DNA from: a virus
IMG/VR virus record: IMGVR_UViG_3300004457_000063
Location: 1 to 38,419 of that record
Reading direction: 5' to 3' (one strand)
DNA length: 38,419 bases
Shown: positions 1-38,419 of the stretch, piece after piece
How positions within the stretch are numbered: position 1 is the stretch's first letter
Layout of the letters: every line of letters starts with the position of its first letter
The notes under the pieces: generated by a model
Seen by the model: the letters and a program-made list of their open reading frames with translations, nothing else
The model's database searches: none
Told to the model about the DNA's origin: nothing
Translations under genes and position numbers: made by a program

Positions 1-148
1 TAAAACCACTTTTTCATATTCGTTTTATTTGGTAGATCAAAAGTAGAATTCTAATTTGGGATGTCCAGTGAGTTTCTGATGAAATGTACTAATGAGCAGA
101 CGAAACGAACTTAAAACCAACCTCAGGCCTCATTTAATTCATTCTTTA
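1..148. other. left flank, no gene
   Basis: No coding frame, RNA or repeat is convincing here. The dyad sites that mark the phage end begin at 171, and a TG dinucleotide, the usual first bases of Mu-type phages, is found at 149-150. This stretch is therefore most likely host DNA or the outermost phage bases. I looked for a 5-bp duplication shared with the sequence beyond the right end and found none. Confidence 0.4.
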
Positions 149-256
149 TGCGCAACATTTATAAGCGCAAAAACCGTACGGTACAGCCAAAAAAACCGAA
201 CGGTACAATTTTAAAGGAGTGCAGTAAAACTCCTTTTCAATACCGTTCGGTACAAT
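149..256 (+). promoter_or_regulatory. left-end transposase-site cluster (L sites)
   Basis: Three copies of an inverted-repeat motif lie here: ACCGTACGGTAC at 173-184, ACCGAACGGTAC at 195-206 and ACCGTTCGGTAC at 242-253. Copies 1 and 2 share the flanks AAAA on the left and A on the right, and their centres are 22 bp apart, the size of MuA end-binding sites. The third lies 47 bp further in, beyond a small hairpin. The right end carries the same motif in the opposite orientation. This is how the ends of a Mu-like transposon are organised, so I infer transposase-binding sites. Binding by the repressor is equally possible because related sites recur in the early operon. The exact terminal base is not determined. 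Confidence 0.6.
213..236. terminator. hairpin after the lipoprotein gene
   Basis: AAAGGAGT (213-220) pairs with ACTCCTTT (229-236) around an 8-nt loop. It lies downstream of the minus-strand lipoprotein gene and between left-end sites 2 and 3. The stem is followed by only a short T/A stretch on either strand, so it is a weak terminator at best. It could also be architectural at the phage end. Confidence 0.35.
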
Positions 257-258
257 TC

Positions 259-798
259 CTATTTTCTTTTGATCACAACCTTCCAAGTTTCAATCTTACT
301 CTTCTCCAGTTCATTTGACACAAGATAGCCACCCACTTCACCTTTATACTCTTTTGGTGCCAGTATAGCTTTAGCTAGCTCAGAGGGCATAACAATGTTA
401 AGTGAAGTAAATGTCTTACCAGCAACTTCTGAGTAGAACATAAGGGCATCAGCCTTATTGGATTTATTGTTTATATTAAGGTTCAGCGTAAGCTTGGTAA
501 CCTGTGTTTCAGTTCCCTCAAGATAGTAAGCAAGATTATTTTTCATATCACCTGAGCCAAAAGGATAGTAACTGGTCAGAGAGCCCCAACCCATTTCCAT
601 CGGGTTTTGCCATTGTTTTAGCTCACCAATACCATTTTGAGAAAGTGCCGATGCCAACTCATTAGGATTATCAAATAGATTTTCACTTTTCGGTGTTTGA
701 GGTTCAGCTACAGGTTCAGTTGAGGCTTCAGTTTTAGGTTCAGGAGATCCACAGGAAGCCAAAAAAAGTGCACAAGCACAAAAAAGTAAGTTTTTCAT
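259..798 (-). CDS. small outer-membrane lipoprotein, moron-like
   Basis: 179 aa with a clear lipoprotein signal: positively charged start, hydrophobic core and lipobox ending in LASC, so Cys16 would be lipidated. A Pro/Glu/Thr-rich linker follows (about residues 17-40), then a globular domain of about 135 residues that I do not recognise. The gene stands alone: the late operon ends at the hairpin 831-857, a good promoter box lies right before this gene, and another hairpin follows it. That is the layout of a moron, a gene expressed from the prophage independently of lytic genes. A role at the host surface, such as superinfection exclusion, is a guess from position and lipidation only. Confidence 0.75.
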   Translation of the reverse strand: MKNLLFCACALFLASCGSPEPKTEASTEPVAEPQTPKSENLFDNPNELASALSQNGIGELKQWQNPMEMGWGSLTSYYPFGSGDMKNNLAYYLEGTETQVTKLTLNLNINNKSNKADALMFYSEVAGKTFTSLNIVMPSELAKAILAPKEYKGEVGGYLVSNELEKSKIETWKVVIKRK

Positions 799-821
799 AA
801 AAAAATAGTTTAAGTGATCCC

Positions 822-829
822 CAAATATA
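822..829 (-). promoter_or_regulatory. TAnnTTTG -7 box for the lipoprotein gene
   Basis: The minus strand reads TATATTTG, a perfect match to the Bacteroidota -7 consensus TAnnTTTG, 24 nt upstream of the lipoprotein start and directly after the late-operon terminator. A matching -33 TTTG is not apparent at the expected spacing. Confidence 0.5.
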
Positions 830-830
830 A

Positions 831-857
831 AAAAAGCCCTCTACTTGAGGGCTTTTT
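831..857. terminator. bidirectional terminator ending the left late operon
   Basis: AAAAAGCCCTC (831-841) and GAGGGCTTTTT (847-857) form an 11-bp stem with a 5-nt loop. The T-runs work on both strands. It closes the minus-strand late operon after the last tail gene. Confidence 0.85.
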
Positions 858-878
858 ACATCTTAAAATAGCGTTTAA

Positions 879-1418
879 TTAGTCAATTTTGACCGCTGTA
901 CCAGCTGGTAAGAAGATAGTACCATTATACACAAATAATTGGGTAAAAGTCTTTCCAGCTTCCCCAGTGATAGTTGGTGCATCAATCCCAGTTCCAAAAA
1001 TAGTGGTTTGAGTTCCAGCAGTCTTTGACTTTACAAGTAACTGAGCTCCTTTTGGAGTAGTTGAGTTCACTGTTAAATCAATCGTTCTGTTTCCAGAGGC
1101 CTGAACAGTTACGCCATCGATTTCGGTAAAACGTGATTTTACAGTTACTGCTTGTGCTCCAGTGGCTGAAAGAGCAATTACTTCACCAGTACCAATGGCA
1201 TCCGCAGCACCAATAGCCGCTTGCACATCTCCAAAGCTCTCATCAACTTTATGAGTTTGTAATGCTTCTAATCCATTGGTGTCACGTGAAGGATATTCAA
1301 AAGCACATTCTCCAGACACAGCTCGTATATTCAACATACGAGCTACGTTAAAAATTCTTTCTTCACTGTCAAAATCAACCTCGCCGATTTTGTTTACTGT
1401 TAGTGTAATTTGTTCCAT
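879..1418 (-). CDS. short tail-fibre protein sharing an attachment module
   Basis: 179 aa. Its first 70 or so residues (from MEQITLTVNKIG to the VDESFGDVQ region) are almost the same as the start of the tailspike encoded just upstream (1438-3825). The remaining 110 residues are Gly/Thr/Val-rich beta-type sequence ending in a FVYNGTIFLPAGT-like tail, as in phage fibre tips. I infer a second receptor-binding protein using the same virion docking module. It is the last gene of the late operon and ends just before the terminator. It might instead be a remnant of a duplicated tailspike that lost its catalytic middle. Confidence 0.7.
   Translation of the reverse strand: MEQITLTVNKIGEVDFDSEERIFNVARMLNIRAVSGECAFEYPSRDTNGLEALQTHKVDESFGDVQAAIGAADAIGTGEVIALSATGAQAVTVKSRFTEIDGVTVQASGNRTIDLTVNSTTPKGAQLLVKSKTAGTQTTIFGTGIDAPTITGEAGKTFTQLFVYNGTIFLPAGTAVKID
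1205..1418 (-). repeat. duplicated fibre N-terminal module (copy 1 of 2)
   Basis: The 5' ends of the two adjacent fibre genes (1205-1418 and 3612-3825) encode nearly the same 71-residue module and are strongly similar at DNA level, for example the region around AGCTCGTATATTCAACATAC versus its partner near 3730. This is a direct repeat of about 214 bp that could recombine and delete the 795-aa tailspike body. Confidence 0.75.
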
Positions 1419-1437
1419 TGAAATTGGTTTTTAAAGT

Positions 1438-3825
1438 TTAAAATCTTAAAGTAAATCTGTCAATGCGAGCCGTTGCAAAGTTGGCATTGGCACTTCCTAC
1501 ATAAATAGCCGGTATTAGATATTCAGCTGCTACCGATGAAGTGATAGTAACTTCAGGGTTATCCCCAACCTGTATCGTATATCCTAGATGCACATTCGCT
1601 GCACTTGAAATCTTTCTTATTTTGATTGAGGTGGCGGTTGTCGTACTGGTTAAGGTACTATGAGCTACGTTAGTATTGGTTCGGGTAACCACACCAGCTG
1701 CATAGTATTCCGCAAAAACATTAGTGTCACTTACCCCATTAAAACCAATTCCAACACCATCACCAGGTGTGGCAGCGATCGTAGTACCTCCACTTGTATA
1801 AGCTCCATTGCCAGCCCTTCCCGCTGTCAAACCAATATCAGTATACAACTCAAAAGTTGTTGAAGTTAGCTTCTTAGCATAGTAGCTGCCGTTTGCGTTT
1901 GTGTTACCTCCAACCGATGCAATGAATACAGGCATTCCATTATCTAAGCCGTGTGCAGCACTCGTAGTAATTACGATAGGCGTTGCATTGGTAGCTCCAG
2001 TTACAGTACCAACATCGTTGGTAAACATCCCTGCCCTGAGAATTGAGTTTGCCGCATTTGATAAGTTCAGCTTTATCTCCATTTCCCAGAATGGTTTCAA
2101 ATTCGCTGAAATTATCTCCTTTGCAAGAGCTAATCGAAACTGATCCGATCCTGAACCAGAGGTGGTAACAATTTCTAATGCACTAGCCTCCAGACTTTGC
2201 ACAGACGAAGACGGGAAACGGCCTGTTCCTCCAGTGCCCGCTGTCGTTGTAATAAGCCAGCCCAACGCTCCGTAAGGGGTCGTATAACCGTTTATAAAGT
2301 TATCTATGATATCTACCTGGTCATCATCCTCCGCAATATTCCGGTAAACACGACTCGTTAACTCTGTTTTCTTCAGAGTGGTAAAGGCATTGGTAGTATA
2401 TCGTTGAATCAAAAAGCCTTTTGGCGCAGTTCTAGCGTACTCAGTGCCTGCGGTTTTCACTAGGGTTCCATACGTACTGCCAAGCCATCCGGAACCAGTA
2501 CCATCGTAAGTAATTTGCCCGATATTGTAATCAACCGTAGTCCCAGTTACATGAAGCAATGCAGCATTACCACCTAAACCACCAACAACATTAAAGCGAC
2601 CAGCAGAAATATTAAGGTACCCTGCATTAAGCTCAAAAAGGTGGCTTTGAATCTGCTCTGAGTTCCCATTAATCCAGTTTACAACTCCACCAGATTGAAT
2701 ATACATGAGGTGTTGAGCTTGGTTGTGATCACCCCCAATAATGGAAACACCACGACCACCCTGGAAATAGAAGTTCCATGTGCTTTCTTGTCCTCCAGTT
2801 ACGCAAGAAATAAAATTATTCGTATCACTTGGCGCTGAGTCAGTCGCAGGATAAAGCCCTACATTTCGGTATGAACTTCCAAACAAACATTCATTGTAAG
2901 TAACATCACACCCGCCATAGTTAGCTAGACCAGTAAAGAAGCCTCTAACCGAAACCCTACTTACGGTCATGTTAGAGCCTGGGAAGTTTACCCCATTCGA
3001 AATCGTTAAGCCTTCACCTTTCTTGGCCCTCATGGCACCACCACTTGTATAGGCTCCATTCCCAGCACGTGGAGTAGTTCTTGCACTATCCGTATAGAGT
3101 TCAAACGTAGTACTGGTCAGAACGGTAACAAAGTAAGTGCCATTTGCATTTGTATTTCCTCCAACACTACCTATGTAAACGCAATCACCTGTTGAAAGGC
3201 CATGTGCAGCACTGGTAGTTATCACAATAGTACTTGCATTTGTAGCTCCTGAAATATTAACAGCCTGGTAAGGAGTTTGAATCATAAAATCATTCATCCG
3301 AACTCCATACACAGAAACTACCTTTACAACTGGCTTAGTTAAGTCATAAGGAATCAATACAGTTGGGTATTCGTCTGTACTATATGGTGTGGAAGGAATA
3401 CTGTAGTTGCTTCTAATACCACCACCAGCACCTTGTAGGTGCATATTTTCCTCTACCTCAATATTACCCTTGAAAACGCCATAAGGTATGTAAACGCTGT
3501 TTAAGTTGTAATATCGGGCATTTAACATAGCTGCTATAAAAGCGGAAGTACTGTCATTTACTCCAGTTGGATCTGCCCCAAAATCCAATACATTTACAGA
3601 TCCAGCAGCTGAAAGACTAATACCTGATTGTACATCGCTAAAACTCTCATCCACTTTATGCGTTTGAAGAGTTTCCAAACCAAAATTGTCCCGCATTGGG
3701 TATTCAAAGGCGCATTCTCCAGACACTGCACGAATGTTAAGCATGCGAGCCACGTTAAAAATTCTTTCTTCACTATCAAAATCAGACTCTCCGATTTTGT
3801 TTACTGTTAGAGTAATCTGTTCCAT
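1438..3825 (-). CDS. tailspike with pectate-lyase-like beta-helix
   Basis: 795 aa. Residues 1-71 are the docking module shared with the neighbouring fibre. Residues of about 76-130 (VNVLDFGADPTGVNDSTSAF onward) are the typical start of a pectate-lyase superfamily beta-helix, followed by helix coils rich in Gly/Asn. Two copies of a module of about 75 residues (ATNA..IVITTSAAHGL..G...GSVGGNTNANG) sit near residues 188-262 and 607-678. The C-terminal 100 residues look like a beta-sandwich. Such proteins bind and often depolymerise surface polysaccharide at the tail tip. Catalytic residues cannot be named from sequence alone. Confidence 0.8.
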   Translation of the reverse strand: MEQITLTVNKIGESDFDSEERIFNVARMLNIRAVSGECAFEYPMRDNFGLETLQTHKVDESFSDVQSGISLSAAGSVNVLDFGADPTGVNDSTSAFIAAMLNARYYNLNSVYIPYGVFKGNIEVEENMHLQGAGGGIRSNYSIPSTPYSTDEYPTVLIPYDLTKPVVKVVSVYGVRMNDFMIQTPYQAVNISGATNASTIVITTSAAHGLSTGDCVYIGSVGGNTNANGTYFVTVLTSTTFELYTDSARTTPRAGNGAYTSGGAMRAKKGEGLTISNGVNFPGSNMTVSRVSVRGFFTGLANYGGCDVTYNECLFGSSYRNVGLYPATDSAPSDTNNFISCVTGGQESTWNFYFQGGRGVSIIGGDHNQAQHLMYIQSGGVVNWINGNSEQIQSHLFELNAGYLNISAGRFNVVGGLGGNAALLHVTGTTVDYNIGQITYDGTGSGWLGSTYGTLVKTAGTEYARTAPKGFLIQRYTTNAFTTLKKTELTSRVYRNIAEDDDQVDIIDNFINGYTTPYGALGWLITTTAGTGGTGRFPSSSVQSLEASALEIVTTSGSGSDQFRLALAKEIISANLKPFWEMEIKLNLSNAANSILRAGMFTNDVGTVTGATNATPIVITTSAAHGLDNGMPVFIASVGGNTNANGSYYAKKLTSTTFELYTDIGLTAGRAGNGAYTSGGTTIAATPGDGVGIGFNGVSDTNVFAEYYAAGVVTRTNTNVAHSTLTSTTTATSIKIRKISSAANVHLGYTIQVGDNPEVTITSSVAAEYLIPAIYVGSANANFATARIDRFTLRF
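1785..2008 (-). repeat. internal tailspike module, copy 2 (copy 1 at 3040-3262)
   Basis: Two stretches of about 224 bp inside the tailspike gene encode the same module of about 75 residues, including the identical strings GGNTNANG and RAGNGAYTSGG. Modules of this kind recur in phage host-contact proteins and are often shuffled. Confidence 0.7.
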
Positions 3826-3833
3826 AGTAAAGT

Positions 3834-4880
3834 TTAATAAGTAGTTAAAGTGCCATCATTTTCGACTTTTATCTTGTAAATCGTACCATTTGCACTTCGC
3901 AAAGCTGGAGTATTTAGCTCTTCAAAATATGCTCCTGGTAGACTTATACTAAATCGACAATCAATAAAACTAAAGCCTGAAAAAACGGAAGGCGTTACTG
4001 AAAATATGCAGCCCTTGAAGTAACATGTACTACTGTTCGTATGAATGGAATCCGTTGTATAAATAGGGCAATCATTAAAGCGAATACCTGGAGAGTTTAC
4101 CAATTTAATCTTACCATAGTTAATTGGGCAAGAACTAAATTCGTAGCCATTTTGTAGCCCAACCGCTTTAACAGCATAGCTATTATTATGATTGATCAAT
4201 ACACCATCAGCAATACAATGTCCATCATTTTCACCACCCAACAGTTCAATACCAATTGTATTAAGTGAATACACTCCTCCTATAAGTGAGTTGTTACCCC
4301 CTTTGTTTCTAAAACCGCTTTCACATTGATTAGCAGAGCAGGCAACAAAAGTACAATACTCACCACGTGTATCACACCAAAAACCAACACCACATCCACG
4401 GGCTGTACAATTCAGTAATGTAACAGTTCCTTGAAGCGCAGACGTATTATGATACACATACAGTCCCGCAGTTTTGAATTGATCAAAAACAACATTGGTA
4501 ATCTTGTTCCCGTATCGATTGTACGATTCATTACCCTGTATTTTAATGCCTATCTGGTCATTTGCTCCACCAAAACCGTATAGGAACAAATCTTTTATTG
4601 TCACATTATTCCCTTGCACATCTAGCAATACGATATCGTAGAGTGTACCCAATTTACTTGCTGTTCCAGCTCCTGATATCGAATTATTATCCTTCAGTAT
4701 AATGGTACCAGTCACAGGATAAGTATGTGGAAGCAGCTCACAGGAACCTGATGAATCAAGCGCCTTCTGAATCCAATATTGGGCGGGAGTTGGGAACCCT
4801 GGATACTTGTAATCCTCTGGTGTTTTTGCTTGTAGATTAACAAAAATTACACTCAATGCAATTAATAGAACTTTTTTCAT
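3834..4880 (-). CDS. beta-helix protein with apparent signal peptide
   Basis: 348 aa. The first 18 residues (MKKVLLIALSVIFVNLQA) form a textbook Sec signal peptide with an A-x-A-like cleavage site, followed by a right-handed parallel beta-helix (residues of about 45-310, many short N/G-rich coils) and a tail ending in LRSANGTIYKIKVENDGTL. That tail is the kind seen at the C-terminus of phage tail fibres. Position between fibre genes argues for a virion protein, while the signal peptide argues for export from the lysogen or infected cell. It may be an exported polysaccharide-binding or degrading protein. Start chosen at the ATG giving the signal peptide, 2 nt after the stop of the next upstream small gene. 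Confidence 0.75.
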   Translation of the reverse strand: MKKVLLIALSVIFVNLQAKTPEDYKYPGFPTPAQYWIQKALDSSGSCELLPHTYPVTGTIILKDNNSISGAGTASKLGTLYDIVLLDVQGNNVTIKDLFLYGFGGANDQIGIKIQGNESYNRYGNKITNVVFDQFKTAGLYVYHNTSALQGTVTLLNCTARGCGVGFWCDTRGEYCTFVACSANQCESGFRNKGGNNSLIGGVYSLNTIGIELLGGENDGHCIADGVLINHNNSYAVKAVGLQNGYEFSSCPINYGKIKLVNSPGIRFNDCPIYTTDSIHTNSSTCYFKGCIFSVTPSVFSGFSFIDCRFSISLPGAYFEELNTPALRSANGTIYKIKVENDGTLTTY

Positions 4881-4881
4881 G

Positions 4882-5034
4882 TTAAGACTCCTTTTGTTTT
4901 TTTGTTTGTAGATGGATATTAATGTCTGACTGAAGCATATTGTAGCACTCAGCCGACACTTTCAACGGCAATTCTTGCAGCAAAGCAATAAGCTTCGATG
5001 CGGTTTCCTCACGGATTAAAAGTTTGTTTTCCAT
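4882..5034 (-). CDS. 50-aa hypothetical protein between tail genes
   Basis: A small gene (MENKLLIREETASKLIALLQ...) of 51 codons that fills the gap between two fibre genes: it starts 3 nt after the stop of the gene at 5038-6096 and ends 2 nt before the beta-helix gene start. The sequence is helical and charged, with a Lys-rich end. No family is recognised. A tail-fibre chaperone or assembly helper is possible from position only. Confidence 0.55.
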   Translation of the reverse strand: MENKLLIREETASKLIALLQELPLKVSAECYNMLQSDINIHLQTKKQKES

Positions 5035-5037
5035 TTT

Positions 5038-6096
5038 TTAAGCGTTAAAAATTCCTTTTTGAACCCAGCTATTACTCTCCTGACGCTCGAAAACAAGATT
5101 ATTCCCGTTTAAACGAATCCTCCAGCTATCATTAGTACCAGTGTCACCAATATAGTACCCATATGAAGTGTTTGACAGGAAGAAATCCCCATTCAAAACG
5201 CCCCATTTACCAACGATCAGGGCATCGTTCAGCGCAAGTTTATCAGCACCTGCTGAGTTATAAAATAACCTGTTGGCAACGTCTAAAATCTTAGTACCAC
5301 CGCTGTCCTCAATCATGTAGGCAACTTGAAGAGTTCCGTCGTTTTTTAACCGCATTAGAGGTGTACCAAAACCTGAATTATACCAGGTTTGACATTTGGT
5401 TGTTTTATCTGCACCTATCCCAACCGTAACGCTCGTTTCATTGTTAAGAAGAGATGCATCTGTATTGCCTACCAGTAACTTTGCAGGCACTAACGATCTT
5501 CCATTGCTGTCATAAGTTAGAATTGTTCCAGCCAAATCCGGAAGCGTCAAAATTCTATCTGCCGTCAACGAACTAAGCAACAATGTTGCCTTATATTCCA
5601 CCGCTGGAGCTTTCAATTCAAACCCAGTACGTGCCGAACTTGTTTTGAAAAACCCAGTAATCAAGGCATTCTCTTCAAGTTCAAAACCACTACCAGCGGC
5701 GGAGCCAGCTGCCCCTCCTTTGTTAAAGGTGATAAGTTTATCTGAAATCTGCTTATTGGTTACCTCTTCATAAGAAACCGAGCCGAATATATTGACAGAC
5801 GCACCTGCATTACCAATGTTAATAACCGTCGATTCTGAGCCTATTGTTTCCGCATTTTCAAGGGCAGTTATGATTTGCGAAGGAATATTATGCGCTTCAT
5901 TATCGCTCAAGTGGTTATTAAATTGGTCTGAAGTGGTGGCGGCGTCAAGTATTTCATCCAACCCTGTTACATCAGCAATTTCTACCGCATCGTCCTTATG
6001 ACGGAAGGAATCAATCAAATCAGTAAACTGTGCAGCAAGTGGTGTTGCGCCTCGCACAAACCAACTTTTAAGAGTATTTATGGTCTGTTGTCCCAT
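5038..6096 (-). CDS. tail fibre protein
   Basis: 352 aa. The N-terminal part (MGQQTINTLKSWFVRGATPL...DLIDSF) is a typical Bacteroidota tail-fibre start. A middle section follows with repeated AGxxIxITNK-like strands, including TNKQISDKLITFNKGG, as in phage fibre shaft proteins. The C-terminal 130 residues resemble a fibre tip region (FLSNTSYGYYIGDTG). It overlaps the stop of the upstream gene by 1 nt. Role: host receptor contact. Confidence 0.75.
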   Translation of the reverse strand: MGQQTINTLKSWFVRGATPLAAQFTDLIDSFRHKDDAVEIADVTGLDEILDAATTSDQFNNHLSDNEAHNIPSQIITALENAETIGSESTVINIGNAGASVNIFGSVSYEEVTNKQISDKLITFNKGGAAGSAAGSGFELEENALITGFFKTSSARTGFELKAPAVEYKATLLLSSLTADRILTLPDLAGTILTYDSNGRSLVPAKLLVGNTDASLLNNETSVTVGIGADKTTKCQTWYNSGFGTPLMRLKNDGTLQVAYMIEDSGGTKILDVANRLFYNSAGADKLALNDALIVGKWGVLNGDFFLSNTSYGYYIGDTGTNDSWRIRLNGNNLVFERQESNSWVQKGIFNA

Positions 6097-7112
6097 TAGT
6101 TAAGAGTATAATTTACTGTGTATAACAAACTCCTGTTTGATGGTTTAGCACCGCTTGTTTGTACAGCTATTGTCACTACTCCGGCACTGGATATATTAAC
6201 GATTAGCAAAGGGCTTGCGCCATCACTTCCGTTATAGTCGGCAATAATAAATCGTTTGCTTGTTGCTGGTCTTATTGCAGCTGGCAAGGTTGTAACGGTG
6301 ATTGTTCCTCCAGTTTGTATTTCAAGATTAAAAGTAAACTCCACTGTATTGGAAATCTTATCCAATACCCCAAATGTTCCTAAGCCTCCGCTATTCTGCC
6401 AACCTGCTGAAAATGTAAACCCACTGTAAGTTGGGCGCACAGGCAGCAAGGTATCATACTCAAACAATCCATCTGAGTTGTTAGAGGCAACAAGTATCAT
6501 TTTATGCTCATACACATTACTGGCATCAATAGCAAACTTCGGCTTATCACCAGGTATCGGATTGGTAAACGGAACGGCCAGCACATCTACCTTGTATAAA
6601 GTATTGTTATAGGCAATCATACCAGCCGTGTGAGTATAGTCGTCGGCGTCTACATCAAACACCAAACCCTCCAATTTGGTAGGAGATGAAATCTTTAAAA
6701 AAGTAATTAGGTTTTCAAGGCTTTTCCTCTGCTTACTTTCACTCTGTGCAAGCACCGGAAGCCTTACAAAGTCCGTCCATGGAATGGTACCAGAAAGTGA
6801 AAACTCAACCTTACGGCGCTTATAGCTATATTTTAAGTTACCATCTTCAAATGTTAACTGCTCTACATCTTCAATCACCTTTACATTCGTACCAAGTGTT
6901 TGAGTTGCAAAAGGTAGCAGCTCCCCTTCTACAATCACCCATCCTTCACTTACAGTGGGTCCAGTCGTTACACAACCCGTCACAATACAGGGTTTATCAC
7001 CAGCCAGAGCCAAAGCCATTTTTTGCAAAGCGGTGTAAGAACTCTGCATAAAATCAAGAGTATCCAGATCAACCGGAAATCCACCTGTTTGTAAAAATTC
7101 TGCTTTATTCAT
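6096..7112 (-). CDS. tail fibre / baseplate-distal protein
   Basis: 338 aa, starting MNKAEFLQTGGFPVDLDTLDFMQ. This is an N-terminal module (about 100 residues) common to Bacteroidota phage fibres that dock to the baseplate, followed by a beta-rich shaft and a C-terminal domain with a FTFSAGWQNSGG-type tip. It overlaps the upstream gene by 8 nt (7105-7112), consistent with translational coupling. Likely the adaptor between the gp48-like protein and the distal fibres. Confidence 0.7.
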   Translation of the reverse strand: MNKAEFLQTGGFPVDLDTLDFMQSSYTALQKMALALAGDKPCIVTGCVTTGPTVSEGWVIVEGELLPFATQTLGTNVKVIEDVEQLTFEDGNLKYSYKRRKVEFSLSGTIPWTDFVRLPVLAQSESKQRKSLENLITFLKISSPTKLEGLVFDVDADDYTHTAGMIAYNNTLYKVDVLAVPFTNPIPGDKPKFAIDASNVYEHKMILVASNNSDGLFEYDTLLPVRPTYSGFTFSAGWQNSGGLGTFGVLDKISNTVEFTFNLEIQTGGTITVTTLPAAIRPATSKRFIIADYNGSDGASPLLIVNISSAGVVTIAVQTSGAKPSNRSLLYTVNYTLN

Positions 7113-7575
7113 AGTAGTAAATCTTATGTCTCTTGGTTGCTAGTTTGTAAAAATCTGTTCGGGCATTGAGTGCTATTTCACTTATCTGTCCTTCCAACGC
7201 CTTAGGCACATTTACAATAAAGTCTACCGAATTCACACCATAGTCGTTGCGTTGGTGCAAATAAAATGAGCTATCAGTATACATGTAAATAGGCCTTTCC
7301 TCTGCCTTTGTATACCAATACCTCCTCGTGTATCGATATCCATTACTAATCGTTATCCGGCGCTCTATCGGGTCGAATCCGTCGTTTAATGCTGCCCGCA
7401 AGTAACACACCTGGCTGTTGTGGTTCATTCGATAAATATCTTGGAGCCTCGCTGCCTGAAATTCTGCATACAAAACTTTCACGGGAGTAATCAACGCATT
7501 CACGTACGCAATCATTACGGGTTGGATATCCGGGAGCAGCCATGTTATAAGTCTTATAAAATTAAGATTGTACAT
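7105..7575 (-). CDS. gp48-like tail protein (distal baseplate)
   Basis: 156 aa, rich in Tyr and Arg (NGYRYTRRYWYTKAEE). By position, directly after the baseplate J homologue and before the fibres, it corresponds to Mu gp48. Length is close to family size, but identity is supported mainly by synteny. It overlaps the gp47-like gene by 14 nt. Confidence 0.55.
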   Translation of the reverse strand: MYNLNFIRLITWLLPDIQPVMIAYVNALITPVKVLYAEFQAARLQDIYRMNHNSQVCYLRAALNDGFDPIERRITISNGYRYTRRYWYTKAEERPIYMYTDSSFYLHQRNDYGVNSVDFIVNVPKALEGQISEIALNARTDFYKLATKRHKIYYYE

Positions 7576-8416
7576 ACGGCACGTAAGTCACATTATCAAA
7601 GTTGAACACTGTAAAGTATCCGCTTTCTGGCTTCACCTTCACATCCACGGGCACTGGAGTACCATACGTTTCAGTTTCCGGATCAATAAACGAAGTGCTG
7701 AGCGAATCAACATGAGGAATTTTTACACCCTTCGTTTTTTGAAGCTCATCCACAAGGGCACTTATAACAAGTTCCCCATTGAATGGTAAATTTTTCATGT
7801 AGGTATTAATGGTGTCCTCCACAGGCTTACCACCCAACAAAATGCTACTTCCATCTGCATTCAATACCAATGGGTCATAGAATATCCGCAGCACAGGATA
7901 CAATCGATCCGGTAAATAATTAATTACAGTTATTACTACGCCAGCGTCTTTTATTTCTTCCAGGTATGCGACAAAGGCATCCTTCTGAGGGGTGCTTAAT
8001 GGTGCAAGAGTATCCCCGGATTCTGTGGCTATTTTTACAACCAAACGGCTCTCAATAGCCGCTTGACTAACAGCACAATATTTAATGATCTTGCTATCGT
8101 CTATCTGTTCCTCTGTGGCTCCTGTATTGTCAAACTCGTCCGATTCATCTATTAAATCAAACCCATATTGAAATGCTAGCGATTTAGTGCGGTACCAGCG
8201 GAACTGGTGCGGTGTTTTAGCATCCAACAGCGCCTCAATTTCGGCACGGTGCAAATCAAAAAGACCTTCAAGTACCCAAATCGCATAAGCAACACAGTGC
8301 GCATACAATTTGTAAATAGCCGATTTGCTAGTACTATTCATTTGTGCGCTGAGTATCTCATCAGCGGCCACTTTGTCCAGAATAGTTTGCTTTATTACTG
8401 CTACTGTACGTGCCAT
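7562..8416 (-). CDS. baseplate J-like protein (Mu gp47-like)
   Basis: 284 aa. Starts with a helical segment containing a sequence like MNSTSKSAIYKLYAHCVAYA and has the beta-rich central core of baseplate wedge protein J, including an AVSQAAIESRLVVKIATESG segment and a VPVDVKV-type stretch near the end. It builds the wedge around the tail hub. The neighbours, a LysM-like protein and a gp25-like protein upstream, are the expected baseplate partners. Confidence 0.75.
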   Translation of the reverse strand: MARTVAVIKQTILDKVAADEILSAQMNSTSKSAIYKLYAHCVAYAIWVLEGLFDLHRAEIEALLDAKTPHQFRWYRTKSLAFQYGFDLIDESDEFDNTGATEEQIDDSKIIKYCAVSQAAIESRLVVKIATESGDTLAPLSTPQKDAFVAYLEEIKDAGVVITVINYLPDRLYPVLRIFYDPLVLNADGSSILLGGKPVEDTINTYMKNLPFNGELVISALVDELQKTKGVKIPHVDSLSTSFIDPETETYGTPVPVDVKVKPESGYFTVFNFDNVTYVPYVQS

Positions 8417-8420
8417 ATTT

Positions 8421-8714
8421 TTAACTAACTACAAAATCAAATTCCACACTCCAGAACTCCAAACCTTCCGGTAATACCTCGCTCAAGTCACCCTTATCAG
8501 AAGCTGGAGCAAGAGCCGGATCGGTAAAAACTTTAACGATTGCCTTTTTATCCAGGGCAAAATCTGGTACCTCTATTATCTGTCCAGAGGTAAGTAAATC
8601 GGTAACGCCAAGGCCATTCAACTGCGCAACTACAAGTAGCTGCTCGGAGTCTCCAAGCTCCTGCACACAGATATCAATCAGTGTTTGTCCGTTTTTTACT
8701 TTTACTTCCTTCAC
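8421..8714 (-). CDS. LysM-like small tail/baseplate protein
   Basis: 97 aa. Residues 1-52 form a LysM-like module (VKNGQTLIDICVQELGDSEQ ... GQIIEVP), the fold of gpX-type tail proteins that join the hub to the wedge. The C-terminal half is unassigned. It overlaps the gp46-like gene by 4 nt (ATGA type). Confidence 0.7.
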   Translation of the reverse strand: MKEVKVKNGQTLIDICVQELGDSEQLLVVAQLNGLGVTDLLTSGQIIEVPDFALDKKAIVKVFTDPALAPASDKGDLSEVLPEGLEFWSVEFDFVVS

Positions 8715-8995
8715 TTGTATACCGCATTTATAGTCAGCTTGCCTTCGGTAAAATCAATTTTCTGTATATTCATACCATCATCAGTAAATCGTTGTCGAAT
8801 TTCACGCAGCATAGCCGCAGAGTCTTCCGCTTCCAGATAATTGAATATACCTACAGTAGCTGTTGGATATTCTTTTAAAACGCCTTTACCCCATTCAAGC
8901 AAAAGCCTCTGGTGTTGCATATCCGACACTCCTGTTACTATGTCGCCATTTGCGCAAAGCATGTCTCCATTTTCATCCAGCAGTATATCCTTCAT
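8711..8995 (-). CDS. baseplate wedge protein, gp25/GPW-like (Mu gp46-like)
   Basis: 94 aa from the ATG at 8995 (MKDILLDENGDMLCANGDIV), which lies 2 nt after the stop of the upstream gene. A longer frame to 9040 would overlap that gene and add an unlikely basic leader. The sequence shows the GPW/gp25 pattern: a short hairpin around GDI, then a helix-rich middle (QRLLLEWGKGVLKEYPTATVG) and a beta-strand end. It forms part of the baseplate wedge. Confidence 0.75.
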   Translation of the reverse strand: MKDILLDENGDMLCANGDIVTGVSDMQHQRLLLEWGKGVLKEYPTATVGIFNYLEAEDSAAMLREIRQRFTDDGMNIQKIDFTEGKLTINAVYK

Positions 8996-8997
8996 AA

Positions 8998-9222
8998 TTA
9001 TGCAATTGTTCCACTTCCGGTACCAGGTCCGGCACCGCAAGCCGTAACTACACTTACACTTCCATTGGCAATAAAGTAAGCCACAATCACGGCGGCCTGA
9101 GCTTTAAAATAAGCCAGCTTAGTAGCCTCCAAAACTGCCGGATTTTCCGGAGCGGGTATGTTATTGAATGCACTGGCAGCATCATACATCAGCTGACCTA
9201 AATCGTCCGGATTAAGAGCCAT
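8998..9222 (-). CDS. small tail-region hypothetical protein
   Basis: 74 aa, Ala-rich helical sequence with a Gly/Thr-rich end (GAGPGTGSGTIA). It overlaps the spike gene by 11 nt and sits between the spike and the gp25-like protein. No family is recognised. Related small proteins at this place in Bacteroidota phages may cap or chaperone the spike. Confidence 0.6.
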   Translation of the reverse strand: MALNPDDLGQLMYDAASAFNNIPAPENPAVLEATKLAYFKAQAAVIVAYFIANGSVSVVTACGAGPGTGSGTIA

Positions 9223-9703
9223 TTTTGAGCACGTTTTGAAGTTTTACTTTTATTTGACCAAGCGCCACCAAATTTGGACTTGTGCCCTGCAATACCACAA
9301 TTTTCATAACCTCATCAATAAAGGAAGAGAGAACATCACGAAGCGTGTCCGTTCCTTTCTTAATCAGCAACCCGGTCGAATCCTGTTCCACGATCGTGGT
9401 ACCGATTACCATACGCCATTTATCCGCTTCGCCTACCGCTATCACCATCCAATCCTCATCGTTCTCTATTCTGGTTGCAAGGGCCCACGTTCCTACCTTT
9501 GGAAAAACCGTAATACTTTCCTTTTCATCCAGCACAGGTCGTAGTCGTATGTCCGAATATTCCACCCCACTGTCATCATCAGTAATCACACAGGTAAATT
9601 CATTTGCATTCACAGCCGTTACGGTACCAAGCAGTGTGCCCGAAGGTCCTACCCGCTCCGCAAGCGCTTTAAATGCTTCCCGTATTTGCTCCTGTTTGGT
9701 CAT
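9212..9703 (-). CDS. baseplate spike protein (gpV / Mu gp45-like)
   Basis: 163 aa with an OB-fold-like beta domain (residues of about 20-100: LLGTVTAVNANEFTCVITDD onward, VFPKVGTWALATRIENDEDW), the hallmark of central spike proteins, followed by a segment (IVEQDSTGLLIKKGTDTLRD) that resembles a beta-helix tip and a helical tail. It sits directly after the hub gene (1-nt overlap at 9703). It is the membrane-piercing spike at the centre of the baseplate. Confidence 0.75.
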   Translation of the reverse strand: MTKQEQIREAFKALAERVGPSGTLLGTVTAVNANEFTCVITDDDSGVEYSDIRLRPVLDEKESITVFPKVGTWALATRIENDEDWMVIAVGEADKWRMVIGTTIVEQDSTGLLIKKGTDTLRDVLSSFIDEVMKIVVLQGTSPNLVALGQIKVKLQNVLKNGS

Positions 9704-10665
9704 TACAATGAATTCCCGATTTTAATTTTCTGTCTTCCTCCGGAGGGTGAAAATTCACCTTCTACAGCCGTTACAAAGTACCTTCCCGTACGTTCTGGAT
9801 ACTTTGTATCCTCAATACTTATCCCCATGCCAGGCTCCACGTAAGGGCGTAAAAAAGCGGTAATACCTCCCTCATACCCCTTATTCACCAGCTTGGCCTT
9901 TTCCTGCTCGGCAATCTTTTGCCTGAAGTCCGGATCGTCAATGGCACTCTTCAGCACTTTTACCTGTCCGTCCCTTTTGCCTACAAAGGCGTTCTTTTTG
10001 GTACCTGTTTTGTCACGCTTCTGAATGTTTATGCGCACCTCGGCAAACTCCTTGTTGTTGTTAAACTTCAGGTCCGAGTCTTTGGCGGTATTCCATCCCA
10101 GACGGAAATTTACCAGCTCGGTGGTTTGCACTTCCAGTAAGCCTACATAAAGCTCATCAAAGTGGAAATACACAGTAAGCAGGCATTTCTCTTTAAGCCA
10201 CTCCAGTACCTGAATTCCGGTTACGTTCAGAAAACTTGCTTTCTCCAGGGCAATCTCCGGAATAGCCGAGCTAAGTTTTATGTCAGTACCCTCCACCAGA
10301 TCCATAAGGATTTTCTTTACGTTGGTGTTGTAGTACGACTTGTTTATTCCAAGCTTTTTACGAAGCTGGTAAGCATATCCCTCACACTCCAACTCCATGG
10401 GTATGGTAAAATTACGGCGACTCACAAAGCCCTTAAAAACCGTTTTATTGATACCATCGTACCCGCACTGTATTTCCACCTTCATACCCTCTTCAAACTG
10501 GAGGCCGGATTGTACACGCTCGTACTGGTCCCCGTTTTTCTTCAGCATGGCCGAGGCAGGTATTTTAATTTTAGCCGTATCGGTAATGTTTGCCACACTC
10601 CGAGCCCAGGTAAATGAGTTCGGTTTGAATGGCTTATAAGACCCTACCAATATGTCAGCTGTCAT
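9703..10665 (-). CDS. tail hub protein (gpD / Mu gp44-like)
   Basis: 320 aa from the ATG at 10665 (MTADILVGSYKPF). A GTG at 10674 overlapping the previous stop is the alternative start. It has the two-domain hub pattern: an N-terminal beta barrel (ITDTAKIKIPASAML...VQSGLQFEEGMKVEIQCG) and a second region after about residue 190, with GMGISIEDTKYPERTGRYFV near the end. It forms the hub on which the spike sits and joins the tape measure to the baseplate. Confidence 0.75.
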   Translation of the reverse strand: MTADILVGSYKPFKPNSFTWARSVANITDTAKIKIPASAMLKKNGDQYERVQSGLQFEEGMKVEIQCGYDGINKTVFKGFVSRRNFTIPMELECEGYAYQLRKKLGINKSYYNTNVKKILMDLVEGTDIKLSSAIPEIALEKASFLNVTGIQVLEWLKEKCLLTVYFHFDELYVGLLEVQTTELVNFRLGWNTAKDSDLKFNNNKEFAEVRINIQKRDKTGTKKNAFVGKRDGQVKVLKSAIDDPDFRQKIAEQEKAKLVNKGYEGGITAFLRPYVEPGMGISIEDTKYPERTGRYFVTAVEGEFSPSGGRQKIKIGNSL

Positions 10666-10673
10666 TACAAACA

Positions 10674-10898
10674 CTATTCCGCTGGAGTAAAGTCGATATA
10701 GAATTCTTTCCCAACCTCAAACATTTCAGCAGCTGGTTTGCCAGGAGAAATAAGTAAATCAATACTTCCTCCCGGAGTATAATCGCTGAAAGATTTGTTT
10801 TCCTCACTTCCTGAATGTACTGGGTGCATTTTCACACCAGTACCATATAAACTTTTAGTAATGGACTCAACCTTGAATTTTGCTCTTACAGATTTCAT
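10674..10898 (-). CDS. small conserved tail-region protein
   Basis: 74 aa, compact beta-type sequence (MKSVRAKFKVESITKSLYGT ... EFYIDFTPAE). Similar small proteins, usually annotated as hypothetical, accompany tail genes in Bacteroidota phages. The stop touches the GTG alternative start of the hub gene. Function unknown. Confidence 0.65.
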   Translation of the reverse strand: MKSVRAKFKVESITKSLYGTGVKMHPVHSGSEENKSFSDYTPGGSIDLLISPGKPAAEMFEVGKEFYIDFTPAE

Positions 10899-10909
10899 AG
10901 TTTTATTTT

Positions 10910-11521
10910 TTACAGATCCAACGTAAATATGCTATCACTCTCCAGCTTCATGCTGAAGGGCCTGAAATTCTTCTTACCTGCTTCCACCTCCGGAAAATCA
11001 AGCTCCTCTATCACTACCCTGGTATCATTTCCAAGGAATATGTTTGAAAGGGCATTATCCAGCCGTACCGCTTCGTTTAGTTCAAACAGATTTTTAATGG
11101 TAGTTATTTCCGTTTCTGGAAACAAAGGCAAACCATTATCGTCTCGGCCTATCAGAAAGCCCTTAATAGATATCTGGTAATCTTCCACGCTGTACTGTTC
11201 TTTCACAGATCCTCGGCGCTCAACAAGCGGAGTTTTAACGATAGTCTTTTTCCCTGATATCTTAATTACTGCATAAGGGATAAGCAGCTCGCTTACTCCA
11301 AATACATTCACGTCCAATTCAAAGAACTTTATCGGCAGCCATATTTCTTGGCCTAGGTATTGCGCCGTCAAGCTGCTTCCTGTTCTGGAGAGCGATACAG
11401 GGTTTTCACCCTGTATCTTGAATCCCTCCATTTCCCTGAGCTCTTCTTGCTGCGGCACCTTCGGTTTACTTCCGAATTGTCGGTTGTAAGCCTGTTGTAT
11501 GTCAAAAACAAACGACCCCAT
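10910..11521 (-). CDS. DUF6046-like tail protein
   Basis: 203 aa. Contains the segment SLSRTGSSLTAQYLGQEIWLP and the middle strand AVIKISGKKTIVKTPLVERRGSVKE that I associate with DUF6046, a family found in Bacteroidota contractile-tail phages between the tape measure and the hub (from memory, not searched). By position it could be a LysM-less analogue of the Mu gp43 region, a baseplate-initiator component. The family name is moderately certain. Confidence 0.65.
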   Translation of the reverse strand: MGSFVFDIQQAYNRQFGSKPKVPQQEELREMEGFKIQGENPVSLSRTGSSLTAQYLGQEIWLPIKFFELDVNVFGVSELLIPYAVIKISGKKTIVKTPLVERRGSVKEQYSVEDYQISIKGFLIGRDDNGLPLFPETEITTIKNLFELNEAVRLDNALSNIFLGNDTRVVIEELDFPEVEAGKKNFRPFSMKLESDSIFTLDL

Positions 11522-11526
11522 ATTAT

Positions 11527-13278
11527 TTACTGCAAAGCAGCTCCGGAGTTTAGTATTCGTAAAAGCACTTCCTCTAATTGATCTTGTACCGAATCAATGC
11601 CCTTTTCAAAGCTGGCCGCATGAACTTCAATTTTCTCCACCATTTTATTGATGTGTATATTGATCACACGAGGCCCGCCGCTGGTTACACCTTTTACAGC
11701 ATCCTCACCTCCTGATTTCCCTCCAGATTTTAAACCTGCAAACATATCTCCCGCATTTGCCGAGGTAGGTGTAGCCGGATCAGTAGGCTTTGGCTTGTTT
11801 TTCATCACCTCATCTAGGGTGACTTTATTTTTTGTATTTGCGTCTTTATTGTTCGGATCTATTCCAAGCAGTACACCTACCTTTTCAGCAATGCCAGCCA
11901 TTACTCCGGTAAACCATTCAAGCACTGGAGCAATCCATCCAATTAACTTGCTGAATAAATCAAACATGCTTTGAATGAGCCACCCTGTGATTTTAAGAAC
12001 AGGAATAATATAGAAGGAGAAAATTTTGGCAAGGTTGGCAATGGTTGGGCCAAGCTTGGCTGCAATAAATCCTTGAAACTCTACAAACCTCATAAATATT
12101 GGCCCCAGCACTTCAAACAAGGTCAGGAATACAGGTTTAAGAGCATCAAACACCGGAAGCAAAGCCGCCATCATATTTTTGCCACTCTCCAGTATCGTAT
12201 TGAAAAAGTCACCAATCGGCATATTTTCAAACATTGGGAATACGTTGGCTTCCATAAAGCCAGCCACATTGCCAAGCAGATTTAAAAGCGGAGTAAGAAA
12301 GTTAGTTATCAAAGCACCAATAGCAGGAGCCAAAATGCCACCAATGCGGGTGCTTAGTCCTTCCAACTGTCCTTTAAATGCTTGCACTTTACCAAAATCG
12401 GTATTGGCAATCTGCTCAGTCATTTTGTAGAAACGGCCCCCTTCACTAGTCGCAGCTTTAAAAGCGCCCTTTACCATGTCGAAGGTGATTAACCCTTCGC
12501 TCATTTTATCCTTAAGGCTTTTGTAGCTCTCCCCTGTTTGTTCTGAAATTATTTGAAGTGGATTAAACCCAGCATTGGTAAACTGGATCATGTCGTTGCC
12601 AACTAACTTCTGCCCTGCGGCAACCTGTGAAAATGCGTAAGTAAGAGCATTTAGCTTATTTGCATCTCCCATAGCAACATCGCCAAGCATCTTCATGTCA
12701 GGCATTACATCTTTGGCGGCAATGCCCATTCCCATCATTGTCTGAGCATTCTGGAAAACTTCATTTCCATAAATGCTGTCTTGGGCATATTTAGTAAGAT
12801 CTTTATTGAGAGCTCCGCCCGCTTCTTTGCCAGCCATTACCTCAAAAGATTTGCTGCGAGCCTGGGCTTGCAGCCCGTCTGTTAATGCTCCAGCCCCAAA
12901 GCTTAGCGCTCCGGCAATTAAGGCCATTGGTATAGCACCACGCATCATTCCACCAAAGCCCATGCCACCACCGCCTCCAGTTGGTCTGCCTGCACCCCGA
13001 GTGTTCCCGGAGTGGTTGTTGGCCATCCGCTGGAGCTGCTCCAGTTCCTTTCTGGCCGCTCGTATTTCGGCAGGTATTCTACTGCGGCTTATTACCGCTT
13101 CGGTTTGCCGAATTCGGTTACTAATTTCGTCAAAGCTGGCTGAGAGAAGTTTGTTACGACCGGTAACACGGTTAACCTGGTTTTCTACTTTGCCGAAAGC
13201 AGATTTTGCGTTGTTGGCCAGTTTGGCCAATCCACCGCTCATCATGTCCCGCATCCGTATAAAAAACTCCAGGTTCAT
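11527..13278 (-). CDS. tape measure protein
   Basis: 583 aa, helical, with an N-terminal coiled-coil (residues 1-95), a Gly-rich hinge (GAGRPTGGGGGMGFGGMMRG), a tape-measure core typical of phages (AQSIYGNEVFQNAQTMMGMG; MLGDVAMGDANKLNALTYAF), and several hydrophobic segments near residues 300-460. It sets tail length and later threads into the host membrane. The ATG overlaps the stop of the frameshifted tail chaperone (TAATG). It is short compared with many tapes, implying a short contractile tail of perhaps 80-90 nm (rule of thumb, inference). Confidence 0.85.
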   Translation of the reverse strand: MNLEFFIRMRDMMSGGLAKLANNAKSAFGKVENQVNRVTGRNKLLSASFDEISNRIRQTEAVISRSRIPAEIRAARKELEQLQRMANNHSGNTRGAGRPTGGGGGMGFGGMMRGAIPMALIAGALSFGAGALTDGLQAQARSKSFEVMAGKEAGGALNKDLTKYAQDSIYGNEVFQNAQTMMGMGIAAKDVMPDMKMLGDVAMGDANKLNALTYAFSQVAAGQKLVGNDMIQFTNAGFNPLQIISEQTGESYKSLKDKMSEGLITFDMVKGAFKAATSEGGRFYKMTEQIANTDFGKVQAFKGQLEGLSTRIGGILAPAIGALITNFLTPLLNLLGNVAGFMEANVFPMFENMPIGDFFNTILESGKNMMAALLPVFDALKPVFLTLFEVLGPIFMRFVEFQGFIAAKLGPTIANLAKIFSFYIIPVLKITGWLIQSMFDLFSKLIGWIAPVLEWFTGVMAGIAEKVGVLLGIDPNNKDANTKNKVTLDEVMKNKPKPTDPATPTSANAGDMFAGLKSGGKSGGEDAVKGVTSGGPRVINIHINKMVEKIEVHAASFEKGIDSVQDQLEEVLLRILNSGAALQ

Positions 13279-13466
13279 TATTTTGCTTTGTTTTCCAGTT
13301 TGCGAATTTTATCCAGGTGAGCCAGTTTTAATCCTAGCTGCTTATCCGATAGGGCCGATACATCAACACCTGGTAAATAGTATTGCACTGTGGTTTCAAT
13401 AAGGCCTATTATGTCCTCCTTGGCTCCCTTTTGTGCATCGGCTATCGCTTTAGAAATGCCGCCTTT
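13278..13466 (-). CDS. frameshifted C-terminal part of tail assembly chaperone
   Basis: An open frame of 62 codons in the -1 frame relative to the chaperone gene just upstream (13442-13909). It runs from the stop at 13467-13469 to the TAA that overlaps the tape measure ATG, and encodes a helical protein (AIADAQKGAKEDIIGLIETT ... LDKIRKLENKAK) with no ATG. Tail chaperones of long-tailed phages are classically made as a short and a frameshifted long form. Here the shift must occur between 13466 and the zero-frame stop; an A AAG tetramer at 13466-13463 is a candidate, but no canonical heptamer is present. It is real coding sequence in my reading; only the mechanism is uncertain. Confidence 0.65.
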   Translation of the reverse strand, partial: KGGISKAIADAQKGAKEDIIGLIETTVQYYLPGVDVSALSDKQLGLKLAHLDKIRKLENKAK

Positions 13467-13909
13467 TTACCGTCAACAATAGAGTTGAACTTGTTGGCAG
13501 CTGGCAGAAAGTATTCCTCTTCCTCCAGTATTTCGTCGTCCCCAGCAATCCAGCACTCACGCATACATGCTTCAAGAAACAAGTACAAGCCTTCGTCAGC
13601 CACCTTGGTACTAGCATAGCTCAAAATGTGGCGGTCAATCGGCTTAAACAGGGCAATTTTTTCAATTGTCTCCCCATCGTCTTCCATGATTGGCAAGTAC
13701 CACAAGCCCTTGTGTTCATTGCTCCACTTTTTTACCTGGGCTTCGCCCCACTTTTCGTATGCAAATACATTGCATTGTTCACGCAGTTTCTTTTCCGCAT
13801 CTTTAAGCTCTTGTTCACGAATCGCTTTGAGGGTTTTTTTAAAACCATCTTTAGGCTTACTAGATTTGGATTCGACTTTGATTTGTTCTTTTTTCTCGCT
13901 CAGGGACAT
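13442..13909 (-). CDS. tail assembly chaperone (short form)
   Basis: 155 aa, highly charged (KKEQIKVESKSSKPKDGFKK at the start), with a central domain FAYEKWGEAQVKKWSNEHKG and a helical region CMRECWIAGDDEILEEEEYF. Position between the tail tube and tape measure genes identifies it as the first tail-assembly chaperone. It ends at TAG 13442; a -1 frameshift would extend it by up to 60 residues to 13278. Together the two forms bind the tape measure and recruit tube subunits. Confidence 0.75.
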   Translation of the reverse strand: MSLSEKKEQIKVESKSSKPKDGFKKTLKAIREQELKDAEKKLREQCNVFAYEKWGEAQVKKWSNEHKGLWYLPIMEDDGETIEKIALFKPIDRHILSYASTKVADEGLYLFLEACMRECWIAGDDEILEEEEYFLPAANKFNSIVDGKKAAFLKR

Positions 13910-13913
13910 AGGA

Positions 13914-14357
13914 TTATTTTTTAACGTCTTCTATTTTCATGCAGATAAAGGGTAGGCTTACCTCAGTCATTTTGCCACCTTGCTCCATGGTAATTTCTGC
14001 CTCCGTAAATGCTACCCCAATGGCAGCATGCGAACGAATGGAAGATGCCAGGTTCTTTTTAAACTGCACGTTAATCACAATCAAGGCATGAGGCACCGCC
14101 GTAATGTCGGTGTATCCGGCAAGCTTGGCCGCATCATTTAGCGCATCCAACTCATACTTCAGCATTTTCAAACTGCCTTCGTACTTGGTGTTGCCTTCAG
14201 TGATATCTACTGGATCACTTCCGGAAGCATATACATGCTCCTTTTCCCGGCTGATCTTCATGCTGAAGCTTTTTAGTCCAGTAAACTTGCGTCCGAGCAT
14301 TTGTACCGAAATGTCCTTCCAGGCACATTCGTCGGTAGTAATTAAAGTCTCTGCCAT
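13914..14357 (-). CDS. tail tube protein
   Basis: 147 aa beta-rich protein with the usual tube features: an N-terminal strand pair (CAWKDISVQMLGRKFTGLKS), a polar loop SREKEHVYASGSDPVDITEG, and a conserved GVAFTEAEITMEQGGKMTEV end. It lies directly after the sheath gene. It forms the inner tube of the contractile tail. Identity comes from position, length and the loop pattern. Confidence 0.8.
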   Translation of the reverse strand: MAETLITTDECAWKDISVQMLGRKFTGLKSFSMKISREKEHVYASGSDPVDITEGNTKYEGSLKMLKYELDALNDAAKLAGYTDITAVPHALIVINVQFKKNLASSIRSHAAIGVAFTEAEITMEQGGKMTEVSLPFICMKIEDVKK

Positions 14358-14358
14358 G

Positions 14359-15867
14359 TTATGAAGCGGTTGGGGCGGCCATACCTAAATCAACATTGAT
14401 AAAGGATGGATAGCTTAGTGGTTTAATTCTTAGTTGAATAGTAAGCGTGTTGCTTTCGATCAAATTCTGATCTGGGTCAATGTCCACAATCAGCTTTGAA
14501 ATCTGTCCAGGCATCAGCAGGTTAATTTGTTTTTTGATAGCCGTTTCAAGCGATACCAGAGCCAGACTGTCGATTTTCCCATCGTCGTCTATTTCTACTT
14601 CGCTTTCAAGCTCTTCAATGTAAACCGCTGCGGCAATAATGGCCGCTTTGTCTACCAATCGGCCATACACCATCAATCGGTAATCGTCTACAGAAGCCAT
14701 CCGGTCAATTCCGAAGTAGTAACCCGCCTTGTTTGGGTGCTTCATGAATGATAGGAAACCTTGTCCGTGCAGCGCACTAATACGAGCCGTGCTAATACTG
14801 CGCTCACCGTCTTTGCTGCCTATGTACTCATCCCCGATAAAGCAATCTGTAATAGAAAGCGCCCCGTTTTTCACCTTACCAGCTTTAATGTGCGCAGGGT
14901 ATTTTACATACCGTCCAAGCGCTACTCCAACCGAGGCCGAGCCATCGCTTAAAGTACCTCCAGCCAATACCTGGGCAAACCCGTTGGTAGAGGTAGAAGG
15001 AGTAAGCGTGTTGGTAACGTAGTAAGAACCTCCAGCCAATTGAGTAAGAGTACCATTTACGGTACCAGTTACCACAATACTAAGAGTCCAGTCGTTAGCC
15101 GCCGCACCAGAACCTTCTGGAGGCACAATACCTACCGTAGAGCCAGTGCCATCTGAGGAGAAATTCGTAGTACCTGTAAGTGCGTCCATTGCAGCACGCA
15201 AGCCCGTTGCTACTAAAGCAGTAGTATCCGAAGTTTGTACTGTGTATGCACCAAGAGTAATCAGACCAAGCCCATCGTTTTTGTCTACCTTTAGGGTTAT
15301 AGTGTTGCCCGCTGTACCCGCAGCAGTAATAAGAAGAGAACCTTCTGCCAAAACTTCAAAGTTTTGTACACGCCCTTCAATGAGTACCCGCACTGGGGCA
15401 AGTTCAGCCAGGCGTGCCTGGCAAAATGCTTTGGAGGTGATTAGCGCATCGGCCACATCATCGTCAAACATTCCGGTACCACCATTGTATCCATCCGGAG
15501 GAGTGCGATACACAGCCAGCAATCGTATTTTACCCTCCGCATCGGCAAGCAGCTTTTTAGCTCCAGCCTCTTCGGTATTGTCTAGCATTTCAGCCATGGT
15601 CATGGTTTCAGGCACAAGCATCACATGCAACTCCTGACTACCTGCCACCTCGGCATAAAATTCTTTTATGTGTCGGTGAGCACTTGGCTCATCGTCTTCT
15701 GTGATACCGAGTTCTTCTGCTTCTGCAAGCGAATACATCACCAGGTGAGTCCCCAGTAAAGCTGGAGTATATCCAGTTCCTACAATGCCCGCAATACCAT
15801 CGAGCACAGCAATTTGGGCAAGCAGGTTGCCGTTGGCATATAATACCGATACTTTAGGTAAGCTCAT
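14359..15867 (-). CDS. tail sheath protein (DUF2586-like) with inserted domain
   Basis: 502 aa. Residues 1-170 (MSLPKVSVLYANGNLLAQIA..., TPPDGYNGGTG, DDVADALITSKAFCQARLAE) and residues of about 310-502 (GRYVKYPAHIKAGKVKNGAL, IDRMASVDDYRLMVYGRLVD, a KPLSYPSFINVDLG end) form a sheath of the DUF2586 type. Between them lies a Thr/Gly/Ala-rich beta insertion of about 140 residues (TVQTSDTTALVATGLRAAMD, QLAGGSYYVTNTLTPS) that looks like an Ig-like decoration on the outer surface. Its contraction drives DNA injection. Confidence 0.8.
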   Translation of the reverse strand: MSLPKVSVLYANGNLLAQIAVLDGIAGIVGTGYTPALLGTHLVMYSLAEAEELGITEDDEPSAHRHIKEFYAEVAGSQELHVMLVPETMTMAEMLDNTEEAGAKKLLADAEGKIRLLAVYRTPPDGYNGGTGMFDDDVADALITSKAFCQARLAELAPVRVLIEGRVQNFEVLAEGSLLITAAGTAGNTITLKVDKNDGLGLITLGAYTVQTSDTTALVATGLRAAMDALTGTTNFSSDGTGSTVGIVPPEGSGAAANDWTLSIVVTGTVNGTLTQLAGGSYYVTNTLTPSTSTNGFAQVLAGGTLSDGSASVGVALGRYVKYPAHIKAGKVKNGALSITDCFIGDEYIGSKDGERSISTARISALHGQGFLSFMKHPNKAGYYFGIDRMASVDDYRLMVYGRLVDKAAIIAAAVYIEELESEVEIDDDGKIDSLALVSLETAIKKQINLLMPGQISKLIVDIDPDQNLIESNTLTIQLRIKPLSYPSFINVDLGMAAPTAS

Positions 15868-15870
15868 GGC

Positions 15871-16284
15871 TTATTTTTGTTTAGTAGTGGTTGACTTTTT
15901 AGCCGCTTTCTCGGCTTCTGCTTTGGCTTTCTCCTCTGCTTCCTCGGCTTCAGCTTTGGCCTTCGCCTCTGCTTTATCGGCTTCTGCTTTGGCTTTCTCC
16001 TCTGCTTCCTCGGCTTTAGCTTTAGCCTTCGCCTCTGCTTTATCGGCGTCTTCCTCTTCTGCTCTGAATTTATTCCAATCAGTAGCTACCTGGTCAAAAT
16101 CCGCATTAAGGCTTTCAAGAAAACTTCGTGAGTGTGTCTGCACCCGTTTATCCTTCAGGGAATTTCCGTGCGCATCGGCGTGGTGTTTTTCCTTGAATAG
16201 AAGATCGTCGCTGGTGGAGTGCACTTCTTGTGTGCTCTCGTTGCGCTCAAAAAAGCGCTTTACTTTTTTATCAAGATTGCTCAT
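15871..16284 (-). CDS. Ala/Lys/Glu-rich coiled-coil protein
   Basis: 137 aa. Residues 1-75 are polar and unassigned (FFERNESTQEVHSTSDD...); residues of about 76-130 are a long helical repeat of K-A-E-A/E-E-A units ending in KKSTTTKQK. It sits between the amidase (1-nt overlap at 16284) and the sheath. Function unknown; the basic Ala-rich tail resembles DNA- or polyanion-binding tails, and a tail-completion role is possible. The helical repeat is partly encoded by a 66-bp tandem repeat. Confidence 0.7.
   Translation of the reverse strand: MSNLDKKVKRFFERNESTQEVHSTSDDLLFKEKHHADAHGNSLKDKRVQTHSRSFLESLNADFDQVATDWNKFRAEEEDADKAEAKAKAKAEEAEEKAKAEADKAEAKAKAEAEEAEEKAKAEAEKAAKKSTTTKQK
15911..16042 (-). 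repeat. 66-bp direct tandem repeat, two copies
   Basis: Unit 1 (15911-15976) and unit 2 (15977-16042) differ at only two positions. Each encodes 22 residues of the KAEA/EEAEEK helix. The repeat number could vary by slippage without changing frame, since 66 is divisible by 3. Confidence 0.9.
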
Positions 16285-16769
16285 TACAGCTTTTTGAAAA
16301 TGTTCAATTCACTTACTCCTATTTCCCTCAAAAACGTTGGTACGTCAAAACTAGGGCAGGCCTTAGCCGCAAACTGGTTGTGCCCTGCTACCAGTATAGT
16401 TGGATGTTGGGCTATTGTTTGCTTTACATAGTTGGCTAGTGCCAATTTCTGCATTACGGTGCGGGTATCCTTGGCAGTTTTCATAGCCTTGTCCATTCCT
16501 CCCACATACACCACGTGGCGGCTTTCTGAATTTATACCAGCATGCCCATTTGTAATTTCCCAAGCATCTACCACCCCATCATTGTTGTATGGTACCAGAT
16601 TTTCAACTACACCGTTTAAATGAATGATATCCGAATACCCTACCTGTTTCCATCCTCTGCCTTCCGGAGGCGGGGAGGTGTGAAACTTGCGGATTTGGTC
16701 TCCGCTTATTTCTCGACCCTCAGGGGTAGCCGTGCAGTGGAGAACAAGAAATTTCAGGGGCTTACTCAT
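16284..16769 (-). CDS. endolysin, N-acetylmuramoyl-L-alanine amidase
   Basis: 161 aa amidase of the T7-lysozyme / Amidase_2 type, zinc dependent, cutting the bond between MurNAc and the stem peptide in peptidoglycan. Zinc ligands are readable: His11 (LVLHCTATPEG), His130 and Cys138 (AGHNQFAAKACPS), with Lys136 at the place of the catalytic Lys. No signal peptide or membrane segment, so it needs the holin at 17316-17837 for release. Its ATG overlaps the stop of the spanin in the -1 frame (ATGA at 16766-16769). It is the second-to-last gene of the lysis cassette by order of transcription (holin, spanin, amidase). Confidence 0.9.
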   Translation of the reverse strand: MSKPLKFLVLHCTATPEGREISGDQIRKFHTSPPPEGRGWKQVGYSDIIHLNGVVENLVPYNNDGVVDAWEITNGHAGINSESRHVVYVGGMDKAMKTAKDTRTVMQKLALANYVKQTIAQHPTILVAGHNQFAAKACPSFDVPTFLREIGVSELNIFKKL

Positions 16770-17319
16770 ACTAGCAAATGTTTAGCCTTGCGCCATATAA
16801 AGTATCCCGAAACAACAAAGAGTAACAGTAGCCACCAGATAAGTCGTGTATTAGCAACTCCAGATGTCGTTTTTTTTTATCCTCTTTACGTTCGTTTTTA
16901 GTTTCGTTTGAGCGTATATCAGTGACTATAAAATTATCCTTACTCATTTCTGTCCTGGTCATGGTTCGTTCAGTACCAGTTCGGGGCTTGGATATACTTT
17001 TTATATTTACCGTATAGCCTCCGGTTTCCGTTTTGTCAATACTGGCCGTAACTTCAATTCCGGAGCTTTCAATAGTTTTAGATACCTGTTTGCCTACATC
17101 ACTTGGCTCAAAATGTATGGCTGCGCTTAGTGTGTCATTGGCAATGGTGGATTTTTCAGTAAGCGATTCAGTTACCGCCTTTTCAAGCTCAGTGGCTTTA
17201 CTTACTTCGTGCTTGCTGGTTTCCGATTTTCGCACCTCACTAGCAGTGATGGCAGTACGGGAGCAGGCGGTGAGCAAAAGCGCTAAGCCTGCCAAAAAAC
17301 AAAAGAGAAAACGTTTCAT
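16766..17319 (-). CDS. spanin-like lipoprotein with -1-frame membrane segment
   Basis: The N-terminal part is a lipoprotein: signal peptide and lipobox LLTACS (Cys19), then a Ser/Thr/Glu/Lys-rich periplasmic region. In the zero frame the protein (182 aa) ends with an unremarkable tail at TAG 16771. A run of nine A on the coding strand (16870-16878) lies at codon 148-150; after a -1 shift there, the frame continues as TTSGVANTRL and then a membrane helix IWWLLLLFVVSGYFIW and RKAKHLLV, ending at TGA 16766-16768, which overlaps the amidase start codon. An outer-membrane lipoprotein with a C-terminal inner-membrane helix is a unimolecular spanin, the third lysis protein of Gram-negative phages. 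The A9 run may be a slippage site, a sequencing error or a real frameshift mutation. Confidence 0.7.
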
Positions 17320-17837
17320 GGGAATACAGTGTTTATTTTAGACTTTATTTTGTCGATCCAGAAGGTTTTAGGTTTGCCCTGGATCACGGCAAGGTTTTCA
17401 AGTATACTCAGTACATTTTCGATAACTATTTGCACCACAAGGAATACATGAAGCCATTCAAATACCCCGGCAACCAGCGTGTTTCCTCTTGCTTTGTAGC
17501 TTTCGTAAAACACATAGGGTACCGAAATCAGTACCAGGTAACAAGCCATTTTAAAGGTAAACCTCGAAAGCCTACGGCTGGTAAATTCCTGCTTGCTCAC
17601 TTTGCTGGCATAAGTACCAGAAGCAATTTCCAGAAGCATAATTACAAATAGTGCGGCCACAGCCAGGGCGTCCATTCCAAAAAGCCTGTCTATCCAAGCA
17701 GTTACAGCACTAAGTCCTATTACAAGCACAATTAAATTGTACTTTATCGTAGGCAGTAAGCTTTGGGTAAAGTCTCCAAGCCCATTAAATTCAAAGCCTG
17801 CCAGCAGGCTATTGGTTGCATCTTTTAGGTACTTCAT
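17316..17837 (-). CDS. holin (phage_holin_4 type)
   Basis: 173 aa with at least three membrane segments (about residues 30-52 IKYNLIVLVIGLSAVTAWID, 56-74 DALAVAALFVIMLLEIASGT, 98-117 CYLVLISVPYVFYESY, 125-150 FEWLHVFLVVQIVIENVLSI) and a GTYASKV motif typical of the holin_4 family. It pores the inner membrane to let the amidase out. It overlaps the spanin start by 4 nt (ATGA) and stands downstream of a terminator that separates it from the capsid gene. Confidence 0.85.
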   Translation of the reverse strand: MKYLKDATNSLLAGFEFNGLGDFTQSLLPTIKYNLIVLVIGLSAVTAWIDRLFGMDALAVAALFVIMLLEIASGTYASKVSKQEFTSRRLSRFTFKMACYLVLISVPYVFYESYKARGNTLVAGVFEWLHVFLVVQIVIENVLSILENLAVIQGKPKTFWIDKIKSKINTVFP

Positions 17838-17845
17838 GGCTATAT

Positions 17846-17873
17846 AAAAGCAGGCCTTACGGCGCCTGCTTTT
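17846..17873. terminator. terminator between capsid and lysis genes
   Basis: AAAAGCAGGC (17846-17855) pairs with GCCTGCTTTT (17864-17873) around an 8-nt loop. Read on the minus strand, a GC-rich stem is followed by TTTT, so it can at least partly end transcription after the capsid gene and lower lysis-gene expression. Confidence 0.65.
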
Positions 17874-17896
17874 TTCTCCTTTGGGTGTGTTATCGA

Positions 17897-18799
17897 TTAA
17901 ACTCCTTGTACCAGTTTGATCACACCAGTACCTGCTGTGCGTCTTACACGGCCTCCCATTCTCATTAGAGCGGAGTAGATATCACCGTAGTAAAGCGGGT
18001 CGTTTTGGCGTTGGAAGAGCTGCACATTACCCATGGCACGGGTTACGCAGTCTTTTTGCCATAGTAGCGAGGTAATGTTGTCATCGTCTGCTACTTCAGC
18101 ACCAAGGGCGTTAACGGCATCCGCATTGCTCGACATAACTACTGAAGATCGGGTCATGATGTTAAAACCATGAAGTTTACCAACAACCCCGGCTTTAGCA
18201 TCTGCATACGCTGAAAAGTCTTTGTATCCATTGCTTCCAAGGCTGGTAAATAACTGGTCTCCCATGTTATCTTCAAGCAATGCAAAGCGATCATTAGCAG
18301 GAACGTTTTGCAAGTTCATAGCCAATTTTGAACGCTGCAAGTCATTATCAATTAACACCTTTCTCGTACCAGTTTGTCCAGTCACAAGTGCAGCCGTAGA
18401 GCCACCAGTGGTGCGGATAATAGAACTGCTTGCTCCTGTAGCCCATTTAATAAGTAAATCGTCGGCTACAGTCTCCGAAAGACCATTCACATGATCCAGA
18501 AACACAGAGTCAATTTTATTGTACGAAAGTTCCTTTTTCTCTGCGTCCTGAATATGCACTGGATCAGTTGTGTACTCGTCAAGCACGTACGTGATATCGG
18601 TATCAGTACGCCTAACAGCAGTTGCAGGGAACGAAGAACGGTTCTTTACAACGGTAGGCAAAGCCCCCGGTTGAGGTAAGTGTACAATCGCACCGCCCAC
18701 TACGAATTCATCTTCGTTGTATGCGTATTTCAAAAACTCGTTTAATTTCCAGAAACGGTTCAGGATGTACTTTACCCAAAATTCATTTTTTACTGCCAT
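17897..18799 (-). CDS. major capsid protein
   Basis: 300 aa. Segments such as FVVGGAIVHLPQPG near the start, the middle DLQRSKLAMNLQNVPANDRF and a conserved end DPLYYGDIYSALMRMGGRVRRT match HK97-fold major capsid proteins found next to a protease/scaffold protein. It assembles the icosahedral head. The upstream gene (18834-19787) is the scaffold and protease. The downstream hairpin (17846-17873) separates it from the lysis genes. Confidence 0.8.
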   Translation of the reverse strand: MAVKNEFWVKYILNRFWKLNEFLKYAYNEDEFVVGGAIVHLPQPGALPTVVKNRSSFPATAVRRTDTDITYVLDEYTTDPVHIQDAEKKELSYNKIDSVFLDHVNGLSETVADDLLIKWATGASSSIIRTTGGSTAALVTGQTGTRKVLIDNDLQRSKLAMNLQNVPANDRFALLEDNMGDQLFTSLGSNGYKDFSAYADAKAGVVGKLHGFNIMTRSSVVMSSNADAVNALGAEVADDDNITSLLWQKDCVTRAMGNVQLFQRQNDPLYYGDIYSALMRMGGRVRRTAGTGVIKLVQGV

Positions 18800-18833
18800 G
18801 GCGGTATTTTTTTAAAAGGGTTGAGATTGATTA

Positions 18834-19787
18834 TTAAAGACCTGGTTCAGTGCCGAATTCCTTCTTGTACTTTTCCTTAAACACCTCAGGGTAATTGGCT
18901 TTAAGGTTTTCAAGTTCACCAGTCTCGGCAAGCTCGTCCCAAGATTTTTTCAAGATATCAGCGCTCAAATCGGGCTTAGTGCCGCTCAGTTGAGAGCTGA
19001 TAGATTGGTATGATGGCAGAGCGTCTATTAGGGCTTTCAATTCGGTTGGCTTGTCTGCATAGTCCACAGCCAGCTTATCGCTTAGCTCTTTGGTTACCTT
19101 TTTAGAGGCAAGTGCAGTAGCCAGAATGTCGTTTACCTGACTTTTAATGGTAGCAGCCTTCAGGTTGTTAAGCTCTGTTTGCAGCAAATCCGCTTTGGCA
19201 GCTTTGGCAGCAAGGTCGTTCAGCTTGTTGGTTACATCTGCCTCGGTGGCAGTTGCAGCAAGGTTCAGAAGAGACAACTGTAAAGCTGTCAATACAAGGT
19301 TTTGCATGAGTTTTGGAGTTTTGGTGAAGTCAGAAAGGTTGATCTCGTTTTGATCCTTGTCGTAGAGTTTTGCTATGGCGTTGTAGTTGCCTGGAATATC
19401 CACCAGCGATGTTTCACGATTGTACCACTTGGTAACTGTTGGGCCTACTTGGCCAGCCAGTCGGAGGCTTGGGTCCTCACTAAATTCAAGGGCTACAATG
19501 TGTCCAACCGAGGCGGCGTTTAGAAAACCGTCCTCAATTTCTGCAACGGTTTGTGCTGCACGAGGGTGGCTCATGTTAATAACGGGTTTACCCATTACCT
19601 TGTCGCCATCTACCCGCAAATCTTCCCAGCGCACTAGTACACCACCTTCACGGTCGTGCATGTGGTAGCCAATCGGATTACGTTGATATTCGGCAAGCTG
19701 GTAGCCGCTTGTCATAAGCCGGAAACCATAACAATTTACCGTGCTGTCAGACAATACAAACTCTTTTTCAATTTTCTTAACGGCCAT
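18834..19787 (-). CDS. prohead protease and scaffold (Mu gpI-like)
   Basis: 317 aa in two parts. The N-terminal half (residues 1-150) resembles a Mu I-type prohead protease: His in a segment MSHPRAAQTVAEIEDGFLNA and Ser within AASVGHIVALEF are candidates for the catalytic pair. The C-terminal half is a long helical, Lys/Leu/Ala-rich scaffold (residues of about 175-317). The protease part cleaves the scaffold after assembly. It is the first gene of the left late arm, directly downstream of the divergent control region. Confidence 0.7.
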   Translation of the reverse strand: MAVKKIEKEFVLSDSTVNCYGFRLMTSGYQLAEYQRNPIGYHMHDREGGVLVRWEDLRVDGDKVMGKPVINMSHPRAAQTVAEIEDGFLNAASVGHIVALEFSEDPSLRLAGQVGPTVTKWYNRETSLVDIPGNYNAIAKLYDKDQNEINLSDFTKTPKLMQNLVLTALQLSLLNLAATATEADVTNKLNDLAAKAAKADLLQTELNNLKAATIKSQVNDILATALASKKVTKELSDKLAVDYADKPTELKALIDALPSYQSISSQLSGTKPDLSADILKKSWDELAETGELENLKANYPEVFKEKYKKEFGTEPGL

Positions 19788-19955
19788 CTTTCTTTCGTTT
19801 CGTAGCGAATCAGTGAGCCAAAATTGAAGTACTTTTAATCGGCTTGCAAATTGGGTTTACATGGCTGTAAGCCTTTTGCGGTGTGCCTTTCATGGCTTTG
19901 AGGTGTCATGCTTTTGCGATTTTTAAAGACACTTATAAGAGTAGACCTTAGCATC
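19788..19955. promoter_or_regulatory. divergent late control region
   Basis: 168 nt separate the minus-strand late arm (scaffold onward) and the plus-strand late arm (small terminase onward). It should hold both late promoters, but no clear TAnnTTTG box is visible, which suits an activator-dependent promoter. The only symmetric element I see is a dyad at about 19825-19840 (TTGAAGTACTTTTAA, with AAGTACTT as its perfect core), a candidate site for a late activator. Confidence 0.45.
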
Positions 19956-20408
19956 ATGGAATCAAATAAGCTTACGCTCGACGATAAGAAATACATAGCC
20001 AAAACGCTCTACACCCGTGAGCAGCTCGACGCCAAAATCGTGGCGCAGCGGGTAGGTATTTCAGAAAAAACAATGAGTAAATGGGTGGCCGAAGGCAAAT
20101 GGAAAGACCTACGAAACCGCCTGCTTATTGGCAAAGACGAGCAAATACGAATTATGTATGAGCAGCTTGAGCACCTCAATACCGCTATTAAAGCCAGTGA
20201 GTCAGGTTATGCAGATTCCAAGCAAGCCGACATACTGGTGAAATATGCCGCAGCTATCCGCAGTATGGAAACAGACTTGGCCATTGCCGACCTGGTACAA
20301 TCCGGAATGAAGTTTATCCGATGGATTCAAAAAGCGGGTACCATTCAGCAAGCGCAAGAGTTTACTGAGCTTTGGAATTCATTCATTCAATCAGAAATTA
20401 AGCGATGA
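19956..20408 (+). CDS. small terminase-like protein (Mu gp27 / DUF1804-like)
   Basis: 150 aa from the ATG at 19956 (MESNKLTLDDKKYIAKTLYT); the frame is open 16 codons further up but without support. Residues of about 20-60 hold a helix-turn-helix (REQLDAKIVAQRVGISEKTM) with the GISEKTMSKW turn, followed by a helical oligomerisation region. This is the DUF1804/Mu gp27 pattern of a small terminase subunit that recognises phage DNA for packaging. It overlaps the large terminase start by 4 nt. Confidence 0.75.
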   Translation: MESNKLTLDDKKYIAKTLYTREQLDAKIVAQRVGISEKTMSKWVAEGKWKDLRNRLLIGKDEQIRIMYEQLEHLNTAIKASESGYADSKQADILVKYAAAIRSMETDLAIADLVQSGMKFIRWIQKAGTIQQAQEFTELWNSFIQSEIKR

Positions 20409-21988
20409 GTGTACGCAGCCATTTAGACAAGCAGGCACTTGCCGACTGGGACGAATTCTGTTTGCAGATTCAGAACAGCACCCCTATTGACGTTACCGAA
20501 ACAGAAGACCAGAAGCGGGAGCGTATGCGCCATCTGGAAAAGGAAGGCAACCATGAGGAATGGTTTAAATACTATTTCCCCAAGTATGCCAAGTATCCAC
20601 CTGCCGAGTTTCACAAACGCTCTACCCGTCGGGTATTGGCTGGCAAAATCACGGTGAATAACGGACGTAAGGTTCGTCGTTTTTATCAGCGCCGGGCATG
20701 GGCTCGTGGTTTATCCAAAACCACCCGCCGCATGTTCGAAATCTTCTACATCAAGTTTGTGCGCAAAATGAAAGTGCAAATGCTCCTGGTATCCAAAAGC
20801 CAGGACATGGCCGAGCGCCTGCTTGATTCCTACAAAGCCAACTTTGCTGCCAACCAGCGATTAATAAACGATTACGGGCCTCAAGAGCGAGTAGGCAAAT
20901 GGGAAGCTGGAGAGTTTACCACCCGGGATAACTGCACCTTTCGAGCAGTGGGTATTGAGCAATCACCACGTGGTTCAAAGAATGAAGACATGCGGGTAAA
21001 TATCCTCCAGTTCGACGACATCGACGAAGACGAGGTTTGTATGAATTCCGACCGCCTCCAAAAGCGCTGGGATCGAATCGAAAAAGCCTTTATACCCACG
21101 GTCGATATTTCTGAAGATTATTACATTTTCTTCGACAACAACATCATTGCCGAGGATTCACTGGCAGTAAGAGCCGGAGAAGTGGCCGACGATGCCGAAA
21201 TAGTAAACGTCCGGGACGAGTCTGGAAAGTCCGTATGGCCTGAGAAAAACAGCGAGGAAGATATAGACTACATGCTGTCCATTATCTCTTACGAAAGCGG
21301 CCAGAGCGAATACTTCAACAATCCAATGAGCCAGGGCAAAACATTCCCCGAAATGAAATTCGGCAAATGCCCGCCGCTTAAGTCTTTGCCTTTTGTAATC
21401 ATTTACGCAGATCCGGCCCCGTCTAACAAAGACAAGCCTGCCCTCAAAAGCAAGGCCCAAAACAGCACCAAATCGGTGAACATAATCGGCTGGAAAGACA
21501 ATGTTTTCTATGTATACAAGGCTTGGCTCAACCACGCCACAAACGCCACTTTCATAGACTGGCTTTATCAAGCTCGTGACTATGTAGCAGGCAAAACCAC
21601 CGCCTACTACTACATCGAAAACAACACCCTGCAAGATCCATTCTACCAACAGGTACTAAAACCACTCATTGCCGAAATCGGCAAGGTTAGAAAGCCCGTT
21701 TTGAGCGTGCTCGAAGATACACGCCAAAAGCCCGACAAGTGGACAAGGATAGAGGGTACGCTGGAGCCACTTAACCGCAACGGCCAATTGGTACTCAACA
21801 CCGATGAAAAAGACGACGAGCACATGAAGCGGCTAAAAGCCCAATTCATTGCTGCCAAAGCTACCGCCAAGCTGCTCGACGGACCCGATTGCGTGGAAGG
21901 AGGTGTTTTCATTGCCAAGGAAAAAATTACAACCCTGGCTTCGGCTGCAATGTTTACCAGCCGACCAGTAAACCCTAAACGATTTTAG
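20405..21988 (+). CDS. large terminase subunit (Mu gp28-like)
   Basis: 527 aa packaging ATPase and nuclease. A deviant Walker A lies near residues 98-107 (AWARGLSKTT), a Walker B near 199-208 (NILQFDDIDEDE region), and a nuclease motif near residue 336 (VIIYADPAPS), in the usual order of a large terminase. As in Mu the Walker A is not the classic GxxxxGK, which supports the gp28 family. It cuts and pumps phage DNA into the prohead through the portal encoded at 22431. Confidence 0.85.
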   Translation: MSVRSHLDKQALADWDEFCLQIQNSTPIDVTETEDQKRERMRHLEKEGNHEEWFKYYFPKYAKYPPAEFHKRSTRRVLAGKITVNNGRKVRRFYQRRAWARGLSKTTRRMFEIFYIKFVRKMKVQMLLVSKSQDMAERLLDSYKANFAANQRLINDYGPQERVGKWEAGEFTTRDNCTFRAVGIEQSPRGSKNEDMRVNILQFDDIDEDEVCMNSDRLQKRWDRIEKAFIPTVDISEDYYIFFDNNIIAEDSLAVRAGEVADDAEIVNVRDESGKSVWPEKNSEEDIDYMLSIISYESGQSEYFNNPMSQGKTFPEMKFGKCPPLKSLPFVIIYADPAPSNKDKPALKSKAQNSTKSVNIIGWKDNVFYVYKAWLNHATNATFIDWLYQARDYVAGKTTAYYYIENNTLQDPFYQQVLKPLIAEIGKVRKPVLSVLEDTRQKPDKWTRIEGTLEPLNRNGQLVLNTDEKDDEHMKRLKAQFIAAKATAKLLDGPDCVEGGVFIAKEKITTLASAAMFTSRPVNPKRF

Positions 21989-21990
21989 CT

Positions 21991-22425
21991 ATGCCATACC
22001 TAATAAAAACAGACCTCTACACACACCTCTACGAGGAAATAATAGAGCAGATCACCCGTGAAGACGACGACATTGTAGAGCGGGTTATTACTTCCGCAAT
22101 CAACGAGGCCAAGTACTACCTATCCAAGTACGACCTGCTTAAGCTGTTCGGCGATGAAGACACAGCGCCCGAAGTAGTAGACAGTAACTTACAAGATACG
22201 GTAAAGCATCTGGCATGTTGGAAGTTGGTAAGCTTGGGAAATCCAAACATAAACTTAGAGCTCTTTCGCACCAATTACGAAGATGCTATCAAAATGCTTG
22301 AAAAGATTCAGGCAGGTAAAGCAGATCCACCTTGGCCACGCAAGCCCGACGATCCGGAAACTGATTTCAACGAAGGCTCCACCATCAACTGGACAAGCAA
22401 CCCTAAACGTACTCAGCACTTTTAA
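21991..22425 (+). CDS. Mu gp36-like protein (DUF1320-like)
   Basis: 144 aa, mostly helical at the start (LYEEIIEQITREDDDIVERV), with a conserved LSKYDLLKLF motif and a Pro-rich C-terminus (PPWPRKPDDPETD). Length and position resemble Mu gp36 (head-tail or capsid completion protein), although in Mu this gene lies elsewhere. The DUF1320 assignment is from memory. It is 2 nt after the terminase stop and 5 nt before the portal. Confidence 0.65.
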   Translation: MPYLIKTDLYTHLYEEIIEQITREDDDIVERVITSAINEAKYYLSKYDLLKLFGDEDTAPEVVDSNLQDTVKHLACWKLVSLGNPNINLELFRTNYEDAIKMLEKIQAGKADPPWPRKPDDPETDFNEGSTINWTSNPKRTQHF

Positions 22426-22430
22426 TTCCT

Positions 22431-23813
22431 ATGGCAAAGATCAAAAAAGGCAATACTACCGTTACCCGTGGGGATACCGGAAAGCAACTTGTAATAAACG
22501 AGCTACATGTACAAAGTGCCGACCGCACCAAAAAAGACGTAGGCGATTTTATCCTAGCGGTGCAGCATGCCGAAATCACACACAACCCAAACCGTGTGGC
22601 CCTGTTCAACGTCTACGACAATATTGCCATAGACGGTTTCCTATCCGGTATTATCAAAAAGCGCACTGATGCCGTTTGCAACAAAACCATTATCTACAAA
22701 GATAAGGCAGGCAAAAAGGTGGACGCCTTCGACGATGTTATCGAAGGCGAAACCTTCCAGAAGGTAGTGCGTGAACTTATGAACTCCCAGTTTGATGGCA
22801 TTTCCGGAATGGAATTCATACCAGGTTCGGAGTTTGTTTTCGAAGAAATCCCCAAACGGCACATACGGCCAGAAACGGGACTTATCGTCTTGGAGCAGTA
22901 TGGGGAGCAAGGATACGAGTACGACAAATTGCCAAACGTGTGGGTAATTGCCGACAAACATGATCTGGGTCTCAAATATGTTTGCGCTCCTTATTCAATC
23001 TGGAAGCGTGGCAACATCGCCGACTGGGCACAGTATATCGAAATTTACGGCCAGCCTGTAATGATTACCCGCTACGAAGGATACGACGAAGCGGGCAAGC
23101 TGGCAGCTCACCAGTTGGTACAAAATGCCGGATCCAGTCTTCGTTTGGCATTGCCAAAAGAATTGAGCTTTGAAATACTCGACGGCAAAGCCAACAGCAA
23201 CGGCAACGGTGCACTTCAGGATACCTTTCGCAAGGCCATGAACGAAGAAATGGCCATTCACATCCTGGGCAATACCGAAACCACCAGTAGCTCCAGCAGC
23301 TCCGGTTATGCACAGGCCAAAGAACATGGAAAGCAGCAACTGGATATCACAAAATCTGATATCAAGTTTGTGCAAGCCAAGCTTAACAACAAAAAGTTTA
23401 TCGAAATTCTTAAGAGCTACGGATTCCCGATAGTGGAGGGTGGTAAGTTTGAGTTTGAAAAAGAGCTGGATCTGGAAGAGCTTAAAAACCGTGCGGAGAT
23501 TGACGAAAAGATGCAAGCTACTGGCCTACCGATCGACGACGATTACAAGTACAGCACTTACGGAATTCCCAAGCCAGCCAACTACGACCAGCTGAAAAAG
23601 GAAAAGGAAGCGCAAAATAATCCGGCACCAGCTACAGGAGATCCGCAGCCAGGCGACCCCGCACCCGATCCCAAAGCCAAAGATCCGGTACCAGGTAAAA
23701 AAGATCCCAAAGCCAAAGATCCAGCAAAAAAGCCTCCAGTTAAAAAGCTCAGTTTGCGGTACCAGATCCTTGCAGCCCTGGCAGATTTTTTCGACCCAGC
23801 CCGCTTAAAGTAG
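22431..23813 (+). CDS. portal protein (Mu gp29-like, DUF935)
   Basis: 460 aa. The core (residues of about 50-400) contains the portal-type segments VALFNVYDNIAIDGFLSGII, ISGMEFIPGSEFVFEEI, a WADWAQYIEIYGQPVMITRY-type stretch and a C-terminal helix. Residues of about 390-440 are a Pro/Lys/Asp-rich linker (PAPATGDPQPGDPAPDPKAK). It forms the dodecameric ring at the head vertex. Its last codons hold a perfect T TTT TTC slippery site followed by a stem-loop (23786-23832), so a fraction of ribosomes would continue into the MuF-like gene. Confidence 0.85.
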   Translation: MAKIKKGNTTVTRGDTGKQLVINELHVQSADRTKKDVGDFILAVQHAEITHNPNRVALFNVYDNIAIDGFLSGIIKKRTDAVCNKTIIYKDKAGKKVDAFDDVIEGETFQKVVRELMNSQFDGISGMEFIPGSEFVFEEIPKRHIRPETGLIVLEQYGEQGYEYDKLPNVWVIADKHDLGLKYVCAPYSIWKRGNIADWAQYIEIYGQPVMITRYEGYDEAGKLAAHQLVQNAGSSLRLALPKELSFEILDGKANSNGNGALQDTFRKAMNEEMAIHILGNTETTSSSSSSGYAQAKEHGKQQLDITKSDIKFVQAKLNNKKFIEILKSYGFPIVEGGKFEFEKELDLEELKNRAEIDEKMQATGLPIDDDYKYSTYGIPKPANYDQLKKEKEAQNNPAPATGDPQPGDPAPDPKAKDPVPGKKDPKAKDPAKKPPVKKLSLRYQILAALADFFDPARLK

Positions 23814-23832
23814 AACGTAAGTTAAGCGGGCT
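23786..23832 (+). promoter_or_regulatory. -1 programmed frameshift signal, portal to MuF-like
   Basis: Heptamer T TTT TTC at 23786-23792 is in the portal reading frame (GAT TTT TTC). A spacer of 5 nt (23793-23797) follows, then an 11-bp perfect stem, AGCCCGCTTAA (23798-23808) with TTAAGCGGGCT (23822-23832), and a 13-nt loop that contains the portal stop TAG. After a -1 slip the frame stays open straight into the MuF-like protein. The heptamer, spacer and stem correspond to the classical arrangement seen in retroviral and phage frameshift sites. Confidence 0.75.
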
Positions 23833-23866
23833 TTCAGGCCTTCCTATTGCCGACATCGGCACACAG

Positions 23867-24994
23867 TTGCAAACCCTTTACGGATCTTGCTGCGATCACC
23901 ATTTGCCCAATTTAAGCGCATTTTCTCCAGACGATTATGCCACCGCATTGGCCGCCATGGTGGAGCAGGTTTGGGCAGACAAAGGGGTAACTGCTGGCAC
24001 CATCAATCCGGAGGTTACCAGCCTCATGGCCGAGCGCCTGTTTAGTGGGACACAGCAGGGCTTTGGAGGCACGATCGTAGGCCTCGACTATACTACGCCC
24101 GATTGGAACATGCTGGCCTCCCTGGAGCGCAATGTGTGGCAATTTGCCGCCGCCAAAAACTACCAACACCTACGAGAACTTAGCGCCGCTCTCCTGGACG
24201 AAAACGGAAACCTCCGGAGTAAAGCCGATTTCCTTGCATTGGTGGTAGATATCAACGACAGGCAAATGAAGCGTTACTTCGATGCCGAGTACGAGCTGGC
24301 AGTAGCCGGGGCACAAATGGCAGGCAAGTGGGTTGATATTGAGCGTAACAACTTCAAGCTACTGGAGTTTGATGCCGTGCTCGATGGGCAAACAACCGAC
24401 CTGTGCCGTGGCTTGGATGGTACCCGACTTCCACCCGATCACCCATTCTGGAATACCTACTATCCACCCAATCACTTCCGCTGTCGCTCCACAGTTCGCC
24501 AACTGAATTCCGGAGTGGTTACACCAGAAGGTAATATACCATCGAGTGAAATCCCGCCAATGTTCCGCACCAACTTAGGCAAGCAAGGCCTGGTATTTCC
24601 TCCTGGGCATCCGATTTACGATGGCATTCCAGAAGGCGTGCAGGATAATGCCATGCGGGCCATGCGCAAGGAGCTCTATAATACCGCTCGTGAGCGCCTC
24701 AAAGGCAAAGAGGTGGTAGTACCGGGCTTTGGTACCGTAAGTTTCTCCAGCGATGGATTAAAGGAAATTTACAACCAGCCACATGGGGAGTACATGTTTA
24801 AAAACCAATTGGCTGTTATTTCCGACAAGCTGCTGGCCAATGCAACGGTGGTGGCCCAGGCTCCGGATGCTTCCGGACGGGCACTAAACTGGTATTACCT
24901 AAAAGTGGATGGATTGGAAAACAACTGGCTGGTGGTAAAAGAAATGAATGATGGCCGCAAAGTGATGTATTCAATTATCGACGCCATAAAATAA
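23867..24994 (+). CDS. MuF-like head morphogenesis protein (Mu gp30/F)
   Basis: 375 aa by the only near-upstream start, a TTG at 23867. No ATG or GTG exists between the portal region and this point, and the frame is open upstream through the frameshift site. The core has the Mu F pattern: a helical N-part (FAAAKNYQHLRELSAALLD), a conserved DGQTTDLCRGLDGTRLPPDH (Zn/Cys-His-like) motif, then YYPPNHFRCRSTVRQLNSGV, with the HFRCRSTV signature. The last 100 residues form a small alpha/beta domain of unknown function (the RLKGKEVVVPGFGTVSFSSD region). It is a minor capsid protein required for head assembly or DNA ejection, and is likely expressed mainly as a portal fusion. Confidence 0.8.
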   Translation: MQTLYGSCCDHHLPNLSAFSPDDYATALAAMVEQVWADKGVTAGTINPEVTSLMAERLFSGTQQGFGGTIVGLDYTTPDWNMLASLERNVWQFAAAKNYQHLRELSAALLDENGNLRSKADFLALVVDINDRQMKRYFDAEYELAVAGAQMAGKWVDIERNNFKLLEFDAVLDGQTTDLCRGLDGTRLPPDHPFWNTYYPPNHFRCRSTVRQLNSGVVTPEGNIPSSEIPPMFRTNLGKQGLVFPPGHPIYDGIPEGVQDNAMRAMRKELYNTARERLKGKEVVVPGFGTVSFSSDGLKEIYNQPHGEYMFKNQLAVISDKLLANATVVAQAPDASGRALNWYYLKVDGLENNWLVVKEMNDGRKVMYSIIDAIK

Positions 24995-25077
24995 GAAAGC
25001 TCCGATTCCCTATAGTCAGATTTGCAATCCGGCTGGTAAAACGAAGCTCACTACAAATATACGTAAAGTTTTCAATT

Positions 25078-25638
25078 ATGGACAACGCAGGCATTACAAT
25101 TCCAATACAAGAGCTGGAGCGCAGGTTTCGCTCGGTTATTGTGCGCCTGCCTGCCATTGTAGGCAATGAGGCCGTTAATTTCTTCCTGGACAGTTTTCGG
25201 AACCAATCCTTTGCCGGCAATAGCATGCAGATCTGGCCAAGCCGAAAAGACCCGAACAAATGGGGCAAAGTAAAGCGCCCGGGCAGAGCCCTGCTTATCA
25301 ATACCGGAAGGCTACGCAGATCCGTACGGGTGGTACGCTCCAGTTTCGAATCGGTAACCATCGGCACCGATGTACCCTACGCCAAAGCCCAAAACGAAGG
25401 ATTTAAAGGCACTGTGGTACAAAGCGTAAAAGGCTACCAGCGCAATGTATTTGGCAAAGTTAAAAGCAGCTCAGGCCGCACCAAAAAAGGCATCGTAGGC
25501 AGCCAAACCATAAGCCCGCACCAGCGTACCATTAAACAGAATATTCCCAAGCGGCAGTTTATGGGCAATAGCCCTTACCTGAATGCCCGCATAAAACGAA
25601 TTTGTGAAACTGAAATCTTAAAAGCACTCCGACCATGA
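25078..25638 (+). CDS. phage virion morphogenesis protein (Mu gpG-like)
   Basis: 186 aa. Basic, with the segment PGRALLINTGRLRRSVRVVR and GTDVPYAKAQNEGFKGTVVQ, the sequence hallmark of the virion-morphogenesis/HK97 gp10-like family (Mu gpG). It acts in head-tail joining. It overlaps the next gene by 4 nt. An 83-nt gap without a gene precedes it. Confidence 0.8.
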   Translation: MDNAGITIPIQELERRFRSVIVRLPAIVGNEAVNFFLDSFRNQSFAGNSMQIWPSRKDPNKWGKVKRPGRALLINTGRLRRSVRVVRSSFESVTIGTDVPYAKAQNEGFKGTVVQSVKGYQRNVFGKVKSSSGRTKKGIVGSQTISPHQRTIKQNIPKRQFMGNSPYLNARIKRICETEILKALRP

Positions 25639-26141
25639 CCAACTATTTTGCAGATCTGTTCCTTGCCATTTCCGACAGGATAAAAGAGGAAGTACCCGAA
25701 ATCAAATGGATAGACCAGGACTTCGGCCAGCTGGAAGTATTTGAAATGCGACCTTCAGTAGATTTCCCCTGTGCCCTTATCGACTTCCCTAATGCAACTT
25801 ATAGCCAGTTGCTTGAGTTGGGACAAATGGGCGATGTTACCATTATGGTACGCCTGGGCTTTGCTCCATTCTCAACCTCCAACAGCGCAGCTCCACTGGA
25901 GGTGCGAGAAAAAGCAATGGAGTACTACCAGATCGAACAAAAGGTATTTCAGGCACTGCATGGCTGGGATACAGAATTTACCGACAAGCTTATCCGGATG
26001 GCAGCCGACACCGAGCAGCGGGATAAAGATGGCCTTCGGGTTCGCATCCTTACATTTACCACCACATACCACGACTTGAGTATGGTACCAGTAAAAGTCA
26101 AACGCTCTGCATCGCTCAACATTCAAAAGGATATCGTGTAA
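25635..26141 (+). CDS. Mu gp37-like tail completion/terminator protein
   Basis: 168 aa. N-terminal helix (FADLFLAISDRIKEEVPEIK) and beta core with DFPCALIDFPNATYSQLLEL and VTIMVRLGFAPF, a tail-terminator-like fold. Position after the gpG homologue is as in Mu. It is the last gene of the plus-strand late arm and stops inside the terminator stem. Confidence 0.6.
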   Translation: MTNYFADLFLAISDRIKEEVPEIKWIDQDFGQLEVFEMRPSVDFPCALIDFPNATYSQLLELGQMGDVTIMVRLGFAPFSTSNSAAPLEVREKAMEYYQIEQKVFQALHGWDTEFTDKLIRMAADTEQRDKDGLRVRILTFTTTYHDLSMVPVKVKRSASLNIQKDIV

Positions 26142-26174
26142 ACAAAAAAGCCCTCAAACGAGGGCTTTTTTGTT
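26141..26174. terminator. strong bidirectional terminator between late and early regions
   Basis: A 15-bp perfect stem, AACAAAAAAGCCCTC (26141-26155) with GAGGGCTTTTTTGTT (26160-26174), and a 4-nt loop. T-runs on both strands. It separates the converging plus-strand late arm from the minus-strand early operon. Confidence 0.9.
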
Positions 26175-26493
26175 ACCACTGGAGATGTGGCCAGAGTTTC
26201 GAAAGTGAATTTTTGGGCGGGGTCTCTTTGTTCAGCTCCTTCACCTTGTCGGCATTGTCGGCAAGGATGTCCGGAATGGTTACAGTGCTTAAAAAAAATT
26301 CAGTGGAAAGGCGTTGTAAAATACTGGAATATCTTAGTTCAGAGTACTTAAGATAGTAAACGTAACGGTTAATCAGGCATTCGTTTCGCTTGTCAATAAG
26401 CTCAGCACTGCGGCCTTTATGTTTGCCAGGTTGGCCTGGTGCCTGCTCTGTAAGCAGGTTTGAAAATAGTGTCAGTGTTCCCCTTTGTTGCAT
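26173..26493 (-). CDS. HTH protein, candidate late-gene activator
   Basis: 106 aa from the ATG at 26493 (MQQRGTLTLFSNLLTEQAPG). A longer frame starts with TTG at 26559. Residues of about 36-80 (RNECLINRYVYYLKYSELRY SSI then LQRLSTEFFLSTVTIPDIL) look like a helix-turn-helix of the type found in Bacteroidota mobile elements; a conserved R-Y-Y then L-R-Y...L...EFFLS pattern is recognisable. Its place at the end of the early operon and next to the late arms is the place of Mu Mor/C, so I propose an activator of the divergent late promoters. The family name is not certain. Confidence 0.6.
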   Translation of the reverse strand: MQQRGTLTLFSNLLTEQAPGQPGKHKGRSAELIDKRNECLINRYVYYLKYSELRYSSILQRLSTEFFLSTVTIPDILADNADKVKELNKETPPKNSLSKLWPHLQW

Positions 26494-26578
26494 AAAGTCC
26501 CTTTCTGAATCGCTTAATACTAAAGTAGCAAAATTGAAAACACAAAAAAAGCTCCACAAAATTGCAGAGCCTTCAGAA

Positions 26579-26597
26579 ATGTACCGTTCGGTTTTTA
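26579..26597 (-). promoter_or_regulatory. dyad operator site upstream of the HTH gene
   Basis: TGTACCGTTCGGTTTTT at 26580-26596, a perfect copy of the dyad (ACCGTTCGGT core 26583-26592) in minus orientation, in the 158-nt gap before the HTH gene. Probable repressor or transposase site. Confidence 0.6.
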
Positions 26598-26651
26598 TTT
26601 ACTTGCATCCCTAAAAACTAGCGCTTCAATTTCATGCATTTTTTGTTCTAC

Positions 26652-27010
26652 TTAGTTAAGCCTTTCCATTCGTTGTAAGGCTCTAGAATAAGCTGCTCCT
26701 ACGTTGTGGTAATCCTCACGGTAACGGCTATCAATCTGGTACCAGTCTTCATGGTTTTTAACCATGTGCTTTACCGTTTGGTAATCACGATGCACGATGC
26801 CAGAAATTTTTTGATAGTGCATTTTGCCAAAAAAGGTATATGTACTAAGCAACCAACAGAAAATAGTACGTCCGGTTACAGCCTCCTGTACTTTGTTAAT
26901 GGCAAACAGATTGTAGGTTTTAAGTGTTTCACAATTACCGCCTCCAGAAGTTCCACCCGCTCACGTTCCTGTGGAGTCAGTGGATAGTAGTTATGTGGTT
27001 TTCTTAACAT
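26652..27010 (-). pseudogene. DnaA domain-IV-like gene split by a frame change
   Basis: The first frame begins at ATG 27010 (MLRKPHNYYPLTPQERERVE) and stops at 26876 after 44 codons. In the -1 frame, coding sequence continues without a start to 26652 (NLFAINKVQEAVTGRTIFCW, then MHYQKISGIVHRDYQTVKHM, ending RALQRMERLN). The second part matches the DnaA C-terminal domain: a helix, then I-G/A, and the RDYQTVKH loop in place of GGRDHSTV. The two parts align as one gene if a -1 shift happens near 26917-26924 (sequence CTTAAAACC on the coding strand). No good slippery heptamer or stem is seen, so a mutation or sequence error is likely, unlike the portal site. Role would be in replication initiation or host-DnaA interference. 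Confidence 0.6.
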
Positions 27011-27221
27011 AAGCTCTTACTACGTTTAACTCAGTTCCTTCTTTTACACTTATACTCCAGATAATTTTGGCCTCGTTTAAATGGCATTGAACATGATTTA
27101 AATCTCCCCCTTTGACACCTATTTGCTCCATCATATTGAACATGCGTACTCTCCTTTTGGTACTCCACTTTTTGCCAATATGGCCTTGCAATTTTATTGC
27201 AATCTTCTCTACATCAATCAT
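26991..27221 (-). CDS. early hypothetical protein (76 aa)
   Basis: 76 aa, mixed alpha/beta with basic segments (KKWSTKRRVRMFNMMEQIGV). It overlaps the DnaA-like gene by 20 nt and the upstream gene by 4 nt. No family recognised. Its close packing in the early operon suggests co-expression with the DnaA-like gene. Confidence 0.55.
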   Translation of the reverse strand: MIDVEKIAIKLQGHIGKKWSTKRRVRMFNMMEQIGVKGGDLNHVQCHLNEAKIIWSISVKEGTELNVVRAYVKKTT

Positions 27222-27544
27222 ACAGATATCTTTTTTGGATGGGTGTAACCATAATCCATACTATACTTATACTCTGCTTCATTTTTAGGCGTTGAAATAA
27301 CAGATAGCCCATTTATTGCTTGTCTGGATGTACTAATCGAAATAAGGGTTATTTGAACGCAGATTTCAAATTGAGAATTAGCAGACATCCTCCTAAATAG
27401 GTAAACATCATTCATCAAAAACCGAACTCTGGTAAGATTATGTCGGAGTTTTGGGTACTCAAAAGCATCTTTATAGTGCTTATGAATAAGGGTATTAAAC
27501 CTTCTCGTTTTTTTTAGTTCCTTTTCGTCTTTAAAACCGCTCAT
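27218..27544 (-). CDS. early hypothetical protein (108 aa)
   Basis: 108 aa, basic at the start (ELKKTRRFNTLIHKHYKD) and aromatic-rich. It overlaps both neighbours by 4 nt (ATGA type), so it is translated as part of the operon. No recognised family. Confidence 0.55.
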   Translation of the reverse strand: MSGFKDEKELKKTRRFNTLIHKHYKDAFEYPKLRHNLTRVRFLMNDVYLFRRMSANSQFEICVQITLISISTSRQAINGLSVISTPKNEAEYKYSMDYGYTHPKKISV

Positions 27545-27924
27545 AGCAATTGCTGGTAAAGGGTATCCACTATTTTTATAGCCAGACTGTTGTAAAGCGG
27601 ATGTTCAAATCCAAATTCATTCAGCCATTCAAACAGGTTGTAAGCCACCGATCTGGAAAAACGGAAAATAGCACCACCTTTTTGCCTTCCGATGTTACCA
27701 CGCTTGGTAAGTGCTTCAAACTTGGCAAGTACACGATCATGGGTTTCTTTAAGCAAAAAAGCCTCCAGCGCATTGTCGCAATCCATAAGCATGTTGGTAA
27801 TCATGTCGGTAAGCGTCCACATTTCGTCACGGTTTAGCCGCAGTGCAAACTCTTCCGGACCTTGCAAAAAGCGGGATTTGGCTTCGCTCAAATCCTGCCG
27901 TAGGTGTATTTTAGTAGAGCCCAT
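27541..27924 (-). CDS. early hypothetical protein (127 aa)
   Basis: 127 aa from ATG at 27924 (MGSTKIHLRQDLSEAKSRFL), which overlaps the previous stop by 14 nt. A longer frame up to 27984 would overlap the DUF4406 gene by over 70 nt and is less likely. Mostly helical (MWTLTDMITNMLMDCDNALE; VLAKFEALTKRGNIGRQKGG), with an aromatic C-terminus. No family recognised. Confidence 0.55.
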   Translation of the reverse strand: MGSTKIHLRQDLSEAKSRFLQGPEEFALRLNRDEMWTLTDMITNMLMDCDNALEAFLLKETHDRVLAKFEALTKRGNIGRQKGGAIFRFSRSVAYNLFEWLNEFGFEHPLYNSLAIKIVDTLYQQLL

Positions 27925-28360
27925 AATGCTTGCGTTCGTGTAACAATTTAAAAGCCTCTTCCTCCTGTATTTCAAAGCGTTCAATTATCGCCTCTACATT
28001 TACCGAATCGTACCGTTCGGTTTTCATTCTAAAATCAATGTGATTTAAAAACAGCTGGTTCAAAAATTGAGTATTGAAGTAAATCACCTTTAGGCCATGT
28101 TCAATCGCAATGGTGTGCTCAATTCGTGCGCCTTTGCTTTCAGTCCAGCAGGGAAGCATTACAATACTTTCGCATTTAAAAAGATGCTTAATATCCTCCA
28201 ACATGTATTCTTCCCAGCTAAGTCCAGGAGTTGGATTTAGCTTAATTGGGTTTACAGGTTCGTAACCACCCATGCGCAGGCGGTTTTCGGCAAGCAGAAA
28301 CTTATCGTATGCCTCTTCGGGATGTAAGCCCGATATCTTGCCAGAGATGTATATTTTCAT
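27911..28360 (-). CDS. DUF4406 nucleoside-deoxyribosyltransferase-like protein
   Basis: 149 aa. Residues 1-95 are a DUF4406 domain: MKIYISGKISGLHPEEAYDK start, NRLRMGGYEPVNPIKLNP, LSWEEYMLEDIKHLFKCESI, then a SKGARIEHTIAIEHGLKVIY segment in which the conserved Glu is visible. The family is distantly related to nucleoside 2-deoxyribosyltransferases and is common in phages; a role in nucleotide or cofactor metabolism is inferred. A C-terminal extension of about 50 residues is unusual and contains a copy of the operator dyad in its coding sequence (28012-28021). It could be a separate later gene starting at ATG 28027, in frame. Confidence 0.75.
   Translation of the reverse strand: MKIYISGKISGLHPEEAYDKFLLAENRLRMGGYEPVNPIKLNPTPGLSWEEYMLEDIKHLFKCESIVMLPCWTESKGARIEHTIAIEHGLKVIYFNTQFLNQLFLNHIDFRMKTERYDSVNVEAIIERFEIQEEEAFKLLHERKHYGLY
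28009..28025 (-). promoter_or_regulatory. dyad site inside the DUF4406 gene
   Basis: The perfect core ACCGTTCGGT lies at 28012-28021, just after an in-frame ATG (28027) and inside the coding region. A partial second copy (TACCGAATCG) precedes it. Same orientation as all early-region sites. Confidence 0.55.
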
Positions 28361-28599
28361 GCGAATAGGTTTAATTGTTTGGTTATTCTTTTAAGTCTAT
28401 CAATCCTATGCTGGTGCAACCACCCAGTTTGAAAAGGGCTTGAATAGTTATCAGAAAACCGTCTATGGTGTTCGTAAATCCAAGCGTCTGTGTACTCTTT
28501 GCCTTCTGCCTCTGCCTCACGTATTCCGCAATACACGTACTTTACATTGCCACCTTCGAGCCATTTCTTGTTGATCCAGCGATGGAGGTCGTAACTCAT
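28357..28599 (-). CDS. early hypothetical protein (80 aa)
   Basis: 80 aa, Trp/Tyr/His-rich (DAWIYEHHRRFSDNYSSPFQ) with a C-terminal helix RIDRLKRITKQLNLFA. It overlaps both neighbours by 1-4 nt. No family recognised. Confidence 0.55.
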   Translation of the reverse strand: MSYDLHRWINKKWLEGGNVKYVYCGIREAEAEGKEYTDAWIYEHHRRFSDNYSSPFQTGWLHQHRIDRLKRITKQLNLFA

Positions 28600-29009
28600 T
28601 AAAATTTAAAGTCAGTCCAATGAAATATTACCATATCCTCTTCACAGATGGATTTTTTACCGTTGTTGGTCCAATAGCCAACGAAATCCAATTCGTTTAC
28701 AAATCCGTCGTACTCATAGAAAAGCTTTTTTTGAGAGGGCAGTAAGCGTTTACCGTCTACCTTTATTTCCACTTTGTATTTGTCGGTGCGCTTACCGTCT
28801 ATCAGTTCCCAGGTGATGGTAAGATCAAGATCTTGTGTGCTGAACAATGTTTTTTCACGGCTCACCAATTGAGGTTTAAAGCGAGATCCTGTATACATGT
28901 GCATGGTTTCGCCTGGCTTAGGAACATTCTTTCGCCGCTTGCGGCAGGTAAATTTTTTAGAACCGTTTTCAATCGGAATAATAAATCGTTTGTTGAATGA
29001 TACTAGCAT
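28599..29009 (-). CDS. ASCH-like (PUA-fold) phage protein
   Basis: 136 aa. The start LVSFNKRFIIPIENGSKKFT and the following PKPGETMHMYTGSRFKP are the phage version of an ASCH/PUA-like domain, where the I-x-x-G-x-K-x-x-T motif and a PGxxxHxxxG turn are conserved. The C-terminal half contains FYEYDGFVNELDFVGYWTNN. ASCH domains bind nucleic acid or modified nucleotides. Substrate unknown. Confidence 0.65.
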   Translation of the reverse strand: MLVSFNKRFIIPIENGSKKFTCRKRRKNVPKPGETMHMYTGSRFKPQLVSREKTLFSTQDLDLTITWELIDGKRTDKYKVEIKVDGKRLLPSQKKLFYEYDGFVNELDFVGYWTNNGKKSICEEDMVIFHWTDFKF

Positions 29010-29197
29010 AGGATTACGTTTTTTAAGTCTACTGCAAATTGTTCCCCGGTTACCCAGATCACTTCACGGCCCGAATCCGGCAGTACTTCGGCGGGGCTTT
29101 TTACCAAGGCTTCCTTTTCCTCTCCGGCTTCATTCCGGTACCGGATCACGTGCCCTGGTGTTTTTAGTTCAGATACTTTTTTGAATAGTTCAGTCAT
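29003..29197 (-). CDS. early hypothetical protein (64 aa)
   Basis: 64 aa, small beta-type protein (GHVIRYRNEAGEEKEALVKS) overlapping the ASCH-like gene by 7 nt. The upstream stop lies 3 nt away. No family recognised. Confidence 0.55.
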   Translation of the reverse strand: MTELFKKVSELKTPGHVIRYRNEAGEEKEALVKSPAEVLPDSGREVIWVTGEQFAVDLKNVILC

Positions 29198-29200
29198 GAT

Positions 29201-29416
29201 TTAGGCTATTGAAGTCGAAAGTGTGTAAGATGTTGCTGCTCGTACTTTATCTAAGGAAAATTCGTGACATTGATAGTCGTCGTCATTTTCAAATTCCAAA
29301 CCCATATATTCCAAACGACTTTCTATTTCTTCCTGGGCCTTTTCTTCTAGTTTAGCTAAATCCGTATCGTCTGGAACGGTTGCGGTGTAGGTAACAATGA
29401 TGGATACATCTTTCAT
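29201..29416 (-). CDS. early hypothetical protein (71 aa)
   Basis: 71 aa, acidic, with an N-terminal beta strand and a Glu-rich helix (LEEKAQEEIESRLEYMGLEF). It is the first gene after the structured non-coding interval. No family recognised. Confidence 0.55.
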   Translation of the reverse strand: MKDVSIIVTYTATVPDDTDLAKLEEKAQEEIESRLEYMGLEFENDDDYQCHEFSLDKVRAATSYTLSTSIA

Positions 29417-29443
29417 AAATAATCGTTTTAGTTAAGTTTTAGT

Positions 29444-29470
29444 GGGGAAGGGTAACGCTTTCCCTTCCCC
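29444..29470 (-). other. 9-bp hairpin downstream of the structured RNA
   Basis: GGGGAAGGG (29444-29452) pairs with CCCTTCCCC (29462-29470), loop 9 nt, no T-run, so not an intrinsic terminator. Its arm on the coding strand contains GAAGGGA, which is fully complementary to the acceptor-like strand TCCCTTC of the RNA at 29515-29521, so the two may compete. Confidence 0.5.
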
Positions 29471-29511
29471 GTTTCAGCATCCGGCTTTCGCCTTCCTTCG
29501 CTTTGGTTTTA

Positions 29512-29768
29512 TGTGAAGGGAGCCAGAATCGAACTGGCATCCGGTAGGTGATAAAATCAGCCTACACTCCCAGACCCCTCAGGTGCCGGATAAAGCTCCG
29601 GCGGGCCGTCATTGCAACCATTCCGCTGATATCTCCAGAGTAGCAAAGCTCTGGCGGCAGGGACGGCTATTACTGCTCAGGCATTCAAATTTCAGGGGCA
29701 TCCCTGAGCATGATGGTTGCAGTACTCTATTCCAGACCGGGAACACTTTTATACCCTACCACCCCTTA
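29512..29768 (-). ncRNA. novel structured RNA with pseudoknot and tRNA-like T-arm
   Basis: A gap of 357 nt between two early genes holds a dense set of perfect helices in the operon direction. Coordinates run downward. a: 29721-29713 with a': 29621-29613 (9 bp). b: hairpin 29710-29703/29681-29674 (8 bp). c: 29667-29662 with c': 29610-29605 (6 bp). d: hairpin 29654-29649/29640-29635. e: hairpin 29602-29597/29590-29585. f: hairpin 29565-29561/29548-29544 extended by TGA/TCA. g: T-arm 29538-29534/29526-29522 with loop TTCGATT. Helices a and c interleave, an H-type pseudoknot. The loop is a perfect T-loop consensus, and 6 nt pairing GAGGGG (29580-29575) to CCCTTC (29520-29515) make an acceptor-like stem, with a G-U at the third pair and an unpaired A at 29514, the alanine-tRNA/tmRNA signature. 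AAGGGG and GGTAGG at 29767-29755 are alternative partners for CCCTTC and CCTACC. There is no D-arm and no normal anticodon arm. It is not a known family to me. Helices are seen; function is unknown. Confidence 0.6.
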
Positions 29769-29773
29769 AGTTT

Positions 29774-29995
29774 TTACTCGCCTCCTGGCCACTTGTCAGA
29801 ATCCTCTTCCTTTTGAAAGACAAAAGCCTTATCTGGAATTGGAACGCCAACATATTTGGCTAGAGATAAATCTTGTTCAGTAACTTGCTCCGGCCAGTTC
29901 CAACTTTCCATAAACAGAACAAAAGCCAAAGGATGATCTTTAGGAAGTTTTAGTTTCCATCCGGAAGCGTAGTATGCTTTAACGTACTTTGTCAT
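29774..29995 (-). CDS. early hypothetical protein (73 aa)
   Basis: 73 aa, rich in Trp and Pro (YYASGWKLKLPKDHPLAFVL; ESWNWPEQVTEQDL) with a polar end. It overlaps the upstream gene by 4 nt and ends 6 nt before the structured RNA region. No family recognised. Confidence 0.6.
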   Translation of the reverse strand: MTKYVKAYYASGWKLKLPKDHPLAFVLFMESWNWPEQVTEQDLSLAKYVGVPIPDKAFVFQKEEDSDKWPGGE

Positions 29996-30438
29996 GATTG
30001 TAATTTTTTACAGAAGAGCTCCGGACTAGTCGGATCAGAAGCCAAAAGTTCATTGTATTCCATATGGAGCCTTTCCAATTTTCGCTTCTTGTTGATATAT
30101 CGGATATCATCGGTAATGGGGAAAAGTTGATCCCAAGTGCTTTCGGCTTCCTTAATTGCATTTTCAAACTTGGTAATGGTCGCCCTTTTTCCTTTAAGTT
30201 TGTTTTTGTAAGCAATTTCAAGGGTATTACCGGTTGCCGGTTCGTGTCCCCATCTGAATTCAACTTCAGCACGTGGATTATTGACCTGGGCAAGAGCCGC
30301 GCGATATTTAAAATACCAGTCAAATTTAGTTCGGGTATTCCATGGCAGGTTTTCCCATTTTTTCCACCATAGCGTTTGACCGCCCATTCTGGTCTTTACC
30401 ACGATAATTACCCAATGTACTCGCTCTCCCACATTCAT
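29992..30438 (-). CDS. early hypothetical protein (148 aa)
   Basis: 148 aa. N-terminal strand-rich part (MNVGERVHWVIIVVKTRMGG), then an aromatic helix (WFKYRAALAQVNNPRAEVEF) and a long helical C-terminal half (YKNKLKGKRATITKFENAIK). No family recognised. Helical proteins of this kind in Bacteroidota Mu-like phages are uncharacterised. Confidence 0.6.
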   Translation of the reverse strand: MNVGERVHWVIIVVKTRMGGQTLWWKKWENLPWNTRTKFDWYFKYRAALAQVNNPRAEVEFRWGHEPATGNTLEIAYKNKLKGKRATITKFENAIKEAESTWDQLFPITDDIRYINKKRKLERLHMEYNELLASDPTSPELFCKKLQS

Positions 30439-30475
30439 AGCTTAGAATTTAGTTATGACTTGCAATACCTCACTG

Positions 30476-30736
30476 TCAGCCACGCACAGTACCTTGAAAA
30501 ACGGGCTCCACAATGGCTTGTACCACCCCTAGCAAAAACAGGGTAAGCATTACCGCCGTTTCAAGATCCTTGGCGCTGCGGCCTGTTTTACTGATAATTT
30601 TAAGGCGTACATCGTCGGGCACTTCCAAGTCCACAAAGGTTTGGGTAATGATGGCCGCACGTGGCACTATCTTCTTTTGTGGGTGCATTTTGTCACGCTC
30701 GAAAAAATGCGCAATCCTTCCTACAGTTGGTTTCAT
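30476..30736 (-). CDS. early hypothetical protein (86 aa)
   Basis: 86 aa, with a basic N-terminal half (MKPTVGRIAHFFERDKMHPQ) and a hydrophobic C-terminal helix (METAVMLTLFLLGVVQAIVE-like, residues of about 60-80). It starts 2 nt after the Gam stop. The basic half plus hydrophobic helix might suggest a DNA- or membrane-associated role, but no family is recognised. Confidence 0.55.
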   Translation of the reverse strand: MKPTVGRIAHFFERDKMHPQKKIVPRAAIITQTFVDLEVPDDVRLKIISKTGRSAKDLETAVMLTLFLLGVVQAIVEPVFQGTVRG

Positions 30737-30738
30737 TC

Positions 30739-31254
30739 TTAGCCCTCCAAATTGGTTTTCACAAAGAAGGTTTCTTCCACCTCCACTTCAAGTCCAGCCT
30801 TTTGAATGAGCTTAACCACCTTCTGGTCGGTGCGGGCGGCAAGTAGTGCCCTCTTGTCTACCTCTACTTTTGTGCGAAGGAATTCAGTAGCTTTAAGTCG
30901 CTTAATGCGCTCTACCACATTGTCCCAAGTAATATCCTTTACAGCAATTTTTAGCGATGGAGTGCCCTTGCGGAAGCCAAGCGAGCCGAATGCAAACGCA
31001 AGCGATCGTGTGGAAGTAAACATCGTGTCGTTCTGTTCGGCAAACTTCTGAAGCTTATCAAAGCTGTCGCTCATTTCCACTTCAAGCGCCTCCATTGTGT
31101 CGGCATACTTCTCGTTAATCTTGGCTATTTCGAGTGCCTTTTTTTGCTTCAGCGTTGTTAAGTCAGCCTCAGCACGTGCATAATCTTCCAGAATGCGCTC
31201 TGCATCGCTGCGGGTGTAGGTGGTAGTATCTACCGTGGTTTTTGTTCTTGACAT
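30739..31254 (-). CDS. gam: Gam-like host-nuclease inhibitor
   Basis: 171 aa from the ATG at 31254 (MSRTKTTVDTTTYTRSDAER); the 23 extra codons of the open frame above it lie in the neighbouring small gene and are unlikely. Two long helices (residues of about 20-80, EADLTTLKQKKALEIAKINE and onward) followed by a beta-rich part with FAFGSLGFRKGTPSLKIAVK, the Mu Gam pattern. It binds double-strand DNA ends and protects phage DNA from exonuclease. Next to GemA, as in Mu-like phages. Confidence 0.85.
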   Translation of the reverse strand: MSRTKTTVDTTTYTRSDAERILEDYARAEADLTTLKQKKALEIAKINEKYADTMEALEVEMSDSFDKLQKFAEQNDTMFTSTRSLAFAFGSLGFRKGTPSLKIAVKDITWDNVVERIKRLKATEFLRTKVEVDKRALLAARTDQKVVKLIQKAGLEVEVEETFFVKTNLEG

Positions 31255-31312
31255 AAATTGATTGTTTAAAGTTTTTGACAAATGGTCACGAATACGTAAT
31301 ACATAAAGCAGT

Positions 31313-31465
31313 TTAACCCCCATATTGCTGCCCCGAATATTTTCTATAAATGGATAGTCGGAAACACAGCACTATAATTTGAAATGAACGATTACCATAC
31401 TGTTTGCTAAATCCTGCCCCAACCGCTACGGCTTGAACAATTTCGATTACAATTCCTATTTTCAT
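31313..31465 (-). CDS. 50-aa peptide gene headed by a dyad site
   Basis: 51 codons from ATG at 31465 (MKIGIVIEIVQAVAVGAGFS) to TAA at 31313. The start is 3 nt after a perfect operator dyad. It fills the gap between GemA and Gam. Hydrophobic N-terminus (residues 3-20) and a basic C-terminus (RLSIYRKYSGQQYGG). It may be a small membrane peptide. No family recognised; codon pattern looks coding. Confidence 0.45.
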   Translation of the reverse strand: MKIGIVIEIVQAVAVGAGFSKQYGNRSFQIIVLCFRLSIYRKYSGQQYGG

Positions 31466-31468
31466 TTT

Positions 31469-31485
31469 TGTACCGTTCGGTTTTT
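31469..31485 (-). promoter_or_regulatory. dyad operator site 3 nt upstream of the 50-aa gene
   Basis: TGTACCGTTCGGTTTTT at 31469-31485 (core 31472-31481), same orientation as the other early sites. Only TTT separates it from the ATG at 31465. It overlaps the stop of GemA. Confidence 0.6.
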
Positions 31486-31903
31486 ATATCTTGTTTAAAT
31501 AGTCCTTATACATTGCTTCGAACTGACTTACCAGGCGAGGCAGCTCTTCGTAAGTGTACTCGTCGAGTCTCTTTTTCAGATAGCCGTATTTTTTGCACCA
31601 GCCGTTTACCTGTTCCATTTTTATTTTTCCCTCCTCGGTTTTCCATCCCATTTCGTGCCCCATGCTTATAATCTTCTTGCGCATCACGTCGCACTTTTCG
31701 GCATTGGGGTCTTTCTTTTCCATCTGCTTCAATGCGGCTATCAGCGTGCGGGCCTCCTCCATGCTCATGTCGCTGCAACTGTTGGAGCGACCGTTGGTGT
31801 AGTTGGCAATTATTTCCGTTTTGTGATCCTTCAGCTGTGGGTTCTTTCCTATCAGCACATTGATAATCCGGATCTGTGGTTGAGTAATGCAGTTGTATGG
31901 CAT
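31484..31903 (-). CDS. gemA: GemA-like / DUF1018 regulatory protein
   Basis: 139 aa. Conserved GemA/DUF1018 blocks: MSMEEARTLIAALKQMEKKD, MRKKIISMGHEMGWKTEEGK, VNGWCKKYGYLKKRLDEYTY and EELPRLVSQFEAMYKDYL. In Mu, GemA modulates host gene expression and DNA supercoiling. The start ATG at 31903 lies 3 nt after a degenerate dyad. Confidence 0.8.
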   Translation of the reverse strand: MPYNCITQPQIRIINVLIGKNPQLKDHKTEIIANYTNGRSNSCSDMSMEEARTLIAALKQMEKKDPNAEKCDVMRKKIISMGHEMGWKTEEGKIKMEQVNGWCKKYGYLKKRLDEYTYEELPRLVSQFEAMYKDYLNKI

Positions 31904-31906
31904 AAT

Positions 31907-31921
31907 TGTACCTTTCGCTTT
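31907..31921 (-). promoter_or_regulatory. degenerate dyad upstream of gemA
   Basis: TGTACCTTTCGCTTTTT at 31907-31923, two changes from the core (ACCGTTCGGT), 3 nt upstream of the GemA start and in the same orientation. Position equals that of the perfect sites. Confidence 0.45.
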
Positions 31922-32377
31922 TTATCTTTTATAACAATCAAACATTTCGTCGATCTTCTGCCAGCGATTTTCTTCGCTTACCGACTTTTGCGGAAACGTA
32001 TTCATAAAACTGGTTTCGATTCCGTCTTCAATTTTATTTACATGGTCACGTTTCAGCACGCCGTGCCCCATTTCATGCCATACCAATTCCTCACGGCACG
32101 TTTTATAAAGCCACTTGGTTGTATCTAGATAAATGGCGTGTTCTGCTGATTTATAAATTCCGTTAATACCTCGTTGAGGATCGCCAATTGAATCGGTAAG
32201 TATTATTTTCAACCCTTTAAGTTTTATCTTGATACCGTGCTTTTCTCCTTGTTCTACAAAGAAGCGGGCATGTCCCCTTACCTCTTCCGGATAGCTGGCC
32301 AGCGTTTCCTCGTTACGTTCTTTCCTGCTTTTGCACGAAAGGGCCAGTAGGCATATAATCAAAAGTGTTGCTTTCAT
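31922..32377 (-). CDS. lipoprotein metallopeptidase, metzincin-like
   Basis: 151 aa. Signal peptide with lipobox LALSCKS (Cys15), so it would be anchored in a membrane on the periplasmic or cell surface side. A zinc motif lies at residues 101-112, HEMGHGVLKRDH, similar to the snapalysin type HExxHxxGxxDH, and SFMNT (123-127) is a candidate Met-turn. It lies in the early operon between GemA and the helicase-region genes, an unusual place. Start 4 nt after a dyad site. A role in altering the cell surface against competing phages is speculation. Confidence 0.75.
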   Translation of the reverse strand: MKATLLIICLLALSCKSRKERNEETLASYPEEVRGHARFFVEQGEKHGIKIKLKGLKIILTDSIGDPQRGINGIYKSAEHAIYLDTTKWLYKTCREELVWHEMGHGVLKRDHVNKIEDGIETSFMNTFPQKSVSEENRWQKIDEMFDCYKR

Positions 32378-32483
32378 AAAATGTGCCGTTCGGTTTTTCT
32401 GTATTTACTATTACTCTTCCTTGCTCTTGCACCAGTTCGTCTATTTCGCTTTCTGGTGGCTCGTTTTCGTTACTTGTATTCAT
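32313..32483 (-). CDS. 56-aa acidic peptide overlapping two genes
   Basis: 57 codons from ATG at 32483 (MNTSNENEPPESEIDELVQE) to TAA 32313. It starts in the stop region of the upstream gene (overlap 14 nt) and continues 65 nt into the metallopeptidase gene in another frame. It contains a dyad site that encodes KPNGT. The acidic, polar sequence and coupling suggest a real small gene, but alternative-frame overlap makes it uncertain. Confidence 0.35.
   Translation of the reverse strand: MNTSNENEPPESEIDELVQEQGRVIVNTEKPNGTFYESNTFDYMPTGPFVQKQERT
32382..32398 (-). promoter_or_regulatory. dyad site 4 nt upstream of the metallopeptidase gene
   Basis: TGTGCCGTTCGGTTTTT at 32382-32398, one change from the perfect core, 4 nt upstream of the ATG at 32377 and in the same orientation. 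Confidence 0.55.
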
Positions 32484-32892
32484 TTTCCCACATTCGTTTT
32501 TTAAGGTAATTCTCTGGGTCTGCTTTGCTCTTCCAGGTGTTTGCGCTCAGGTGTTTTTCATATTTCCACAACCCGAAGTAGGCTTTGGCTTTGTCGGCTT
32601 CGATAAGCTTTCCCCAAATCTTCTCACAGCGCTTTTTATTTATCCGCTGGTTGTATTTGTCGAAAAACATGTCGAAGGTTATCTCCACGCTGCTTTCCAC
32701 CACCTGAAAATCGGGGAAGTTGTTTTTCACCTGGTCGTTGTAGTCAATCCGCACCCGGCTCCATAGCCAGTCGATCTGTGTCGCATTCAGCTCCGACTTC
32801 TGCAAGTCCACCAGTATCAGCTTCAGCTCCGATCCGTACACCAGGGTTATTTCTCCCTGCATTTTCGGGTGTGTCAGTATCAGTTTTTTCAT
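32470..32892 (-). CDS. early replication-region protein (140 aa)
   Basis: 140 aa. Starts MKKLILTHPKMQGEITLVYG, has a basic strand-helix core (INKKRCEKIWGKLIEADKAK AYF) and ends KSADPENYLKKRMWENEYK-like, a pattern I associate with uncharacterised replication-region proteins in Bacteroidota phages. It overlaps the preceding ATPase gene by 149 nt (32744-32892), an unusually long overlap. Confidence 0.6.
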   Translation of the reverse strand: MKKLILTHPKMQGEITLVYGSELKLILVDLQKSELNATQIDWLWSRVRIDYNDQVKNNFPDFQVVESSVEITFDMFFDKYNQRINKKRCEKIWGKLIEADKAKAYFGLWKYEKHLSANTWKSKADPENYLKKRMWENEYK

Positions 32893-33598
32893 TTTTCTGT
32901 TTTGTATTTTTCTTAGTTTTACTTATCTCCATTTTCTTTTCGTAGTCCTTGCCCCAGTATTTTCGTGCTCCCTCTTCCCAGATGAGGAAAGGCTTATTTC
33001 CACCAAGGCGACCCCTGATAAAGGCGATGTAACCCTCTACCCGCACTTTTATAGTAGCGTCGTACTCAATTTTCTTTGCTACTTTTCCGTCGGGGCTTTT
33101 GCCTTCTGAGTGCGAAATGAAAATGAAGGTTTTGCGGTGGCCGAATTGTTCTTTTAAAATCTGGTATTGCTTTATCGACCAACCTGTGTATTGAATGGAG
33201 TCGATTACAATAAATTGTTCGCTCTTTTGTTTCCGCAGGCGGGTAACCAGTTGGCTGAATCCCATGGTGTGGTCGGCAAAACGAATGTTTGCGTCTGGCA
33301 ATCCAGCAAGGTGGCGTATGGCGGTTGCTTGCATACTTGCCTCGTGCCCCTCCTCAAAGCTTATGTAGAGTATTGGCCCAAAGGGCATGAGGGCCTTAAG
33401 CAATTCCAGTATAGCATTGGTTTTGCCGTTTCCAGAAGCACCATATATTATCAGTATAAAATTCCGGGTAAGCTTGCCGAAGCTTGCCAGTATCTTATCT
33501 GGCAGCCCTTCCAGAAAGGTGAATTTCTTCGCCAAAAGCTGAGATAAAGACAATACTTTAGCCTTACCACTTTTTGTGGTTTGTTCTGATTCTGACAT
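32744..33598 (-). CDS. RecA/DnaB-like ATPase
   Basis: 284 aa. Walker A GASGNGKT at residues 53-60, a Walker B-like FIVIDSIQ at about 129-135 and an ISFEEGHEASMQATAI segment in between place it in the RecA/DnaB-like ATPase fold (phage AAA-type). The last 50 residues (TKKNTKQKNEKTDTDTPENA onward) are a low-complexity polar tail that overlaps the next gene. Role in replication or transposition intermediates is likely; no helicase domain is seen besides the core. Confidence 0.75.
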   Translation of the reverse strand: MSESEQTTKSGKAKVLSLSQLLAKKFTFLEGLPDKILASFGKLTRNFILIIYGASGNGKTNAILELLKALMPFGPILYISFEEGHEASMQATAIRHLAGLPDANIRFADHTMGFSQLVTRLRKQKSEQFIVIDSIQYTGWSIKQYQILKEQFGHRKTFIFISHSEGKSPDGKVAKKIEYDATIKVRVEGYIAFIRGRLGGNKPFLIWEEGARKYWGKDYEKKMEISKTKKNTKQKNEKTDTDTPENAGRNNPGVRIGAEADTGGLAEVGAECDTDRLAMEPGAD

Positions 33599-33622
33599 GT
33601 TTACTTTGTTTTTGTGGGTGGT

Positions 33623-34069
33623 TTATGCCCTGTTTTCTGGTAATGAGAGGGTTTCGTTGGCGGCTTCTTTGGCTACCTGGTGCACCATTTCCTTATAACT
33701 TTCCTCCATCACCGCCCGTGATGGGTATACCTCCGAAGCTAGCCAGCAGCCATCGTGTGTGGTAAGATAAATGGTAAGTCTGCGTGTAGTCATCCATTGT
33801 TGTTGTGCTCGGCTTGGATCTTTTATAGTAAGGGCAAAGTCGGTGCGTAGTAATTCCTGATCACGTAGCGACCACTGGTTTTTCCACCAGTTCCAGAAAA
33901 TCCGGCTTCCTTCCAATACATGGGCTTGCGTTTTTAGGTACTCATATAAGTACTCCAAACCCTGCTCATATTGAAAGAAACAAAACCGTTCCTCGTCCCA
34001 TCCGAGCAATTGCAGAATATCGGCCTTTACAGCCTTCGCATGTTCTTTCTGTTGTTCTATCTGTGTCAT
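33623..34069 (-). CDS. early hypothetical protein (148 aa)
   Basis: 148 aa, helical with several Trp (FWNWWKNQWSLRDQELLRTD) and a strand YLTTHDGCWLASEVYPSRAV. Length and place between B and the ATPase recall small replication-associated proteins, but no family is recognised. ATG at 34069 starts 48 nt after the B stop. Confidence 0.55.
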   Translation of the reverse strand: MTQIEQQKEHAKAVKADILQLLGWDEERFCFFQYEQGLEYLYEYLKTQAHVLEGSRIFWNWWKNQWSLRDQELLRTDFALTIKDPSRAQQQWMTTRRLTIYLTTHDGCWLASEVYPSRAVMEESYKEMVHQVAKEAANETLSLPENRA

Positions 34070-34117
34070 AAAAGATCGTTTGTTTTGAGCGCAATTGAGC
34101 GTTTATTTAGCGTACTG

Positions 34118-35008
34118 TTATGCCCCTTCGATTGAGGGTGCAAAGCTTCTTTGTTTCCCAGCCTTTTTAATCGACTTTTCCTTGTGCACTGCTCGCTCTA
34201 CTCTGCGCAGGTCACCTTCGCACTCATTATATATATAGGTGTGCTTTTCCATGTCGGTGATTCCGTTCAGTGAACAGATGGCTGCAACCTCTTCCTGCTT
34301 CAGTCCGGGCAGGCTTACAAATCGGCGACCAAGGCGGCTGTATATTTCAGAGTAACCTTTCTTGTTCAGCTTGCGCCCTTTCTGAATCCGCTTGGCCAAG
34401 TAATCTGTGGCAATCATGATAAGGCCACATTTATCTGATAGTTGGTTGTAAAGGGTAATGAAGAAATACATAACTCCATCGCTCAGTTTGTCGGCCTCGT
34501 CCAGAATAATAAGTGGAGCGTCCTGTTTTATTATCGTTTCGATAATCATGTCCATACGATCGGTAATGGAGCCGCTGGCATCCTTGCCCATCTTGTCCAG
34601 AATGGTACCAAGGAAATCCTTTTTACTCCAGTACTCTGCACATTGGATGTGGTACACATTTTTGTGATTGCGGGCATACCAGGTACTTGCGGCAGTTTTA
34701 CCAGATCCGGCAGGGCTGCAAATTCCGTAGGTGGTACCATAAAGCTTGGCATTGTCGAATAAGGCAACAAGGGTATTGAAATCCTGCGTTTGCACAATTT
34801 GCCAGGCTTCCTTGTTTTGGTTGTATCCTACCTGCTTGGCTACCTTGCGCCACATGTCGTCGCTTATGGATTCCCAAGTACCACGCTTCATGTTTATTAC
34901 TGTGCCTTCGCTAACATCAAGCATTTTTGAGGCTTTAGCCTGGCTATCTGCCGCCTCAATAAAGCGGTTTAGCAGGGTTACAATTCCTGTTTTTTGATTA
35001 TCGGTCAT
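34118..35008 (-). CDS. Mu B-like transposition ATPase
   Basis: 296 aa AAA+ ATPase. An N-terminal helix-turn-helix (residues of about 15-60, AKASKMLDVSEGTVINMKRG) is followed by a Walker A at 98-106 (SPAGSGKTA), a Walker B at 166-172 (LIILDEA) and arginine-finger-like YSRLGRRF. Like MuB it binds target DNA with ATP and delivers it to the transpososome. It sits directly downstream of A in the operon, as in Mu. Confidence 0.9.
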   Translation of the reverse strand: MTDNQKTGIVTLLNRFIEAADSQAKASKMLDVSEGTVINMKRGTWESISDDMWRKVAKQVGYNQNKEAWQIVQTQDFNTLVALFDNAKLYGTTYGICSPAGSGKTAASTWYARNHKNVYHIQCAEYWSKKDFLGTILDKMGKDASGSITDRMDMIIETIIKQDAPLIILDEADKLSDGVMYFFITLYNQLSDKCGLIMIATDYLAKRIQKGRKLNKKGYSEIYSRLGRRFVSLPGLKQEEVAAICSLNGITDMEKHTYIYNECEGDLRRVERAVHKEKSIKKAGKQRSFAPSIEGA

Positions 35009-35020
35009 GGTTGTAAAAGT

Positions 35021-35174
35021 TTATGGTAGTTGAACAATAACTAATAGTGTTTTATCTTCTTTCATTGAGGGGCTTTGGAATATGATTTCTAATCGTTTTT
35101 CGAGCTTTCCAAAAATTTCAACTTGGCCCTGCCAGAGCAAGAGCGATGCGTATTTGGTTGAAAAGGTTTTTCAT
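35021..35174 (-). CDS. small ORF between A and B, possibly frameshifted
   Basis: ATG 35174-35172 overlaps the A stop (ATGA) and encodes MKNLFNQIRIALALAGPS before a TGA. The +1 frame from there continues to TAA at 35021 (VEIFGKLEKRLEIIFQSPSM KEDKTLLVIVQLP). The ATGA overlap and the coding look of the second part suggest one small gene of about 50 residues with a frame change near the TGA, or two unrelated frames. Confidence 0.35.
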
Positions 35175-37156
35175 ATCTGATCAAATAAGTTGTAGTCGTC
35201 GTGTTGTTTGTTGGTTGGTACCAGTATTTTCATTTCAGCAGCCTGTTTCAGTTCTTTACTCACAGCACCTGATAATAGCACGGCATCTGCATCAATAGTA
35301 TGTTGTGAGAGTGCCTTTTTACGCTTGTCCGATTTAGCGCCGACTCCGGCCACTATATCACGTTTCTCCTTCAGAATTTCGTTTAGTGCTGTGCGACTTC
35401 CTACAGTAGCATCTGCTACAGCACGAGGTTGAACTTTAGCGTCGCGGGCAATAATCCGAAGGTTTTCAAAGTCCGTCAGTAATACCCGGCTCATATCATG
35501 CGGATCGTAAAGCACCGATACCGTTTTGCCTATGTGCCCAAGGTCGTATTGTTCCAGGTCAAAGGAGTACTTCACCCCATTTATGGTTGGTTCTACACCA
35601 CGGTTGGTAATCTGAATGCCTTGCCCTCTATAGTTGTGCTCTATGCCGAATTTGAATAAGAACATAGAATCGTCAATAGGACGTTTTTTATCGGCTGGCA
35701 ATTTAGCCCAGGCATCAAGCCATACCTGTTGTTTTGTTTTGCCAGAAGCACCAGGTGTATGCCGTAAGCGGTAAAATATCTGTTCAATTTGCTGGGTGGC
35801 TTCCTCTCCAATCTGCGGGAATTCTTTCATCCGGTTTGTATCCTTCAATAAATCAACATTGATTCCACGTGTTTTTGCAAGCGTGTTATTTCCAGTGTAG
35901 TTAATAGATCCAACCTTTATGCTGTTTTTCCATAACGATGATCCAAAGAATTGCTCAATATATCCCCGGTGCTTATTGCCACGTGCAGGAGGAATAAATA
36001 TTCCAATACTTTCATACCATGTTTGTAAAGATTCAATTGCCCATCTGTCAGACTTAAGCTCAACTGGTAAGTGCCAGCCATCAGTAAGGCTGCGAATATG
36101 ATACATGGCATTCAAGTACGCAGCCTTTATTGTGTCTACTGTTACAGCATTCAACGAGTAGGCATATCCCAACACGTAGTCGTTGTAGGAATCTATCACT
36201 ACAATGGCTTTGTACTTGTGATAGTAGCGCCCCTCTTTTACCGTAATGTCCATGTCTTGGAATAATAAGTCCAAGTGGTTGTCGTCGTGTTCGACCAGAG
36301 CCAGCGGAAAGGAAGGCCGCATACCTTTTACCTGCTTAATGTATTTTTCATTAAAGGCATCTGCACCATTGCGTTCTCCGGTAATTTCAGCATCTTTTTC
36401 CCTACGCCACACACCCACAGCAGCGGCTGTAATTTCTTTATGGTTGTTAAGGCGAGCCCACTCATTATAGGTATTAGCTATGTACACATCGTTGTACTGG
36501 TTTGGGTGTGCTATCATTTCCACCAGCAAATCCTCTCCAATATCCTTTACCTTTGCAGCCTTTTTATTTCCAAATTGTGGATCCACCAGGCACCCGTAGC
36601 CCTTTTCCTTGTATTCCTTCATGCGAGCCATAAGGCGTCGGGTGCTGGTAGGCAGGTCTATGTAATCACGAGGGTTTTTAGCCTTGTTTACCTGAGTTTC
36701 CTTTATCAGCTCACACACATTTATCCAGAATTGATCTATTGTGAGGCTGAGCATCTTTTTCAAAGCTGGCTTATCCACCATAGCCGTTTGCAGCATATTG
36801 AGCCAGCTGGCAGCAAGCGAGTACTTGCGTACATGTAAATCCGAAAGGTTTTTATTTTCTCCATATTTAAAGGAGAGGTAAAACTGTTCGGCCTTATCGT
36901 CCCACAGCACCATGTTTTTAATAGGTTGGCGGGCAAAGTAATTGTAAGGGTCGCCAAACTTGGCCTTTATCAGCTCCTTATAGTTTACTTTAAGCTTTTC
37001 GTATTCGATAAGAACCTTGCGGGCATCCTCCGGATCCTGAATAAAGCCCCAAGATTTACTATTTTGAAGTTTTGCATGCTTAATGGTATTCTCGCTTATG
37101 CCAGCCTCTACCAGTTCAGGGTACTCTATACATAGTATGTCATTAATAATCTTCAT
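35171..37156 (-). CDS. Mu-like transposase A
   Basis: 661 aa DDE transposase of the MuA/rve type. Catalytic residues are readable as Asp296 (HDDNHLDLLFQDM), Asp370 (VELKSDRWAIES) and Glu401 (NKHRGYIEQFFGSS), with about 30 residues between the last two. An N-terminal region (1-280) with several helical, basic stretches is the likely DNA-end-binding part, and the region after residue 500 is the C-terminal barrel and B-interaction part. It cuts and joins the phage ends to the host DNA during integration and replicative transposition, binding the L and R sites. It overlaps the preceding gene by 4 nt. It is the main evidence that the element is Mu-like. Confidence 0.95.
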   Translation of the reverse strand: MKIINDILCIEYPELVEAGISENTIKHAKLQNSKSWGFIQDPEDARKVLIEYEKLKVNYKELIKAKFGDPYNYFARQPIKNMVLWDDKAEQFYLSFKYGENKNLSDLHVRKYSLAASWLNMLQTAMVDKPALKKMLSLTIDQFWINVCELIKETQVNKAKNPRDYIDLPTSTRRLMARMKEYKEKGYGCLVDPQFGNKKAAKVKDIGEDLLVEMIAHPNQYNDVYIANTYNEWARLNNHKEITAAAVGVWRREKDAEITGERNGADAFNEKYIKQVKGMRPSFPLALVEHDDNHLDLLFQDMDITVKEGRYYHKYKAIVVIDSYNDYVLGYAYSLNAVTVDTIKAAYLNAMYHIRSLTDGWHLPVELKSDRWAIESLQTWYESIGIFIPPARGNKHRGYIEQFFGSSLWKNSIKVGSINYTGNNTLAKTRGINVDLLKDTNRMKEFPQIGEEATQQIEQIFYRLRHTPGASGKTKQQVWLDAWAKLPADKKRPIDDSMFLFKFGIEHNYRGQGIQITNRGVEPTINGVKYSFDLEQYDLGHIGKTVSVLYDPHDMSRVLLTDFENLRIIARDAKVQPRAVADATVGSRTALNEILKEKRDIVAGVGAKSDKRKKALSQHTIDADAVLLSGAVSKELKQAAEMKILVPTNKQHDDYNLFDQI

Positions 37157-37344
37157 ATTAAGCTATAGGCTAACTCTTGAAACTTGCTTGTTACAATCAT
37201 TTGGGCTTGCTCAGGTGTGGGCGTAAAAGAAGTTTTAGAAACCGTTTTTTCACCATTAGAAGACTTGATCCAACTGATCCGAACAAAGTATGCCCCCTCA
37301 GCATAGTATCGGATAAAATCGCTTATTATATTGCTTTTACTCAT
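37153..37344 (-). CDS. early hypothetical protein (63 aa)
   Basis: 63 aa, mixed alpha/beta (EGAYFVRISWIKSSNGEKTV ... FTPTPEQAQMIV). It overlaps A by 4 nt (ATGA). A 44-nt gap separates it from the Ner-like gene. No family recognised. Confidence 0.6.
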   Translation of the reverse strand: MSKSNIISDFIRYYAEGAYFVRISWIKSSNGEKTVSKTSFTPTPEQAQMIVTSKFQELAYSLI

Positions 37345-37388
37345 TTTGTGCCCTCGTTTAATGTTATTGTTAGCTGATTATTAGTTGT

Positions 37389-37670
37389 TTACTTGGTAAT
37401 GTGGCCCCCTAAATCGCCCCTATTAGTATCCTTTGGGGGTCTGTATCGACGACCTTTTATGGTATGTTCTATTGGAATGCGGGCTTTGATCTCTTCAATT
37501 AATTTGGATTTTCCCTCCAAGTAGTCTGTGATTGTGCAAAGGATTTCGTCATTATCACGGTCTCCTGAGCGTATTGCTCTAACATATCGTGTTGAAACCC
37601 CCCATATATCGGCTACGATATCGGCAGTATCATCCCGTTTCTTTCCCTTATCCCTTGTGTTATGCGCCAT
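37389..37670 (-). CDS. Ner-like early DNA-binding protein
   Basis: 93 aa, basic. Residues of about 12-45 (DDTADIVADIWGVSTRYVRA IRSGDRDND) hold a helix-turn-helix with an XRE/Ner-like turn; the C-terminal region is polar and basic (HTIKGRRYRPPKDTNRGDLG). It is the first gene of the early operon and lies opposite the repressor, the place of Mu Ner, which shuts down early transcription and the repressor. ATG 4 nt after a half-dyad. Confidence 0.65.
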   Translation of the reverse strand: MAHNTRDKGKKRDDTADIVADIWGVSTRYVRAIRSGDRDNDEILCTITDYLEGKSKLIEEIKARIPIEHTIKGRRYRPPKDTNRGDLGGHITK

Positions 37671-37746
37671 TTCTTGTACCTTTATTTTTGTTCCGCTTAA
37701 CGGTACATCAAAGGAAATACAAAAAATTTGTAATCACAAGAAAAAC
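37671..37746. promoter_or_regulatory. early/repressor intergenic operator region
   Basis: 76 nt between two divergent genes. TGTACC (37675-37680), TATTTTTG (37683-37690, matches TAnnTTTG on the plus strand) and TGTTCCGCTTAACGGTACA (37689-37707) form an arrangement of half-dyads around a candidate -7 box for the repressor. A repressor or Ner-like protein bound here would cover both promoters. The early promoter on the minus strand is not obvious. Confidence 0.5.
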
Positions 37747-38211
37747 ATGGAAAAACTTCAAATATTCAGCAATAATTTAAAGTTACTACGTAAAAGATTA
37801 CGACTAAAACAAGATCAAGTCCTTGATATTAAACCTAGTACGTGGAGTAATTACGAGCAGGGGAGTTCCACTCCAGTTATAAAAGATTTGATAAGAATTT
37901 GCCAATTTTTTGGGATTTCCGAAACTCAGGTTTTGCACAACCCACACCTAATTGAAGATATTGAATCAGGGAAAATTCAGGTAAATTCCACACCTAATTC
38001 CACACCTAACTACACACCTAATCCGGAGATTTACCTGCAATTCAACGAGGAACAGGGCCTTTACATGAAGAAAAACGAGGCTGATATAGTGCTCACTCAC
38101 ATGCGAGATACAATGAAAACAAAGGATGCGCTGATAACCGCACTAGATCGAGAGAACGCAATGTTAAGGGCTCAATTGGATGAGTGTAAAAAGGCCCTAA
38201 AAGCGGGCTAA
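37747..38211 (+). CDS. XRE-family prophage repressor
   Basis: 154 aa from ATG 37747 (MEKLQIFSNNLKLLRKRLRL). Residues of about 8-62 are an XRE helix-turn-helix (KQDQVLDIKPSTWSNYEQGS STPVIKDLIRICQFFG). A linker with repeated TPN units (residues of about 80-95, about 12 bp per unit in DNA) follows, then a helix ending LDECKKALKAG. No LexA-type S24 protease domain is seen, so SOS self-cleavage is not expected. It is expressed divergently from the early operon. Confidence 0.8.
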   Translation: MEKLQIFSNNLKLLRKRLRLKQDQVLDIKPSTWSNYEQGSSTPVIKDLIRICQFFGISETQVLHNPHLIEDIESGKIQVNSTPNSTPNYTPNPEIYLQFNEEQGLYMKKNEADIVLTHMRDTMKTKDALITALDRENAMLRAQLDECKKALKAG

Positions 38212-38229
38212 AAGTGGCTTAAAAGTGGG

Positions 38230-38252
38230 CATTTTGCCAGGGCAGCAAAATG
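38230..38252. terminator. hairpin after the repressor gene
   Basis: CATTTTGC (38230-38237) and GCAAAATG (38245-38252), 7-nt loop. Followed by only a short AAATTT stretch, so a weak intrinsic terminator for the repressor transcript. Confidence 0.45.
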
Positions 38253-38271
38253 AACCCTAAATTTACCCTAA

Positions 38272-38388
38272 TTGTACGTTCGGTTTTTTTGGGCTATCTT
38301 TAATTAGCCCCGCAACGTACTGGCTTCCAAATTCTTGTGCAATTTTTGCACTTTTTATACTGTACCGTATGGTTTTAACCCCCTTACA
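38272..38388 (-). promoter_or_regulatory. right-end site cluster (R sites)
   Basis: TGTACCGTATGGTTTT at 38361-38376 (core 38364-38373) and TTGTACGTTCGGTTTTTT at 38273-38290 (one base short of the full dyad) are inverted copies of the left-end motif, facing the other way as expected for terminal inverted repeats. A hairpin (GGGCTA 38291-38296 with TAGCCC 38305-38310) lies between. The likely terminal CA is at 38387-38388 (TTACA), but no target-site duplication supports it. The 31 nt beyond it are treated as flank. Confidence 0.5.
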
Positions 38389-38419
38389 CCGCTGCTACCA
38401 ATATGACCAGTATCAAATG

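What the first reader, a model, noticed from the sequence alone, without database searches (positions are those of the whole stretch)
23786..23832. Programmed -1 frameshift fuses portal to the MuF-like protein
Seen: heptamer T TTT TTC in the portal frame (23786-23792), a 5-nt spacer, then an 11-bp perfect stem (23798-23808 with 23822-23832) whose loop holds the portal stop. The MuF-like frame is exactly -1 and open from the slippery site onward, and it has no ATG or GTG start (first is a TTG at 23867). Known: X XXY YYZ plus a stem 5-9 nt downstream is the classic -1 signal. Inference: the phage makes a minority portal-MuF fusion, as a built-in way to place a few MuF copies at the portal vertex. 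Portal-MuF fusion by frameshift is not something I know as described.
Basis: partly seen in the sequence, partly recalled or inferred. Interest (0 to 1): 0.9.

Follow-up and report, generated by a model that had tools for sequence, protein, structure and literature searches.

The report
Frameshift fuses phage portal to MuF
Mu-like viruses of Bacteroidota bacteria carry a conserved slippery site and RNA hairpin at the end of their DNA-portal gene, so that some ribosomes slip back one base and make a portal with an inner-capsid (MuF) protein, often toxin-like, attached; this would be a built-in way to ration and place that cargo.

Summary
T TTT TTC (23786-23792), a 5-nt spacer and an 11-bp perfect stem end the portal ORF. 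MuF lies in the -1 frame with no ATG until 23957. Among 206 distinct related junctions, 173 have MuF in the -1 frame. Of these, 166 carry an in-frame shifty heptamer (3.4 expected from matched windows in the same portal genes). A stem sits 3-8 nt downstream in 99% of 156 junctions (12-18% in controls), in 111 distinct sequences with compensatory changes. The MuF frame is under coding constraint upstream of its first start codon. Scanning IMG/VR for the DNA motif alone, 113 of 120 hits fell at this junction. In 27 relatives portal and MuF are one continuous ORF; 15 still keep T TTT TTC plus stem at the boundary (0.00 expected), so slipping would there release plain portal, as in dnaX. Both layouts predict portal plus portal-MuF. 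The relatives checked outside Bacteroidota mostly use ordinary overlapping starts. No description was found in the searchable literature. Not shown: the fusion protein itself, its efficiency, its place in the virion. Verdict: a canonical signal in a new, widespread place.

The parts
22431..23813 (+). Mu-type portal protein gene (460 aa, 51.4 kDa), zero frame
   Evidence: Pfam Portal_Mu PF06074 E 1.7e-57; ORF; mass
23786..23792 (+). slippery heptamer T TTT TTC in the portal frame
   Evidence: sequence; conserved in 113 of 173 -1 junctions, other shifty heptamers in most of the rest
23793..23797 (+). 5-nt spacer GACCC; the G directly after the heptamer is 99% conserved in TTTTTTC junctions
23798..23832 (+). 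stimulatory stem-loop, 11-bp perfect stem 23798-23808/23822-23832, 13-nt loop
   Evidence: conserved by position and by compensatory change in relatives
23811..23813 (+). portal stop codon TAG, inside the hairpin loop
23792..24994 (+). MuF-like protein in the -1 frame; with the portal gives an 854-aa, 95.1-kDa fusion (junction YQILAALADFF-RPSPLK); C-terminal LPD3 domain
   Evidence: Pfam Phage_Mu_F E 2e-8 and LPD3 E 7e-9; frame open 23744-24994; fusion computed; coding constraint upstream of the first start in relatives
23867..23869 (+). first TTG of the MuF frame, 54 nt past the portal stop; rival separate start
   Evidence: lies within predicted helix 21-36
23957..23959 (+). first ATG of the MuF frame, 144 nt past the portal stop; rival separate start
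   Evidence: residue 58, within predicted helix 48-65

Best explanation
A programmed -1 ribosomal frameshift. Most ribosomes read the portal ORF to its TAG and make plain portal (460 aa). A fraction pause at the hairpin with tRNA-Phe on UUU-UUC in the P and A sites, slip to UUU-UUU, and go on in the MuF frame, giving an 854-aa portal-MuF fusion. Shown here by sequence comparison: the heptamer in the ribosome's frame, fixed spacing, a stem kept by compensatory change, protein-coding selection on the MuF frame before any start codon, and repeated evolutionary switching between split and continuous forms with the signal kept. Inferred: the efficiency, that fused and plain subunits assemble in one portal ring, and that the C-terminal fusion (portal C-termini face the capsid interior in known portals) sets MuF and its effector-like tail inside the head at the exit channel, in limited copies.
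For: Frame: 173 of 179 two-ORF junctions have MuF in -1, the other 6 in +1, none in frame 0. Heptamer: 166 of 173, 3.4 expected; TTTTTTC register 113 in-frame, 7 and 1 in the other two; AAATTTT 26, 2 and 0. By protein cluster at 50% identity: 39 clusters with -1 junctions, 37 with a heptamer. Stem with score 14 or more: 99% of 156 junctions, 12% at other places in the same loci, 17.5% in dinucleotide shuffles; spacer 3-6 nt in nearly all; 111 distinct stems. Covariation: 27 sequences, all 162 cells paired, 27 cells changed on both sides, score 0.425 against 0.083 shuffled, 0/500. Coding constraint between portal stop and first ATG: substitutions 0.39/0.28/0.60 by codon position; median 58 codons to the first ATG. 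Motif-only scan: 113 of 120 hits at this junction, 105 with both domains recognised. Continuous ORFs: 15 of 27 keep TTTTTTC plus stem at the boundary (0.00 expected) and 22 of 27 any shifty heptamer (1.0 expected). The boundary FF is nnT TTT TTC in all of these 15, while neighbouring FF pairs mostly use other codons.
Against: No protein, ribosome-profiling or reporter data. Hankyphage-type loci (L017, L255, L256) also have an ATG for MuF close to the portal stop. A-tract junctions (7-10 A) often lack a strong stem, so some may use another mechanism. In the inverted continuous layout a typical -1 efficiency would make the fusion the major product, which fits poorly with a few copies at the portal. 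The 206 junctions are related sequences, not independent events.
Confidence: 0.93

Rival explanations
1. MuF is a separate gene started at TTG 23867 or ATG 23957, coupled to portal termination; heptamer and stem are incidental or serve the coupling.
For: Relatives outside Bacteroidota (Faecalibacterium Mushu, Thermus Riverbug, Rhodobacter RC1, Meiothermus MMP17) have MuF in +1 with annotated start overlaps of 8-47 nt; two Flavobacterium groups (L014, L015) have an ATG just past the portal stop; hankyphage-type loci have a near ATG as well.
Against: 157 of 168 junctions have at least 10 codons between the portal stop and the first ATG, 129 of 168 before any ATG/GTG/TTG, and these codons are under coding constraint; both starts in the window lie inside predicted helices; coupling does not need an in-frame X XXY YYZ with a stem at fixed distance.
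Confidence: 0.05
2. RNA polymerase slips on the T6 or A-tract, giving mixed mRNAs; the fusion arises by transcriptional slippage.
For: Some junctions have A7-A10 runs with weak or no stems (L012, L084, L209, L212, L230); A-runs ending in G occur at the boundary of some continuous ORFs.
Against: The main sites are T6C and AAATTTT, the latter no homopolymer; in-frame register 113:7:1 and 26:2:0 matters to ribosomes, not to polymerase; stem position and compensatory change downstream.
Confidence: 0.04
3. Sequencing error or a decayed fused gene: portal-MuF is one ORF broken by an indel.
For: Continuous portal-MuF ORFs exist (27 of 206).
Against: The same frame relation in 173 divergent junctions from many assemblies, with conserved MuF coding and a conserved stem.
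Confidence: 0.01
4. The hairpin is a transcription terminator or a processing site.
For: GC-rich hairpin at the end of a gene.
Against: No terminator-like site in 23600-24100; no Rfam family match reaching its cut-off; it lies 3-8 nt after an in-frame slip site and is also kept inside continuous ORFs.
Confidence: 0.01

Closest known systems
Phage tail assembly chaperone frameshift (lambda G/GT; SPP1 17.5/17.5* at UUUUUUC)
   Same: -1 slippage at X XXY YYZ, UUUUUUC in SPP1 (PMC6316719), giving a short structural-module protein and an extended form
   Different: Other genes and products: the chaperones are assembly factors (general knowledge); here the base product is the portal and the extension is a MuF domain with an effector-like tail
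Capsid and tail-tube frameshifts (phage A2 major head protein, SPP1 gp17.1/17.1*)
   Same: A structural protein and a C-terminally extended minor form incorporated in the particle (A2 paper listed in the references of PMC10885494; PMC6316719)
   Different: Those extend capsid or tail-tube subunits; here a complete separate protein family (MuF) is joined to the 12-fold portal
dnaX (tau/gamma) frameshift
   Same: In the continuous portal-MuF ORFs a -1 slip would give a shorter product from the same ORF (from general knowledge of dnaX)
   Different: Virus structural gene; the window itself has the opposite layout, where slipping gives the longer product; no strong upstream Shine-Dalgarno-like conservation seen
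MuF / SPP1 gp7 proteins and MuF toxins
   Same: MuF domain next to the portal gene; gp7 binds the portal, 1-2 copies per capsid; C-terminal toxin-type domains (PMC5576092, PMC11699363, PMC5512222)
   Different: There MuF is described as a separate protein that binds portal, or as a continuous domain fusion; joining by frameshift is not mentioned in the passages read

Membership tests
canonical bacterial-type -1 programmed ribosomal frameshift | X XXY YYZ heptamer in the zero frame inside the overlap of two ORFs in -1 relation | tested here: met
   window 23786-23792; 166 of 173 relatives
canonical bacterial-type -1 programmed ribosomal frameshift | stimulatory structure about 5-9 nt downstream | tested here: met
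   11-bp stem after 5 nt; stem in 99% of 156 junctions, spacer mostly 5-6 nt; covariation
canonical bacterial-type -1 programmed ribosomal frameshift | coding selection on the shifted frame from the slip site on | tested here: met
   codon-position substitution rates 0.39/0.28/0.60 before the first ATG
canonical bacterial-type -1 programmed ribosomal frameshift | measured frameshift product | not testable with these tools
   needs reporter, profiling or proteomics
Mu-type portal protein | Portal_Mu PF06074 domain | tested here: met
   E 1.7e-57
MuF / SPP1 gp7 family | Phage_Mu_F PF04233 / TIGR01641 domain directly downstream of portal | tested here: met
   PF04233 E 2e-8 above cut-off; TIGR01641 38.7 bits, just under its 39.65 cut-off
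MuF toxins | C-terminal toxin domain | tested here: inconclusive
   window has LPD3, function unknown; relatives have CdiA_C, PBECR, ART or glutamine deamidase domains
dnaX-like inverted frameshift (continuous-ORF relatives, not the window) | slip site and stem inside a continuous ORF with an early stop in -1 | tested here: met
   15 of 27 continuous ORFs with TTTTTTC plus stem; -1 stop after 5-29 codons, the stop distance itself being no more than chance would give

The most novel reading that the evidence does not exclude
A whole class of Bacteroidota Mu-like phages uses recoding to set how many of the portal's twelve subunits carry a covalently attached MuF domain with an effector tail: the portal ring itself would be the carrier and dose counter for an injected protein. 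Evolution has swapped which frame holds the fusion several times while keeping both products.
Probability: 0.55. Interest if true: 0.88.

Novelty: new variant of a known kind. Interest (0 to 1): 0.8.

Why it matters
Phage frameshifts described so far, as far as I know, serve mainly tail chaperones and capsid or tail subunits. A conserved one at the portal would mean that textbook portals of twelve identical subunits are mixed rings in a large group of gut, oral and environmental phages, and would explain how MuF and its toxin-type cargo reach the capsid interior in low number. It also corrects annotation: the MuF genes of Peternella_1 and TCUEAP3 are annotated from starts about 100 and 275 nt past the portal stop, which drops conserved N-terminal residues. 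Cultured phages make it directly testable.

Tried and rejected
Portal as single-protein query in genome contigs found nothing; alignments worked. Relatives in named genomes could not be drawn for a virus record. AlphaFold of MuF gave a usable helical core (mean pLDDT 74, best of five; the others 51-58) but no PDB fold match at E 0.001 or better. Rfam: no match above its cut-off. Terminator reading rejected. Sequencing-error reading rejected by conservation. PRFect (PMC10885494) only lists VIP2/MuF-like genes as possible frameshift fusions among its unjoined predictions; the halovirus, SPP1, Pseudomonas Mu-like, P. gingivalis phage and North Sea flavophage papers do not report a portal-MuF frameshift in the passages found.

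Full report
What is there. The window is a Mu-like transposable myophage: transposase and B-like ATPase, tail sheath, tape measure and major head protein are recognised. On the plus strand the order is terminase, gp36-type adaptor, Mu-type portal, MuF, tail-completion protein. The portal ORF (22431-23813) ends ...GAT TTT TTC GAC CCA GCC CGC TTA AAG TAG. T TTT TTC is at 23786-23792; 5 nt later an 11-bp perfect stem (23798-23808 with 23822-23832) encloses the stop in its loop. The MuF frame is -1, open from 23744 to 24994, with its first TTG at 23867 and first ATG at 23957. Slipping gives an 854-aa, 95.1-kDa fusion with the junction LADFF-RPSPLK. The folding energy of the hairpin alone is only moderately unusual (z -2.3).

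Relatives. Portal and MuF profiles were used to collect 255 loci from IMG/VR, GTDB genomes and annotated phages. Of these, 240 hold both genes side by side, and 206 junctions differ in sequence: 173 two-ORF in -1, 27 continuous in one ORF, 6 two-ORF in +1 and none in frame 0. Nearly all named hosts are Bacteroidota, from Bacteroidales, Flavobacteriales, Chitinophagales, Cytophagales, Saprospirales and Sphingobacteriia.

Heptamer. In the -1 overlaps an in-frame heptamer from a set of six shifty sequences occurs in 166 of 173; windows of the same length inside the same portal ORFs predict 3.4. T TTT TTC occurs in 113, with 0.19 expected. Register is 113:7:1 for TTTTTTC and 26:2:0 for AAATTTT; in the portal bodies neither shows that excess. 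The base after TTTTTTC is G in 99%. Relatedness is a caveat: at 50% identity the -1 junctions fall into 39 clusters, 37 with a heptamer.

Stem. A perfect helix beginning 3-8 nt after the heptamer with score 14 or more is present in 99% of 156 junctions with T-containing sites, against 12% at four other places in the same loci and 17.5% after dinucleotide-preserving shuffles; there are 111 distinct stems. In 27 ungapped examples, picked because they have a 6-nt loop, all six pairs form in every sequence, and the two variable pairs take GC, CG, AU and UA forms with 27 double changes; covariation is 0.425 against 0.083 shuffled, and sliding the partner destroys it.

Coding. The first ATG of the MuF frame lies a median 58 codons past the portal stop. 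In the stretch before it, substitutions by codon position are 0.39, 0.28 and 0.60, the pattern of translated protein; restricting to the stretch before any ATG/GTG/TTG gives 0.35, 0.26 and 0.57. In the AlphaFold model of the window's MuF, both candidate starts fall within helices.

Motif-only test. In 105 the site joins portal in frame 0 and MuF in -1; in 6 more only portal and in 2 only MuF was recognised, several of these on short or cut stretches; 7 are elsewhere.

The swapped layout. In 27 junctions portal and MuF are one ORF, for example the 852-aa protein annotated 'portal' in Porphyromonas gingivalis phages. Fifteen keep TTTTTTC plus stem at the boundary (0.00 expected) and 22 keep some shifty heptamer (1.0 expected). 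All four P. gingivalis phages read have it. In the fifteen the boundary Phe-Phe is nnT TTT TTC, whereas nearby Phe-Phe pairs mostly use other codons. There a -1 slip meets a stop within about 5-29 codons and would yield plain portal. On a FastTree tree of MuF cores the fewest changes between split and continuous is 13, and between the T-type split and T-type continuous forms 4. Both layouts lead to portal and portal-MuF; I take this as the best evidence that both products are wanted. The ratio need not be the same in the two layouts.

Boundary of the phenomenon. Four relatives outside Bacteroidota have MuF in +1 with annotated overlapping starts and no signal (Mushu, Riverbug, RC1, MMP17); Fusobacterium phage phiFN37 has a continuous form. 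Two Flavobacterium phage groups have an ATG just past the portal stop. Hankyphage-type Bacteroides phages have both the signal and a near ATG. Some junctions use A7-A10 tracts with weak or no stem, where polymerase slippage is a fair rival.

Function. SPP1 gp7, the best-studied MuF protein, sits inside the capsid bound to the portal at 1-2 copies and helps infection start (PMC5576092, PMC6316719). Of 63 full MuF proteins from frameshift junctions, 27 match CdiA_C, 10 PBECR2, 8 LPD3, 3 PBECR3, and single ones an ADP-ribosyltransferase or a glutamine deamidase. The likely role is therefore to fix a rationed number of effector-bearing MuF domains to the portal ring on the inner side. That step is inference.

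Novelty. Phage -1 signals of this form are textbook, and MuF and portal domains in multidomain head proteins were noted (PMC5512222). In the open-access library, ten searches found no portal-MuF frameshift; subscription papers and preprints are not covered. I class it as a new variant of a known kind with high interest because of its breadth, its place in the portal, and its testability in cultured phages.

Noticed in passing
window 13442-13909 (minus strand) and its -1 continuation to about 13280: Tail-assembly-chaperone-like ORF next to the tape measure gene with a ~60-aa open -1 extension (KGGISKAIADAQKGAKEDIIGL...) but no clear X XXY YYZ site (only T AAA AAG): a possible second frameshift with an unusual slip site.
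   Followed up: no
L012 3444-3471, L084, L183, L207, L209, L212, L230: Portal-MuF junctions with A7-A10 runs and often weak or no stem, perhaps transcriptional slippage reaching the same -1 fusion.
   Followed up: partly
L017 4841-4889, L255/L256 2391-2439: Hankyphage-type Bacteroides phages carry the full frameshift signal and also an ATG near the portal stop, so MuF might be made both ways; MuF of L017 ends in a papain-fold glutamine deamidase domain.
   Followed up: partly
L012 3570 and L013 3744: Public annotations start MuF of Peternella_1 and TCUEAP3 at a GTG about 100 nt and an ATG about 275 nt past the portal stop, dropping conserved N-terminal residues.
   Followed up: yes
L214 4001: A Holosporaceae (Alphaproteobacteria) assembly carries the same TTTTTTC-type junction; either binning contamination or a real transfer.
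   Followed up: no
L210 junction: CTTTTTC in place of TTTTTTC, with a long GC stem (ccccgac...gtcgggg) right after the portal stop; no strict heptamer.
   Followed up: no
L202, L239 junctions: G GGA AAG as slip site followed by strong stems, a rare variant in the family.
   Followed up: no
L265 1794-4316: Fusobacterium phage phiFN37 also has a continuous 840-aa MuF protein with no separate portal annotated nearby; A-rich heptamers but no strong stem there.
   Followed up: partly
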